Assembly (NCBI GenBank): GCA_022822085.1
Contig: JAJECK010000045.1
Location: 1 to 57,635, forward strand
Length of the DNA: 57,635 nt
From: Candidatus Poribacteria bacterium
Lineage (GTDB): Bacteria; Poribacteria; WGA-4E; WGA-3G
Direction: 5' to 3'
Of this stretch, positions 1 to 57,635 are shown in pieces. The notes below the pieces were generated by a model that did no database searches, was not told the origin of the DNA, and worked only from the letters and a program-made list of their open reading frames with translations. The number at the start of each line of letters is the position of its first letter. The first letter of the stretch is position 1. A program made the translations under genes and the position numbers.

Positions 1-222
1 TTTAGGTATAAAACTGTGTCTTTAAGTATGAAAGCAATTTTATGCAGCAATTTGGAAAAATCCGTTTGCCGCATTTTGCGTAAGTTCGGAAATTTTCGGG
101 TGACTTTTAACAATTCTTAGATGTTACTCGCTATGAGTTCAGAGAAAAACCCGATTAATGTTGAATTGTCCTTGCTTATCTGTTTAGTTTATTTGATAAA
201 TTTTGAAAGGAGGTGTATAATT

Positions 223-540
223 GTGAAAACGAAATTTTGGACACTACAGCCGAAAGGACAACGATGGCAAAAAGCAGTTATCACCACATCCCTGATTATT
301 TTCATGGGCGGCGGACTACTGTTTGGTGCCATCAATATGATTGAGGCGACACAGATAAATAAGTCAGTTTGTGATAATCACCGGAGCATATCGGAATGTC
401 CCCCTGGTGGACAGACACCGTTCTTTCAGTGTCCTGATCTGAATCGGATAGGCACGGGCTGTATTCCCCGTGAAAAGAAACCGATTTGTCCATCACTTCC
501 GAATTTTAACACAACTTGCCCGCTGGACGCAGCGGAATAA
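223..540 (+). CDS. small membrane-anchored Cys-rich protein
   Basis: 105-residue protein of unknown function. I chose the GTG at 223 because a near-perfect Shine-Dalgarno (GAAAGGAGGTG, 205-214) lies just before it; an in-frame ATG at 121 has no such site. Residues about 15-38 form one hydrophobic helix, giving an N-in, C-out anchor. The exported part carries six cysteines spaced through a short Pro-rich tail, which suggests disulfides or metal binding outside the cytoplasm. It is first in a three-gene operon with 569-1252 and 1249-2835, whose products are also exported and Cys- or His-rich, so the three probably act together. No family recognised. Confidence 0.7.
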   Translation: MKTKFWTLQPKGQRWQKAVITTSLIIFMGGGLLFGAINMIEATQINKSVCDNHRSISECPPGGQTPFFQCPDLNRIGTGCIPREKKPICPSLPNFNTTCPLDAAE

Positions 541-568
541 GGGATAACTGATAAATAAGGAGAAAATC

Positions 569-1252
569 ATGCATAAACGCATTGCAATAGGACTAATTGT
601 CCTGATTTTCGTTCTCGGTGTTGCATTTGTCTTTTATCAGCAACATACCGATATTCAGCAGCTCAAAGAAGAGCTGGCAGAAGATAAGAAAATGCTTGAA
701 GAAAACGCTAAACCCATTGCAGAGAATGATCTCCCACCGCCCGATCCAGACAAAAAGTGGGTGCCACACGGTGACCATTTTCACCAGGTGCCGATTGACG
801 CACCAGATGTATGGCAAGGGGGAGAGCATGAATCTGATGTGCGGAATGAACCGCTGCAAATCATCAAGCCAGAACCGCCACAAATCCCTATATCTAATCG
901 GAAGAAGGGTATTTATAAAGAGGGAATCAACGGACAGATGCTCTATTATCCACCGCATCCTCCGTTTGAATCATATAAACACCTTCTGGAGGATCCAGAG
1001 GCAACCATACGGAAAAATGCCAAAATTATTGTAGAAAACTACTATTCTCTGGAAGCAAACCACGCCTATGGAGAACTTAATCTGCTTAATTTTGCAATGC
1101 ATAAGGGATATGTTGGGGGAAGCATGTGGAGTGATGAAGCTATGAGATTGCTGGATTTGAAAGAAGAAGTGTTATGGAAACCACTGGAAGCGGCAGGGCA
1201 CATTGTTAGGACACCTGTTCCAGTAACAGTCGAAGGAGGTAAGACCCAATGA
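569..1252 (+). CDS. membrane-anchored protein with a histidine-triad motif
   Basis: 227 residues. Helix at about residues 5-23 anchors it. Residues 28-47 look like a short coiled coil, followed by a proline-rich stretch and the motif HGDHFH (His67, His70, His72) in the context WVPHGDHFHQVP. HxxHxH resembles the zinc-binding histidine triad of streptococcal Pht proteins (HGDHYH), but here there is one copy and the rest of the protein is not Pht-like, so zinc binding is an inference. A good RBS (AAGGAG) precedes the ATG. The stop overlaps the next start by 4 bases (ATGA), indicating translational coupling with the Cys-rich protein downstream. Confidence 0.7.
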   Translation: MHKRIAIGLIVLIFVLGVAFVFYQQHTDIQQLKEELAEDKKMLEENAKPIAENDLPPPDPDKKWVPHGDHFHQVPIDAPDVWQGGEHESDVRNEPLQIIKPEPPQIPISNRKKGIYKEGINGQMLYYPPHPPFESYKHLLEDPEATIRKNAKIIVENYYSLEANHAYGELNLLNFAMHKGYVGGSMWSDEAMRLLDLKEEVLWKPLEAAGHIVRTPVPVTVEGGKTQ

Positions 1253-2835
1253 GAAAGTTTTTATGCATCCTTACAATTTTGATGTGTGTTGTCATCTATA
1301 GCAGCACATCAAATGCAGCTACGCCAACGAGGCCAGATTATGGGCCTGTCCACAACGCATTAGCCCATTATGAAGCCTGGGAGCGGACTATAGATCAGGC
1401 AGAAAGGAATGTAGATAGTGCGTTTAACGCGGCAATGAAGGTTGTTAACGATTTCAAAAGTTCCGAAGCTTCCATCCGCAACACCATGTACAGTAGTCTA
1501 CCAGCAGGTATCAAAAGCAATATGGTGAGTGCTTTAAGTTCAGCACTCGGTATCGGTGTCAAACTCGTAACAGATATGATAAACTCCATGACGTTAGCAG
1601 ATGTTGCCCTACAAGTTTTCGGTATTCACGAGACAAAACTCGACACCTTTAACAACCTTTGGGACGGTGGCGGCACAGTGACGCGAGATACTGTTCGATC
1701 AGAGATGCAAGCAGAGGTGAATGAGAGTCCGAGTGGTCTTCCGGGAGTTCAAGCCGACTCGTTGATGGAGGCATTTTACCGATACGAATATGCTGTGGGT
1801 GTCTACAACTTAGAGGCTCAAGCTTGGAATAGATATGCTCCCTCACAAGCAGTAAGTGAACTAACGCTGACGGATCCGGTCAAACGAGAGTTCACTAAAA
1901 TTGGTTGTTTCAATCATTGCGGCGATTTTTTTGACACGTTTAGTAGTGCTGAAGGTAGTCATAAAGAGAAGTGCGGGACCGGAGAGAATATAGATTTATT
2001 ACGTGAGCGCGTATCTATACCTGAATATACATCGAATCTTGCAGGCCGCGAGGTTTCAGAGGGGTGTGGTCGCGACTACTATGATTGTCCAAGCAAACCT
2101 GGTGGAGACGAACACGAAATACGCACTTGCGTTTTGTGGGTATGGGAGAAACCAACCGGTTATCTCAATGCCTTCAAATCCTATCAGTGTGATAGAGACT
2201 TCAGACGGTGCATGTTACGAACTTATGACCATAACCCATTTGTGATAGGTATGAGTGCTCATTCTGATGAAGGTGATGATGAAGATGAACAACAAGTGTA
2301 TACTCCCACTCCTTCACCGTCTCCAACGCCCGCACCGACCTACCATGCATGTGGTGTTCATGAAACATCTGTATCAGGTGATCATTCTTGGATATACAGA
2401 GATTGTCCCTCAGGGCATGCCCACTACGCGTGTGATGGGAGTAATCATTCGATACAAGCGTCGTGTTCGTCAACGAATGCCAATGGGGATTCTTGCACGG
2501 TGACAGGGTTTTATGCGTGTCAAACACATACGCACCAGTATCCAGACCCGAATGTGTGCTCAGCAGCAGGATGCGATGTGCGGATAACATCGTCAAACGC
2601 TGCCGAGCATGCTCTTGTTACCTGTACAGGAAATTCCAATAAATCTTGCGGGCAGCCTTATTATGCGTGTCAGTCTGACGATCATAAGTGGCTCACCTGT
2701 ATGCAGGGGGGCTGCGGGTATCTGGTGAGTCAGGGTCATAAGTTTAAGATACGCCGATGTAAGATAGCAGACACACCGAGGTCGTGTGTATGGATTAATG
2801 GTCACAGGCAAAAGCATACGCCTTACCTACAATAA
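1249..2835 (+). CDS. secreted Cys/His-rich repeat protein
   Basis: 528 residues. A signal peptide is evident (basic start, hydrophobic core, cleavage near SNAATP at about residue 24). The N-terminal half is helical. A Thr/Pro/Ser linker (about residues 350-364) leads to a C-terminal region with four diverged units beginning Y/F-x-A-C: YHAC (about 365), HYAC (391), FYAC (421) and YYAC (470), each followed by further Cys and His residues. This looks like a metal-binding or disulfide-rich knob presented on a linker. It overlaps the previous gene by 4 bases and is followed by a terminator, so it ends the operon. No known family recognised. Confidence 0.75.
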   Translation: MRKFLCILTILMCVVIYSSTSNAATPTRPDYGPVHNALAHYEAWERTIDQAERNVDSAFNAAMKVVNDFKSSEASIRNTMYSSLPAGIKSNMVSALSSALGIGVKLVTDMINSMTLADVALQVFGIHETKLDTFNNLWDGGGTVTRDTVRSEMQAEVNESPSGLPGVQADSLMEAFYRYEYAVGVYNLEAQAWNRYAPSQAVSELTLTDPVKREFTKIGCFNHCGDFFDTFSSAEGSHKEKCGTGENIDLLRERVSIPEYTSNLAGREVSEGCGRDYYDCPSKPGGDEHEIRTCVLWVWEKPTGYLNAFKSYQCDRDFRRCMLRTYDHNPFVIGMSAHSDEGDDEDEQQVYTPTPSPSPTPAPTYHACGVHETSVSGDHSWIYRDCPSGHAHYACDGSNHSIQASCSSTNANGDSCTVTGFYACQTHTHQYPDPNVCSAAGCDVRITSSNAAEHALVTCTGNSNKSCGQPYYACQSDDHKWLTCMQGGCGYLVSQGHKFKIRRCKIADTPRSCVWINGHRQKHTPYLQ

Positions 2836-2858
2836 TCGACCGATCTTTCACTTTACAG

Positions 2859-2887
2859 GCAGGTATCCTTTGGGTACCTGCTTTTTT
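2859..2887 (+). terminator. rho-independent terminator
   Basis: Stem GCAGGTA / TACCTGC (2859-2865 with 2875-2881) plus inner CC/GG pairs, followed directly by a run of six T. It lies 23 bases after the stop of the Cys/His-rich protein and closes the three-gene operon. Confidence 0.85.
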
Positions 2888-3213
2888 GTTGTCTACCGGT
2901 CTTTCTTATTTTCCCTCAAACTTTCTTTCATACCTTTTCTGACGCATTTTTGTATATATGTGAGAGTATCTATTCCTTATTTCCCACAAGACATTTTGCC
3001 GCATCGCCTATCAAACTCTGGGAAATTCAATATCCTTCCGACCTAAATACCAACGCGAAATATCTTGAAACAGTGGTTTCGAAAAAGTGACGGAACGCTG
3101 GCATGATTACAAACACTAACCCCTTCTGAAAATCAGGTAATCCCGCAAATCTTGATTCAGACAATGGTATTCATATCACTTCATACATAAAACTGGACAC
3201 ACCTAAATTCAAC
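2888..3213. other. intergenic stretch, nothing recognised
   Basis: About 325 bases between the terminator and the next promoter. I see no convincing coding frame, RNA gene or repeat from the families found elsewhere in the window. Confidence 0.5.
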
Positions 3214-3242
3214 TTGATAAATGGCATTCAATCTGTTAAAAT
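3214..3242 (+). promoter_or_regulatory. sigma-70 type promoter for the NHL protein
   Basis: TTGATA (3214-3219), 17-base spacer, TAAAAT (3237-3242). It gives a leader of about 25 bases containing the RBS ATAGGAG in front of the ATG at 3275. Confidence 0.65.
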
Positions 3243-3274
3243 AACACACAATTCATTTGATAATAGGAGACATT

Positions 3275-4135
3275 ATGATATTTGGACAAGGAACACATCA
3301 ATATACTGTAGCAGAAAACTGGTGGACATTACCAGATGGATGGGAATTCGGTTGGGTTCCTGCTGTTGCTGTTGATTCTCAAGATCGCGTCTATGTCTAT
3401 AGTCGTAGCGAACATCCGATGGTCGTTTTTGACAGGGATGGTAATTTCCTAACCGCATGGGGCGATGATATTCTCAAAGACGCACACGGTATTTTCATTG
3501 ATGCTGATGACAACATTTACTGTGTTGAACGTGAGACACACGTTATGCATAAATTCACAACGGATGGGGAACTGCTGATGACTCTCGGGACTATGGATAA
3601 AGCCGGTGCAGAAGGCGAACCTTTCAATCTACCGACTGATTTTGCTCTCGGTCCAGATGGTGAAATGTATATCAGTGACGGTTACGGAAATGCGCGTATC
3701 CATAAATATTCACCTGACGGGGCGTTAATAAAATCTTGGGGTAAACCGGGCTCTGGACCAGGTGAGTTTGACCTACCTCACTGTGTCCGAGTTGACCCGC
3801 GTAATAGAGTTATGGTAGCAGACAGGGAAAATAATCGCATTCAGTTTTTCACTTTGGATGGAGAATATATTGAAGAGTGGGTAGACCTTCTCCAACCAGA
3901 CACCATTTTTATTGACGATGAGGATCTTGTTTATATTGCTGAACTTGGGCAACGTGTCTCTATTATGACGTTAGATGGGGAATTAGTTTCACAATGGAGT
4001 AGTGAGCGCGGCAGCACTGTCCCCGGTGAGTTTTTAGCCTGTCCACATGGAATATGGTTAGATTCACACGGTGATATCTATGTTGGCGAAGTTCAGGCTG
4101 ACGCAAGATTACAAAAATATATTCGTCAAAGATAA
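3275..4135 (+). CDS. NHL-repeat beta-propeller protein
   Basis: 286 residues counted from the ATG at 3275, chosen because ATAGGAG lies just upstream; an ATG at 3257 is possible but precedes this RBS. The protein is built of about six blades with NHL-type signatures (for example VDSQDRVYV, DADDNIYCVE, GPDGEMYISDGYGNARIHKYSPDG, given here in short excerpts only). Closest well-known relatives are peptidyl-alpha-hydroxyglycine lyase-like and SMP-30/NHL proteins of environmental bacteria; substrate cannot be deduced. No signal peptide is obvious, so it is probably cytoplasmic. It has its own promoter and stands alone. Confidence 0.8.
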   Translation: MIFGQGTHQYTVAENWWTLPDGWEFGWVPAVAVDSQDRVYVYSRSEHPMVVFDRDGNFLTAWGDDILKDAHGIFIDADDNIYCVERETHVMHKFTTDGELLMTLGTMDKAGAEGEPFNLPTDFALGPDGEMYISDGYGNARIHKYSPDGALIKSWGKPGSGPGEFDLPHCVRVDPRNRVMVADRENNRIQFFTLDGEYIEEWVDLLQPDTIFIDDEDLVYIAELGQRVSIMTLDGELVSQWSSERGSTVPGEFLACPHGIWLDSHGDIYVGEVQADARLQKYIRQR

Positions 4136-4138
4136 TCT

Positions 4139-4253
4139 TATAGTTAAATCCATAATTACCTTTACATTAGCGAGGTTAGGAAACCTCGCCAGCGGGCGAT
4201 AGTGTGGGATTTTTGTTCATTGAAATGTGAACATATTTTCGGATTTTACTATA
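4139..4253. repeat. MITE-like element with TATAGTAAAATCC-type ends, payload GCGAGG hairpin
   Basis: 115 bp bounded by inverted repeats TATAGTTAAATCC (left) and GGATTTTACTATA (right). Inside is the hairpin core GCGAGGTTAGGAAACCTCGC (4170-4189), the same core found in the 114 bp family elsewhere. A second element with the same ends but a different interior lies at 45668-45825. The hairpin stands 3' of the NHL gene and may act as a terminator or mRNA stabiliser. Confidence 0.65.
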
Positions 4254-4338
4254 ATTAGTTTTCTGTATATATAGCATTGTAATTCTCAATATATACCAAA
4301 GATATAACGCTGTAAATACTCCTAAAAGGGTGGGACGT

Positions 4339-5754
4339 ATGGCTGAAAACATATCGTTTTTTCAAAGAATAAATGAGTATTTTGATAAAGCTGCAAAGTT
4401 CACAGATTATCCACAAGGACTACTGGAGCAAATCAAGATATGTAACAGTTCCTGCCATTTTACTTTTCCAATTAAACGTGACGATGGTACTATTCAGACG
4501 ATCCATGGATGGCGTGCTGAGCATAGCCACCACAAGCTGCCAACGAAGGGTGGAATCCGTTACAGTATGTTGGTGAACGAAGATGAAATAATGGCTCTCG
4601 CTGCATTGATGACCTACAAATGTGCACTCGTGGATTTACCATACGGCGGGGCAAAAGGAGGAATAAAACTCAATCGGAAGGATTATTCCGAAAGTGAATT
4701 AGAACGAATCACCCGTCGTTATACTTATGAGTTGATACAAAAGAACTACATCGGACCGGGTATAGATGTGCCTGCCCCTGACTACGGCACAGGTGAAAAC
4801 GAGATGTCGTGGATTCTTGATACATATCTGTCTATGTCTCCTGATAAACTTGATGCTATCGCATGTGTGACAGGAAAACCGATTGAACAAAACGGTATAA
4901 AAGGACGAAAAGAGGCGACTGGTCGTGGTGTTGTATTTGGATTGGAAGAGGCATGCAGTTTTGAGGATGATATGAAACAGGTTGGACTACAACCTGGGTT
5001 GCGAGGAAAAACTGTTGTCATACAAGGATTTGGAAAGGTTGGTTATCCTGCATCAAAATATCTAAATGAAGCTGAGGCGAAGGTTATCGGAATTGCGGAA
5101 GCAGATGGTGCTATCTATAGTCCGAAAGGTTTAGATATTGAAAGCATTTCTGCGTATAGAGATGAAACCGGTTCAATTCGGAATTTTCCAGACGCAACAT
5201 TTATTGAAAACCCTAATGATATACTTGAGATGGAATGTGATATTTTAGTGCCAGCAGCTCTTGAAAACCAGATTACCGCTGAGAATGCCCCGCGTATTAA
5301 AGCACGTATTATTGCGGAAGCCGCAAACGGTCCCACAACAACAAAAGCCCATGAAATCCTAAAGAAACGTGGAGCAATGATTATCCCAGATACCTTTCTC
5401 AACGCAGGGGGAGTAACCGTTTCCTATTTTGAATGGCTACGAAACCTGTCTCACGTTGGTTTTGGTAGACTTGGGAGACGATATGAAGAGAGTGCCTACA
5501 ATGCGATGGTACATTTTATAGAACAAGCTACAGGTTACCAATTTTCCGATGATGAGCGTCAAACGGTTCATGGAGCTGATGAAACAGATCTGGTTAACTC
5601 TGGACTTCAAGATACAATGATTAATGCATATCAAGAGATACGTGAAACACGATTTAAGTACGGAAGAGATATTGTTGATAGCAGAACCGCTGCATATATC
5701 AATGCCATTCATACAATTGCACAATCCTACATGCAGCTTGGTATTTTCCCGTAG
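4339..5754 (+). CDS. gdhA: NAD(P)-dependent glutamate dehydrogenase
   Basis: 471 residues from the ATG at 4339; a GTG three codons earlier is an alternative. It catalyses reversible oxidative deamination of glutamate to 2-oxoglutarate and ammonia in the cytoplasm. Visible hallmarks: substrate-site motif PTKGGIRY, catalytic lysine region CALVDLPYGGAKGGI, and Rossmann fingerprint GFGKVGYPAS in the C-terminal half. Length fits the glutamate dehydrogenase branch rather than the shorter Leu/Phe dehydrogenases; cofactor preference cannot be read with certainty. It starts a compact plus-strand run followed by pdxJ, a HAD phosphatase and a pseudouridine synthase, with gaps of about 31, -4 and 19 bases. 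Confidence 0.88.
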   Translation: MAENISFFQRINEYFDKAAKFTDYPQGLLEQIKICNSSCHFTFPIKRDDGTIQTIHGWRAEHSHHKLPTKGGIRYSMLVNEDEIMALAALMTYKCALVDLPYGGAKGGIKLNRKDYSESELERITRRYTYELIQKNYIGPGIDVPAPDYGTGENEMSWILDTYLSMSPDKLDAIACVTGKPIEQNGIKGRKEATGRGVVFGLEEACSFEDDMKQVGLQPGLRGKTVVIQGFGKVGYPASKYLNEAEAKVIGIAEADGAIYSPKGLDIESISAYRDETGSIRNFPDATFIENPNDILEMECDILVPAALENQITAENAPRIKARIIAEAANGPTTTKAHEILKKRGAMIIPDTFLNAGGVTVSYFEWLRNLSHVGFGRLGRRYEESAYNAMVHFIEQATGYQFSDDERQTVHGADETDLVNSGLQDTMINAYQEIRETRFKYGRDIVDSRTAAYINAIHTIAQSYMQLGIFP

Positions 5755-5785
5755 ATGACATAATTAGAATGTAAAAGGAGCAATA

Positions 5786-6538
5786 ATGATCTGTCTGAGC
5801 GTCAATGTGAATAAAGTCGCAACATTACGAAATTCGAGGGGGGGTGACATCCCCAATGTCCTAACTGCCGTTGACACTTGTATTGATGCTGGCGTACAAG
5901 GTATAACGGTTCACCCTCGTGAAGATCAACGACATATAAGACCGTCGGATGTTTATGAGATTGCAGAACACCTAAAACAGATAAATTCAGAAAACAGTAC
6001 ATACATTGAATATAATATTGAGGGGGATCCGCGACCTGATCTGATAGAATTGGTGTTAGATGTGCGACCGACTCAATGTACTCTCGTCCCTGTTGTCAGT
6101 GGAGAAATAACAAGCCATACCGTGTGGGATATCAAAAAAGATGGTGAGGAGTTAAAACCTGTTATCTCTTCTTTGAAGAATGCCGGTATTCGTGTTAGCC
6201 TTTTTAGTGGAACCGAACTTGAACAGATAGAGAGAACGGTTGACATCGGTGCTGATAGGATTGAACTCTTTACTGAACCTTATGCAATGGCAAAAACCGA
6301 TGTAGATACTGCTCACGAGTTTTCCCTCTTGAAGAAGGCTGGTGAGAAAGCACTTGAAGTGGGACTTGGGACAAATGCGGGGCACGATCTCAATCTTGAT
6401 AATTTGCCATTGATGCGGCGATTACCGGGACTCCTTGAAGTTTCAATTGGACATCATTTGATGTCAGATGCTCTCTATATTGGCATGACAGCTGCGGTCA
6501 AAGCATATAGAACCGCGTTAGGACAGGATGTAAAATGA
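5786..6538 (+). CDS. pdxJ: pyridoxine 5'-phosphate synthase
   Basis: 250 residues, normal for PdxJ. It condenses 1-deoxy-D-xylulose 5-phosphate with 3-amino-2-oxopropyl phosphate to pyridoxine 5'-phosphate in the DXP-dependent vitamin B6 pathway. The conserved N-terminus (LSVNVNKVATLRNSRGG), the GVQGITVHPREDQRHI block and the C-terminal IGHHLMSDAL segment are present. An AAAAGGAG RBS sits 5 bases before the ATG. The TGA stop overlaps the start of the next gene (ATGA). Note the ordinary use of TGA as stop here. Confidence 0.95.
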   Translation: MICLSVNVNKVATLRNSRGGDIPNVLTAVDTCIDAGVQGITVHPREDQRHIRPSDVYEIAEHLKQINSENSTYIEYNIEGDPRPDLIELVLDVRPTQCTLVPVVSGEITSHTVWDIKKDGEELKPVISSLKNAGIRVSLFSGTELEQIERTVDIGADRIELFTEPYAMAKTDVDTAHEFSLLKKAGEKALEVGLGTNAGHDLNLDNLPLMRRLPGLLEVSIGHHLMSDALYIGMTAAVKAYRTALGQDVK

Positions 6539-7170
6539 AGAAATCATGTGCAATTTTTGATCTGGATGGCACACTTATTAGTAAATCTTCAGAGAAAGTT
6601 TTTCTAAAACATCTGATAAGCCATGGGGAGATGCCTATATCCAATTTGCTTGCGTGGACATCTAATTTTTTCAAAGTTCGATCATATACAGAAGCGAAAT
6701 CCTACAAAATCCATCTACGCGGTCTTGAAGAGCGTAACCTTTCTGAACTTGCCCAAGAATGTTTTGATAAAACACTTCGGGATAGTATAGCTCCAAAAAT
6801 CTCAACATTAATACATACACATCGCGACGAAGGACGCACGGTAATCATAATGTCCGGGTCACTATCATTTTTGGTAGAACTATTTCATGAGCATCTTCAA
6901 ACAGACATCATGGTTGCTGACCAACTTGAAGTTGAAGATGGCAAGTTTACTGGTAATCGTGTCGGTATACGTCCTTACGCAGAAAACAAAGCAGCACTCG
7001 CCAGAGAGCTTGCTACAGAACACGAGTTTGATCTGAGTACATCTTATGCTTATGGGAACCACCACTCTGATGTCCATAAACTTGAATTGTTTGGAAACCC
7101 TGTTGCCGTAAACCCTGATAGAGAACTCCGCCGAATTGCGACTGAAAGAAATTGGCAAATAGAATTGTAG
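6535..7170 (+). CDS. HAD-superfamily phosphatase (subclass IB, SerB-like)
   Basis: 211 residues. HAD motif I is FDLDGTL near the N-terminus (nucleophile Asp and acid/base Asp), motif II is the Ser in MSGSLSFLVE, motif III the Lys of AENKAALARE, motif IV GNHHSDVHKLELFG. This is the HAD-IB pattern seen in phosphoserine phosphatase and related hydrolases. Substrate is uncertain. It is translationally coupled to pdxJ, so a role near B6 or serine metabolism is possible but inferred only from position. Confidence 0.82.
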   Translation: MKKSCAIFDLDGTLISKSSEKVFLKHLISHGEMPISNLLAWTSNFFKVRSYTEAKSYKIHLRGLEERNLSELAQECFDKTLRDSIAPKISTLIHTHRDEGRTVIIMSGSLSFLVELFHEHLQTDIMVADQLEVEDGKFTGNRVGIRPYAENKAALARELATEHEFDLSTSYAYGNHHSDVHKLELFGNPVAVNPDRELRRIATERNWQIEL

Positions 7171-7189
7171 TTATGGATAGGATATAACA

Positions 7190-7936
7190 GTGCGTCTTGA
7201 AAAATACATCTCCGACTCAGGTATTGCATCACGCCGCGCTGTAAAACGAGCAATTCATGAAGGACATGTGACCGTTAATGGACATCAGATTACTATTCCC
7301 GGACATCCGATTGATCCAGAAACAGATGATATTGAATACCAAGGGAATAAGGTTGAGCCACTAACCGAATTTATTTATCTAATGTTAAATAAACCGCCAG
7401 GTTATTTGACAACCCGCCATGATGAGCGTGGAAGACCTATCGTTATGGATCTGTTAACCGACCTACCACAGTCGATTTATCCTGTTGGACGATTAGATTT
7501 TGAGACAGAGGGTTTATTGCTATTCACCAACGATGGAAATTTCGCCTATAAGATGATGCATCCCAGTCATGAGATAGAAAAAGCGTATCTTGTATGGGTC
7601 AATGGCATCCCGAGTAAACGCGCGCTTGAACGTCTCCGAAATGGTATCGCCATCTCAGGAGGGACTACTGCCCCAGCAAAAATCAAACAACTGGATGCAA
7701 AGACAACATCCCAATTATCTACTAATAGGAATGTAAGAAATACAGCTAAAATCGCCAAGTATAGAGTAATTATTCACGAGGGTAAGAAACGACAAGTTCG
7801 TTTAATGTTTAAGGCGGTAGGATATAGAGTTATCCGTCTGAAGCGGGTTCGGGTTGGTAGTTTAAGGTTAGGAAAACTTCCACAGGGGCAGTATAGATAC
7901 TTAACCCCTGCGGAAGTAGAGAAATTGCATACTTAA
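7190..7936 (+). CDS. pseudouridine synthase, RsuA/RluB family
   Basis: 248 residues, GTG start. An N-terminal S4 RNA-binding domain (LEKYISDSGIASRRAVKRAI) is followed by the catalytic domain with the GRLDFETEGLLLFTNDG motif whose Asp attacks the uridine. It isomerises a specific uridine in rRNA; whether the target is 16S (RsuA) or 23S (RluB/RluE/F) cannot be told from sequence alone, although the long basic insert near residues 165-185 is more RluB-like. Its stop overlaps by 4 bases the stop of the convergent selenoprotein gene. Confidence 0.88.
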   Translation: MRLEKYISDSGIASRRAVKRAIHEGHVTVNGHQITIPGHPIDPETDDIEYQGNKVEPLTEFIYLMLNKPPGYLTTRHDERGRPIVMDLLTDLPQSIYPVGRLDFETEGLLLFTNDGNFAYKMMHPSHEIEKAYLVWVNGIPSKRALERLRNGIAISGGTTAPAKIKQLDAKTTSQLSTNRNVRNTAKIAKYRVIIHEGKKRQVRLMFKAVGYRVIRLKRVRVGSLRLGKLPQGQYRYLTPAEVEKLHT

Positions 7937-8985
7937 CTCTCGTCTACATCTTCTGCGGATGCAGCGGCATCCTGAGCGCGTTTCAACATCATCTCAGCAT
8001 TTCGTAGTAGATTCTCATTTGTCCCATGAGTGATTAACTTCTCAAGCACGAGAATGGCTTTATCAAACTGCTTATGGATATGATATGTAACTCCCAAATA
8101 GTATTGGGCAGGTTCATACTCTTTACTCTCTTGATAATTTTCTATTACTTTTTGCAAGTGCAACACTGCTTTTTCAGCTAAAGCTTCATCGCTCGGTTTA
8201 GCTTGTAATTGCGTAGCATAAGCAAGACCGAGTTGGGTATGCAACTTTGATACATCACCTGTCGTATTCTCTGGATCCTTTGCAAATATCTTTTCACTGT
8301 AAGGTAGTGCTTTGTCAGGTTGTTGGATACCTATGTATGCGAATGCAAATTTACGATTGAGTACAAGATCATCAGGCATCTTTTTACTAATAGGAAGTGC
8401 CTTTGCAAATTGTTGACGATCAATATAGAGAACGGCAATTTCACGATTAATTTTAAGATCTTCTGGATTTTTCTTGTATGCAGCCAATTTGATTTTGAAA
8501 TCTGCCTCTTTTACAAGTGCAGTTTCCATCACTGGTGCAAATTTTTCAGGTGGAAGGTAGCCTGATTGGTTCGTAATTACACCGCCATCTGGGCTAATGA
8601 ACAGAATTGCTGGGAAACCTCTAATCCCGTATTTCCTACGTGTTTCCTCATTTATGGGACGTTCCTTAATCTCTGGATTTACTTTGATGTTGATGAATTT
8701 CTCAGAAAGAGAGATAACTTTTGCATCGGTGAAAGTGTCGGCATCCAGCCGTTTACAATATCCTCACCAATCAGTGTAGAAGTCCATCATAATCGGTTTG
8801 CCAGTTTCAGTGGAGAGTTTTGTAGCTTCCTCAACTGTCTCCACCCATTGGATTTTTGCTGTACTGGTCTCTTCGGTAACAGCTTCTTCACCTTCTGCAA
8901 AAACTGTGAATGAAACTGCCATCAATAAGAGAATAGTCAACCCAGCAAAATAATGGCCGTGTTTGTGTAAAACAGAATTATTCAT
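7933..8985 (-). CDS. selenocysteine-containing thioredoxin-like protein with TPR tail
   Basis: 350 residues if the in-frame TGA at 8764-8766 is read as selenocysteine. Signal peptide or anchor: residues about 8-30 (cleavage near TVFAEG). Thioredoxin fold from about 45: the sheet DFYTDW is followed by U74-GYC, so the active site is UxxC in place of CxxC, and the cis-proline loop RGFPAILF follows. The frame has no other stop through to 7933, and the downstream protein keeps perfect thioredoxin and then TPR character (about residues 165-340, repeated helical pairs). RBS TAGGAGAGA before the ATG at 8985. Probable envelope thiol-disulfide or peroxide chemistry. A nonsense mutation is the alternative but would need to hit exactly the nucleophilic Cys. 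Confidence 0.85.
8736..8757 (-). promoter_or_regulatory. candidate bacterial SECIS hairpin (thioredoxin gene)
   Basis: In the mRNA the stem CGGC/GCCG (8748-8751 with 8739-8742) closes the loop UGGAU; UGU/ACA pairs extend it below a three-A bulge. The loop begins 16 bases after the UGA and has G at its second position. This matches the known bacterial SECIS rule (short stem 16-37 bases after UGA, G in the first two loop positions). Confidence 0.65.
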
Positions 8986-9089
8986 TAATTCTCTCCTAAT
9001 ATGTATTAGCGATACTGTATGAGGGTTTTGTATGAATCACAATGCATGAACGGGAAACCCACCTAACCGCGCATCGTCTTAGTTTTCGT

Positions 9090-9118
9090 ATTATAACAGA
9101 TTGTATACAGTCTGTCCA
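9090..9118 (-). promoter_or_regulatory. sigma-70 type promoter of the selenoprotein gene
   Basis: On the minus strand TGGACA (9113-9118), 17-base spacer, TATAAT (9090-9095), about 105 bases ahead of the ATG at 8985. Confidence 0.7.
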
Positions 9119-9199
9119 GTAAAATGATAAATAAAGGATATCATTATTTCTTTTTATGAACACACCTTGTGTGAATAAAGGTTGCATTTACTATCATAC

Positions 9200-9248
9200 G
9201 TGTTGGTAAATAAACAAAGGTAGTTTAACTTTGTTTATTTACCAACAC
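9200..9248. repeat. 20-bp perfect inverted repeat spanning the mnmE stop
   Basis: Arms 9200-9219 and 9229-9248 are exact reverse complements (GTGTTGGTAAATAAACAAAG), separated by nine bases. The right arm contains the last codons (C-V-G-K-stop) of mnmE. The transcript would form a very stable hairpin at the mnmE 3' end, but no T-run follows, so it may be a stabiliser or weak terminator. Confidence 0.8.
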
Positions 9249-10623
9249 AGAACTGTGAGAAGATACGATCCAAAATATCTTCAGTAGTAGTCTTACCAAC
9301 GATGTCACCAAGGGCATCCAGACTAATCCGCAAATCAACAGAAACAAGGTCGGGGGGCATATCGCTTTCTAAACTCATGATTACATCATCAAGTGCTTCT
9401 TGGGAACGTTGAAGTGCATCTTGATGACGAGTGTTAGTAACAATCGGCGATTCTCCTACTACGAAATCTCCACCCAGTAAAATTTCACGGATCGCGTCTT
9501 TAAGTGTATCAAGTCCTTTCCCTTCAGTTATTGCTGTCTGAATGACACAAACATTCGCACAATGGTTAGTTAACACTTTTGGAGGTGTGAGAATTGGGAG
9601 ATCTATTTTATTTAATATTAGAATTGACCGATTTTTCTTCGTATACTCAAGGAGTTCAATATCCGATTCATTTAATTGTTCTGATGCGTCAAACATTAGG
9701 AGTAGTAGTTCTGCTTTTTTGAGAATATCCCTACTCCTTTGAACACCTTGTTGTTCAACAACATCATCCGTCTGTCGGATTCCTGCTGTATCAATGATAT
9801 TGATTGGGATTCCACCTATATTTATTGTTTCCTCAATCGTATCACGGGTGGTACCGGGAATATCAGTCACAATCGCACGTGCAGAGGTGACGAGTGCATT
9901 GAACAGACTTGATTTTCCGACATTCGGTTTTCCTAAAATAGCAACTTTTACCCCTTCTTTTATAATCTGTCCTTCAGAGGCAGTTTCTAACAATTTTATA
10001 ATATCTGTTTGCACTTCACGGACAGTCTTTAACTGCGTTTCTACTTTCATAAAATCTAAGTCTTCGTCAGGAAAGTCGATTGACGCCTCTATTTCTGCCA
10101 ATAATGCTGCCAAACGATCACTGAGATGATTTACATTCTCTGAGAGTTTTCCCGATAGGGCATCAATTGCTATTTTCCTACTCAGTTCCGTTTTAGAACT
10201 GATGAGTTCTGCAACTGCCTCAGCTTGTGTAAGGTCAAGCCTTCCATTGAGGAATGCTCGTTTAGTGAACTCACCTGGTTCTGCCAGCCTTGCGCCTTCT
10301 TTTACTACTAATTCAAGTACAGATGTTAATGGAATAGAACCGCCATGGCAGTTGAATTCCACTATATCTTCGGTAGTGTATGTTTTAGGAGCTCGCATAA
10401 CTCCGAGCATAATTTCATCAACGATTTCATTGGGTGCTGATGTGTCTATGACATGTCCGTGCGTGAGCGTGTGTGAAGGGAGTTCGTTTAGTAAAACAGC
10501 ACGGGAGGGACGAAACAGTTTGCAAGCAATCGGGATTGCGAGCGAACCACTGACGCGTACTATCCCTATGCCGCCTTCACCTCGTGGGGTAGCGATAGCA
10601 GCAATGGTATCGTCAATTTTCAT
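9235..10623 (-). CDS. mnmE: tRNA uridine-5-carboxymethylaminomethyl modification GTPase
   Basis: 462 residues, normal length. With MnmG it modifies U34 of certain tRNAs. The N-terminal formyl-THF-binding domain starts IAAIATPRGEGGIGIVRVSG. The G domain is inserted in a helical domain: P-loop GKPNVGKSSLFNAL, DIPGTTRD, NKIDLP. The C-terminus ends in the obligatory catalytic CVGK. It closes the rnpA-yidD-yidC-jag-mnmE block, with 90 bases between jag and its start. Its last codons belong to a 20-bp palindrome. Confidence 0.96.
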   Translation of the reverse strand: MKIDDTIAAIATPRGEGGIGIVRVSGSLAIPIACKLFRPSRAVLLNELPSHTLTHGHVIDTSAPNEIVDEIMLGVMRAPKTYTTEDIVEFNCHGGSIPLTSVLELVVKEGARLAEPGEFTKRAFLNGRLDLTQAEAVAELISSKTELSRKIAIDALSGKLSENVNHLSDRLAALLAEIEASIDFPDEDLDFMKVETQLKTVREVQTDIIKLLETASEGQIIKEGVKVAILGKPNVGKSSLFNALVTSARAIVTDIPGTTRDTIEETINIGGIPINIIDTAGIRQTDDVVEQQGVQRSRDILKKAELLLLMFDASEQLNESDIELLEYTKKNRSILILNKIDLPILTPPKVLTNHCANVCVIQTAITEGKGLDTLKDAIREILLGGDFVVGESPIVTNTRHQDALQRSQEALDDVIMSLESDMPPDLVSVDLRISLDALGDIVGKTTTEDILDRIFSQFCVGK

Positions 10624-10714
10624 AGTACAATCCCGTTATATGGAAATATGTTACTGGGTCAACATGTGACGGCAAAAGATATTGGTCCTTCTCAAGGTCG
10701 CCAAACATTTGAGA

Positions 10715-11341
10715 TCAATATTTGTCTTCCTTTGTAATGACAACACGCCGCATATCACCTTCCCCTTGACTGAAGGTAGAGACAGAATCATCTGACTGTA
10801 AACTGAGATGAATTACCCGTCGATCCTTAGCGGACATAGGTGACAATGCAACATCCTGACGTGTCCTTTTTACCTTTGCTGCGACCTGATGTGCCAGCGC
10901 AACCAGAGACTGTTCTCGTCGTTCACGATATCCTTCGGTATCAACGAATACCTTTTTCTTTGCCAGAGCATTTTTATTTATAATGCAGTTGAGGATGCGT
11001 TCAATAGCATCGAGGGTTTGTCCATGTTTTCCTATCAGTAGCGCGGGCGAATCGGTTACCATGTCAAGATGTAGACTGCCATCAATATGTTCTGAACTAA
11101 CATCACCATCAATACCTATGCGTGTGAGGATTTCTTTTAGAACGGTTTCGGGGGCAGTCGTAACATCCTCCTTGAGAGTCGCACGGACTTTGGCAGGTTT
11201 TGCGCCAAAACTCAATATGCCTTTTGTTGGTTCATTAATAATGATGATGTTGACGTTTTCGCGTGTTGTATCAAGTTCAGTGAGTGCAATATCAATTGCC
11301 TCTTCGACTGTTTCTGCTTCAGTTTCAATATAGTTTTGCAA
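10715..11341 (-). CDS. jag: Jag/KhpB-type RNA-binding protein
   Basis: 208 residues counted from the TTG at 11341. I prefer this start because AAAGGAG lies nine bases before it and the product then begins like a Jag_N domain (QNYIETEAETVEEAI); an ATG at 11377 would place the RBS inside the coding region. Order: Jag_N (residues 1-50), KH-type domain around IGKHGQTLDAIERI, and R3H domain with RVIHLSLQ near the C-terminus. Such proteins bind RNA and are linked to cell-envelope growth and to YidC. It lies between yidC and mnmE as in many bacteria. Confidence 0.88.
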   Translation of the reverse strand: MQNYIETEAETVEEAIDIALTELDTTRENVNIIIINEPTKGILSFGAKPAKVRATLKEDVTTAPETVLKEILTRIGIDGDVSSEHIDGSLHLDMVTDSPALLIGKHGQTLDAIERILNCIINKNALAKKKVFVDTEGYRERREQSLVALAHQVAAKVKRTRQDVALSPMSAKDRRVIHLSLQSDDSVSTFSQGEGDMRRVVITKEDKY

Positions 11342-11435
11342 GTGGCAACTCTCCTTTGTATCGTTGATAATATACATATTGTAGATGGTAAAAACACATT
11401 ATCTGAACAATCTGCTATAACAAAACACATTTATG

Positions 11436-13277
11436 TTAGATCGGTTTTGACGGGGTGATATTCACTGGTGTTACAGGTTCACCATCATGGAAATATTTCG
11501 TTTGTATGTATTGTTGAGCAACAGTAAAGACATTATTACATAGCCAGTATAACACAAAACCGGAAGCCCAGTTGTAAAATAGAAAGACAAAGATAATCGG
11601 CATAAATTGCATGATTTTTGCCTGAGTATTCGTTGTTGTAGGAGTTGCGGTCATCCCTCCAACAAATTTATGTTGAAGCCAGGTTGTCAACCCGTTTAGG
11701 AGGGGTAAGAAACGTATTGCGTCAATCTGTGTGACAATTAGTGGTATCGTAAAAGGAAGATCAATCAATGTATCTGGTGCGGATAAGTCATCAATCCAGA
11801 AGAAGAAAGGTGCTCCACGTAATTCAACTGCACTTCCAAGGAGGGAAAAGAGTGCCCAGAAAATAGGTAGTTGTGGCAGCCAAGGGATACATCCACTCAA
11901 TGGATTGACCCCATTTTCTTTGTAAATCCGCATTGTCGCTTTGTTTAGTCTTTGCGGGTCGTCCCTATATTTTTCTTTCAGTTCAACCAATTGTGGTTGA
12001 AGTTGCTGCATCTTCTTCATAGAAACATGTGCTTTACGTGTAAGTGGAAATGATATGATTTTCACCAAAGCGGTCAAAATTATGATAGATAACCCATAGT
12101 TAAGAAAAACACTATACAATTGCTTGACCAACCAGAGCATTGCCCATGCGACAGGACCGAAGAAACCAAAATCTATAACTTTTGATAGCCCGAGAGAGGT
12201 ATCTGGTGCGTTAGGTGCAGTGATCTTTTTTAACATCACATCATCTTTGGGGCCTACATAAAGACGATAGGAATGCGTCTGTTCATTCTGCGATGCCAGT
12301 TGAAAACTTGGGATTCTCAAGACTGCGGTTTCTGTAGGGGCAGTAACAAGTACATCTTTCGGTCCATTTGCTTCTGAATTTTCAAATTTATATGTTGCCT
12401 CAAGTTGAGGGTCTGGAATCATTATGGCACTAAAATAATTGCTATTGATACCTGCCCAGAGTACAGTTTCATATACGAGTTCATGTTTCAGTTCGCGTTT
12501 AGGTTTTCCAGTACCGATATAAGTTCTTGCTCCTTCCGCACCACGCCGTCCAGCCTTACCAGTCTTTTTTTCGTGAACAAGCAGGTCTGCATTGATCCCC
12601 TGTCCCCATCGCAATTCATAACCATCTATAGGTTCCATTCCACCGATACGTAGCGGTTCAGAATCTTCTTTTATGTTTTCAAACATCACATCTAAGTCAA
12701 CTGTATAACTATTGTTATGAAATGTGAATATTTTTGATATTTTCAATTGATCAGCGATCATAGTAGAAAATGTAAGTGTATCGGTAGCATTTGTCTCATT
12801 GAGTTCTATGTTCTTCTTATCTGCTACCCACTCTGCCCGTCGTAAGTTCAGATCAAACTGTAGGTCAGTATTCCCCAGACGGAGGGCGAGACAGTTTAGA
12901 GCATTCTCAGGAATGAGGTTTATAGGTATATCAGTCCTGTTTGTTGATCTGTCGGGGAAGCGCAAGTTTCCATTTTCCTTCTTTTCCACCAAATCCCATC
13001 GGTTTGCAATCGCCAATTTTTCGTTAAATGAAATATCGTAAGTATTTGTTTTGACATTGACAATCGGGTCATCAGGATCCACCTGCAATGTCATTGGTCC
13101 ACCCGATTCATCTGAATTCGCACCGTTGGGATCAATTGCCGGTGTGTCGTCTTGTGGAGTCTGTTCAGATAGTGGTATTTCTTCTTGTTCTGGTGCAAAG
13201 CGATTGCCAAATATTATTGTCCATGCAATCATAACTGCAAGCATTAGAACTACTGCGAGAATATAACGTGCTCCCAT
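11436..13277 (-). CDS. yidC: membrane protein insertase YidC
   Basis: 613 residues: N-terminal transmembrane helix (about 5-22), large extracytoplasmic beta domain as in Gram-negative YidC, then the five-helix conserved core from about residue 375 (LYSVFLNYGLSIIILTALVK, with the Lys-rich cytoplasmic loop KMQQLQPQLVELKEKY, and the Pro-rich GCIPWLPQLPIFWALFSLL block). It inserts and folds inner-membrane proteins alone or with SecYEG. The big periplasmic domain implies a two-membrane envelope. AGGAG lies 13 bases before the ATG. Confidence 0.96.
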   Translation of the reverse strand: MGARYILAVVLMLAVMIAWTIIFGNRFAPEQEEIPLSEQTPQDDTPAIDPNGANSDESGGPMTLQVDPDDPIVNVKTNTYDISFNEKLAIANRWDLVEKKENGNLRFPDRSTNRTDIPINLIPENALNCLALRLGNTDLQFDLNLRRAEWVADKKNIELNETNATDTLTFSTMIADQLKISKIFTFHNNSYTVDLDVMFENIKEDSEPLRIGGMEPIDGYELRWGQGINADLLVHEKKTGKAGRRGAEGARTYIGTGKPKRELKHELVYETVLWAGINSNYFSAIMIPDPQLEATYKFENSEANGPKDVLVTAPTETAVLRIPSFQLASQNEQTHSYRLYVGPKDDVMLKKITAPNAPDTSLGLSKVIDFGFFGPVAWAMLWLVKQLYSVFLNYGLSIIILTALVKIISFPLTRKAHVSMKKMQQLQPQLVELKEKYRDDPQRLNKATMRIYKENGVNPLSGCIPWLPQLPIFWALFSLLGSAVELRGAPFFFWIDDLSAPDTLIDLPFTIPLIVTQIDAIRFLPLLNGLTTWLQHKFVGGMTATPTTTNTQAKIMQFMPIIFVFLFYNWASGFVLYWLCNNVFTVAQQYIQTKYFHDGEPVTPVNITPSKPI

Positions 13278-13367
13278 TTAAATTTAGATGCTCCTATTTC
13301 TATTAATTAATCAATTATATTATACTGTTTTCTTTACACAGAGTGTACAGGACAGGTATGTTTTTTA

Positions 13368-13577
13368 CTATTTAAGTGGATCAAAACCCCCTGGATGATA
13401 AGGATGACATTTTACCAACCGTTTTAATGTCAACCAACTGCCCTTAATGGGACCATATTTTTCAAAGGCTTGTTGTGCATATTGTGAACAAGTCGGATGA
13501 AAGCGACACGATGGGGGTAATAGTGGGGAGATGAAGCGGCGATACCCGCGGATAGCGTAGAGAATTAAGCGGCTCAT
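13368..13577 (-). CDS. yidD: membrane protein insertion efficiency factor YidD
   Basis: 69 residues from ATG 13577; a further ATG eight codons upstream is possible, but the family begins at this helix. Hallmark residues [25 protein letters not shown] and the C-terminal [15 protein letters not shown] are present. It assists YidC-dependent insertion at the inner membrane. It lies between yidC and rnpA, the normal position. Confidence 0.93.
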
Positions 13578-13723
13578 TTTAATATTATCATCTTCGTGCA
13601 TTGAGGACGTGTTTTATCCAACAAACCGTTTAGGTTCACCCCAATTTAGTTCCTCAAATAAATATAATTCTTACGCGCATATATAATAAAATTGAATCTG
13701 ATAGGTATTCTATTTACCTGTAT

Positions 13724-14071
13724 CTACTTTTTTAAGATTGATGCTCTGTTGAATAACTTGTACAAACTGTCCCTGACTTGATGCGCGGAAAGACTACAAG
13801 CAGCATTTCTGCCTACAACTACAATATCGTAATGTTGCTGGAGTTCTAACTTAAGCATGCGAAACGCTTCACGAATGAGGCGTTTGACACGATTTCTCTG
13901 AACACTTTTCCCAACTTTTTTGCTGACGGTTATCCCTAAACGAGGTTGCCTCAATTGTGTATTGTAGACATAGATAACAAAGTAGGCATCCCAATACTTT
14001 TTACCTTTCTTATATGCTCTCTGAAATTCCCATGACTTCTTTAGTCTTTCAGGATGTGGTTGATAGGACAT
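13724..14071 (-). CDS. rnpA: ribonuclease P protein component
   Basis: 115 residues from ATG 14071 (MSYQPHPERLKKSWEF); an ATG at 14104 is an alternative. The RNR-like motif VQRNRVKRLIREAFR binds the P RNA, and the LGITVSKKVGKS strand precedes it. It supports 5' maturation of tRNAs. The usual upstream partner rpmH (ribosomal protein L34) is not here: only about 65 bases separate this start from the HNH gene. Confidence 0.92.
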   Translation of the reverse strand: MSYQPHPERLKKSWEFQRAYKKGKKYWDAYFVIYVYNTQLRQPRLGITVSKKVGKSVQRNRVKRLIREAFRMLKLELQQHYDIVVVGRNAACSLSAHQVRDSLYKLFNRASILKK

Positions 14072-14136
14072 AACGTCAGTACATTTCCAAATTGGTGTTC
14101 CCAACTTCCAGACTATGATGCAGCCTACACGTCTTC

Positions 14137-14649
14137 TCAGTTAATATAGAGATACTTTTTCCACGACGGATGATAGCCGCGGAAGTGCCGGTTGAGTTGC
14201 AAATACGTCAAAATAGAAGGTGTTTTGGGTGCACGTTTCAACTTGAAATGCGTCTCATGAAGCATCTGATTGCCTTTTTTATTATTACATCGTTTGCATG
14301 CAGTTACTACATTTTCCCATGTCGTTTTTCCACCTTTAGAGATGGGAATGACATGGTCAAGTGTAAGCAAAGATGCAGAAAGTTCACGATGGCAATACTG
14401 ACAAGTATGCTGGTCGCGCGCAAGTACGTTTTTCCGTGAAAACTTAACGACACTGCGCGGCACATGAACGTAATTGACTAAGCGGATAACATGCGGTACT
14501 TTGACTGCTGTAGATGGTGATTGTATTTCTGTTTCAGACACTTCTTCTGTCTGAGCTGTTCCCTTGAATACCATTTTCAGGGCACGTCTGAGATTGCAAA
14601 CATTGATCGCTTCATAGCTTGCATTCAGTACCAAAACGGTGACTTCCAC
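14137..14649 (-). CDS. HNH endonuclease family protein
   Basis: 170 residues from a GTG at 14649, chosen because GAGGAGG lies 8 bases ahead and the product then starts VEVTVLVLNASYEAINV, the usual beginning of this HNH subgroup. The C-terminal part has the HNH zinc finger: CQYCHREL, catalytic LTLDHVIPISKGG, and CKRCNNKKG. Family members are common single chromosomal genes of uncertain role, not necessarily mobile. It is immediately upstream of rnpA in the position where rpmH would be expected. Confidence 0.88.
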   Translation of the reverse strand: MEVTVLVLNASYEAINVCNLRRALKMVFKGTAQTEEVSETEIQSPSTAVKVPHVIRLVNYVHVPRSVVKFSRKNVLARDQHTCQYCHRELSASLLTLDHVIPISKGGKTTWENVVTACKRCNNKKGNQMLHETHFKLKRAPKTPSILTYLQLNRHFRGYHPSWKKYLYIN

Positions 14650-14760
14650 TCGCCTGTCCTCCTCTACAAGCAAGGCCTTCAGACTATATGTAATAATTTT
14701 AACACATCTAAATGTGAATTGCAACTAAAATTAGGTCAGAGACTTTCAGTTGTCATGATA

Positions 14761-14955
14761 CTATTCAATTTTTGAAGCATTTGAATCTTGTTCCTTTCTA
14801 TAGTATTGTCGCGCAAGCCATTCCATAGAATCAGCTAGTTTTTCATGTGCACGCATTGCCCGCCATCCAACTACCATCCAAAATATTGCACTGAACAATC
14901 CGAATAGTAATGTCAAAGTTGTAAGATTTTGAATAGTGTCAATTGCAACTTCCAT
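14761..14955 (-). CDS. small single-helix membrane protein
   Basis: 64 residues. A strong RBS (TTGGAGG) precedes the ATG. Residues about 12-32 form one transmembrane helix, followed by a charged amphipathic tail. No family recognised. It sits between the thiO-like gene and the HNH gene on the same strand, with 36 bases to the next ORF end, and could be expressed with either. Confidence 0.6.
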   Translation of the reverse strand: MEVAIDTIQNLTTLTLLFGLFSAIFWMVVGWRAMRAHEKLADSMEWLARQYYRKEQDSNASKIE

Positions 14956-15099
14956 ATTTTTTCCTCCAATTTTGAGAAATTTAGTTGTGTAAGATAAGTT
15001 AGAATTTAAACATTATATTAACATATTAACGTGAATTGATTTAATTATCAAATTTACGTTATATTAGTATTCCCACTTTAATACAATAGTAAGTATTGA

Positions 15100-16206
15100 T
15101 TATTTACAGACTGGTGAGAACGGATCAAGAGATAGAGAAGGTTTTCCGGATATTAGCAGCTCTGCGATCAGTTTTCCTGTAATCGGTGCAAGCAAAATAC
15201 CGTTTTTATAATGCCCCGAAGCCAGGACCACATTTTCATGACTCGGAAGATATCCAAGACAAGGTCCACTTTTGTAATATGGACGTAATCCTGCCCAAGT
15301 TTGCACAAATTTACTATGCACAAGTTCAGGAGAAATAGTAACTGCAGCATCTATCATCTCTTTCACGCCTTCCACAGTCGGTGTTGTGTCATACCCCACA
15401 AACTCAACTGTAGCCCCCAACAATATCTTTCCATCATTTCGCGGTACAATATAAATACCAAGCCCATCTATGGTCCGTTGAAATTTTGGAGGTATCGCTT
15501 CAAGTAATACAATCTGTCCTTTTGCTGGAGAAATTGGAACAGGACATTCCAACATTGCAGTCAAATCACCAGACCAACATCCTGCTGCAATAACGAATGA
15601 GTTTGCGTGGATTGTTTCATCATTAACTATAGCACCAACAACACGATTGTTATTTTGAATAAACCTTGTAACCCCATTACCTAAAAGGAACTTTGCCCCA
15701 TTTTTTGCTGCACCAATCGAAAGTGCTGTCACCATTTTGGGATTGCGAACATGTCCATCTTCAGGAAAAAGCACGGCACCCACAATACTCTCTGAAATAG
15801 CAGGTTCTAATTCCCATGCTTGTTCTGAAGTCAATACTTCAGCAGTAAATCCACGGTTTACTCTCCTATCTGCTAAACCGATTAAACCTGCAGCTTCTGC
15901 TTCATCAAAATACACAGAGAGCGTTCCAGAACGGATAAACTCAATGTCTATATCGGTTTCTTCCCTGAGCTCAGATGCTAAATTAGGGTACATAGCAAGA
16001 CTGGCACGACACAATTCTGGATAAGGTTCGTGTGTGGAAGCATGAGATGTGAGAATACCTGCTCCTGCCCAAGATGCTTCCGTACCAACGCGTGATGCCT
16101 TCTCAAGGACGATGACATCCACCTGTTGTTTAGCAAGTTCATAAGCAATTGCACATCCGATTATTCCACCACCGATTATAACAACATCTGCAGCATTATT
16201 TTCCAA
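15100..16206 (-). CDS. thiO: FAD-dependent glycine oxidase ThiO-like
   Basis: 368 residues with a TTG start at 16206 (GAGG nine bases ahead). The dinucleotide-binding motif VVIIGGGIIGCAIAYELAK opens the protein and the DAO fold follows, including TWAGLRPYYKSGPCLGYLPS and GHYKNGILLAPITG near the end, typical for ThiO. ThiO oxidises glycine to the imine used for the thiazole of thiamine. No other thi gene is adjacent, although a MoeB/ThiF-type protein lies 28 kb away. A broader D-amino-acid oxidase role is possible. Confidence 0.82.
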   Translation of the reverse strand: MENNAADVVIIGGGIIGCAIAYELAKQQVDVIVLEKASRVGTEASWAGAGILTSHASTHEPYPELCRASLAMYPNLASELREETDIDIEFIRSGTLSVYFDEAEAAGLIGLADRRVNRGFTAEVLTSEQAWELEPAISESIVGAVLFPEDGHVRNPKMVTALSIGAAKNGAKFLLGNGVTRFIQNNNRVVGAIVNDETIHANSFVIAAGCWSGDLTAMLECPVPISPAKGQIVLLEAIPPKFQRTIDGLGIYIVPRNDGKILLGATVEFVGYDTTPTVEGVKEMIDAAVTISPELVHSKFVQTWAGLRPYYKSGPCLGYLPSHENVVLASGHYKNGILLAPITGKLIAELLISGKPSLSLDPFSPVCK

Positions 16207-16346
16207 TTATCAACCTCATCTATTTAGTCTTGACTTTATCCATAAAAATAGTTTAACATGATGATAGTTAATTGTCAATTTCTCACACTTATATCTAAAG
16301 TATATGAGGAAATTTAGAGATTATACCATAAAATAAAGGTTTATGA

Positions 16347-16634
16347 ATGATACTTGGAAAAGTTACAGGGACAGTCGTAGCTACACAAAAAGATGAGAAA
16401 CTTGTCGGTAGCAAATTACTTATTGTCCAAGATGTCAATTTAGATGGAGATTTGGAACGGAAGTATACAGTTGCAGTGGACGCTGTTGGTGCTGGCATTG
16501 GAGAAATCGTGTTGATAGCAACAGGAAGTTCGGCACGACAGACAAATGTGACCAGCAATAAACCGGTGGATGGAGTCGTCATGGCGATTGTTGATACCAT
16601 TGAAATCGATGGTGAAGTCCGTTACATGAAATAG
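16347..16634 (+). CDS. EutN/CcmL-type microcompartment vertex protein
   Basis: 95 residues covering the whole EutN/CcmL domain: MILGKVTGTVVATQKDEKL, then LLIVQDVN, AVDAVGAGIGEIVLIATGSSAR and VDGVVMAIVDTIEID. Such proteins form the pentamers that cap the corners of bacterial microcompartments. No hexameric shell gene or encapsulated enzyme is seen nearby; instead it is followed after 14 bases by a histidine kinase and its regulator. Either it belongs to a compartment encoded elsewhere or it has an independent role. Confidence 0.9.
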   Translation: MILGKVTGTVVATQKDEKLVGSKLLIVQDVNLDGDLERKYTVAVDAVGAGIGEIVLIATGSSARQTNVTSNKPVDGVVMAIVDTIEIDGEVRYMK

Positions 16635-16648
16635 CGAGACAGACTGAT

Positions 16649-18397
16649 ATGGAACAGACACAATTGTTCCAGGAAAAAGCAGTCGATGATGAACTGCCGT
16701 TAAAACTGGAGTTAATCAAACAAATTGGGTGGTTAGTCCGACTACGTTGGATCGCAATCGGAGGTGTTTTTTTCACCGTTACGGTTGCTAATTTAGCGGG
16801 AGACATGATAACACGCCCTATTCCGCTGTATATCATTGCCGCATTAATGGTGCTTTACAATTTTGAACCCCGGATGTATCGCAAAGCACCAGAACAGCAG
16901 CGGTTAAAGTCTATCAAACGGCAAGCATGCATTCATATCATTCTTGATTTACTCTCACTGACTGCCCTCATACATTTCAGTGGCGGTGTTGAAAATCCCT
17001 TCATTTTCTATTTTATTTTTCATTTAATTATTGCAAGTATCATACTGTCAAAACGTGTGAGTTATGTCCTGGCTACATTAAACACGTTGTTGTTAAGCTC
17101 ACTCATCTTACTTGAATATTTTGAGATTATTCCACACTATCCTCTAAACAATTTTCTGCCAGAAGAGTTTTGGCCTGACCCAATTTATGTTTTTGGGGTA
17201 CTATTCGTCTTTACAAGTACCCTCTTCTTTTCAGTATATCTTGCCACAACAATCACACAAACAGCAAGGGAACGCGAAGCTGAAACGCGCGAACTAAAAG
17301 AACATTTAGAAGAAAAAGTAGATGAACTCGTCGATACCAGAAAAGAAGTTGTCCATGAACGTAACAAACTGCAATCTATTATTGAGTGTATGCAGGAAGG
17401 TGTCGTTTTTGTAGATTCTACTAACCAAACAACACTATTTAACAAAGCCGCACAACAGATACAAAAAGAACATTCTGATTTAGACATCAACAATGAACTC
17501 CCATTTGGAAGTACAGAGATATTGACTCAAATCTCACAGGAATTTGCTGAAGGTGGTGAGGCAATTGAAAGAAAAGACCAGCAAATTGGAGAGAAACACT
17601 TAGAAAACACTTATGCTGCTGTCCGTGACGATAATGAAAACTATCTGGGTACCGTACTCGTTGCTCGCGATGTAACTGATAGAAAAAGGATGGAACAGCA
17701 ACTCATCTTTTCTGAAAAAATGGCTGCAATCGGGGAGTTAGCCGCAGGGGTTGCACACGAAATCAATAATCCTCTTGATGGATTGCTAAATTGCATTCTA
17801 CGAATTCAAAGAAACCCCAACAATGTCGCACAAACACAAGAATATCTGGAGTTAATGGAAGAAGCAATTAGACGGATTGAAGCGACAATCGGTAAATTGC
17901 TTGATTTCTCACGACCACACGAATTATCACTTTCCGCAATAAATCTCAATGATGTTGTGAATGAAACAATCGGTCTGATAGAATACGGGGCATCTGAAAA
18001 AGGAATTCAGATTGAAAAAGACTTCCAAAACCAAATATCACACATTCACGGAGATAAGCACCTATTGGAACAAGTCATTCTCAACCTATCATTAAACGCT
18101 ATAACAGCAATGCCCGATGGTGGGAAACTCCATTATGGAACTGGTGAATTAATCTTAGACCCACTATTAGCACAACCGAGTGTTTATGTGAAAGTTATTG
18201 ATACAGGTATCGGAATATCAGAGTCTGTTAAAGACAGAATCTTTGATCCGTTTTATACCACACAAATCACCCAAAAAGGCACTGGACTCGGGCTTTCTGT
18301 GTCTGATCGTATAGTCAGACAACATCAAGGAATCATAGAGGTAGAGAGCGAAGAAGGCAACGGTTCCACTTTCACAGTAAAATTGCCCATTGCATAG
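16649..18397 (+). CDS. membrane sensor histidine kinase with PAS domain
   Basis: 582 residues. Five or so transmembrane helices span about residues 25-205; a coiled segment (about 208-245) leads to a PAS domain (ESIIECMQEGVVFVDS onward, ending VARDVTDRKRMEQQ). HisKA follows with phospho-acceptor His in GVAHEINNPLDG (about residue 370), then HATPase with N box NLSLNAITAM, DTGIGI and GTGLGLSV. It should autophosphorylate and pass phosphate to the regulator encoded 22 bases downstream. Signal unknown; the arrangement recalls membrane kinases of the ntrB/atoS group. Confidence 0.92.
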   Translation: MEQTQLFQEKAVDDELPLKLELIKQIGWLVRLRWIAIGGVFFTVTVANLAGDMITRPIPLYIIAALMVLYNFEPRMYRKAPEQQRLKSIKRQACIHIILDLLSLTALIHFSGGVENPFIFYFIFHLIIASIILSKRVSYVLATLNTLLLSSLILLEYFEIIPHYPLNNFLPEEFWPDPIYVFGVLFVFTSTLFFSVYLATTITQTAREREAETRELKEHLEEKVDELVDTRKEVVHERNKLQSIIECMQEGVVFVDSTNQTTLFNKAAQQIQKEHSDLDINNELPFGSTEILTQISQEFAEGGEAIERKDQQIGEKHLENTYAAVRDDNENYLGTVLVARDVTDRKRMEQQLIFSEKMAAIGELAAGVAHEINNPLDGLLNCILRIQRNPNNVAQTQEYLELMEEAIRRIEATIGKLLDFSRPHELSLSAINLNDVVNETIGLIEYGASEKGIQIEKDFQNQISHIHGDKHLLEQVILNLSLNAITAMPDGGKLHYGTGELILDPLLAQPSVYVKVIDTGIGISESVKDRIFDPFYTTQITQKGTGLGLSVSDRIVRQHQGIIEVESEEGNGSTFTVKLPIA

Positions 18398-18419
18398 AAT
18401 TACACAATTGAGGTAAGAA

Positions 18420-19766
18420 ATGAAAATACTTGTTGTAGATGACGAAAAATTAAAACGTATGACTCTTAGAGATGATTTACGCGAATCTAATTACGATACT
18501 ATTGCAGTCGAATCTCCTCTCATTGGACTCCAGCTCCTACAACAAGAGGCGTTTGATGTTTTAGTCACCGATTTACGGATGCCTCAGATGCATGGGATTG
18601 ATTTTCTCAAAAGGGTCAAAAAAGAACATCCACACATCACTGTAATCGTCATGACGGCTTATGCGAGTGTGGAGACCGCTGTTGAGGCGTTAAGATTTGG
18701 TGCATATAATTACATTAAAAAACCCTTTTCAAGTGAGGAGTTAATCCTAATGCTGGAAAAATTAAAGGCATTACGGAGCAAAACACAAGCAGATAAAACA
18801 CTATCTTCCCAAAAAACTGATGATACAAATCAAGAAACTTCTCTATATCAAACACTTATCGGAAAAAGTCAACAGATTCAAGAAATCTTCAATTTGATTC
18901 CCAAAGTGGCTTCTGCGGATAGCAATATTATGATATATGGTGAAGAAGGAACAGGAAAATCTCTTTTAGGTAAAACCATACATCTCAAGAGTTCTCGTCA
19001 ACATCAACCTTATGTCAGTCTCAATTCTTATGGTCTGACTACAGGGACCGTAGAATCAGAACTCTTCGGTAATAATGACAAACAAGGTAAGTTACAAATT
19101 GCAAACAAAGGCACTCTGTTCATCGCAAATGTGGATTCTATCCCATTAAACCTACAGGCAAAATTATTAGCAGTTTTAGATGGTAAGAAACATACGGAAG
19201 TTGATGGGACAGAATCTTGTGAATTAGATTTACGAATTATATCAACGTCCCGGGATAATCTGAAAGAAAAAACGAAACGCGGTGAGTTCCTTGAAGACTT
19301 GTACTATCAACTCAATGTCATTCCACTGTACCTTCCTCCCCTACGAGAACGAAAAGGGGACATTCCGATGCTAATTAACCATTTCCTTGATATTTACTCA
19401 CCACACGAATCGATCAGAATAAAACCTGATGCTATTGATGTACTTGCAGATTATCCGTGGCCAGGAAACATTAGTGAACTTGAAAATATAATTGAACGTC
19501 TTGTTACTGTGAACAATGGCACTGAAATTAGCAAAGAGGATATTCCCATTGAGATAAAATTGCCAACTTCTCAAAAACTTGACACAACACCCAGTTTAAC
19601 CTCTTTCCATGAAATCATCAAATCTACAGAACGCGAACTCATTGAATGGGCAATGCGTAAAACACAGGGCAATAAGACACAAGCTGCCCGGTTGCTCTCT
19701 ATGAAACCTTCCACTTTTCGTGACGCACTTGCCAAACATATCAACCATATTGAGTGGGAAGAATAA
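18420..19766 (+). CDS. NtrC-like response regulator with degenerate AAA+ domain
   Basis: 448 residues. Receiver: acidic pair DD at 7-8, phospho-Asp 51 in VTDLRMP, Thr in VIVMTAYAS, Lys in NYIKKPF. AAA+ domain: Walker A GEEGTGKSLLGK (about 174-185). Where active sigma-54 activators have the GAFTGA loop the segment is shortened (ELFGNNDKQGKLQIANKGTLF), and the Walker B DE pair is replaced (GTLFIANVDS in place of TLFLDEI). The LRERKGDIP region and the C-terminal Fis-type HTH (GNKTQAARLLSMKPSTFRDAL) are intact. It is probably a DNA-binding regulator that no longer opens sigma-54 promoters. Partner of the kinase upstream. Confidence 0.9.
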   Translation: MKILVVDDEKLKRMTLRDDLRESNYDTIAVESPLIGLQLLQQEAFDVLVTDLRMPQMHGIDFLKRVKKEHPHITVIVMTAYASVETAVEALRFGAYNYIKKPFSSEELILMLEKLKALRSKTQADKTLSSQKTDDTNQETSLYQTLIGKSQQIQEIFNLIPKVASADSNIMIYGEEGTGKSLLGKTIHLKSSRQHQPYVSLNSYGLTTGTVESELFGNNDKQGKLQIANKGTLFIANVDSIPLNLQAKLLAVLDGKKHTEVDGTESCELDLRIISTSRDNLKEKTKRGEFLEDLYYQLNVIPLYLPPLRERKGDIPMLINHFLDIYSPHESIRIKPDAIDVLADYPWPGNISELENIIERLVTVNNGTEISKEDIPIEIKLPTSQKLDTTPSLTSFHEIIKSTERELIEWAMRKTQGNKTQAARLLSMKPSTFRDALAKHINHIEWEE

Positions 19767-19777
19767 AGAATATATTG

Positions 19778-20368
19778 ATGGACATTGCGAAAAAGCGGGA
19801 ATCCATTCGTTCTAAAATAGCACAACAACGTGATAGCATCATACCATCTCAACGCACTACGCTAAGCAAACAGATAATATCAAATCTATCTGAGTGGATT
19901 CAGCAGAAAGAAAAGAGTGGATATGGATTTACTTTTGATGCAGTAATGGTATATTTGAGTATGAAAAGTGAGGTGGAAACATGGAAGTTGGTTGAAACCT
20001 TGCTAAATCAGGATAGAAAGATAATTGCACCAGTTGTTGACACAAATAGCGGAAACTTAATTCCAAAACGTATAGAGAATTTGGATAATGACTTAATTAG
20101 ACACCAATACGGTATGTTTGAACCGAAAGATAGTTGTCCTGATTTTCCTCCAGACAAACTTCAACTCATCCTTGTACCGGGATTAGCATTTGACAGAAAA
20201 GGGTATCGTATAGGGTATGGCAAAGGGTTTTATGACCGTTTTCTACTATCCTGTCCGAATGCCGTTACTGTAGGTATTGCGTATCAGTTACAACTCGTAG
20301 ATGATACATATCCGCAACCGTGGGATATACCCGTTCAGCATATTTTCACTGAACATGGATTGTTATAG
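19778..20368 (+). CDS. fthC: 5-formyltetrahydrofolate cyclo-ligase
   Basis: 196 residues from ATG 19778, 11 bases after the regulator stop. It converts 5-formyl-THF to 5,10-methenyl-THF with ATP. Conserved ligase signature near the C-terminus: ILVPGLAFDRKGYRIGYGKGFYDRFL (given in part), preceded by HQYGMFEP. The RBS is weak, so it probably depends on transcription and coupling from the two-component operon. In proteobacteria this gene often neighbours 6S RNA; a structured RNA also follows here, but its fold is different. Confidence 0.92.
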   Translation: MDIAKKRESIRSKIAQQRDSIIPSQRTTLSKQIISNLSEWIQQKEKSGYGFTFDAVMVYLSMKSEVETWKLVETLLNQDRKIIAPVVDTNSGNLIPKRIENLDNDLIRHQYGMFEPKDSCPDFPPDKLQLILVPGLAFDRKGYRIGYGKGFYDRFLLSCPNAVTVGIAYQLQLVDDTYPQPWDIPVQHIFTEHGLL

Positions 20369-20414
20369 TGGAATTATCCTGGCAACCACGGATGTGAAAA
20401 AAATATAACTATTC

Positions 20415-20443
20415 TTGGCAGAATTTTGTAATTATGATACAAT
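20415..20443 (+). promoter_or_regulatory. strong sigma-70 type promoter
   Basis: TTGGCA (20415-20420), 17-base spacer, TACAAT (20438-20443). Predicted start near 20450, just before a structured RNA, giving a leader of about 160 bases to the next gene. Confidence 0.75.
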
Positions 20444-20450
20444 TCTTCCG

Positions 20451-20523
20451 TTATTGGTAGTCTCCTATTTTTATAGGTGCGTCGACGGTGGTAAGGTCAC
20501 CAATCGACGCGGCACTGCCATAA
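20451..20523 (+). ncRNA. candidate structured leader RNA, three-way junction
   Basis: Three helices fit together: P1 20451-20461 with 20514-20523 (GGUAGU with ACUGCC including one G-U pair, plus UUAU with AUAA); P2 hairpin CCUAU-UUUU-AUAGG (20464-20477); P3 GCGUCGA/UCGACGC (20479-20485 with 20504-20510), capped by GGUG/CACC. It starts within a base or two of the predicted transcript start. It matches no riboswitch class I can recall; riboswitch, small RNA or translational control element are all open. Confidence 0.5.
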
Positions 20524-20538
20524 ATCCAGTATGACAGA

Positions 20539-20590
20539 GCTAACCTAATTGTAGCATGAAATCAGTCTATTGTGTAGCACTTAGGTTAGC
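20539..20590 (+). promoter_or_regulatory. 10-bp perfect inverted repeat in the leader
   Basis: GCTAACCTAA (20539-20548) and TTAGGTTAGC (20581-20590) are exact complements around a 32-base interior, ending eight bases before the AAGGAG of the next gene. It may be an attenuator-like helix acting with the three-way junction upstream. Confidence 0.55.
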
Positions 20591-20612
20591 CTTACAAAAG
20601 GAGAATATGATA

Positions 20613-21170
20613 ATGAACCGTTTGTTTAATTTAACGCTTACCGTGTTATTTCTACTATCAGTTTGTTTGACTTCATCGGCAACAGCTGAATTAAAATCTG
20701 CCGGGGGCGAATGTAAGAGAAATAAAAACGTATATGGTTATGTTTATATAAGTGTCATTCCCTACAGTATATGGTATGCCGATGGTACACACGCGTATAC
20801 AATGACAGATCACTCTTTTGATACTTACAACTTTTCAGATACAGCAGTTGACTATGATTACGAATTTAAACAATACCTTGCACAATATGATATAGTGAGG
20901 AAACAAGCTGGAAATCTTATAAATGAGGCTAAAGAAATTGGTTTCGGAGGTTTAGCAGCGTATGATGCTGAAAATCATAATTGGCCGGATTACCATGCCG
21001 ACAAGTCTACTTTTCAATATCACTATCTGCCCGAGTTTAACTTGACTGAAGGAAAATGGTATGAAGTTGGCGGTTATACCCGACTCAGTATCTTAGGTAG
21101 AAAAGGTAAGGATTCCTGGCAAGTGGAATCGGATGAATTGCATTTCCAATGGTGGGAGCCTGACAACTAA
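20613..21170 (+). CDS. secreted protein of unknown function
   Basis: 185 residues from ATG 20613, placed nine bases after AAGGAG (the ATG at 20607 is only three bases from it). Clear signal peptide (MNRLFNLTLTVLFLLSVC, cleavage near ATAE). The mature part is rich in Tyr and Trp, with GYTRLSILGRKGKDSWQVES near the end suggesting a beta-sandwich or jelly-roll. No family recognised. It is expressed behind the structured leader at 20451-20590. Confidence 0.7.
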   Translation: MNRLFNLTLTVLFLLSVCLTSSATAELKSAGGECKRNKNVYGYVYISVIPYSIWYADGTHAYTMTDHSFDTYNFSDTAVDYDYEFKQYLAQYDIVRKQAGNLINEAKEIGFGGLAAYDAENHNWPDYHADKSTFQYHYLPEFNLTEGKWYEVGGYTRLSILGRKGKDSWQVESDELHFQWWEPDN

Positions 21171-21237
21171 GGACATGTCCTGTTATAACGCTGTGTCTCC
21201 GAGTGAGGCACCGCGTTTTCTGAAAAGGAGCAATAGG

Positions 21238-22260
21238 ATGAGACAAAAACTTTATATCGGCTGCTTATTTTTCAGTTTACTTTCTTCTATCGTGTCCGCA
21301 AAGATTCTTTTTCATTCAACTCGTGGAACCACCTTTGTCCAGGGCAAGGACCTTGACTTTAGCATCTATATGATGGACGATGATGGACGTAACGTTAGAA
21401 AGCTAACAGACACACCGTTTTATGAGGTAACCGCGCGGTGGTCGCCTGATGGAAAAGTGATCGCCTTTGCAAGAGACATAGATATCGCGCTCACTACAAA
21501 AATGCAGACAGAGTTGTTCATAATGGATGTGGCAGGGACTTATGAAATCAGACTGACTGACCACCCCGAAATAGATGGAGGTGACCTTGCGTGGTCGCCA
21601 GATGGAGAACAGATCGCCTTTGTCAGCACGCGGAGTGGAAACCTTGATATCCATGTAATAGATTTGGCAAGCCGTACTGTAAAACAACTGACAAACAACG
21701 CAGTGTTAGGTGGTTTATCAGCTGCCCCAGATTGGTCACCAGATGGGGTACATATTGCCTATGAGCAGGTAGTACCGGGGCAAGGTAGAACGATCTGGAC
21801 GATGGGTGCTGATGGTAAGGATCAGAAACCGCTTGTCCCCGCCGATGGTCTTTTCAGATACGGCCCGCGTTGGTCACCAGATGGTGACGCAATTCTATAT
21901 GGAGAAACTAAACGCACAATCATTAATGAGAGACCGAAGGTAGTCGCCCGACGATTAGTGATTCACCAGTTTCGCCCGAAAGAAATGCTGAAAATAATTA
22001 CACTTCCGAAAGAGTATGAGTTCAATAGCATGTGTTGGATAGCTCCTGGACATGAGATTGTTTTTAGTGCAAAGAATACGCTTATCGGGAAGATAGACCT
22101 CTACCGGTATCACATTGGTAGTAGGCAGATAACGAACCTCACAGAAGGACCTGGGGGTGGATATAACCCGGATTGGATTGACAACACAGCACTCGTTGTA
22201 ATGCCAACAGGAAAGCTTACGCTTCAGTGGGGACAACTCAAACGTGTTAAGCAAGAATAA
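21238..22260 (+). CDS. exported TolB-like (PD40) beta-propeller
   Basis: 340 residues from ATG 21238, with AAAAGGAG ahead; earlier in-frame ATGs would overlap the previous gene. Signal peptide ends near SIVSAK. Repeated PD40 motifs (WSPDGKVIAFARD, WSPDGEQIAFVST, WSPDGVHIAYEQ, WSPDGDAILYGE) make a TolB-like propeller. It ends GKLTLQWGQLKRVKQE, a tail shared with the LamG protein at 44866 and the propeller at 56631. Unlike true TolB there is no pal or tolQR context, so it is a paralogous exported propeller of unknown ligand. Confidence 0.85.
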   Translation: MRQKLYIGCLFFSLLSSIVSAKILFHSTRGTTFVQGKDLDFSIYMMDDDGRNVRKLTDTPFYEVTARWSPDGKVIAFARDIDIALTTKMQTELFIMDVAGTYEIRLTDHPEIDGGDLAWSPDGEQIAFVSTRSGNLDIHVIDLASRTVKQLTNNAVLGGLSAAPDWSPDGVHIAYEQVVPGQGRTIWTMGADGKDQKPLVPADGLFRYGPRWSPDGDAILYGETKRTIINERPKVVARRLVIHQFRPKEMLKIITLPKEYEFNSMCWIAPGHEIVFSAKNTLIGKIDLYRYHIGSRQITNLTEGPGGGYNPDWIDNTALVVMPTGKLTLQWGQLKRVKQE

Positions 22261-22393
22261 AACTCTTCTACAGGTCTAACTTCAGAATGACATACACACA
22301 GATGACAACTCTTATGTCGTTTATCGTGGTGTGAGTTTTTCCGCTAAATTGTTTCTGAGCATGTGATATCTTATGCGCATGTCTTTAATCTAA

Positions 22394-22423
22394 AACGGTA
22401 TCATCAAAAATGATATCTCCGTT
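22394..22423 (+). promoter_or_regulatory. leader stem-loop ahead of 22471
   Basis: AACGG and TATCAT (22394-22404) pair with ATGATA (22410-22415) and CCGTT (22419-22423), with loop CAAAA and a three-base bulge. It lies about 48 bases before the next start. Function unknown. Confidence 0.4.
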
Positions 22424-22470
22424 GGGTGTTTGCTTCAAGTGCGGATTTGATAAACTTATGGAGGACTATT

Positions 22471-23922
22471 ATGAAGCGCAGAAATGTGTATTTTCTTTTA
22501 TTCTTTTTTAGTTTTGTTGGATTAATTGCATTTTTTATGCTTCGTCCTACGGCAGAGTTGATGGATCCATCAACGCCCCAATCAGAACAAGAAATGCAGT
22601 CTTTCATTGTACCTTCTGTTAGTAAAACACAGAATCATTCAGACGATGTATGGAAAGACTGGATAGATGCCCAGATTGATTTGACAATTGAAGAAATCTT
22701 CAAACGTTTTCGTGAAGAATTACCGTATGTGGGACCACCGGAAGAAGCAATTAATGTTGATGATGTTAGGCAACAGCTACGCAAAGTATTTGAGTCGAAA
22801 GCAGATGAATTGAAAAAGAACAATAGTGAACCACCACCTTTGCGGCTCTATGAGGAAGAATTCACAGAACCCACTGGTCCCAAACCGCATAATGGACCGC
22901 AAACCGTGGACGCACTTTTAGCTTCTTTTGAGGACATGGCTGCTGATCCTTTGGTCGATGGAAAATATCCGCAAGCCGAATGGGTTGCAATGCTGCTTGA
23001 CAAGGGTGTCAGGATAGAGCATTTTGGGCAATATTCACGCTATCTCACTCTACGAGGTAATCTCATTTCACTTGAAAACCGTCCAGGAGAGTGGACTTCC
23101 GGACGTTACGGTATTCCACCGACTGAGAATTGGGAAACCTACAAATCTGCTTACATTGATAGGAAAATCTGGGAAAATCAGCAAATCATAAACGCCCAAA
23201 AAGTAGATCCAACTATAGACGATGGTATTTTTAGAGGCCCCGATGCGAATACGTTTCTACCACTTGGAGGTGGACGGTATTATGTCAAGAGACTTGTTAA
23301 AGAAAACGGTATAGTATCTGCAAGTACTTATGGAGGATATATGAGTTCAGAAGACTCGTATAACCTATTTGTAAACGGTGTTGAACCGAAAGGCTATCAG
23401 ATTATCTATTTAGATGAAAATGATAATATACTTTCCGAACCACCTCCGGTAATCTCTGATGAGACATTTCAAGAACATGTTCAAGATGCAATACAGTCAC
23501 CTGAACATCAAATTGAAAAAATCGATCCGTTTGAAAAACAAGTACCACCAGACAAAGATAACACCTCATTACCGCGTGAGGCTTCTCCGGAGGAAAAAGC
23601 TGCCCGCGCTGCTCAGAAAATGACGGAAAGAGTAAAAGCCGAACTTGTGTCCTTGGGACAGGTCATCAAAACAGAAGCGGAGTGGCAGTTACTATTTGAA
23701 CAATCATTGATACCTATGTCTGAAGTGCCTCCGCTGAAGCAAACAGAAGCAATACTTATTGAACAATATCCAGAACGTTTTGATAAAGCAGTAAACCTAA
23801 TTCATATTCACGGACCTGAAGAAGGGTTGAATAGGATCAGAACGGTAGATCCCGATATTGCGGTACACATTGGTAATTGGTTCCGTGCCGCTTATGTTCA
23901 AAAGAAAAACGCATCTCGTTAA
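22471..23922 (+). CDS. membrane-anchored protein of unknown function
   Basis: 483 residues from ATG 22471 (TGGAGGACTATT ahead). One N-terminal helix (about 5-25) anchors it; the rest is acidic and helical with a central part richer in Gly and Tyr (GPDANTFLPLGGGRYYVKRL) and a long charged segment near 350-400. No domain recognised. It is followed by a bidirectional terminator and faces the convergent comEA-like gene. Confidence 0.7.
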   Translation: MKRRNVYFLLFFFSFVGLIAFFMLRPTAELMDPSTPQSEQEMQSFIVPSVSKTQNHSDDVWKDWIDAQIDLTIEEIFKRFREELPYVGPPEEAINVDDVRQQLRKVFESKADELKKNNSEPPPLRLYEEEFTEPTGPKPHNGPQTVDALLASFEDMAADPLVDGKYPQAEWVAMLLDKGVRIEHFGQYSRYLTLRGNLISLENRPGEWTSGRYGIPPTENWETYKSAYIDRKIWENQQIINAQKVDPTIDDGIFRGPDANTFLPLGGGRYYVKRLVKENGIVSASTYGGYMSSEDSYNLFVNGVEPKGYQIIYLDENDNILSEPPPVISDETFQEHVQDAIQSPEHQIEKIDPFEKQVPPDKDNTSLPREASPEEKAARAAQKMTERVKAELVSLGQVIKTEAEWQLLFEQSLIPMSEVPPLKQTEAILIEQYPERFDKAVNLIHIHGPEEGLNRIRTVDPDIAVHIGNWFRAAYVQKKNASR

Positions 23923-23945
23923 TCGTAAGTCTTTTACGCAACACA

Positions 23946-23980
23946 AGCAGGTAACACATCACGTTACCTGCTCTTCTTTT
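23946..23980. terminator. bidirectional terminator between convergent genes
   Basis: Perfect 10-bp stem AGCAGGTAAC / GTTACCTGCT (23946-23955, 23963-23972) with a seven-base loop and a T-rich tail (CTTCTTTT) on the plus side. Confidence 0.8.
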
Positions 23981-23990
23981 GTCAAATGAC

Positions 23991-24404
23991 TTATTCAACG
24001 GCAATGTACGGTTTCACTTTTTCCAACGTCTTTTCACCAATATCCTTAACTTCAGTCAACGCATCAACCGAAGAAAAATCACCGTGTTCTTCACGATACT
24101 GGACTACTTTTTTCGCTGTCTGAGGGCCAATCCCTGGCAACGTTTGTAATTCTTCTACCGTTGCTGTGTTGATATTGAGTAGTCTCGGTTTTTCTTTTAT
24201 AGATTCTGTAGGTCCGTTGTCAGACAATTCTTCATTAGGTGCTGCAATAAAATCAGGTTGACCAAGGAATAGGGCAGGATTAAAATGTCTTAGACACCAG
24301 AATCCAGCACCAGCCAAAATGAGAATAATCAGAAAGGCGACCCCGCGCCAATAGTGCTTCTCAACAACACTCTCAATAATTGTAGAATCTTGCTTGTTTT
24401 CCAT
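23991..24404 (-). CDS. ComEA-like helix-hairpin-helix DNA-binding protein
   Basis: 137 residues from ATG 24404 (TAAGGACAG ahead). A transmembrane helix (about 20-40) anchors it and the C-terminus holds a double HhH: LLNINTATVEELQTLPGIGPQTAKKVVQYRE and a second VKDIGEKTLEKVKPYI (shown in parts). ComEA proteins bind DNA outside the cytoplasmic membrane during natural uptake. It follows the adenosyltransferase gene by 13 bases. No other com gene is nearby. Confidence 0.85.
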   Translation of the reverse strand: MENKQDSTIIESVVEKHYWRGVAFLIILILAGAGFWCLRHFNPALFLGQPDFIAAPNEELSDNGPTESIKEKPRLLNINTATVEELQTLPGIGPQTAKKVVQYREEHGDFSSVDALTEVKDIGEKTLEKVKPYIAVE

Positions 24405-24417
24405 GGTACATCTGTCC

Positions 24418-24960
24418 TTAGGATTCCCAGATCGGTTCTTCTGTCTGAGCACGGTGATTGACCACGCGTGCCAAGACAAATAACAGATCTGACAGACGAT
24501 TGAGACAACGGATGATCTCAAGGTTAACTTCTGTTTCGTGAGACAGACGAACAACACACCGTTCGCTTCTTCTACACACTGCACGCGCCACATGTAATAT
24601 AGAACCAGCAGTGCACCCACCCGGAAGAATAAAGTTTGTTAGAGGCGGCAACTCATCTGAGAGTGTATCAATCGCTGATTCCATCTCCGATGTAAAATCC
24701 GATGTGATTCGCATCTCAGCAGACTGTGTATGTGTCTCTGGCGTTGCTAAGTCTGCACCAACAGAAAACAGATGGTTCTGGATCCGTATTACCAACGCAG
24801 ATATATCTTCATCATCTATCAGTGTCTGTGCGTAACCGATATAAGCGTTCAGTTCATCAACAGTGCCTAACGCTTCAATCTGCAGAGCATCTTTAGGGAC
24901 TCGTGTGCCACCGTAGAGTGCCGTTTCTCCAGAATCCCCAAATTTTGTATAGATTTTCAT
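24418..24960 (-). CDS. cob(I)yrinic acid a,c-diamide adenosyltransferase (PduO type)
   Basis: 180 residues. It attaches the adenosyl group of ATP to cob(I)alamin to give coenzyme B12. Conserved N-terminus KIYTKFGDSGETALYGGTRVPK, then EALGTVDELNAYIGYA and the ARAVCRRSERCVV block near residue 130 are those of the PduO/MMAB family. It is divergent from the fuconate dehydratase gene with only about 43 bases between starts. Confidence 0.93.
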   Translation of the reverse strand: MKIYTKFGDSGETALYGGTRVPKDALQIEALGTVDELNAYIGYAQTLIDDEDISALVIRIQNHLFSVGADLATPETHTQSAEMRITSDFTSEMESAIDTLSDELPPLTNFILPGGCTAGSILHVARAVCRRSERCVVRLSHETEVNLEIIRCLNRLSDLLFVLARVVNHRAQTEEPIWES

Positions 24961-25003
24961 GTTGATTTATTCTATACTGTGTCCTAAAAGGAGTCAAGCA
25001 TAT

Positions 25004-26350
25004 ATGAATAATCTACCAAACATAGATTGCAAAATAGACAACATCAACGTCATAGATTTACGCGTTCCCACTTCAGATACACTGCTCGGATCGGATCCGT
25101 TCCATAAAAAACCGAACTATTCCGCAGTCCTGACAACGATAGAAACAAACACAGGACATCAAGGAATTTCAGTTGCATTCACAGCAGGTGCAGGAAACGA
25201 TTGGATCGCTTACGGTGTTAAAGACCTTGCACAACTTGTTACAAACATGGATTTCTCTACCTTTATTGATGACCCAGGTGCGTTCTTCCGTCTACTCATT
25301 GATCATCATCAGTTACGGTGGCTTGCAGATGGTGTTAATCGGATGGCAATCGGTTGCATTGTCAATGCAATGTGGGATCTCTGGGCAAAACTGGTTGAAA
25401 AACCTTTGTGGAAACTGCTTGTTGACTTACCTCCTGAGAAAATCGTGCAGTGCATAGATTGGCGTTACTTACGTGATGCACTGACTCCTGATGAAGCAAC
25501 AGAGATACTTGCTGCAAACTGGGATGCAGGTGAAACACGAGAGAATGCTCTTCGCCAGAAAGGACCGAAGGCGTATTCTACTGCGGGATGGCTCGGATTA
25601 ACTGATGAGCAGATCGTTGAGACAGTAAATAAGGTGAAAGCTTCAGGTTTGGATTGTTTCAAAATGAAAGTTGGACAAGACTTAGATTTTGACAAGAAAC
25701 GACTTGCATTCATTCGAGAAGCAATTGGTAACGATGCACGATTGATGTTGGATGCGAATCAGGTGTGGGGTGTTGATGAAGCGATCAACCACATGGAGGC
25801 ATTGACAGAATTTCGACCGACATGGATTGAAGAACCGACTGCGCGAGATGATGTTCTCGGTTTTGTCAAAATCGCACGCGCATTGGAAAAATACGGTATT
25901 GGTGTTGCAGCAGGAGAACAAGTACCCTCACCCGTCATCTTCAAGCAGCTGATTACAAGCGGTGCAATCCAATTCTGTCAGATTGATGCCACCCGACTCG
26001 GAGGTGTCAATGATGTTATGGCTGTCATTCTGATAGCAGCAAAGTCCAATGTGCCTGTCTGTCCACACGGCGGAGGCATCGGATTGTGCAATATGATTCA
26101 GCACTATGCAATGTGGGATCAAATTTCTGTTTCCGCTCATTCAGACACACAACTTGTGGAATATCTCGAATTTCTACAAGACGGTGTGTTTATTGAACCA
26201 ATTCAAGTGAGAGACGGTGCTTATGTTGCACCCACAACATCAGGATGGGGTTTAGAAATGCATCCAGAATTTGTTGATAGACATATCTATCCGACAGGTG
26301 CTGTGTGGCAAGGCAGAGAGGCATCTGGTGGCATAACCTTCTTGGCATAA
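25004..26350 (+). CDS. enolase-superfamily sugar acid dehydratase, L-fuconate dehydratase type
   Basis: 448 residues from ATG 25004 (AAAAGGAG 11 bases ahead). Mandelate-racemase-like barrel: Lys motif DCFKMKVGQ, metal ligands in LMLDANQVW, IEEPTARDD and AAGEQVPS, and catalytic His in VCPHGGGIGLCN. The N-terminus (VPTSDTLLGSDPFHKKPNYSA) is that of L-fuconate dehydratases, which make 2-keto-3-deoxy-L-fuconate. The aldolase on the other strand (26839-27594) could take a related product, so the locus suggests breakdown of fucose-type sugar acids. Confidence 0.87.
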   Translation: MNNLPNIDCKIDNINVIDLRVPTSDTLLGSDPFHKKPNYSAVLTTIETNTGHQGISVAFTAGAGNDWIAYGVKDLAQLVTNMDFSTFIDDPGAFFRLLIDHHQLRWLADGVNRMAIGCIVNAMWDLWAKLVEKPLWKLLVDLPPEKIVQCIDWRYLRDALTPDEATEILAANWDAGETRENALRQKGPKAYSTAGWLGLTDEQIVETVNKVKASGLDCFKMKVGQDLDFDKKRLAFIREAIGNDARLMLDANQVWGVDEAINHMEALTEFRPTWIEEPTARDDVLGFVKIARALEKYGIGVAAGEQVPSPVIFKQLITSGAIQFCQIDATRLGGVNDVMAVILIAAKSNVPVCPHGGGIGLCNMIQHYAMWDQISVSAHSDTQLVEYLEFLQDGVFIEPIQVRDGAYVAPTTSGWGLEMHPEFVDRHIYPTGAVWQGREASGGITFLA

Positions 26351-26365
26351 TTGACATCAAATTAA

Positions 26366-26497
26366 CAGGACTTACGCATTTTCTCTTAAAGTCCCCTTGA
26401 TAAGGGGGATTTAGGGGGTTAAAAAGACTAAAAACATTGAAATATCGCACCATTTAACCCCCTAACCCCCTTATCAAGGGGGAATGCGTAAGTCCTG
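26366..26497. mobile_element. 132-bp MITE-like element with 5-bp target duplication
   Basis: Ends are perfect 15-bp inverted repeats CAGGACTTACGCATT / AATGCGTAAGTCCTG, flanked on both sides by ATTAA (26361-26365 and 26498-26502), a 5-bp target duplication. The interior is non-coding, with runs of CCCCCTTATCAAGGGGG type. A diverged, interrupted relative lies at 48055-48408. Confidence 0.8.
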
Positions 26498-26508
26498 ATT
26501 AACAATCT

Positions 26509-26805
26509 CTACTTATTTTCTTCATCTTGTTGTGTATTTAGTTGCTCCTTTATATCTGTCAATGATTCGTTCATTCTCGCCAATATGATTAGCACCTCAC
26601 AGACAATGCGTAATATGAGTGGAAATAAGACAAACCATAAAAATAATAATATAGGTAATTCATACCAATATGCCCCGCCAAAAAAACGGAAATTTACGAC
26701 AATTTGATAGATACCTGCAGCAATACAGAAATATAGACCAAGTCTAAACACAACGGGTATTATAGTTGGGATTAGTATCTTCTTTATATTCAAGAAATCT
26801 CTCAT
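26509..26805 (-). CDS. DUF4282-like small membrane protein
   Basis: 98 residues. Two transmembrane helices (about 15-38 and 48-70), then a short amphipathic tail with RMNESLTDIKEQL, the layout of DUF4282 proteins. RBS AAAGGTGGA. Function unknown. It is the last gene of the minus-strand run that begins far upstream, 33 bases after the aldolase. Confidence 0.65.
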   Translation of the reverse strand: MRDFLNIKKILIPTIIPVVFRLGLYFCIAAGIYQIVVNFRFFGGAYWYELPILLFLWFVLFPLILRIVCEVLIILARMNESLTDIKEQLNTQQDEENK

Positions 26806-26838
26806 AAGTCCACCTTTTGTCTCATAGTATTGTGTAAA

Positions 26839-27594
26839 TCAGATTCTGTTTTTTTCTGCCCGATGTTTATAATCTGCCGCACCAGATGAAATCCATCCAC
26901 CCACACCAACAAGTAAGAACTGAACGCCTGCTTTTACATATTTTTCTACGGTATCATCCAAAGCCAATGTGCCAGCAGCATGTCCTGCCTCTTGGATACG
27001 TGCTAACGCGTCATCAATAGTGTTTTGCACATCGGGATGATTATGATTGCCGATGTGTCCCATGGATGTCGCTAAATCTGATGGAGCAACAAAAAACACA
27101 TCAATATGGTCAACAGTGAGAATCTCGTCCAAGTTCTTCACTGCTTCTATGTCTTCAATGAGAACAACGAGTAACGTCTGCTCATTTGCCACATCAAAAT
27201 AGTTGTCCACGCCATACCCTTGTCGACTTGTGAACATGCCGCGATGTCCAATTGGTGCGAACTTTCCTCCATCAACGACATTCTGTGCTTCTGCCTTTGT
27301 GTTGACATGCGGAACGACTATTCCCATCGCTCCACAGTCTAATGTGCGGTAAATCAGTGCTTGGTCATTACGATTGACGCGAACAATAGAGGTCATACCC
27401 CATAAATCGCATGCACGTGTTAGATCTCCAAGATTTGTTGCACCTGCACTCCCATGTTCACCTTCTAACCACACACCATCAAAGCCGTTTGGTCCAAATG
27501 CATCAATATCATCAGCATTCGTCAATCCTGCAATGACATAAGCAAGTTCACCATTTGCTAATTTCTGTTTCACTTTATTTGGTCTTATTTCCAT
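26839..27594 (-). CDS. HpcH/HpaI-family aldolase
   Basis: 251 residues from ATG 27594, 13 bases after the ceramidase stop. Class II metal-dependent 2-oxo-acid aldolase: GVWLEGEHGSAG, VPHVNTKAEAQNVVDGG, GHRGMFTSRQGYG and VVLIEDIEAVKNLDEI with the metal-binding acidic residues. Family members cleave 2-keto-3-deoxy sugar acids to pyruvate and an aldehyde. The facing fuconate dehydratase makes such a substrate. Exact substrate not provable from sequence. Confidence 0.87.
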   Translation of the reverse strand: MEIRPNKVKQKLANGELAYVIAGLTNADDIDAFGPNGFDGVWLEGEHGSAGATNLGDLTRACDLWGMTSIVRVNRNDQALIYRTLDCGAMGIVVPHVNTKAEAQNVVDGGKFAPIGHRGMFTSRQGYGVDNYFDVANEQTLLVVLIEDIEAVKNLDEILTVDHIDVFFVAPSDLATSMGHIGNHNHPDVQNTIDDALARIQEAGHAAGTLALDDTVEKYVKAGVQFLLVGVGGWISSGAADYKHRAEKNRI

Positions 27595-27607
27595 ATTGCT
27601 CTCACTT

Positions 27608-28939
27608 TCAGTTATTAGAATTTTCAAGGAATTCTGTTGGCAGCACTTTATGAACTGTATCAATCACTAATTGTTCAACACCGGGTGCAAATCGTGTGGG
27701 TTGCCCAAAATATATCATTGCACCGCCGCCTTCATATCCTCCTTCTGCCAACACACGTTCTGATGGGATGTATCCCGGAAATGCGTTTGCGTAGGCACCT
27801 ACCCAAAGTCGCTTTGAGTCATACTCTTTCTTCAGTCGTAGTGAAAAATCTACTACCACTTCACTTGCAAGGAAGAGGACAGCCAATTGAGGACCGAATG
27901 TCCAGGCTTGGACTGGATAGGATATATCTGTTTTGATTTTCTCTCCATCGTCAATCATTTCAAGATGTTTTTGGGCATGGTATCCGATTGCTCCGCCTTG
28001 TGCTGCTCGTTCTTTCCATTCTTCCTGAGTAGGTAATTTATCAAATGGCAAATTCACCCTTTCAAATGCTCCTTTAGGGACATCGGTAAGGATGGTTGCT
28101 TCTCTATCAAGTTGATGTTTAACCTCTTCTGCAAGTGCCCGACCGTGTTCCTTGGCATAAGCAAGACGGGTTTCAAATACTTCCTGCTGCCCTTCTGGCA
28201 TTGGTCGCATACGAGACTCTGGATTTGCATCTGCCCCACATCCAATTGTAATTAATGCGGTGACATCAGGATGTGCCTTCTGGATCTCCTCCTGTGCAAA
28301 TCCTGCCCAGTCCCCACAGATATGATTATCTGAACCGGCTAAGGTGGTGCAGTGGCATGCATAACTTACCCAAACAGCATGCAAATTGTCTTCTGCATCA
28401 ATAAACTTCATGACTGGGAATGAGTGGTCAACAGGACCACCTTCTGTGCGTCTGTTCTTAGCAAAACTGAGTTCCCCAATATTCCATGCAATACGGCACG
28501 GTTTACGTCTTGTGATTGCTTCCATCGCGAGGACTTCCATCCAGTTTCCAAGTTCACGTGTGTAGCGATCAATTGTCTCTTGTTCTTCAGGAGATATATC
28601 GGAACTGAAAATAAAGGAGGCAGCATTTGTCAGACAGGGAGCACTGTGCGTGTGTGTATAACATGCTACAAAATTCTCACGTGGAATACCTGATTTGCCC
28701 TCAATTCGAATTGCTAAATCTTCTGTGAATTCATCAGGTAACCCGCAGTTTTCAACGGTTATCATAAGGACAGGTTCATCGTCATCCCCACCGATAACTA
28801 ACGCCTTTGCCCATATTCTCTGGATTATTCCCTCGGATACTGTTCGCCTACTGCCATAACCGTTGAGACGAATAGGGTAATCTGGAGTTATGTCTATCTG
28901 TGCAACACCAACTTCAATAAGATTATCATTTTCTACCAT
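27608..28939 (-). CDS. neutral/alkaline non-lysosomal ceramidase-like amidase
   Basis: 443 residues, only the N-terminal catalytic domain of the family (PF04734 type). It starts VGVAQIDITPDYPIRLNGYG; the zinc ligands are suggested by the HTHSAP motif and by SYACHCTTL and CGADANPES. No signal peptide, in contrast to secreted ceramidases, so the substrate may be intracellular and not ceramide. Such enzymes are frequent in Poribacteria and Planctomycetes near sugar-acid genes. RBS AAAGGA. Confidence 0.82.
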   Translation of the reverse strand: MVENDNLIEVGVAQIDITPDYPIRLNGYGSRRTVSEGIIQRIWAKALVIGGDDDEPVLMITVENCGLPDEFTEDLAIRIEGKSGIPRENFVACYTHTHSAPCLTNAASFIFSSDISPEEQETIDRYTRELGNWMEVLAMEAITRRKPCRIAWNIGELSFAKNRRTEGGPVDHSFPVMKFIDAEDNLHAVWVSYACHCTTLAGSDNHICGDWAGFAQEEIQKAHPDVTALITIGCGADANPESRMRPMPEGQQEVFETRLAYAKEHGRALAEEVKHQLDREATILTDVPKGAFERVNLPFDKLPTQEEWKERAAQGGAIGYHAQKHLEMIDDGEKIKTDISYPVQAWTFGPQLAVLFLASEVVVDFSLRLKKEYDSKRLWVGAYANAFPGYIPSERVLAEGGYEGGGAMIYFGQPTRFAPGVEQLVIDTVHKVLPTEFLENSNN

Positions 28940-29009
28940 TACTTTATTCCTTTACAATTGTATTTCCTACAGACGATTGACCTTCCTATCCTCTAACCAT
29001 ATTTCCTGA

Positions 29010-29930
29010 TTACTCCATTTCCATTGCATCAGCAAATACATCCTCAAGCGAATGTTTTACTTCCCGCAACTGGCGCAATTGCACACCTGTTTCATGTGCC
29101 AAGTTAAAGAAGAACCTACCATCAGTCCGTTCAGTTGCTGTTGACGTGACGCGGACACGTCCATCGGAACGTAACTCTGTATCATAAGGGAGTCTGTTCA
29201 ATGCAGCAATGTACGCATCACGATCACCAACAATTTTCAAGTCATAAACTTGTCCTTTATTTTTTCTTAAGGACTCAATTTCTCCACTGATAACAAGACT
29301 TCCGTGAGACAATGCAATTACATAATGACACGCCGACTCTACATCCGGTAAGAGATGAGAAGATAGGATCACATCAATACCTTTATCAACAGCAATGTCC
29401 TTAACAAGTATTAGCATTTCTTCTCTACCTGATGTATCCATTCCATTCGTCGGTTCGTCAAGCAGCAATAATTTTGGGTCATGCACCAACGCCTGTGCTA
29501 ACTTTACACGTTGCCGCATCCCCGCGGAATAACCGCTTACGGAACGGTATCGTTCCTCATCAAGCCCAACATAATATAACACTTCATGTGCCCGTTGTAT
29601 TGCATCTCGTGCAGGCATACCACAGAGTTCACCCGCATACGCAACAAGTTGAACTGCTGTCATCTGTGGTATCAAACAATCGTCTTCTGGCATATATCCT
29701 ACCTGCTGACGAATTGATAAATAATCGGTTTGGACATCTAAACCGAAAACAGATGCATTCCCGCGACTCGGATTTATAAAGCCGAGTAGCATCTTAATCA
29801 ATGTGCTTTTGCCAGCACCATTTGGCCCCAACAATCCAATCGCTCCGCCACTCTCTAATGCAACGGATAATTCATCTAAAGCAGGATTTGTTCCAAAAAA
29901 GACTGAGACGTTATTTACTTCTAATAGCAT
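29010..29930 (-). CDS. ABC transporter ATP-binding protein (orphan)
   Basis: 306 residues from ATG 29930, one base after the alr stop. Walker A GPNGAGKSTLIKML, Q-loop, signature SAGMRQRVKLAQALV, Walker B LLLLDEPTNGMD, and the switch His in ILSSHLLPDVE. The C-terminal 80 residues are an extra domain as in CcmA/DrrA-type exporters. No permease gene adjoins it, which is unusual for this type. It probably pairs with a permease elsewhere. Confidence 0.9.
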   Translation of the reverse strand: MLLEVNNVSVFFGTNPALDELSVALESGGAIGLLGPNGAGKSTLIKMLLGFINPSRGNASVFGLDVQTDYLSIRQQVGYMPEDDCLIPQMTAVQLVAYAGELCGMPARDAIQRAHEVLYYVGLDEERYRSVSGYSAGMRQRVKLAQALVHDPKLLLLDEPTNGMDTSGREEMLILVKDIAVDKGIDVILSSHLLPDVESACHYVIALSHGSLVISGEIESLRKNKGQVYDLKIVGDRDAYIAALNRLPYDTELRSDGRVRVTSTATERTDGRFFFNLAHETGVQLRQLREVKHSLEDVFADAMEME

Positions 29931-29931
29931 T

Positions 29932-31053
29932 TTAGTTATTATTCTCTTTATAGGTCCGTTGAACGCGTTTTCCAATCTGAGTTAATATTTCATAGGGTAT
30001 CGTTCCTGCTTTTTCAGCAATTTCATTGACACTGATTTCTTCATTTCCTTGTCTGCCAATCAGGACCACCTCATCTCCGACTGAGTGCCAACCGGAACGC
30101 TCTAATTTGACGACAATCAAGTCCATACATATTCTTCCAATAATAGGACAACGTTTGCCATTAATCAACACCTCACCACAATTTGACAAAGCGCGAGGAT
30201 ACCCGTCACCATATCCCACTCTTATGCCCGCGACGTGTGTCGGGGTTTGTGTCTTGTATGTCAATGCATAACTTACACCTACTCCCGCTTCAATGCCCTC
30301 TATCCAACTGATGTATGCTTTCCAAGTAAGAGCAGGTTTTAATGGAATCGGTTTCTCGTCAGCAGGATAGATGCCATATAAACTCAATCCAGGACGGACA
30401 GCATCATAATGAGATTCCGGTATTGCTAAAGCCGCAGCACTGTTTGCTGCATGTTTTATTATATCATCTGGGACATTCTCAATTGCAGTATTAAATCGTT
30501 CTAACTGCAGATGTGAAAAACTCTTATCCGGTTCATCAGCAGTTGCAAGATGTGTAAACACACCTGTTATCTCAAGTCCAGGTAGCGTTTTTAGCTTGTT
30601 CAGAAAACTGTCTATTTCTGAGTAATGGATGCCACTACGATTCATTCCTGTGTTTATATCCACATGAACTTTTGCATTTGATGAGATGCCTATTGTCTTC
30701 TTTAATAGTGTGAATTGAGAACTCAACAATCCTGCAAAAGACAAATTATCTACAGTCGTAGTTATTTCATTTAATATAAGTGGAATACCGTGGACTGATA
30801 ATGGTGTAATCAGAACAAGTATACCGCTTGTAATTCCTGCATCACGCAGTTCATTTGCTTCCTCAACAGTAGCAACAGCAAACATATCAACATCATATTG
30901 CAGATGTTTTACAACTTGTATAGCACCATGCCCATAAGCATCTGCCTTCACGACAGCTATTAATGGCTTTCCCGTATGTTCTTTTATAGCATTAGCATTG
31001 TGAAGAATTGTATCAAGTTCAACTTCTACGTGCGTTTGAAATTTATTGAGCAT
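29932..31053 (-). CDS. alr: alanine racemase
   Basis: 373 residues, typical. PLP-dependent interconversion of L- and D-alanine for peptidoglycan. PLP lysine in IAVVKADAYGHGA near the N-terminus; opposite-face Tyr in AGVGVSYALTYKT; C-terminal GRICMDLIVV. Starts MLNKFQTHVEVELD. Expressed with the ABC ATPase gene (stop and start one base apart). Confidence 0.95.
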   Translation of the reverse strand: MLNKFQTHVEVELDTILHNANAIKEHTGKPLIAVVKADAYGHGAIQVVKHLQYDVDMFAVATVEEANELRDAGITSGILVLITPLSVHGIPLILNEITTTVDNLSFAGLLSSQFTLLKKTIGISSNAKVHVDINTGMNRSGIHYSEIDSFLNKLKTLPGLEITGVFTHLATADEPDKSFSHLQLERFNTAIENVPDDIIKHAANSAAALAIPESHYDAVRPGLSLYGIYPADEKPIPLKPALTWKAYISWIEGIEAGVGVSYALTYKTQTPTHVAGIRVGYGDGYPRALSNCGEVLINGKRCPIIGRICMDLIVVKLERSGWHSVGDEVVLIGRQGNEEISVNEIAEKAGTIPYEILTQIGKRVQRTYKENNN

Positions 31054-31069
31054 ATTCGTTTCTATTGGA

Positions 31070-31822
31070 TTAACGTGCTTCGGTTATCGTCCCTGCTGCA
31101 CCTATCAACGTGAGTTTTCTCAGAAGCCATGCATCTTCCATCACATTGACAACTTCCAGAGTCAGTGTCAAATCATAATTTCCCGGTTCCCGGATTACAG
31201 ATGATACATCCACCTCATCTGCAATAGGCACCATTTCTAAAGGCTGCACTTCCCCAATTGCACGATTTCGTACGACTGTCGTATTGTTGATTGAGATGCT
31301 TAAAAATGCTCCAGTTCGTGCTGTGTCCTGCAAAATATCATATCGGAGTCTTATGTTATTATGAAACAGTTCCCGCACATTTATACGGTATGAAAGTGTC
31401 TGTATAAATGTATTCCCTTGCCAATAACGGTTTGGAGTTGCAACGATAGCATTTCCAATATTGACATTAATCCTAATATCATCGCGTTCGGTTACAGTTC
31501 TATCAGTAACTTCAAGGGTTATAGTATATGAACCTTCAGTTTCGGGTGCTATAAAAACAACACTTGATCCCTCACCCGATATTCTCCCACCAGTTGTACT
31601 CCATTTGTATTCCAGATCACCACTGTTTCCAGAGTAAGTTATTGTAGCAGATATAGTGGTGGTATCACCGATACTAATTGTATTGGCATCGGATGCTAAA
31701 TCAACACTCAGCATCTCAGAATCTAAACTCAGTGGATCGCTTATATCACACGCAGATATAAAGCATATTAAAATTAAAACACATAATAATTGGATTTGAA
31801 GTAGAATATATTTCTTTTTCAT
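31070..31822 (-). CDS. lipoprotein with PKD-like domain
   Basis: 250 residues from ATG 31822. Lipobox ISAC after a hydrophobic core, with the acylated Cys at about residue 25. Residues 45-125 resemble a PKD/immunoglobulin-like domain (EYKWSTTGGRI, GSYTITLEVTD); the rest is beta-rich. No SD is visible; a TATAAT 9 bases before the ATG (31832-31837, minus) suggests a very short leader. Function unknown. It lies after potC, where a substrate-binding protein might be expected, but does not look like PotD. Confidence 0.7.
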   Translation of the reverse strand: MKKKYILLQIQLLCVLILICFISACDISDPLSLDSEMLSVDLASDANTISIGDTTTISATITYSGNSGDLEYKWSTTGGRISGEGSSVVFIAPETEGSYTITLEVTDRTVTERDDIRINVNIGNAIVATPNRYWQGNTFIQTLSYRINVRELFHNNIRLRYDILQDTARTGAFLSISINNTTVVRNRAIGEVQPLEMVPIADEVDVSSVIREPGNYDLTLTLEVVNVMEDAWLLRKLTLIGAAGTITEAR

Positions 31823-31831
31823 AATATTGAT

Positions 31832-31837
31832 ATTATA
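31832..31837 (-). promoter_or_regulatory. candidate -10 element of the lipoprotein gene
   Basis: TATAAT on the minus strand, 9 bases upstream of the ATG at 31822. The -35 is not clear. Confidence 0.4.
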
Positions 31838-31857
31838 CCATGATATAGACAAAATGA

Positions 31858-32634
31858 TTAGATAGTTTCTGTTTTTTGTCCACGAAACCATAGAAATAAC
31901 AAAATGAGGACAATAGAATTCACAAGGAGCATCGTTGAAATAGCATTTAGTTCTGGTGTGATTCCAAACTTTATACTTGAATGGATATGTACGGACAAAG
32001 TAGTATAACCAACCCCTGCTGTGAAAAATGTGATTACAAAATCATCTATAGAAAGTGTAAATGCCAGTAGTGCGCCGCCGATGATACCCGGTGCGATAAG
32101 CGGAAAAGTAATTCGCCAAAATGTCTGCCATTCATTGGCTCCAAGGTCAAGAGCTGCTTCTTCAACCGATGCATCATAGCCTTGTAAACGTGCACGGACA
32201 ACCAGTGTAACATAAGCAATGTTAAATACCACATGGGCAATAATTACTGAAGTTAATCCTAATGGATAGCCAATCACCTTTCGATAAAACGTCAATAATG
32301 CGATTGCCAATACAATATCTGGTATGATCATAGGAAGGAATAGAACTCTTATGAGTCCAACACGCAATCTAAACCGATATTTTTCTATTGCCAACGCTGC
32401 TGCTGTTCCAATAACGGTGGAGATAAAGGTTGCAACACCCGCTATTATCAAACTATTCTTACATGCCCGCCAAGCATTTGGATTTTTGAACAGTTTCCCA
32501 TACCAAGCGAATGAAAATCCTTCCCAAACCGATATCTGATCCCCTCTGTTAAATGAGAAAACAATGACTACGAAAATTGGAATATACAGAAAAAGAAAAA
32601 CGATGATAATATTGGCTTCAAGTATACGTTTCAT
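31858..32634 (-). CDS. potC: PotC-like ABC permease (spermidine/putrescine type)
   Basis: 258 residues, six transmembrane helices. EAA loop EEAALDLGANEWQTFWRITF near residue 160, PotC-like start FLYIPIFVVIVFSFN. With the PotB-like protein it would form the channel of a polyamine or related ABC importer. Neither the ATPase (potA) nor the binding protein (potD) is in the window. It lies 40 bases after potB. Confidence 0.85.
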   Translation of the reverse strand: MKRILEANIIIVFLFLYIPIFVVIVFSFNRGDQISVWEGFSFAWYGKLFKNPNAWRACKNSLIIAGVATFISTVIGTAAALAIEKYRFRLRVGLIRVLFLPMIIPDIVLAIALLTFYRKVIGYPLGLTSVIIAHVVFNIAYVTLVVRARLQGYDASVEEAALDLGANEWQTFWRITFPLIAPGIIGGALLAFTLSIDDFVITFFTAGVGYTTLSVHIHSSIKFGITPELNAISTMLLVNSIVLILLFLWFRGQKTETI

Positions 32635-32674
32635 TCTTTTGTTTAGCAGTCGTATTTGGATGTTATATGTTTTT

Positions 32675-33523
32675 CTATGTTTCTACAGATTCACTGCCTC
32701 GTAAGGCACGAAAATATAACACAGTCCCTGCAAGCACAATTAGCATTAGTACAAAGGACAGTGCTGAACCAAAGGGAAAATCTCGCGCTGTTTTGAACTG
32801 TCGTTCTATTACATTTCCAATATAACTTACTTTCCCGCCACCGAGAATGTCTGGTGTGAGAAATGCCCCGACTGTTGGAATAAATACCAACATTGACCCC
32901 GCAAGAATCCCTGGGAGACTCAGTGGTAATGTGATATGCCAAAAAGCATGTTGCGGAGATGCTCCCAAATCCTTTGCTGCATCAATCAAAGACAAATCCA
33001 TCTGTTCCAAGGCGACATACAACGGAAGGATCATAAATGGCAGATAACCGTATACCAGTCCTATCTGTACTGCAAATGGGGTGTTGAGCAGTTCAAGGGG
33101 TTGAAATCCTGGAATAAGAAGTGAAAGCGATGAATTCAGAAGTCCTTCTGTGCGGAGTATCAGTATCCACGCATAAGTCCGGATAAGAAAGTTGATCCAG
33201 AACGGCACTACGACAAGCATTAACAGGACATTGCGGAATTTTGGACGGTAATATGCCAAATAATATGCAAAGGGATATCCTACAAGTAGACAGATCGCAG
33301 TGCATACGAATGCTGTTGATACTGACCGCCAGAGACTGCCGAGATAGATGCCATCAAATAATCGTTGATAGTTTTCTAACGTGAATTGTGTTTCTATACC
33401 CCCGTACGTTCCGCGTTTCAGAAAACTATAGATGAAAACAGAAATGAGGGGCAGAAAGAAGAAGATGATGAGCCAGAGAACAACGGGGGAGAGTAGGATT
33501 AGGATGCGGTAATTACGATGCAT
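32675..33523 (-). CDS. potB: PotB-like ABC permease (spermidine/putrescine type)
   Basis: 282 residues from ATG 33523. Start LLSPVVLWLIIFFFLPLI is typical PotB, EAA loop DAAKDLGASPQHAFWHITL near residue 190. The ATG lies inside the last codons of the restriction gene (11-base overlap) and lacks an SD. This suggests translational coupling to res or a secondary junction created when the RM operon arrived. Confidence 0.85.
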   Translation of the reverse strand: MHRNYRILILLSPVVLWLIIFFFLPLISVFIYSFLKRGTYGGIETQFTLENYQRLFDGIYLGSLWRSVSTAFVCTAICLLVGYPFAYYLAYYRPKFRNVLLMLVVVPFWINFLIRTYAWILILRTEGLLNSSLSLLIPGFQPLELLNTPFAVQIGLVYGYLPFMILPLYVALEQMDLSLIDAAKDLGASPQHAFWHITLPLSLPGILAGSMLVFIPTVGAFLTPDILGGGKVSYIGNVIERQFKTARDFPFGSALSFVLMLIVLAGTVLYFRALRGSESVET

Positions 33524-36521
33524 TTTGTTGCATAAATTGACGGATATTGTTTTGTATGTTCCACGGATCGGTGATTTCAAGAAATTTCCATTTTCCAAAC
33601 TCACCACAACCGTTCACTGCCGGTAACCACATGTTTTTGATAGTGTTGACCTTTTGCACTTTATCTTCCCTTGGCATGCCAGAAACTTCAAGAATAAGAT
33701 TGACAATATCATCGTTTGAACCGTTTCTTGCTGTGCTAATACGGGTAATGAAATCTGGAACATATTGACGACTCTCACCTCTGTGATTGATATATGGAAT
33801 CGTGAAACCTAAATTGTGGTTCTTGACATAGGAGATTACCTCCTCCATTTGCTCAAGTGCTTGTGCAGTCTTCTGCTCCCAAGATTCTGTGTCTGCTACA
33901 ACATGTGAAATGTGACACTTGTCAGGTTTTGTCTCCCATGTTAGTCGCGAAGTCTCAAATAAGATATCTGCGGTTGATCCAGTACGGCCTTTTATACGTG
34001 AGGAATGTGAGAATATTGGGAAGAAAGTCTTTCTTGAAGCAGCTTCTTCGGCACCTGATGTTTCGTCTTTTTGTTCAGCATTGAGAATCCCCATGAAGAT
34101 ACGATATGCTGCCTTCCGGGCAATTTCATTGATATGAAAAAACTGAGGATATGTATTGTCTTTATATGTAACACATTCATTCATCCATCGGCGTGTAATA
34201 TGAAGAAGATCTGCAAAAAGCCACCATTTCGCATCATTATCAGCGTCACTTATGTGGGTATCCATAAGTACTTTGGTGATGTAAAACTCAGTTTCTTGCT
34301 GACGGAATCTTGACAAATATGGCAATTTAACTTCTTGAATTATTCCTGTAATACTTTCAATCTCAATACGAGAAGGTATTTCTGCGGTTGAAAGTTGATA
34401 ATGAGAATCTTCAGTGAAGTTTGCATCAAGTTTCTTAGATGGTAAGCATGGGCGATATCCAGCAATTTTCGGAAATGTGATTTCGCACTTCGCTTTTCTT
34501 TCAGGTAAAGCCTTAACTTCTGTCGTAGGATTTGGTTTGATCGCTTTTCCACTACCGGTCGCGGGGATGAATGAGAACGGCACCCCATATACCTCAGCAT
34601 ATTCTGGTGGAAATGTTTCCAATTCTATATCATTGTCATTGATCTTAATAGTTGTCTTCTCAACATCATAAGTAGAGCGGCGCAAACCTCTGCCGACAAC
34701 TTGTTCACAAAGTAGTTGTGTGCTAAAGGCGCGTACTCCAAGGATGTGTGTTACCCGCCTGGCATCCCATCCTTCACTTAGCATTGACACTGAAACAACA
34801 CACTTAATTTTTTCGCCAAGCTTATCCTTCTTGCCGACAGTGTTCAGCACTTCACGTAGTAAATCTTCATCGGTGACTTTTTCTACGTTCATTTTGTGCA
34901 TGAACTGTTCAATTTGCGTTTTAGAGGCTTTTTTAAACTCACCCTTTAGTGCCTCCCCGGATTCCAACTGTTTGCTATCAATAAGCAGGGTACTTAACTT
35001 TTCACTCCACTCACCGTTCTCCTCATTGTTAAAAATCGGTAAATTTCCTTTTTCTATTACCTTTTTTCCATCGGCAGTTACTTTCTCCCATCCAGCAATC
35101 CAGTCGTAAACAAGTTTGGATACCTTTGTGTTGTTGCAAACAACTATCATCACAGGTGGTGTTAACCCGTGCGGGTTTTTCTGCCATAAGTCGTAAGCTT
35201 TTTCATAATTGGTATAGAGACTTTGAAGGGCTGTTTCCAATTCTTGTGGCAGCTGCGGTTCTCCATCGGTTATAATTCCTTTGAGTTTAGGTCCGACAAC
35301 ATGCCATAGTTTCCGGTATATCGGATCACTTGCCATTGTATCATCTGCAACAGGAACGCGCGGCACCTTTGCAATGCCACTTTCGATCGCATCTATCAAA
35401 GCAAAATCGGACACGACCCACGGAAACAGAACACCTTCCTTAAGTTTCTTACCACTTTGGGTAGTGGTTGAATACCCTGAACCACTCAGAAAAAATGGCG
35501 TAGCAGATAAATCGTATACAGTTTTTAACCCTATCTTTGCTTTCACTGCCTCAATCCCGCTAATCCATAAACGCGGGTTGTCCTGTGTTAACTCAGATTC
35601 TTTATCATTTTTTCGGTGGAAACAGTGATGTGCTTCATCATTCAGGACAATTATGTTTTTCTTCCTACCGAGACTGCGACAGACTCTTGTAACCATTTCA
35701 TCAGGTGTTTCTGTGAAATTTTTTGCACTCTCTTCTCCCAGCACTTGCGCGCCGACTTTGCTCAACTCGTCCTTTTTTCGGGTCTGAAAAGCGTGATAGT
35801 TCGTAATAACGATTTTCGCTTGACAGAGCGTGTCAAAGTCCGCAGGAGGCAACAAATTCATTTTTCGATAGTCATTTTCAGGATTTTCAGGAAGAAGCAC
35901 CTGTAATCGATCACGAATTGTCACACCGGGCGTGACAATGAGAAACGCATCCGTGTAACGTTCGCTCCGGGAATTTGCTCTTTTGTTCAACGTGTGATAC
36001 ACAATTAGCATCGCCATGACCACTGTTTTGCCGGTGCCGGTTGCCATCTTGAATGCAATTCGGTATAGATCAGGATTTGCTTCGTTGTTTGCATTCAAGA
36101 GTTGTTTATGGAATGAATCGCTGCGATTTTTGTTTTCACATTCATTGAGATAGATAGCAGTTTCCACTGCCTCGCGTTGACAGAAAAAGAGGCGCGGCTC
36201 GTTTTCAGGATTGTTCCAATACTCAAGCAAACGTCTTGTTGTTGGCGTCACATTGGGGTAACCGCTATTTCGCCATGCTGTTACTTGTGCGCGCACTTTG
36301 TTGATAAATACGTTCGCTTCCCTGAGTTCTGGGGTGGGAAGGAGTGCCATTTGAGCATCCTGTGCCTGTTTTTTCGGTTTCGGCATCGGGATAAAGTATT
36401 CACTTTGACGTCTACCTTCTTCTATGTCCTCAGTAATTCCACGCTGCGTAAATTTGAAGTGTCGTTGCGGTTCCTCAAACGGACTGTTGATTACTGGATT
36501 ATCTATGGTGACTTTTGACAT
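33513..36521 (-). CDS. res: type III restriction enzyme Res subunit
   Basis: 1002 residues. SF2 helicase: Walker A region KMATGTGKTVVMAM (about residue 164), DEAH-like box NDEAHHCF (about 294), SATPFF motif III, QVVGRGLRR motif VI. The C-terminal 150 residues carry the probable PD-(D/E)XK nuclease (VPDFITRI... LILEVSG). It cleaves DNA with the Mod subunit at two inversely oriented unmodified sites after ATP-driven scanning. Last RM gene of the operon, 14 bases after the PIN-like gene. Confidence 0.92.
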   Translation of the reverse strand: MSKVTIDNPVINSPFEEPQRHFKFTQRGITEDIEEGRRQSEYFIPMPKPKKQAQDAQMALLPTPELREANVFINKVRAQVTAWRNSGYPNVTPTTRRLLEYWNNPENEPRLFFCQREAVETAIYLNECENKNRSDSFHKQLLNANNEANPDLYRIAFKMATGTGKTVVMAMLIVYHTLNKRANSRSERYTDAFLIVTPGVTIRDRLQVLLPENPENDYRKMNLLPPADFDTLCQAKIVITNYHAFQTRKKDELSKVGAQVLGEESAKNFTETPDEMVTRVCRSLGRKKNIIVLNDEAHHCFHRKNDKESELTQDNPRLWISGIEAVKAKIGLKTVYDLSATPFFLSGSGYSTTTQSGKKLKEGVLFPWVVSDFALIDAIESGIAKVPRVPVADDTMASDPIYRKLWHVVGPKLKGIITDGEPQLPQELETALQSLYTNYEKAYDLWQKNPHGLTPPVMIVVCNNTKVSKLVYDWIAGWEKVTADGKKVIEKGNLPIFNNEENGEWSEKLSTLLIDSKQLESGEALKGEFKKASKTQIEQFMHKMNVEKVTDEDLLREVLNTVGKKDKLGEKIKCVVSVSMLSEGWDARRVTHILGVRAFSTQLLCEQVVGRGLRRSTYDVEKTTIKINDNDIELETFPPEYAEVYGVPFSFIPATGSGKAIKPNPTTEVKALPERKAKCEITFPKIAGYRPCLPSKKLDANFTEDSHYQLSTAEIPSRIEIESITGIIQEVKLPYLSRFRQQETEFYITKVLMDTHISDADNDAKWWLFADLLHITRRWMNECVTYKDNTYPQFFHINEIARKAAYRIFMGILNAEQKDETSGAEEAASRKTFFPIFSHSSRIKGRTGSTADILFETSRLTWETKPDKCHISHVVADTESWEQKTAQALEQMEEVISYVKNHNLGFTIPYINHRGESRQYVPDFITRISTARNGSNDDIVNLILEVSGMPREDKVQKVNTIKNMWLPAVNGCGEFGKWKFLEITDPWNIQNNIRQFMQQNAS

Positions 36522-36535
36522 TTGGATACCTACTT

Positions 36536-37054
36536 TCAGTTTTGGCGTGGACGTTGGATGTCCTCTTCACAAATAAGGTCAACGTTAACGCCGTGATTTG
36601 CAAGTACGTTCGTAAATTGTAGCCAACCTCTGTCTATCGCTAATAAAATAGTTGGGGTTTCTCCAGTGTCTCGCTGATGTGCCAGGGCAACAGCGATAAA
36701 TTTCCTATCGTCTGGGTCAAAACCGCATAAGGCATTGTCAGTAGGAAACTCTTCAAAATCGGTACCGTTTCCAGCCAATGACGTGATATGTACTATTTCA
36801 CAGATGTTCGGATTCCCTTGATTTTGCATCAACGTTTTCACAAACAGATCCCCAATCCCTTTTCGGGTGTTCGGTTTTGTATTGTTATCGTACTCCCCAA
36901 GAATTCGCCAACCGTCATCAATAACTACTTTTTCAGGACGAGAGAGAATCTGTTCAAGTCGATCTTGACAGCGTTCTATACATTCAAGTGAGGCATGGGG
37001 TGCCGCGCCATTTGCGATCACAATAACGTTCGTATCTATGATAACAGCGTCCAT
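36536..37054 (-). CDS. PIN-like protein, copy 1
   Basis: 172 residues. N-terminal VIIDTNVIVIANG and the DPDDRKFIAVALAH segment give the acidic pattern of PIN nucleases. It overlaps the upstream ATPase stop by one base (TAATG). A paralogue with the same organisation lies at 38429-38947 (shared LAGNGTDFEEFP, CEEDI). Likely nuclease or toxin component of a two-gene module with the ATPase. Confidence 0.75.
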   Translation of the reverse strand: MDAVIIDTNVIVIANGAAPHASLECIERCQDRLEQILSRPEKVVIDDGWRILGEYDNNTKPNTRKGIGDLFVKTLMQNQGNPNICEIVHITSLAGNGTDFEEFPTDNALCGFDPDDRKFIAVALAHQRDTGETPTILLAIDRGWLQFTNVLANHGVNVDLICEEDIQRPRQN

Positions 37055-38403
37055 TAACCCTCCACATTCTTTCGCCGTTCACTTTGCGCTTTAGTCATTG
37101 CAAATAGGTCTCCCATCTCATTGCCAAAAAAGTTCTCTGGCCAGTTTTCAATGTTACCGTATTTATCTATTTTTAGTCGGTCTCTTTTTGACACGCCTTC
37201 TTCGTTACGACAAAAATAGAGGGCAGTTTTTTCAACGCTGATTTTTTCTTCAGCGATACGCCGCTGCAAGCGATTCAACAAGTGTTCACTATGACTTTCC
37301 ACCAGAATCTGGAGGTTCCGTTCCGCTACAACCTCTATCAGTAGGTCTGCAAGTTGAGATTGAACCATTGGATGCAAGTGAATGCCGGGCTGTTCTAAAA
37401 TTAAGGTTGAACCTTCCGGCGCATAGTAACAAAGCACGAGTACTGGTAAAAATTGGGATAACCCGTAGCCCATGTCTGATAGCGTCACCTTAGCACTGTT
37501 AGGTCCTTTTTGAATAAGCACATCATAGTCTCGATCCGTGCCAGTGCTCGTCCTTTTAATCCGAAAGGAACAAGCAAGATCCATTTCTCGGAGCCACCAA
37601 GAGATTCTCTCCTCAATTGAGATTTTCTGTCCTTTATAAGGTGTCGTTTGTTGATCCACGCGCGCGTTGAGCATTGAGTCAATCATGTATTCACCGTTTT
37701 GTCCCACACTGTCAGGGTTTGTTCCCTCCCAATGATAGTGACGTTGCGGATGGACACGGGTCGGACCAAGATAGTGAACATGATTGAATAGTTTTTCAAA
37801 CAAAGAGGAGAACTCTTTTAAAATTTGCCAAAGTCTAGTAGATTCACGCACTCCATATTTATCAGATATAGGCACTCCATAGCAGTTTTTTATTTCTGTT
37901 GCTGATCCTATTCTTTCGCGACCAAGAAAGACAGCCGATTCGTGAGGAACTATTTCCAAATTGAATGAAGATGTTTGGTAAGAAAAGTCCTCAATATTGA
38001 GTTCTCCTTCTTTTTGCTTTATAACGGTCTTGAAGTTAAAACCCGGTACATTTACCAATGTAAAATTAGGATAATCGTTTGGTTTTTGTATAATGCGAAT
38101 CTTCAAAGGGTCTTGAAACTTACATCCAAACGCCAATTCAAGTGATTCCTCCACATTATGCCCATGAATCACTTCACGGAAATCACCGAGATTGACCCGT
38201 GTGACACTCAAATCTTCGTTCCCAAAGAAAATGACTTCCTCAGTGTTTGAACGTTCTGCAGTCTGCTTAAGCAATAGCAGCATCTGTAACAAACTACTTT
38301 TCCCAGAACTATTTGTCCCGAAAAACCCTGTCAACGGCGCAAGTTTCACCTCACCGCTATCCTTCCACGCCTTGAAGTTTTTCATTCTAATATGTGTAAT
38401 CAT
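37054..38403 (-). CDS. OLD/ABC-type AAA ATPase (DUF3696-like), copy 1
   Basis: 449 residues from ATG 38403 (AAGAGGAAAAG ahead). Walker A GTNSSGKSSLLQM at about residue 27, Walker B-like LILEQPGIHLHP, and the SHSEHLL motif are typical of RecF/OLD-like AAA proteins with DUF3696 tail. Paralogue of the ATPase at 38947-40281. The pair with the PIN-like protein sits between mod and res. Predicted cytoplasmic DNA or RNA sensing ATPase. Confidence 0.85.
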   Translation of the reverse strand: MITHIRMKNFKAWKDSGEVKLAPLTGFFGTNSSGKSSLLQMLLLLKQTAERSNTEEVIFFGNEDLSVTRVNLGDFREVIHGHNVEESLELAFGCKFQDPLKIRIIQKPNDYPNFTLVNVPGFNFKTVIKQKEGELNIEDFSYQTSSFNLEIVPHESAVFLGRERIGSATEIKNCYGVPISDKYGVRESTRLWQILKEFSSLFEKLFNHVHYLGPTRVHPQRHYHWEGTNPDSVGQNGEYMIDSMLNARVDQQTTPYKGQKISIEERISWWLREMDLACSFRIKRTSTGTDRDYDVLIQKGPNSAKVTLSDMGYGLSQFLPVLVLCYYAPEGSTLILEQPGIHLHPMVQSQLADLLIEVVAERNLQILVESHSEHLLNRLQRRIAEEKISVEKTALYFCRNEEGVSKRDRLKIDKYGNIENWPENFFGNEMGDLFAMTKAQSERRKNVEG

Positions 38404-38428
38404 ACTTCTTTTCCTCTTGATATGGACT

Positions 38429-38947
38429 TTAAATGTCCTCTTCACAGATGGAATCAACTTGCACACCGTGGGCGGCAAGGGCATCTGTAAATTTCTCCCA
38501 TCCACTGTCCTCTGCTTTTATGATTGGTGCCTCTTGCCCAAAATCACGCTGATACACAAGTGCAACAGCAACAAATTTTTTGTCTTTTTTGTGGAAATTG
38601 TTTAGTGCCGCGTCATCATTAGGAAATTCCTCAAAGTCAGTACCGTTTCCTGCTAACGGTGTAATTTCAACAGCTATTACAGTTTCGGGATATCCTTTTG
38701 GATTATAGAATCTTCTTTTCAATTCCAGCCAAAACCGATCTCCGAGTCCACGTCCCTTTTCGTTCAGATTGTTTCTGTACTCTTGGATAATTCGTTTCTT
38801 GTCATCAAGTAAAACCATTTCCGGACCTCTGAGAATTTCAGCAAGTCTTGCTCGGCAACGGATAACACATTCCTCTGATGCCTGCGGCGCAGCAGCCTTG
38901 CCATTTGCGACTACCATGACATTCGTATCAATAATAACAGCGTCCAT
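38429..38947 (-). CDS. PIN-like protein, copy 2
   Basis: 172 residues from ATG 38947, overlapping its ATPase gene by the ATGA. DAVIIDTNVMVVANG and KKDKKFVAVALVY match copy 1 in position and spacing. It has a small insertion (about residues 65-80) relative to copy 1. The duplication of the whole two-gene unit, not of one gene, suggests they work as partners. Confidence 0.75.
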   Translation of the reverse strand: MDAVIIDTNVMVVANGKAAAPQASEECVIRCRARLAEILRGPEMVLLDDKKRIIQEYRNNLNEKGRGLGDRFWLELKRRFYNPKGYPETVIAVEITPLAGNGTDFEEFPNDDAALNNFHKKDKKFVAVALVYQRDFGQEAPIIKAEDSGWEKFTDALAAHGVQVDSICEEDI

Positions 38948-40281
38948 CAACCCTCCGTTCCTTTTTCTGCTATGGTTTCGACCTGTTTGTCTGCCATCGC
39001 AAACATATCACCCATTACATCACCGAAGAAGTTCTCTGGCCAGTTCTTGATATCCCCAGATGTTTTATCTACATCTAACTTTTCAATTTCAGAAACGCCT
39101 TCATCGTTCCGACAAAAATAGAATGCAGTCTGATCTGCAGCAATCTTATCTTCGACGATTCGTCTTTGCAAGCGAGTTAACAGATGTTCGCTATGGCTTT
39201 CCACCAGAATCTGCAGGTTCCTTTCGTTGACAACTTCTATCAGTAGGTCCGCAAGCTGGGATTGTACCATCGGATGAAGATGGATACCGGGCTGTTCTAA
39301 AATCAAAGTTGAACCTACTGGTGCATAGTAACAAAGCACTAAAACCGGTAAAAATTGAGATAATCCGTAACCCATGTCAACCAATGTCACTGGTGGACTG
39401 GAGGGGGTTTTTTGAATGCGAACATCATAATCAAGATTATATCCATTATTCTTAGGTTTTAAATTAAAGGCATATGCAAGATCCATTTTTTGGAGCCAGT
39501 CTGATATACGATCTTCAATTAGGACTTTTTCTCCGTCGTAAGTCGTTTTTTGTAGATTTGCACGCGAAACAAGCAAAGCATCAATCATTTTTTCTCCCGA
39601 GTGTCCTACATTTGCAAGCGACTTTTCGTCCCAATGATATTGCCGCTGAGGTTCAGCGCGAATCGGACTAAGGTAATGGACATGAGAAAATTGGTCTTCA
39701 AATCTTGAAACGAGTTTTTCCAAATCTTCCGAATACCTTTGTCTATCAGATACTTGTAACCTATAACAACTTCTCATAATTCTAATTTCCTCACTTTGAC
39801 TCACATAATTTAGCTTACCTTTCTGCCAGTTAATTATTTCAGTTTTATCTGAATTAAGATCGTAACTAACACTTTCAACACGTGGATTCCCACCTGCTTC
39901 TCTAAGACAAGTTTTAAACGTGAAGCCATCAACATTTAACAAACGAGACATGATCGTAGGATAATCATCTATACGCGGAACTCGGATTCGCAAGGGTTCA
40001 TTGAATTTGCACCCAAATTCTAATTTAAGAACTTCCTCATACTTATGCTCATAAATCACTTCTTGAAAGCTGTCGAGATTGACAAGGGAATTTTCATTAC
40101 CGAAGAAGATAACTTCTCTCGTATCCTCTTGCTCCACTGTCTGTTTAAGCAGCAGCAGCATCTGCAACAAACTACTCTTCCCAGAACTATTTGTCCCAAA
40201 AAAGCCTGTCAACGGTGCAAGTTCCACCTCACCGCTATCCTTCCACGACTTAAAGTTTTTCATTCTAATATGTGTAATCAT
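38947..40281 (-). CDS. OLD/ABC-type AAA ATPase (DUF3696-like), copy 2
   Basis: 444 residues from ATG 40281 (GGAGGCAGGAAAA ahead). Near-identical N-terminus to copy 1 (MITHIRMKNFKSWKDSGEV, GTNSSGKSSLLQ) and nearly identical LEQPGIHLHP and ESHSEHLLTRLQRR blocks; the middle diverges. Ends in TGA overlapping the PIN-like ATG. It is 49 bases after mod. Confidence 0.85.
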   Translation of the reverse strand: MITHIRMKNFKSWKDSGEVELAPLTGFFGTNSSGKSSLLQMLLLLKQTVEQEDTREVIFFGNENSLVNLDSFQEVIYEHKYEEVLKLEFGCKFNEPLRIRVPRIDDYPTIMSRLLNVDGFTFKTCLREAGGNPRVESVSYDLNSDKTEIINWQKGKLNYVSQSEEIRIMRSCYRLQVSDRQRYSEDLEKLVSRFEDQFSHVHYLSPIRAEPQRQYHWDEKSLANVGHSGEKMIDALLVSRANLQKTTYDGEKVLIEDRISDWLQKMDLAYAFNLKPKNNGYNLDYDVRIQKTPSSPPVTLVDMGYGLSQFLPVLVLCYYAPVGSTLILEQPGIHLHPMVQSQLADLLIEVVNERNLQILVESHSEHLLTRLQRRIVEDKIAADQTAFYFCRNDEGVSEIEKLDVDKTSGDIKNWPENFFGDVMGDMFAMADKQVETIAEKGTEG

Positions 40282-40330
40282 TTTTCCTGCCTCCATGTTA
40301 ACTATTATACACACTTCACCCTACAAACCG

Positions 40331-43012
40331 CTATACCTTATACTCCTTCATCACCTCATCACCATAATGGTTGATGACCTTCACCGCAATTTTACCAGAA
40401 TCAGGTTTGGCAAACGGGATGCTCTCCGTCCGATACAGTGCTTCCCACGCCTCCTCGTTTATCTCTGAATTCAAAGCCTTCTTAAGCTGCTCGTACGGTT
40501 CACCTTCACCTGTAAAATAGGCATGCCGCACAATAAACGCCTCGCCATTGTAGGCAGTATCAATAAACCAACACGCAATATCGTCAGGTGTATTAGAGCG
40601 GAGTAATCCCTTCCCGGGATCATACACATCTACACCGGAGAGTTTGACAGAGATAGTGTCATCTTTATTGTCCACAATTTCCACGTCCGGTTCTCCGAAC
40701 ACCATGAATAGGTTACCCTCACCCGTGTTTTTGAGTTCTCTCACCATAAGCTCAGGACTAATTTTGACAGGAAGGATCGGAAGATTCCCAATGCGCGTGC
40801 TTTCATCGGCGGTGTAACCTTCAAATGCAAATCCCGCAACAATGAGCAGGTCGTACTTGGAAACTTTGCGCACAGCTTCTTTAGCAGCTTCCCGCATCCA
40901 CTGTTTACCCAAAGTGTCATACTGCGGTCCGATGCTTATAGCAATGTTCTGCGTCCTTTCGTTCTTATCTGTCTGGACACCTTCAGCGTGGAGCCATTCG
41001 CCCGGAAGTTCTTCTAACCAGTCAAAAGTAATGCGGTCCTCCTTAAGGCGATTTTGCACACCTGCTGTTTTGAGATGTTCAAGGATATGTTTATGGTAAT
41101 CTTGCGCAGACTCAGAAGGAACAGATTTTGGCACGGCACTTTCTGCATCGGAGGCGTCCGGTACGAGGTGAGGTGATAAACTCTCTACTGTGAAGGGACC
41201 AGTTACGCGTACTCTTTTTCTATCTTGACGTGGCTGATCATAAAGGGTTTCACTTTTTGCACGTTTAGCAGTTGAGGCATCCATCGCCAATTGGCGTTCA
41301 CGTTTGAGGGTAAGATAGTGTTGATGCAGTTTCTGAAATTCTGGATCCCATGACGAATCAGTTTCGCTTGGCACATCCCACTCTTCCCAATTTTTCCCAA
41401 TATATCTATTCATTTCTGCAAGCAGCGGGTCCAATTTCTCAGCATATTCTGCATGGATGTCGTCAATTTCTGTGTTATTTGCCATGTCTGAAAGACTGAC
41501 ATAAGGTGCTGTTTTATATGAAAAACCTTGCTTGATATCGTCTGCATCTTCAAGGCGATAGTAAGGATATTTGGCAGACATAAGACGGGTACGCGCCAAT
41601 GCAAGAGCTACCTTTGAAGTGTCTATTGTAATCCATCGCCTTCCCCATTCCTCTGCAACATAAGGGGTGGTTCCACTACCACAAGTTGGATCAAGTACGA
41701 GGTCACCAGGATCTGTTGTCATGAGTATGCATCTTTGGATTACTTTAGGATTAGTTTCAACGACATAGGTTTTTCCAGAACGTCCCCCTGCTGTATCTAT
41801 CCAAAGATTGGTAGTAGAACGCCCAGGAGAATCAACAGAATATCGGATATAACGCAGAGATTTTCCAGGAGCATAGAGCCTTCCCTGCTTTGCCAACCTG
41901 TCCAAACCTTCACGACTTGCTGCCCATCCCCTGTCGCTTGTAGGAACAAAAACTTTCCCTTCAAACTCATAAGGATAAGTTGCATCACCAGCAGTTTGTG
42001 ATGTTACTGAATAATCGACAAATCTCCGACTTCCTTCAGGAAGTAAAGAAGGATCTTCCTTTTCTTTTCCCGTCATTCCACGGCGTGTACCATCCGATAA
42101 TTCAACTTTTGCATAAGATTTAAGAAGTGGATCTGCAGAACGTTCATCCCATTCCATATATAGTTGACGGTACTTCATCTGTTCTTTATCTTTTGCATAC
42201 CATAATAGATAATCAAAAACTGAGGATATGGAAGAAGATGAAGTTAATTCACCTCTCGTCCATGCCACAGTAGTAACAGCATTTTCACTACCAAATACCT
42301 CATCTAACACACATCGGACGAGATGAACGTTCTCGTCACTAATTTGGACGAAGATGCTACCTGAATTATTAAGTAGTTCGTACACAACGATAAGTCGGTC
42401 ACGAAGATAGGCGAGATATGAATGAATGCCCAACTCCCATGTATCACGGAATGCTTTAATCTGTTCAGGTTGCGGTGTAACACCTTCTACCTTTGCATCA
42501 TCAACGCTCTGCTTGTGGGTACTAACTTGCCAATTGCTGCTGAATTTAATACCGTAAGGCGGATCAAAAAAGATAGTTTGCACACTATTTTTGAATCCCT
42601 CTTTTTCAGCAAAGGAATTCATCACTGCCAGCGAATCGCCTAAAATAAAGCGGTTATGCCAGTTCTGTTCGTGTTCGTAAAACTCAATTTTCTGTTCAAA
42701 GTCAAGGTCGTTGAACCCTTCAAAGAGACTTAAAGTCTGATCCGATTTCTTATGGTCATGTGCGCGGACTGCTTCAATAATTGCTTGCGGTTGGATATGC
42801 TCCTGAATGTAGATAGGGACAGCTGCCACCTCAAGATCGTCATCGTTCTGTTGATCTTTGCCTTTCCAAACTAATTGCGGGTCAAGGGCAACATCGCGCG
42901 GGTATCGTGTTGGTGCAAAGTCATCGTCTTCGGCAAAGCCGCTTAATTCTTGAGTTGGATTGTTAGGTAGTTTGTCGGAGTGTTCATAATGGTTTATAGG
43001 TTTTTTCGGCAT
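40331..43012 (-). CDS. mod: type III DNA methyltransferase Mod
   Basis: 893 residues from ATG 43012 (GGGAAG ahead). Motif IV FFDPPYGIKF (about residue 150) precedes the AdoMet-binding motif I DPTCGSGTTPY (about 440), the order of beta-class N6-adenine methyltransferases. Mod modifies one strand of an asymmetric site and directs Res. Long N- and C-terminal regions hold target recognition. First gene of a six-gene minus-strand operon ending with res. Confidence 0.93.
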   Translation of the reverse strand: MPKKPINHYEHSDKLPNNPTQELSGFAEDDDFAPTRYPRDVALDPQLVWKGKDQQNDDDLEVAAVPIYIQEHIQPQAIIEAVRAHDHKKSDQTLSLFEGFNDLDFEQKIEFYEHEQNWHNRFILGDSLAVMNSFAEKEGFKNSVQTIFFDPPYGIKFSSNWQVSTHKQSVDDAKVEGVTPQPEQIKAFRDTWELGIHSYLAYLRDRLIVVYELLNNSGSIFVQISDENVHLVRCVLDEVFGSENAVTTVAWTRGELTSSSSISSVFDYLLWYAKDKEQMKYRQLYMEWDERSADPLLKSYAKVELSDGTRRGMTGKEKEDPSLLPEGSRRFVDYSVTSQTAGDATYPYEFEGKVFVPTSDRGWAASREGLDRLAKQGRLYAPGKSLRYIRYSVDSPGRSTTNLWIDTAGGRSGKTYVVETNPKVIQRCILMTTDPGDLVLDPTCGSGTTPYVAEEWGRRWITIDTSKVALALARTRLMSAKYPYYRLEDADDIKQGFSYKTAPYVSLSDMANNTEIDDIHAEYAEKLDPLLAEMNRYIGKNWEEWDVPSETDSSWDPEFQKLHQHYLTLKRERQLAMDASTAKRAKSETLYDQPRQDRKRVRVTGPFTVESLSPHLVPDASDAESAVPKSVPSESAQDYHKHILEHLKTAGVQNRLKEDRITFDWLEELPGEWLHAEGVQTDKNERTQNIAISIGPQYDTLGKQWMREAAKEAVRKVSKYDLLIVAGFAFEGYTADESTRIGNLPILPVKISPELMVRELKNTGEGNLFMVFGEPDVEIVDNKDDTISVKLSGVDVYDPGKGLLRSNTPDDIACWFIDTAYNGEAFIVRHAYFTGEGEPYEQLKKALNSEINEEAWEALYRTESIPFAKPDSGKIAVKVINHYGDEVMKEYKV

Positions 43013-43130
43013 AGACAGTCTTCCCATTTATAAATTCACGATCTAAGTTAACGGAGGTTCCATAAATAAAGTCATAGAAGATTTATCGCGTCTGTTGGAC
43101 AAATTACACGGGTTTTGTAGCACAATCTGT

Positions 43131-43244
43131 CCGAAGATTAAGAAAATAAATCAGTAATGTGGCGAGGTTAGGAAACCTCGCCAGCAGGAGTACAACTGTC
43201 CTCGCCCAGAAGGAAAATTACCCAATTAATAAGTTAATCTTCAT
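43131..43244 (+). mobile_element. 114-bp hairpin MITE, copy A
   Basis: Ends GAAGATTAA / TTAATCTTC, two internal hairpins, the first with core GGCGAGGTTAGGAAACCTCGCC. Flanked by CACAATCTGT on the left and TTAGATTGTG on the right, the same flanks as copy E (56132-56245) but with the interior in opposite orientation. Confidence 0.8.
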
Positions 43245-43302
43245 TTAGATTGTGTCACAAATGGCGCACACTAACAGTTTACGCTACACATTATGGTAGA
43301 TT

Positions 43303-44490
43303 CTAATCAGCAGCAAGGGCAAAAGTTTCAGGGTTTTCCGCTGCAGCATCATAATCATCAATGAGTTTGGTTATACTCGGATTCTTCCCACAAAGCGGGC
43401 AATTCTCATCACGAGGCACTTTCATTTCGCGATAGGTCATACTAAGCGCATCATATAGGATAAGTCTGCCGATAAGCGGTTCACCAATGCCGATAATATA
43501 CTTAATCGCTTCAGTCGCCATCATCACACCAATTACACCTGGGAGCACGCCCAGGACTCCTGCCTCACTTCAGCTTGGTACCATGCCCGGCGGTGGTGGC
43601 GTAGGATACATGCATCGGTAACAGGGCCCTTCATTCGGTTTGAAAAGTGTGACCTGTCCCTCAAACTGGAAAATACTCCCATGCACTACCGGTTTATTCA
43701 TCAACACCGCAGCATCGTTGACGAGGTAACGGGTCGCGAAGTTATCACATCCATCTACGATCAGGTCGTATTCAGAGAAAATCTCCTCCACATTGTCAGC
43801 AGTAAGTCGTAGGTTGTACGGTGTAATCTCAACATCAGGATTAAGAGATTTTATAGTCGTGGTTGCAGACTGAACTTTCGGGGTGCCAACCGCTTCTGTC
43901 CGATGTAATATCTGACGTTGCAGGTTGCTCAATTCCACCACATCTGAGTCTATTATTCCCATGTGACCTATACCTGCGGCACCGAGATATACACCCGCAG
44001 GTGAACCTAATCCACCAGCACCCACAAGTAGCACTTTCGCATCAAGTAACTTTGCTTGCCCGCGTTCACCAACTTCAGTCAGCATAAAATGGCGACTATA
44101 TCTGTCAAGTTGCTCATGCGACATCTCTTTATCTTGTGCGGTTGGGAAACCCGCAGCAGACCAGTCACGGTAGCCCCCAGCCATGGATACGGTATCGGTG
44201 TATCCCATTTCACGGAGTGATTTTGCAGCGAGGAGGGAGCGGAGTCCTGCGGCACAATATACAACTACTTTCTGATCTCGGTCAGGAATAAAATCCTCTA
44301 CAGAAAATTCCAGCATACCGCGAGTTACGTGCACTGCATCGGGGATATACCCCGCGCGATATTCGTCTTCATCACGCACATCTAACAGGACAAAGTCGCT
44401 TCCGTTTTCCTGTTCTTCTTTTACATCAGCGGCTGTGACTTCTGGAATCTCTGTTTTTGCCTCCTCTACGATTTGTCTATACGATTTCAT
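43303..44490 (-). CDS. selenocysteine-containing rhodanese-MoeB/ThiF fusion
   Basis: 395 residues if TGA at 43570-43572 is read as selenocysteine (residue 307). N-terminal rhodanese domain (about 15-118; active Cys79 in VVYCAAGLRS). E1-like domain: AVLVGAGGLGSPAG ATP site, SNLQRQILH, DGCDNFATRYLVND, zinc CxxC in GPCYRCMYP and CPLCGK. The TGA falls in GMVPS-U-SEAGVLGVLPG, where MoeB/ThiF/MOCS3 have the catalytic or acyl-transfer Cys (PSC/LTC-xEAGVLG). No other stop to 43303. RBS TTGGAG. Activates a sulfur-carrier protein C-terminus for molybdopterin, thiamine or tRNA thiolation. Confidence 0.87.
43538..43555 (-). promoter_or_regulatory. candidate bacterial SECIS hairpin (MoeB/ThiF gene)
   Basis: Perfect 6-bp stem CCUGGG / CCCAGG (mRNA positions from 43555-43550 and 43543-43538) with loop CGUGCU. 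The loop starts 20 bases after UGA and has G second, fitting bacterial SECIS rules. Confidence 0.7.
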
Positions 44491-44542
44491 AAATTGTTCT
44501 CCAAAGTTTATGGTTACTTTTTACGTCAAAATAACTACAGTA

Positions 44543-44662
44543 TATCTCATAAATCATAATAGGACACCTTCATCGTCCGGGCGAGGTTCCCTCGTCCCTA
44601 TATAGAAAGGGTTCTTCTAAATGGACGGGGAGACCCCGCCCCTACAAGTGATTTATGAGATA
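44543..44662. mobile_element. 120-bp MITE-like element with TATCTCATAAATCA ends
   Basis: Exact 14-bp inverted repeats TATCTCATAAATCA (44543-44556) and TGATTTATGAGATA (44649-44662). Interior has GC-rich palindromes (GGGCGAGG, GGGGAGACCCCGCCCC type), non-coding. Lies in the 375-base gap between the moeB-type and LamG genes; rest of the gap is the promoter region of the LamG gene. Confidence 0.7.
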
Positions 44663-44802
44663 CGCTCTATATACATGTAATCAACGGTGGTAAAAAAAAC
44701 TCATGGATTCTACTGTAATCCTAAAACGATTATAGCATGATTCTTGTGCCTTGTCAACTCTCTTGGAAATCCAATTTTAACTATCACAAAACTCTAAAAG
44801 CA

Positions 44803-44811
44803 TGCTATAAT
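44803..44811 (+). promoter_or_regulatory. extended -10 promoter of the LamG gene
   Basis: TGCTATAAT (TG extension at 44803-44804, TATAAT 44806-44811), with no clear -35. About 55 bases to the ATG at 44866. Confidence 0.55.
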
Positions 44812-44865
44812 ATCAATACCTCAAAAGAATAAATCCATGTTTACTATGGCAAAGGAGAAATTACA

Positions 44866-45609
44866 ATGTCTAAAGTTTTCTTGGTGTTATTGCTATGCTC
44901 ATTTTTTATCACCAGTTTAAGTATCGCAAATCCAGCTGAGGATGGACTTGTCGGTTACTGGTCTTTTGACGAAGGCGCAGGAAAAACGGCAGCTGATGTT
45001 TCAGGTAATGGTCATGATGGAAAGTTTGCGGGGGCACCAAAATGGGTTGATGGGAAATTCAATGCCGCACTTGAGTTTGATGGAGTAGACGACCACGTTA
45101 AAGTTGCAGATGACAATGCATTAGACCTAACAGATGCAATCACACTGATGGCATGGTTCAACCCAAGTGCTGCCCTGACAAGTCGTCGTATGATGGTCAA
45201 AAACAATTCTATATTTGTTATTTTTGATTTTGGCAATGCCAATAGTGTTGATTTTCTTGTGAAACCTGATAATCTATTTGCTCAATCCAAAACTACAAAT
45301 TGGAAAATTGGTCAATGGTACCACTTCGCAGGAACATTCGATGGTAAAACACTAAGAGTCTATATTGATGGGAATTTAGAAGGGGAAGCACCAAATCCGA
45401 AGCCGATTGCACCATCCAATTTAGAATTGTGGATCGGTGGTGATGATAACGGCCGTCCAACAGACTGGTTTCCCGGAAAAATTGACGAAGTGCGACTCTA
45501 TGACAAGGCCCTAAGCGAAGCAGACATCCGAAGAGTGATGGGGACCCCAGCAGATGTAGAACCGCAAGGAAAACTCACAACAACCTGGGGAAGGATAAAG
45601 TCAAATTAG
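44866..45609 (+). CDS. secreted LamG/concanavalin-like protein
   Basis: 247 residues. Signal peptide MSKVFLVLLLCSFFITSLSI, cleavage near ANPAE. One laminin G-type domain (GLVGYWSFDEGAG, NGHDGKF, DDHVKVAD, ITLMAWFNPS, FAGTFDGKTLRVYIDG, IDEVRLYDKALS). These domains bind carbohydrate. It ends PQGKLTTTWGRIKSN, the tail shared with two propellers in the window. AAAGGAG RBS. Confidence 0.9.
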   Translation: MSKVFLVLLLCSFFITSLSIANPAEDGLVGYWSFDEGAGKTAADVSGNGHDGKFAGAPKWVDGKFNAALEFDGVDDHVKVADDNALDLTDAITLMAWFNPSAALTSRRMMVKNNSIFVIFDFGNANSVDFLVKPDNLFAQSKTTNWKIGQWYHFAGTFDGKTLRVYIDGNLEGEAPNPKPIAPSNLELWIGGDDNGRPTDWFPGKIDEVRLYDKALSEADIRRVMGTPADVEPQGKLTTTWGRIKSN

Positions 45610-45638
45610 AAGTAAAACCGCAGATATTTCACACACAT

Positions 45639-45662
45639 AGGTTCGGTTTCCCAACCGAACCT
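45639..45662. repeat. 10-bp perfect hairpin 3' of the LamG gene
   Basis: AGGTTCGGTT / AACCGAACCT around TCCC. No T-run. Belongs to the type of palindromic payload found in several small repeats here; could stabilise the LamG transcript end. Confidence 0.6.
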
Positions 45663-45667
45663 ACGTT

Positions 45668-45825
45668 TATAGTAGAATCTATAATTACTGGCACACATTT
45701 GTCCCGTCCACTTTCCAGTTGGCACACACACTACTGCACAAACTGGAAAGTTTGTGCTACAGCACAGTCCGGCGGTTTAGGTTTAACGTACCAAAAGTGT
45801 GCATATATTTTTGGATTTTACTATA
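45668..45825. mobile_element. 158-bp element with TATAGTAAAATCC-type ends, payload GTAGCACAAACT palindrome
   Basis: Left TATAGTAGAATC, right GGATTTTACTATA. The middle has a palindrome near TGCACAAACTGGAAAGTTTG. Same ends as 4139-4253, different interior. Confidence 0.65.
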
Positions 45826-45868
45826 ATCAGTCTCATACATGCGGTTTGAGAATTCCATTTACCTGAAC

Positions 45869-46681
45869 TCAAGTAGCACTCGGTAACCTCCAAATACCTA
45901 ATAATGCAAGCAGTGATAGGTTTGGAAATAGCAATGGTGCAAACAGTGGTGCACCATAAATGAACCTGTCAGTTATCTTCATTCCAGGCGCGTGCAAATC
46001 TGCTGCAAAATGAAAGAGTAATCCGGCAAAACCGACTATCATATTGATTCCCAAGACCCCTACACAGAATTTGAGGAATGAAGGTTTGTAAGGAAGGATG
46101 AAAAGTGTTGTCAAACATCCAATTGCCATTGCACTTGTAAGTACCGGCAGCCATTCTGATGTGTTGAAAAACCCATTCTGTGCGTGGTCAAGAACCGAAA
46201 GTAGGAAATTTCCGCACCAACCAAGTCCAGCCAAAAACACTACCCATTGTGCCCACTCCAATTCTGAATCATAGATCATTCCATTCATTAGTAAGAGCAA
46301 TCCTACACCAGTAAATGCGAGCGGAGCTACAAAAGGGGCAGCATACACAAGGTTTTTCAGTGTTAAATCAGAAAAGAAATGACTATTCAAATGATACAAC
46401 ATACCTAAGATGCCGACAACAATTGAACCCCATCCGATCCCGATTCGAAACCAATTTTTCCATCGCTTTCTTCCGGTTAGTACAGTTGGAACTAAGAGTA
46501 TGGAGGCGAAGAGTGAAAAATAAAAAGGGACCCATTCTGCAGCATGCCCAAACGCATTGATGGAATGTGCTATGTACACATCAAGTGCAAGAAAGGCAAG
46601 GTTCACAACAATAAAAATGTCAAGCAGTTTTGCAGCGAAACCGTTATTCTCTTGTATTCTTTTCTCTAAGTTCTTTAGCAA
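45869..46681 (-). CDS. eight-helix membrane protein of unknown function
   Basis: 270 residues with a probable TTG start at 46681, overlapping the end of the cytochrome gene by 38 bases. About eight helices in two halves that look duplicated (VYAAPFVAPLAFTGVGLLLL and IYGAPLFAPLLFPNLSLLAL). No Cys pairs. Position suggests a membrane partner, perhaps a quinone module, for the octaheme cytochrome; the family is not recognised. Confidence 0.65.
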   Translation of the reverse strand: MLKNLEKRIQENNGFAAKLLDIFIVVNLAFLALDVYIAHSINAFGHAAEWVPFYFSLFASILLVPTVLTGRKRWKNWFRIGIGWGSIVVGILGMLYHLNSHFFSDLTLKNLVYAAPFVAPLAFTGVGLLLLMNGMIYDSELEWAQWVVFLAGLGWCGNFLLSVLDHAQNGFFNTSEWLPVLTSAMAIGCLTTLFILPYKPSFLKFCVGVLGINMIVGFAGLLFHFAADLHAPGMKITDRFIYGAPLFAPLLFPNLSLLALLGIWRLPSAT

Positions 46682-47879
46682 TCTCTTTCAACTCCACCAT
46701 CTTTAACAGAAGTTCATAGTTTCCGTGCCACTGTACAAAATCCGCACCCCCCATAAACGCCCCGTGTTTGGCAGTTCTACCATAGTAATGCCAAAGGTCA
46801 AAGTATAGGAACTCAATCGGTTCGTCAAACGGTGCGTCGGTCAATAGTCCCTCATCACGAAGTGATTGCATTAACTTTTGTGCTTCAACTATTTTGGCAT
46901 TGGTGTCAACGACAATACCTTCAGCTTCTTGATAGAATTTTTCTATATTCTGTTGGGTGTGACACCGCAAACAAGTTTCTTTCATAGCATCTTGTGCTTG
47001 GTGAAATGTCGGACGTTTATCGGATATAGCTGCAAAGAGCCAGTAGGAAAGTCGCTCGCTTGTATCGTGCGTCACCTTCAATCCATCTAAACCACTCAAA
47101 TGACATGTTACACATGTTGGCACGGACATGTCCGCAGTCGTTAAACTCTTAGGAGGTGCATTAAGATTCATACTTGTCTTTTGGGCATTGTAAAGCACCC
47201 CATGCTTTGATTCATGGTAAATCTCAATTTGTGAATGGTCAGGTCCCATGTGGCACTGGCCACATGTTTCAGGTTCCCGCGCTAATGCAACAGAAGATGA
47301 ATGTCTTGCATGGCAAGCAGTACAAGTACCGATAGAACCGTCATCGTTCGGCTTTCCTATATCATGACAACCTAAGCAACCAACATCAATAGCGTTCTTG
47401 CCTTCCGCTTCTGCCAACGGATTTGGAGGACGATTAACTGCGCCTTTATGATATTTCTCAGCGAAAGCAATCTGTTCAGCAGAAAAATCCTTCGCCCCAG
47501 CAACAGCTGCCCAAGCTGGTGCCGCATGCCGACTTCTTAAAAACTGTGTATATTCTGTCAAATGGCACGTACTACAATTCTTGGCAGTAAGAGACTTCGC
47601 GATTGAGAAACCCATGTGTGGCTGAGTCTCTTGCTTTTCAGCAGCTTTGTGGCAATCTAAACAATTGACACCATGTTTTGCATGCATGCTCCCTTCAAAC
47701 TGATGTACAACCGCAGATGTTTCTCTACGATGACACTCAGCACATTTACCAGATGCACGTACAAATTCAGAGCTCGGTTGGTTTCTTTCCACTTGTGGAC
47801 GATTCGCATTGAAAATTAGGACTATGACAATTAATGTTGTACCTAAAAAGACTGAAAGGAAGATTGATTTAAATGACAT
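46644..47879 (-). CDS. octaheme c-type cytochrome, HAO-like
   Basis: 411 residues with an N-terminal anchor/signal (about 5-24). Eight CxxCH motifs: residues 46-50, 73-77, 102-106, 168-172, 186-190, 206-210, 256-260, 303-307. Segment CGQCHMGPDHSQIEIYHESKHG is typical of the hydroxylamine oxidoreductase-like multiheme group (shown in part). Enzymes of this group handle hydroxylamine, nitrite, hydrazine or tetrathionate; substrate cannot be fixed here. Overlaps the eight-helix membrane protein gene. Confidence 0.88.
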   Translation of the reverse strand: MSFKSIFLSVFLGTTLIVIVLIFNANRPQVERNQPSSEFVRASGKCAECHRRETSAVVHQFEGSMHAKHGVNCLDCHKAAEKQETQPHMGFSIAKSLTAKNCSTCHLTEYTQFLRSRHAAPAWAAVAGAKDFSAEQIAFAEKYHKGAVNRPPNPLAEAEGKNAIDVGCLGCHDIGKPNDDGSIGTCTACHARHSSSVALAREPETCGQCHMGPDHSQIEIYHESKHGVLYNAQKTSMNLNAPPKSLTTADMSVPTCVTCHLSGLDGLKVTHDTSERLSYWLFAAISDKRPTFHQAQDAMKETCLRCHTQQNIEKFYQEAEGIVVDTNAKIVEAQKLMQSLRDEGLLTDAPFDEPIEFLYFDLWHYYGRTAKHGAFMGGADFVQWHGNYELLLKMVELKEIAKELREKNTRE

Positions 47880-48054
47880 CTTGATTTCCCATTCGATTTC
47901 TGATATAATATGTTAAAGAAAATATCACTACACAATCAGATTAATTCTCCGAACAAATCTGAAAAAATGATTATGGGTATACGTTCTTAATTTAACATGT
48001 TGAGAGTAAAAAATCCAATTTTTTCTAATCATGACGTGAGTTTGATAATAAGGC

Positions 48055-48408
48055 AGGATGGATGCATTCCTCTTAAAGTCCCCTTGATAAGGGGGACTTA
48101 GAGGGGTAAACACTGAAATATCGACTTTTACCCCCCCTAACCCCCTTATATGAAGATTAAGAATTTAATCGGGTAATGTGGCGAGGTTAGGAAACCTCGC
48201 CAGCAGGAGTGGGGAACCTTGTTTGTCTGTAGCATAAACTTCCAGTTTGTGCATCAAACACAGCAAACTGGATGAAGATTAACTTATTAATTGGGTTCTT
48301 TTCCTTCTGGACGAGGGCAGTTGTACTCGTGCTGGCGAGGTTTCCTAACCTCGCCACAGGACCTAAATTATTTTTTAATCTTCATTCAAGGGGGAATGCG
48401 TCCATCCT
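48055..48408. mobile_element. diverged copy of the 26366 MITE, interrupted by other repeats
   Basis: Ends AGGATGGATGCATTC / GAATGCGTCCATCCT. Between 48073 and 48149 and again 48387-48400 it aligns with the element at 26366-26497 (CCCCTTGATAAGGGGGA, CCCCCTTAT / CAAGGGGGAATGCG). The 236 bases in between (48150-48385) are inserted repeats. Lies in the 612-base gap before gpmI, whose upstream part (47880-48054) shows nothing else. Confidence 0.75.
48150..48385. mobile_element. inserted pair of hairpin MITEs (copies 2 and 3)
   Basis: Copy 2 (48150 to about 48210, plus orientation) is truncated after GCCAGCAGGAGT. A short GTAGCATAAACTTCCAGTTTG segment follows (48230-48250), then full-length copy 3 (48272-48385) in minus orientation. 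Outer ends ATGAAGATTAA and TTAATCTTCAT form the inverted ends of the composite. Confidence 0.75.
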
Positions 48409-48491
48409 ATCAAAATTGAATTCTTTTATCAAACTGGCGTTAATCATGGTAATATTCTATTACGACTTTTGAAGAATAGAAAGGACTATTA

Positions 48492-50111
48492 ATGGCAAGC
48501 CACCTGAAACGCCCTGTCGTTCTCATCATACGAGATGGATGGGGCAATAATCCTTATCCTGAATACCAAGATTACAACGCTGTTCATCTCGCAAAAACCC
48601 CTGTGGATGACTGGCTAACACAAAACTATCCAAATGTCCTAATTCACACATCGGGTGAAGATGTTGGTCTACCAGCAGGAGTGATCGGCAACAGCGAAGT
48701 AGGACATCAAAATATAGGTGCAGGACGAATTGTCAACCAAGAACTCCTTCGCATCAGCAATATGATTCGTTCCGGTGACTTCACACGGAACGATGTGCTT
48801 TTAAAGGCGATAGCACATGTCAAAAAGAACCACACTAATCTACATCTCATGGGTTTAGCAAGTGATGCTGGTGTCCACAGTTCCCTTGAACATCTTTATG
48901 GCTTACTCGCGCTTGCCAAAAACAACGGCCTAAAATCTAATCAAGTCTTGATTCACAATTTCAGTGATGGCCGTGATTGTCAACCTGATCTCGGCATAAA
49001 ATTTTGTGAACAAATTGAATTGAAAACTAAACAAATAGGTGTTGGAAAAATCGCTTCTGTTATTGGTCGTTTTTATGCGATGGATCGTGATGACAGATGG
49101 GATCGCGTTGAAGTCGCTTACAATCTTTTAACCGAAGGTTCTGGTTCACCTGTGTCCACAGCAACCCAAGCATATAGTGATTACTACAAAAATCCTGACG
49201 ATGCAAATCGTAAAGGTGATGAATTTATAAGACCCTCTGCAGTACTCGATCGAGAAGGCAAACCGCTACCTCGTATTTCTGATGGTGATGCAGTAATTTT
49301 CTACAACTTTAGGGGAGATCGTCCGCGGGAACTTACAAAAGCTTTCTGTTTAGATACCTTCCCATACCAAGCTGAAGGAAAAGACGGCGTTAAACGCGAA
49401 ATGGGTTTTAAACGGAATTCCAAAATAAGCGTTAAGTTTGTTACTATGACTGAATATGAACAGGGATTACCTGTTGAAGCAGCAGTTACAAAACCGCCGA
49501 AGATGCGTAACACACTTGGGGCTTATATAAGTCAAGCAGGATTAACACAATTTCGTTGTGCAGAAACTGAAAAGTTTCCACATGTTACTTTCTTTTTCAA
49601 TGATTACCGGGACGAACCTTATGAAGGAGAAGACCGTCAAATTATCGCTTCACCACGTGATGTCACAACCTACGACCAGAAACCTGAAATGTCAGCACCG
49701 GGGGTTACCGATGAGATGTTGCGGAGAATAAGTTCAGATAAATACGACCTAATGGTGCTAAACTATGCAAATGGTGATATGGTAGGACATACCGGTTCTC
49801 TTGATGCAGCAATCAAAGCGGTAGAAGCGGTCGATCGAGGTGTCGGTAAAATAGTAAATACGGTATTGGAAAAAGGTGGAGCACTTCTCGTCACCGCAGA
49901 CCACGGCAACTGTGAGCAGATGATTGATCCTGATACAGGTGGTATACACACTGCACATACAACTTACGATGTTGATCTTATTGTTGTGGATGACAGATAT
50001 CAAGGGCATCACCTAAGAACTGGTGGGAGACTTGCGGATATCGCACCAACTGCGCTAAGGCTTCTCGGTTTACCACAACCTTCTGAAATGACAGGTGAAT
50101 CCCTAATTTAA
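48492..50111 (+). CDS. gpmI: 2,3-bisphosphoglycerate-independent phosphoglycerate mutase
   Basis: 539 residues. Mn-dependent isomerisation of 3- and 2-phosphoglycerate in glycolysis. Alkaline-phosphatase-fold start RPVVLIIRDGWGNN, catalytic Ser in GNSEVGHQNIGAGR, FSDGRDCQPD, IIGRF/YAMDRDDRWDRV and the metal-binding HTADHGNCEQM region LLVTADHGNCEQM. RBS GAAAGGA. Precedes prs by 70 bases. Confidence 0.96.
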   Translation: MASHLKRPVVLIIRDGWGNNPYPEYQDYNAVHLAKTPVDDWLTQNYPNVLIHTSGEDVGLPAGVIGNSEVGHQNIGAGRIVNQELLRISNMIRSGDFTRNDVLLKAIAHVKKNHTNLHLMGLASDAGVHSSLEHLYGLLALAKNNGLKSNQVLIHNFSDGRDCQPDLGIKFCEQIELKTKQIGVGKIASVIGRFYAMDRDDRWDRVEVAYNLLTEGSGSPVSTATQAYSDYYKNPDDANRKGDEFIRPSAVLDREGKPLPRISDGDAVIFYNFRGDRPRELTKAFCLDTFPYQAEGKDGVKREMGFKRNSKISVKFVTMTEYEQGLPVEAAVTKPPKMRNTLGAYISQAGLTQFRCAETEKFPHVTFFFNDYRDEPYEGEDRQIIASPRDVTTYDQKPEMSAPGVTDEMLRRISSDKYDLMVLNYANGDMVGHTGSLDAAIKAVEAVDRGVGKIVNTVLEKGGALLVTADHGNCEQMIDPDTGGIHTAHTTYDVDLIVVDDRYQGHHLRTGGRLADIAPTALRLLGLPQPSEMTGESLI

Positions 50112-50181
50112 TCTGTTCTTACAAAATTTATAATATATTGACTGAAATTGTTGTTGCTATAAATTAGCAAGGAGATTTGGA

Positions 50182-51174
50182 ATGTCCAATTTGATAGAAC
50201 AAGTTCGTAGTGATTTCAGACTATTTTCAGGTGGCGCAAACCCCGCTTTAGCAAAAGAAATTGCTGCGATATTAGGTGTCGAACTGGGAAAAATTACAGT
50301 CGAACCGTTTCCTAACAGTGAAACGCGTGTACAGATTGAAGAGAGTATACGTGGTACCGACATCTACATCGTCCAACCAACTTCAGAACCAGCAAATGAA
50401 AACTTGATGGAACTCCTTATAACCATTGATGCAATGAAACGTGCATCTGCTCGACAAATCACTGCTATTATTCCATACTTCGGCTATGCACGACAAGACC
50501 ACAAAACAACTGGACGAGAACCGATTAGCGCAAAACTTGTGGCAAATCTACTAACTACTGCAGGCGCAAGTCGGGTTATGGCTATTGATTTACACGTCCC
50601 ACAAATTCAAGGTTTCTTTGATATTCCGATGGATCACCTCACTGCTCTCACGACTTTGGCTGATTATTTTCGTGGCAAAGATATTCAAAACGGTGTCATT
50701 GTTGCCCCTGATGTAGGCCGTGCCAAACTCGCTGAAAAATATGCGAAAATATTACGATTACCATTAGCTATCATGCACAAAAGGCGCAATGGAGCAGATG
50801 GTCAAGATGTGGAATTCGTTGAATTAGTCGGTGATGTAAAAGGAAAAACGCCAATCATCATTGACGATGAAATAGCAACAGGCGGCAGTATCTATCAACA
50901 AGCACAAGCATTGGCTGAAGCAGGGGCAGAACCTGCCTATGTAAGCATTGCTCACGCTGTCCTCGTAGGACCCGCATTAGAACGTCTGAAGCATCCATCA
51001 ATTCGTGAAGTGGTCACTACCGATACAATACCTGTCCCAGCAGAAAAACAACTTGGTGGAAAAATCAAAGTTCTTTCCATCGCACCACTCCTCGCTGAAG
51101 CTATTTTGAGAATACATCAACACAGATCTGTGAGTCAAGTATTTCGTGATAAACATCTGGACTTTGCGGTATAA
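50182..51174 (+). CDS. prs: ribose-phosphate pyrophosphokinase
   Basis: 330 residues. Makes PRPP from ribose 5-phosphate and ATP. FSGGANPALAKEIAAILGV start, RQDHKTTGREPISAKLVANLL, the flexible loop with the MAIDLHVPQIQGFFDIPMDHL segment (in part), and the PRPP motif IIIDDEIATGGS. AAGGAG RBS. Follows gpmI. Confidence 0.96.
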   Translation: MSNLIEQVRSDFRLFSGGANPALAKEIAAILGVELGKITVEPFPNSETRVQIEESIRGTDIYIVQPTSEPANENLMELLITIDAMKRASARQITAIIPYFGYARQDHKTTGREPISAKLVANLLTTAGASRVMAIDLHVPQIQGFFDIPMDHLTALTTLADYFRGKDIQNGVIVAPDVGRAKLAEKYAKILRLPLAIMHKRRNGADGQDVEFVELVGDVKGKTPIIIDDEIATGGSIYQQAQALAEAGAEPAYVSIAHAVLVGPALERLKHPSIREVVTTDTIPVPAEKQLGGKIKVLSIAPLLAEAILRIHQHRSVSQVFRDKHLDFAV

Positions 51175-51518
51175 CCAAGTTTTTCGCTCCTACTGAAAGC
51201 AAATGATTCCTATACTTTCCCTTAGTCATTGTGGATCAAGTATCGGTGGGGGCGAAAAACAACTCTATTATTAGGACATATTGAACCATTCAAACGACAA
51301 AAGATTATGTTGAAATAGCATCTATGGTCCACAGACTATGAAAGACTGTTAAGTTCCATATAATAGGTTCATCACTTAATACACCAAAACACAAGAATTA
51401 TGAGCGCGAAGTCTATCGATTACCATTATTGCATTTTCGTAGGGCGAGTTGAGATCGCAAAACCCATAGGTGTCAACTTAAAGAATATTTGAAGTATAGA
51501 AACTGTCTCCAGTCCCGT
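51175..51518. other. intergenic stretch, mostly featureless
   Basis: 344 bases after prs with no convincing gene. The end (AGTCCCGT) forms, with GGGACT beyond the MITE, a palindromic target site. Confidence 0.5.
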
Positions 51519-51633
51519 ATGAAGATTTATAAAATATTTAGGTAATGTGGCGAGGTTAGGAAACCTCGCCAGCAGGAGTACAACTGCCATCGCCCAGAAG
51601 GAAAAGGACCCAATTTAAAAAGTTAATCTTCAT
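51519..51633 (+). mobile_element. 115-bp hairpin MITE, copy 4
   Basis: ATGAAGATTTATAAA ... GTTAATCTTCAT with core GGCGAGGTTAGGAAACCTCGCC. Flanks CCAGTCCCGT and TAGGGACTGA are inverted repeats of one another, so the element sits in the centre of a palindrome. Confidence 0.8.
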
Positions 51634-51815
51634 TAGGGACTGAAGAAATGGACTCAAAATCAAAATTCCTTAAATTGACACACTATGGGTTTCACAAACT
51701 CAATCCAACCTATGCAGCAAGAAAGCAGGTAAAGCATAATTTCAATATACAAATACACATCCCAAAAACACATGCGCCTTATGAAAAATTGCTCAATAGT
51801 TTCTAATAAAATCGC

Positions 51816-51845
51816 TTGACAATATCCTTTGTTTTTCAGTATACT
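51816..51845 (+). promoter_or_regulatory. consensus sigma-70 promoter, near-leaderless
   Basis: TTGACA (51816-51821), 18-base spacer, TATACT (51840-51845). The ATG at 51853 lies only seven bases after the -10, so the transcript would begin at or next to the start codon. Confidence 0.75.
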
Positions 51846-51852
51846 TTATGTA

Positions 51853-52749
51853 ATGAATCAAGACTACGATAATATAACAAAATTTATAACTACTGATAAT
51901 CCTAAACCATTCACTGAATTTATACTCGGTTATAAAAATGTAACCGTGTTGGAAAATTTGACAACTGAACAAATCACACTAAAGTCATCTGTGACAGATA
52001 GTACGTTAAAAGTCCAATTCCCTGATGAAGTCGCAATTCTCCATAATGAGTTTCAGACATACGACAGTCAAGAACCGATGCACTACCGCATTGCAGGATA
52101 TAACGGATTTCTTATCAGAGAACACCAGTTGAATGTCTATTCAAGTGTTCTTTACTTGCATCCACAAGCAGGAAGGAACGACCTTGGATCTTACGAGTAT
52201 ACTGGTAATGGATGTGAATATAGACTAAAGTATAGAGTCATAAGGTTGAATGAAATTGACGGGCAAACAATTTTGGAGGCACAAATACCAAATTTGCTAC
52301 CACTTACACCTTTGATGAAACCGCCTCAAGGGCTGAATCCAACGCGATGGTTGGATGAGTGTGTTGATGCAACTTTTAATACAGACGTAGACACGGATAT
52401 CAAAAGTATTATGTTTGCATCAATGGGCATATTTGGTAGTTTAGTATTTGATATGGAAGAATTAAGACAGTCTTTTCCGGATAGTTTTTGGTTAGACTTT
52501 CCTTTAATACAAGAATGTATTAAAGAAGCAAGAGAACGCGGCATGGAACGCGGTATGGCACGCGGACAAATAACTGTTGTAATTGAGCTTATTTTTGAAT
52601 CACTTGCGGATCGATTTCAGAATGAAAACCTACAAGAAATAAAACCATTACTTGATGAAATACAAGATTTAGACAGGCTTAAGCAGTTATTAAAGTCCGC
52701 TCAGACGGCAGAAAACTTACAGGAATTTAAGAATATCCTAAATAACTGA
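51853..52749 (+). CDS. Rpn/PD-(D/E)XK-family nuclease-like protein
   Basis: 298 residues from ATG 51853. AILHNEFQTYDS is the probable nuclease strand (E-x-Q pattern), and the C-terminal MERGMERGMARGQ-type spacer is characteristic of Rpn/YhgA-like and related nuclease/transposase proteins. It probably acts on DNA. No SD; leaderless expression is likely (promoter at 51816). The last codons are within a 36-bp tandem duplication. Flanked by a MITE. Confidence 0.75.
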   Translation: MNQDYDNITKFITTDNPKPFTEFILGYKNVTVLENLTTEQITLKSSVTDSTLKVQFPDEVAILHNEFQTYDSQEPMHYRIAGYNGFLIREHQLNVYSSVLYLHPQAGRNDLGSYEYTGNGCEYRLKYRVIRLNEIDGQTILEAQIPNLLPLTPLMKPPQGLNPTRWLDECVDATFNTDVDTDIKSIMFASMGIFGSLVFDMEELRQSFPDSFWLDFPLIQECIKEARERGMERGMARGQITVVIELIFESLADRFQNENLQEIKPLLDEIQDLDRLKQLLKSAQTAENLQEFKNILNN

Positions 52750-52794
52750 GAAACTTCTGAATTTAAGAATATCCTAAATAACTGAGAAACTTCT
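52723..52794 (+). repeat. exact 36-bp tandem duplication at the Rpn 3' end
   Basis: Units 52723-52758 and 52759-52794 are identical and begin GAATTTAAGAATATCC. The first unit includes the last codons and stop of the Rpn-like gene, so the second is a non-coding copy of the gene end. Confidence 0.9.
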
Positions 52795-52872
52795 TGAATA
52801 TTTAATATATGCAAGAACGAGATTTAATTGAATGAGACTGTATTATTTATATTGAATAGAGGAGCATTTTGA

Positions 52873-53733
52873 ATGCTAACACAAGAACAAATTGAATTTT
52901 ATCACAAAAACGGTTATATCGGTGTTGCCTCTGTCCTAAATAACGAGGAAGTGTTAGCACTTCGTCGCGTTACAGATGAATTTGTTGAAAAATCCAGACA
53001 GGTCACTGAACATAACAACATTTTTGATCTTGAACCAGGACACACTTCTGCTAAACCAAAAGTACGCCGCATCAAGAGTCCCTGCCTATATCATTCTGTC
53101 TATGACCAAACCCTACGCCACCCAAACATTCTTGAAATCGTATCACAACTCATTGGTCCTGACATACGGTATAATGGACACAAACTCAATATGAAATATC
53201 CCGAATTTGGTAGTCCTGTTGAATGGCATCAAGATTGGGCGTTTTACCCCCATACAAATGATGACCTACTCGCTGTCGGCGTTGTCATAGACGATATGAC
53301 GATAGAAAATGGTGCATTGATGATTCTTCCAGGTTCCCACAACGGTCCTACCTTGGATCATCATCAGAACGGGGCTTTTGTTGGCGCAGTCACTGATCCT
53401 AATTTCACACCAGATGGTGCTGTGCCTATTGAATTAGAGGCGGGCGGAATTACATTACATCATGTCCGTGCTCTACACGGTTCTGCACCAAATACATCTG
53501 ATAAATCTCGACGCTTACTACTCTTTCAATACTGTGCTGTAGATGCTTGGCCCCTGAATGGTATTTCTAACTGGGAAACTTTCAACGACTTCATTATACA
53601 AGGGGAACCTACAAACCAACCTCGAATCGTCCCCACACCTGTCCGCATACCTGAACCCTATGCGGATAAGAAAGGTTCTATCTATGAACTCCAAACCCTA
53701 CTTGAAAACCCACTTTATACGAATAAACAGTAG
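52873..53733 (+). CDS. phytanoyl-CoA dioxygenase family protein
   Basis: 286 residues. Fe(II)/2-oxoglutarate hydroxylase: iron ligands H and D in WHQDWAFYPHT, distal His in HHVRALHGSAPN, 2OG arginine in SRRLLLFQY. RBS GAGGAG. Such genes are numerous in Poribacteria. Substrate unknown. It converges with the nadD-like gene 9 bases away. Confidence 0.88.
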   Translation: MLTQEQIEFYHKNGYIGVASVLNNEEVLALRRVTDEFVEKSRQVTEHNNIFDLEPGHTSAKPKVRRIKSPCLYHSVYDQTLRHPNILEIVSQLIGPDIRYNGHKLNMKYPEFGSPVEWHQDWAFYPHTNDDLLAVGVVIDDMTIENGALMILPGSHNGPTLDHHQNGAFVGAVTDPNFTPDGAVPIELEAGGITLHHVRALHGSAPNTSDKSRRLLLFQYCAVDAWPLNGISNWETFNDFIIQGEPTNQPRIVPTPVRIPEPYADKKGSIYELQTLLENPLYTNKQ

Positions 53734-53742
53734 CAAAGATGT

Positions 53743-54474
53743 CTAATCTAAGTAGTGTTCAACAACCGATGGAACTAAATGCGAGATAGCCTCTCCGCGT
53801 TCAATCCGATCACGTACCGCTGTGGAAGATATCTCAGCATAGAAATCAGGAAGGATTAGGGACGAAATGTAGGGACTGTATGATTTAAGCGTGGGTTGGT
53901 CCAGGTACTTCTTTATTGTTTCTATCCCTACGTTGTCACGATTTGCTACTATAAATCTGCATTGTGAAAAAAGGTCTTTCAACTCAGCATTCATATCCGC
54001 ATAGTACTTCGCATCAAAAATTCTCACCAAAGTGTCATATCCAACTATAAAGTGAAATTCAGTCCCTTCTGGATACACCTCTTTCAACGCACGGACTTTA
54101 TCAATATACCTGCCATGGCTGGAGATGCCAATTGACACATTGTTCCCGTCCTCTGCATACCCTTTCAAAGTAAGAAGCCGTCCTTCCAACGGTAATCCAA
54201 ACACCTCTTTATCAACATTTGTTTTAGCAAGTAAAAGCAACATCTCATCAAGTATAAATTGTTTCTGCGCTTCGTCAAACATTTTTGTATGTGCTACAGT
54301 GATGGGATTAAATGAACCAGAAAAGACACCCAGTTTTTTTCCTGTTTCATTTATTGGATGAGGTGACTGATGGACTATTACTATTTCTGGTGATGAATGT
54401 GGATCCAGACGATTGAGAAGTTGTGAGTATTTTTCAAATTCAGGATATTGTAGAAACTTATCAAGATAATTCAT
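53743..54474 (-). CDS. NadD-like nucleotidyltransferase
   Basis: 243 residues. Nucleotidyltransferase fold: GVFSGSFNPITVAHTKM (the GxFNPxxxxH site) and ISSTAVRDRIERGE near the C-terminus. About 45 extra N-terminal residues compared with bacterial NadD; nicotinate mononucleotide adenylyltransferase or a related transferase. The start overlaps the mazG stop by one base (TAATG). Confidence 0.78.
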   Translation of the reverse strand: MNYLDKFLQYPEFEKYSQLLNRLDPHSSPEIVIVHQSPHPINETGKKLGVFSGSFNPITVAHTKMFDEAQKQFILDEMLLLLAKTNVDKEVFGLPLEGRLLTLKGYAEDGNNVSIGISSHGRYIDKVRALKEVYPEGTEFHFIVGYDTLVRIFDAKYYADMNAELKDLFSQCRFIVANRDNVGIETIKKYLDQPTLKSYSPYISSLILPDFYAEISSTAVRDRIERGEAISHLVPSVVEHYLD

Positions 54475-55253
54475 TACTCATCTTTTTTGACCTGTTCCCA
54501 TACTGCATCAAGTTCGGCAAGTGTTTGGTCAGTCAGGCTTTTCCCTTGTTTGTCAAACACACCTTCTAATCTTTTGAAGCGATTGATAAACTTACGATTG
54601 GATTTTCGTAGCGTTTCTTCTGCCTGTAAATCTACAAAACGGCACAAATTCACAATAGAAAATAACAGATCACCGATTTCATTCTCTACCGCATTAAGAT
54701 CATCCTCTTTCAAACTATCTTTGACTTCTGTTAATTCCTCGTCAACTTTTTCAATAACATCAGAAATATTATCCCAATCAAAACCGACGCGTGCGACTCG
54801 TTTTTGTATTTTCTGTCCTCTCAGCAACGCTGGCAAAGCATTCGGAATTCCATCAACTACCGATTTTCTATCCTCATATCCTGCTTCTTGACTTTTTATT
54901 GCTTCCCAATTATTCACAACATCATCGGCATTATCAACTTCAACATTCCCAAACACATGTGGGTGCCTACGTATTAATTTCTCGGTCAAAGTGTCAATCA
55001 CATCATAGATGGTAAAATCTTGGTTCTCTGCCGCAATCTGCGCTTGTAACATTACATTCAGCAAAAGATCCCCAAGTTCTTCTTTTAATTTTGATGGATC
55101 ACCAGCATCAATTGCTTCAACCGTCTCGTAGGTTTCCTCTATAAGTGTCGATTTTAATGATGTATGTGTCTGTTCTCTATCCCAAGGACACCCGTTTTCT
55201 CCTCTCAATGTCGCTATTACCTCAATAAGCGATTCGAACAGATCTTCCTTCAT
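54474..55253 (-). CDS. mazG: nucleoside triphosphate pyrophosphohydrolase MazG
   Basis: 259 residues with two MazG halves. LRGENGCPWDREQTHTSLK, EETYETVEAIDAGD and EELGDLLLNVMLQAQIA carry the ExxE and ExxD metal ligands; second half has ENEIGDLLFSIVNLCRF. Hydrolyses (d)NTPs to monophosphate and PPi. Middle gene of a three-gene minus run. Confidence 0.93.
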   Translation of the reverse strand: MKEDLFESLIEVIATLRGENGCPWDREQTHTSLKSTLIEETYETVEAIDAGDPSKLKEELGDLLLNVMLQAQIAAENQDFTIYDVIDTLTEKLIRRHPHVFGNVEVDNADDVVNNWEAIKSQEAGYEDRKSVVDGIPNALPALLRGQKIQKRVARVGFDWDNISDVIEKVDEELTEVKDSLKEDDLNAVENEIGDLLFSIVNLCRFVDLQAEETLRKSNRKFINRFKRLEGVFDKQGKSLTDQTLAELDAVWEQVKKDE

Positions 55254-55267
55254 AGGTTTACTATTCC

Positions 55268-55969
55268 TTATTCACCATTTGTATCCAGTTGGTTTTCTAA
55301 TTGGATTATCAGTTGTCCAAGTTGGAATCTGAGTAACATTGTATAAATCTGCAGCAACAACGTTACTTGTGCTTCGGTTGTTAGTTCACTAACCTGAATC
55401 ACTTGCATGAACTTCTCAGCACGTTCACGTATCTGTTCCGATTGTTCAAGATCTATAGGATCTGCCTCAGGATTACTCTCTTTTATATATTGCCAAATCC
55501 TGTCTTGTATTTCAAGCATATAATTTTTTGCCATGGCAGTGCGTGCTTTCTTAGCTGATTCAACCCAAATAGTATTTGCTTTCCAATTCAACATAAATGC
55601 GATACTATTTATGAGAACGTCCCGAAGTGTATCCTCTCCAGAAAGCAGTTCCTCAATATTGGTGATACCTTCAGCTTCAGCAGAGAAAGTCCGTACCCGT
55701 TTGAAATCTTTTAGATTTGACATCAACAACTCGTTTTCACTTATGAGATGCCAAAAACTTGCACTTGTGGATAGCAACACTTCAACCTGAGCACTTATTT
55801 CCTCAGGCATCTGCACACGAAGACAGAAATTGTGAATACTGTGCAGACGGCTACGAAAACTTTGTAAGCTTCCAGCAGTTTGGAATTCTGTCGGACTTGA
55901 AACTTGAGGAAGTAGAGATTCCCGGATATGTGATAGGATGATATCCACGGTGTTAGATTCAGCGTTCAT
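55268..55969 (-). CDS. helical protein of unknown function
   Basis: 233 residues, nearly all helical, soluble, no signal peptide. No family recognised. It precedes mazG by 14 bases, so co-transcribed with mazG and the nadD-like gene. Confidence 0.6.
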   Translation of the reverse strand: MNAESNTVDIILSHIRESLLPQVSSPTEFQTAGSLQSFRSRLHSIHNFCLRVQMPEEISAQVEVLLSTSASFWHLISENELLMSNLKDFKRVRTFSAEAEGITNIEELLSGEDTLRDVLINSIAFMLNWKANTIWVESAKKARTAMAKNYMLEIQDRIWQYIKESNPEADPIDLEQSEQIRERAEKFMQVIQVSELTTEAQVTLLLQIYTMLLRFQLGQLIIQLENQLDTNGE

Positions 55970-56131
55970 ACGAATTGCCTTCTAATTGCTGTTTTCACCA
56001 TGATAACAAATTTGTGGGTATTATTCAATGTAAATTGAGGATGTGCATAAATAATTCCGATTTAAATACGTGCTTAAAGGTAGTCCGCACACGCCAGGTG
56101 CCCGTTCTCAAGTTCAAGTAGCACAATCTGT

Positions 56132-56245
56132 CCGAAGATTAATTTATTAATTCGGTCTTTTTTATCCGTACGAGGCAGATGTACTCCATCGCTGGCGAGG
56201 TTTCCTAACCTCGCCACATTACCGAAATATTTTCTTTATCTTCAT
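56132..56245 (-). mobile_element. 114-bp hairpin MITE, copy E
   Basis: Flanks CACAATCTGT and TTAGATTGTG as in copy A, but the interior lies in the opposite orientation. Core GGCGAGGTTTCCTAACCTCGCC. Confidence 0.8.
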
Positions 56246-56630
56246 TTAGATTGTGCCTATGAATGTGCAAACTGACAGTTTGCGCTACAAGGACAAATGG
56301 TGGTGGGTCTGAAGTCCGTTACCGTCTGTGTAGAAGCACCAAATAATTATGCACACCCCTCAGATACTTGGTGTTTCTAAGTGCTACTGAAAAGAAAAAG
56401 GTAATCTTTTAGATTGGCACTTCGGCATCCCAAACTTTAATTCTGAAAATCTAGTAATCTTGAAAATCCTGGATCAGATACTAAAAAATGGTCCCACTAT
56501 AATATCTTTATACTCCGAGTACAAAATCTAAACTCTTAGTGAACATAAACCAAGTAGGCATCTTAAAACTACATACACCTGAAAATAGGCAAATAACCGA
56601 AGCTACCTGCCTGTAAAGATTTCATTTGCT
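56246..56630. other. intergenic stretch with GTAGC-type palindrome half
   Basis: TGACAGTTTGCGCTACA (56273-56289) matches the palindromic repeat family at 45720 and 48230. The rest shows no gene or signal I can recognise. Confidence 0.5.
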
Positions 56631-57635
56631 TCACTTCGCTAACTTTTGCTTCAAATAACCCCATTGCGTCGTTAGTTTATCTAGTGGAGACACCTCAAGC
56701 GAACCTTCAACCCAATCTGGAAAGTAAGCGTGTCCTAACGGAAAATCAGTGAGTTTCGTCATTTTGCGGCTATTCAGATCATACCGATAGATATTACGTG
56801 CCTTCTCCGGTTCTTTATATCCAATCAGCACTGTGTTATCATTCCCCATCCACGCTAAACCGCCCAAATATACCGATGTAAAAGGGAAATTGTGTGCGAC
56901 ACGGCTATCCGTAAAGACATTCTGAATGATAAGCTGGTGCCTAACAGTTTTTCCCTCACGTATATACTCTACTTCAAAATACATAATGTATTTCCCGGAA
57001 GGGGACCAACGGGGTTGACCACGTGAAAGCATTGTGACACCTTGATGAATAGGCGTGATCCGTTCTTTTCTGCCTCCATCCGCATTCATCACCCAGATAG
57101 TGTCACCATTTTCATAAACGATTCGCTTACCGTCAGGGGACCAGCTCGGAGTTTGCGACCACCCATGTTCTACTTTGTTATGTGTGAGTTGCTTTAGTTC
57201 TTCACGTTCTAAGTCGTAGGTGTAAATATCTAAGTCTCCCCCGCGGGTGCTATTAAAGGCGATGTACCTCCCATCAGGAGACACTACGGGGTTAATATCT
57301 CTCCGGTCATTGTCCATAAAACTGTGTTCATTCATACCTGTAGCATCGATGATGAAGAACTCGCTATGCATTACGTCCCCTGTATTTCGTAGTCCTTCAC
57401 CCCAGTCCCTTTCAAACACAATCCGTTTGCCGTCGGGAAACCAACGAGCGAAGTGATCATAACGCTTTGGATCTGTTATTCTACGTAAATTGCTGCCGTC
57501 ATCCTCCATGGCATAGATATGATAGCGCGTTTGTCCCAGATGTTTCATTCTTGCATCAAACACTATTTTGGCATCGCTATTCAACGGACAAAGCAAGTAA
57601 ATAGCAAGACTGACAAACACAAGCAAAAGAGTTAG
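56631..57635 (-). CDS. exported TolB-like (PD40) propeller, 5' end outside window
   Basis: At least 334 codons, open to the right window edge; the true start lies beyond. Hydrophobic segment LVFVSLAIYLLCPLNSDAK is a signal peptide. PD40 motifs: WFPDGKRIVFERD, VSPDGRYIAFNS, WSPDGKRIVYENG, WSPSGKYIMYFE. Ends DKLTTQWGYLKQKLAK, the tail shared with 21238-22260 and 44866-45609. Paralogue of the propeller at 21238. Confidence 0.85.
   Translation of the reverse strand, partial: LTLLLVFVSLAIYLLCPLNSDAKIVFDARMKHLGQTRYHIYAMEDDGSNLRRITDPKRYDHFARWFPDGKRIVFERDWGEGLRNTGDVMHSEFFIIDATGMNEHSFMDNDRRDINPVVSPDGRYIAFNSTRGGDLDIYTYDLEREELKQLTHNKVEHGWSQTPSWSPDGKRIVYENGDTIWVMNADGGRKERITPIHQGVTMLSRGQPRWSPSGKYIMYFEVEYIREGKTVRHQLIIQNVFTDSRVAHNFPFTSVYLGGLAWMGNDNTVLIGYKEPEKARNIYRYDLNSRKMTKLTDFPLGHAYFPDWVEGSLEVSPLDKLTTQWGYLKQKLAK

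Follow-up and report, generated by a model that had tools for sequence, protein, structure and literature searches.

A conserved in-frame UGA in a Poribacteria thioredoxin–TPR gene and its reading as selenocysteine

The interrupted frame and its predicted product

The window analysed here, a stretch of 57,635 nucleotides, corresponds to contig C99 in a Candidatus Poribacteria assembly of 5.6 Mb that is 96.5% complete with 1.98% contamination. On its minus strand, read-through translation of positions 8985–7933 yields a frame of 350 residues with a single interruption, a TGA at 8766–8764, and a terminal TAA; a ribosome binding site, AGGAGAG (8991–8997, minus strand), lies 5 bases upstream of the ATG. 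We read the TGA, codon 74, as selenocysteine (Sec; U74) and the gene as encoding a putatively exported thioredoxin–TPR (Trx–TPR) selenoprotein. The mechanical list of open reading frames begins this gene only at 8532, and standard annotation would truncate the protein at residue 73 or call the TPR part alone.

The TGA coincides with the nucleophile of the thioredoxin active site. Its context is MMDFYTDW-U-GYCKRLDADTF, in which the active site reads W73-U-G-Y-C77, the UGYC redox motif occupies residues 74–77 (8755–8766), and the cis-Pro loop RGFPAILF, with its proline P125 (8611–8613), follows downstream. The Pfam families Thioredoxin_2, Thioredoxin_7 and Thioredoxin score above their cut-offs at about residues 46–152, with TPR repeats after them, and the matches to PF13098 and PF13899 (62.9 and 47.7 bits against a cut-off of 27), the CxxC-type site and the cis-Pro together identify a thioredoxin-fold thiol oxidoreductase. 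The thioredoxin-fold domain extends over about residues 43–160 (8506–8859) and the TPR solenoid over about residues 161–346 (7948–8505). An initial annotation had proposed the in-frame TGA, the thioredoxin features and the two motifs, all borne out by translation and Pfam, and also the TPR fusion, with which a TPR_19 match above the cut-off for the whole protein agrees. It had further called the product exported: residues 1–30 (8896–8985) are hydrophobic, end in V-F-A and form a probable signal peptide, and the hydrophobic N terminus recurs family-wide in a 37-sequence alignment, which supports export.

Conservation of the UGA and of the hairpin behind it

Homologues were sought in 85 genomes of the phylum, 73 of them in the order. 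As counted from the search listing, a TGA-containing homologue is present in 72 of the 73 order genomes and in one genome outside the order (G012); the lone order genome without one (G040) is 95% complete. Every one of the 79 distinct Poribacteria sequences that bear the TGA, including those from finished single-contig genomes, has it at the identical codon, well beyond what chance would give. One single-contig relative (G046) is placed in the genus of the source genome. In most relatives the gene also keeps its surroundings, following yidC–jag–mnmE and preceding a convergent rluB–HAD phosphatase–pdxJ–GDH block. U74, C77 and the cis-Pro P125 are invariant in the 37-sequence alignment, in which TPR length differs among family members. 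Against six homologues, dN/dS downstream of the TGA is 0.10–0.19, and purifying selection there is at least as strong as upstream.

Relatives with cysteine at the Sec position had been suggested as a further line of enquiry, and such homologues exist: an exported Aminicenantes protein (L080; WCPPC, with TGT) and a divergent sigma-factor fusion (L131; LCYWC, with TGC). No ordinary Cys orthologue was found among the 73 genomes searched in the order. In the sigma-factor fusion (G018:C6), one open reading frame, some 800 residues long, joins a sigma-factor-like region, the Cys thioredoxin–TPR part and a TolB-like propeller. Some genomes of the source genus also hold a second TGA-bearing Trx–TPR copy (L125–L129, L036) with a longer TPR region and often a DS-U-YWC site; this copy (MAQEAEKAQVKWGTS...) lacks an obvious signal peptide.

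The initial annotation had also pointed to a hairpin, CGGC-UGGAU-GCCG, behind the UGA. It is present at 8751–8739 (minus strand), the stem starting at nucleotide 16 when the U of the UGA is numbered 1, that is, after 12 intervening bases, with the loop GG at nucleotides 21–22; we assign it as the apical hairpin of a bacterial SECIS element. The hairpin is conserved as RNA, its codons being frozen at synonymous sites. The Leu codon within it is CTG in 79 of 79 sequences, whereas a conserved Leu close by uses CTG in 2 of 67. Arg is encoded by CGG in 70/71, Ala by GCC in 71/79 and Glu by GAA in 50/50. Many other codings of these amino acids would be possible, and outside the hairpin their codons do vary freely. 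Across 66 distinct sequences, pairing at the four positions of the stem is kept in 91, 98, 98 and 100%. Six distinct sequences of one lineage carry a compensatory change from G-C to A-U on both sides of the stem, at the cost of replacing Arg with Gln, although this covariation may represent a single event. A hairpin soon after the UGA, a G in the apical loop and constraint at the RNA level are together what is looked for in bacterial selenoprotein genes, and all three are seen here. The window hairpin is energetically unexceptional, its stability being equalled or exceeded in 9% of synonymous recodings, and RNAfold favoured competing folds for some of the other SECIS elements; because folding energy alone is not decisive, the case for a SECIS element rests on conservation. 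An Rfam search around the TGA returned matches below the gathering score only.

Evidence for selenocysteine decoding in the source genome

The source genome encodes selA, selB, selC and selD, with strong matches to SelA (E = 4.7e-163), SelB (E = 1.1e-105) and SelD (E = 1.8e-109) and a tRNA-Sec gene (selC, anticodon UCA) that directly adjoins selB. Absence of this machinery had been named at the outset as grounds for abandoning the Sec reading, and its presence removes that objection. SelA is widespread over the phylum and occurs together with the TGA gene in finished genomes, G046, G080 and G082–G084 among them. In several carrier metagenome-assembled genomes (MAGs; for example, G035, G048 and G061) SelA is missing or represented only by a distant paralogue or fragment; since the finished genomes have both SelA and the gene, these are probably assembly gaps. 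SelD of the source genome is itself a selenoprotein candidate, with a CAG-U-ASK site and GCUC-CGGGU-GAGC downstream (L132; G000:C140, near 3214, minus strand).

Several readings that dispense with Sec can be weighed against these observations. A sequencing error or a pseudogene would look just like a lone stop in a lone MAG, but the same TGA recurs in 73 genomes, finished single-contig ones among them, with purifying selection on both sides; we reject this explanation, whose probability is negligible, and with it the misread TGC that had been proposed as a possible refutation. Genome-wide reassignment of UGA to Trp, Gly or Cys would equally produce an in-frame TGA, yet TGA ends 11 of the 40 sizeable genes of the window as well as some homologues of the Trx–TPR gene, and tRNA-Sec and the full sel set are present; with TGA in use as an ordinary stop, this reading is also rejected as highly improbable. 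Slightly less remote, and still very unlikely, is that the UGA acts as a termination or regulatory signal, so that the downstream frame is rarely made and the switch is what matters. Sec insertion does compete with termination, with a reported 30–40% recoding in vivo (PMC4513850); the purifying selection downstream, at least equal to that upstream, and the conservation of the whole thioredoxin and TPR parts argue instead for a product that is made in full. We regard Sec insertion at UGA-74, as judged from the sequence evidence, as near certain.

Two other in-frame TGAs were considered in the window. A 109-codon extension past the TGA at 26839 was rejected as a selenoprotein and is a separate downstream ORF: the frame at 26509–26838 (minus strand) encodes a small hydrophobic protein, in frame behind the TGA stop of an aldolase-like gene (26839–27663), and is an ordinary neighbour. 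The frame at 43303–44490 (minus strand), with a TGA at 43570–43572, is a second selenoprotein candidate of rhodanese–ThiF/MoeB type (VPS-U-SEAGVLG), and Pfam ThiF spans the whole read-through; a recent review already lists Sec-containing MoeB as a selenoprotein (PMC13188914).

Fold, known relatives and proposed role

An AlphaFold2 model (37 family members) has a pLDDT of 91.1, with a helix modelled at residues 10–29. Its thioredoxin domain matches an exported Bacteroides thioredoxin domain (3f9u; Z 16.9, rmsd 1.8, 124 aligned), DsbH (2ju5; Z 16.6) and DsbD-gamma (Z about 15–16), and the remainder of the model resembles TPR domains, including the YbgF one (2xev; Z 16.8, rmsd 1.8, 122 aligned). 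The predicted fold is thus a DsbD-gamma/DsbH-like thioredoxin followed by a TPR solenoid. The likeness to the DsbD C-terminal (gamma) domain and DsbH extends over about 115 residues at Z 15–17, but the Poribacteria protein differs from both in its TPR fusion, its Sec in place of Cys and its lack of attached DsbD membrane domains; the full-length score against the DsbD family NF001419 is 59.9, well short of the 330-bit cut-off. The genome encodes one DsbD, which has its own Cys thioredoxin domain.

CnoX/YbbN chaperedoxins are cytoplasmic and have GroEL/ES and DnaK as partners, whereas the signal-peptide-like N terminus of the Poribacteria protein would, if it acts as such, place it outside the cytoplasm. 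Beyond this probable export signal, it differs from them in its DsbD-gamma-like thioredoxin subtype and in having Sec where they have the first Cys (or Ser in Escherichia coli). Both begin with a thioredoxin domain and end with a TPR region (PMC6282202), and YbbN/CnoX structures (3qou, 3qdn) are the best full-length Foldseek matches, at TM-scores of 0.24–0.30 that do not establish a common overall arrangement; despite the common domain order, membership of CnoX is not established.

Known selenoprotein families come close only in part. TsoB, a rhodanese/DsbD-fusion selenoprotein (NF045694), is the best NCBIfam match, through its C-terminal thioredoxin part, but the Poribacteria protein has no rhodanese part and scores 72.5 bits against a cut-off of 805; the Trx7/PDZ (seleno)protein NF041199 gives 24 against 300 bits. 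A 2026 review (PMC13188914) and a 2022 review (PMC9312934) list a thiol:disulfide interchange protein, PF13098, with UxxC as a predicted selenoprotein, and PMC2398784 has a Trx-like 2 (cd02953) selenoprotein group. The Poribacteria family resembles these in its Thioredoxin_2-type domain and in having Sec first in UxxC; going by the published descriptions, which mention no TPR fusion, that fusion may set it apart. The portions of the selenoprotein literature searched, including these three sources, do not mention a TPR or tetratricopeptide fusion, and the part searched for the word does not mention Poribacteria. Queries combining Poribacteria with selenoprotein or selenocysteine, and tetratricopeptide with selenoprotein, matched no such family in titles and abstracts, with few subscription journals covered. 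UxxC thioredoxin selenoproteins are therefore already known, and the order-wide TPR-fused family is without a name in the reviews searched, in line with the initial annotation, which had linked this architecture to no named selenoprotein.

We propose, with a probability of roughly 0.85 for the explanation as a whole, that the gene encodes a true selenoprotein, an exported Sec-containing thiol:disulfide reductase that works in the envelope much as CnoX chaperedoxins do in the cytoplasm. The reductase assignment draws on the DsbD-gamma/DsbH-like fold, the hydrophobic N terminus and the presence of DsbD in the genome. Judging from the machinery and the element, SelB carrying Sec-tRNA-Sec would bind the hairpin that closely follows UGA-74, and Sec would be inserted where translation would otherwise terminate. 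The product would then be exported, as its N terminus suggests, and would reduce envelope proteins at their disulfides or oxidised thiols, with Sec74 attacking as the nucleophile and Cys77 resolving; the oxidised selenenylsulfide could be recycled by the genome-encoded membrane DsbD or an equivalent electron source, while the TPR solenoid might dock client or partner proteins and so make the protein CnoX-like in its action. Export, redox direction, reductase role, partner and clients are all inferred here.

An alternative that keeps Sec, which we consider unlikely, is that the protein is chiefly a holdase chaperone, or the dedicated reductant of a single partner (a peroxidase, for instance, or a methionine sulfoxide reductase), with the TPR region as its main working part. 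The variable TPR length, the YbbN/CnoX domain order and Foldseek match and the holdase activity of CnoX proteins (PMC6282202) are compatible with this; the invariance of U74, C77 and the cis-Pro and the resemblance of the thioredoxin domain to DsbD-gamma, a reductant relay, speak against it. Sec is costly, and with those three residues invariant the redox site is under strong selection.

Most selenoproteins have many Cys homologues. That 72 of the 73 order genomes searched keep the Sec gene, with no Cys orthologue found in the order, implies selenium dependence of these bacteria. The family adds a Trx–TPR architecture to the bacterial selenoproteome, and its 79 natural variants form a clean data set for the recognition of bacterial SECIS elements by SelB. 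More tentatively, and as a suggestion that may well prove wrong, the family could represent a selenium-based exported chaperedoxin, with Sec fixed in the Poribacteria order and copies arrayed in tandem in another phylum; Sec and a TPR region of chaperone-like character would then act jointly in envelope proteostasis.

That other phylum, which contains an Aminicenantes genome (G085), has distantly related, putatively exported UxxC Trx–TPR genes in which U takes the same position. Some of them carry an 8–9 bp stem unrelated to the Poribacteria stem and a GGU loop at nucleotide 22, the same distance from the UGA. All five carrier genomes have SelA, partial in one of them (G194). One locus (L158; G231:C101:25800-31500) holds three putatively exported UxxC Trx–TPR selenoprotein genes in tandem, with strong GGU-loop hairpins.
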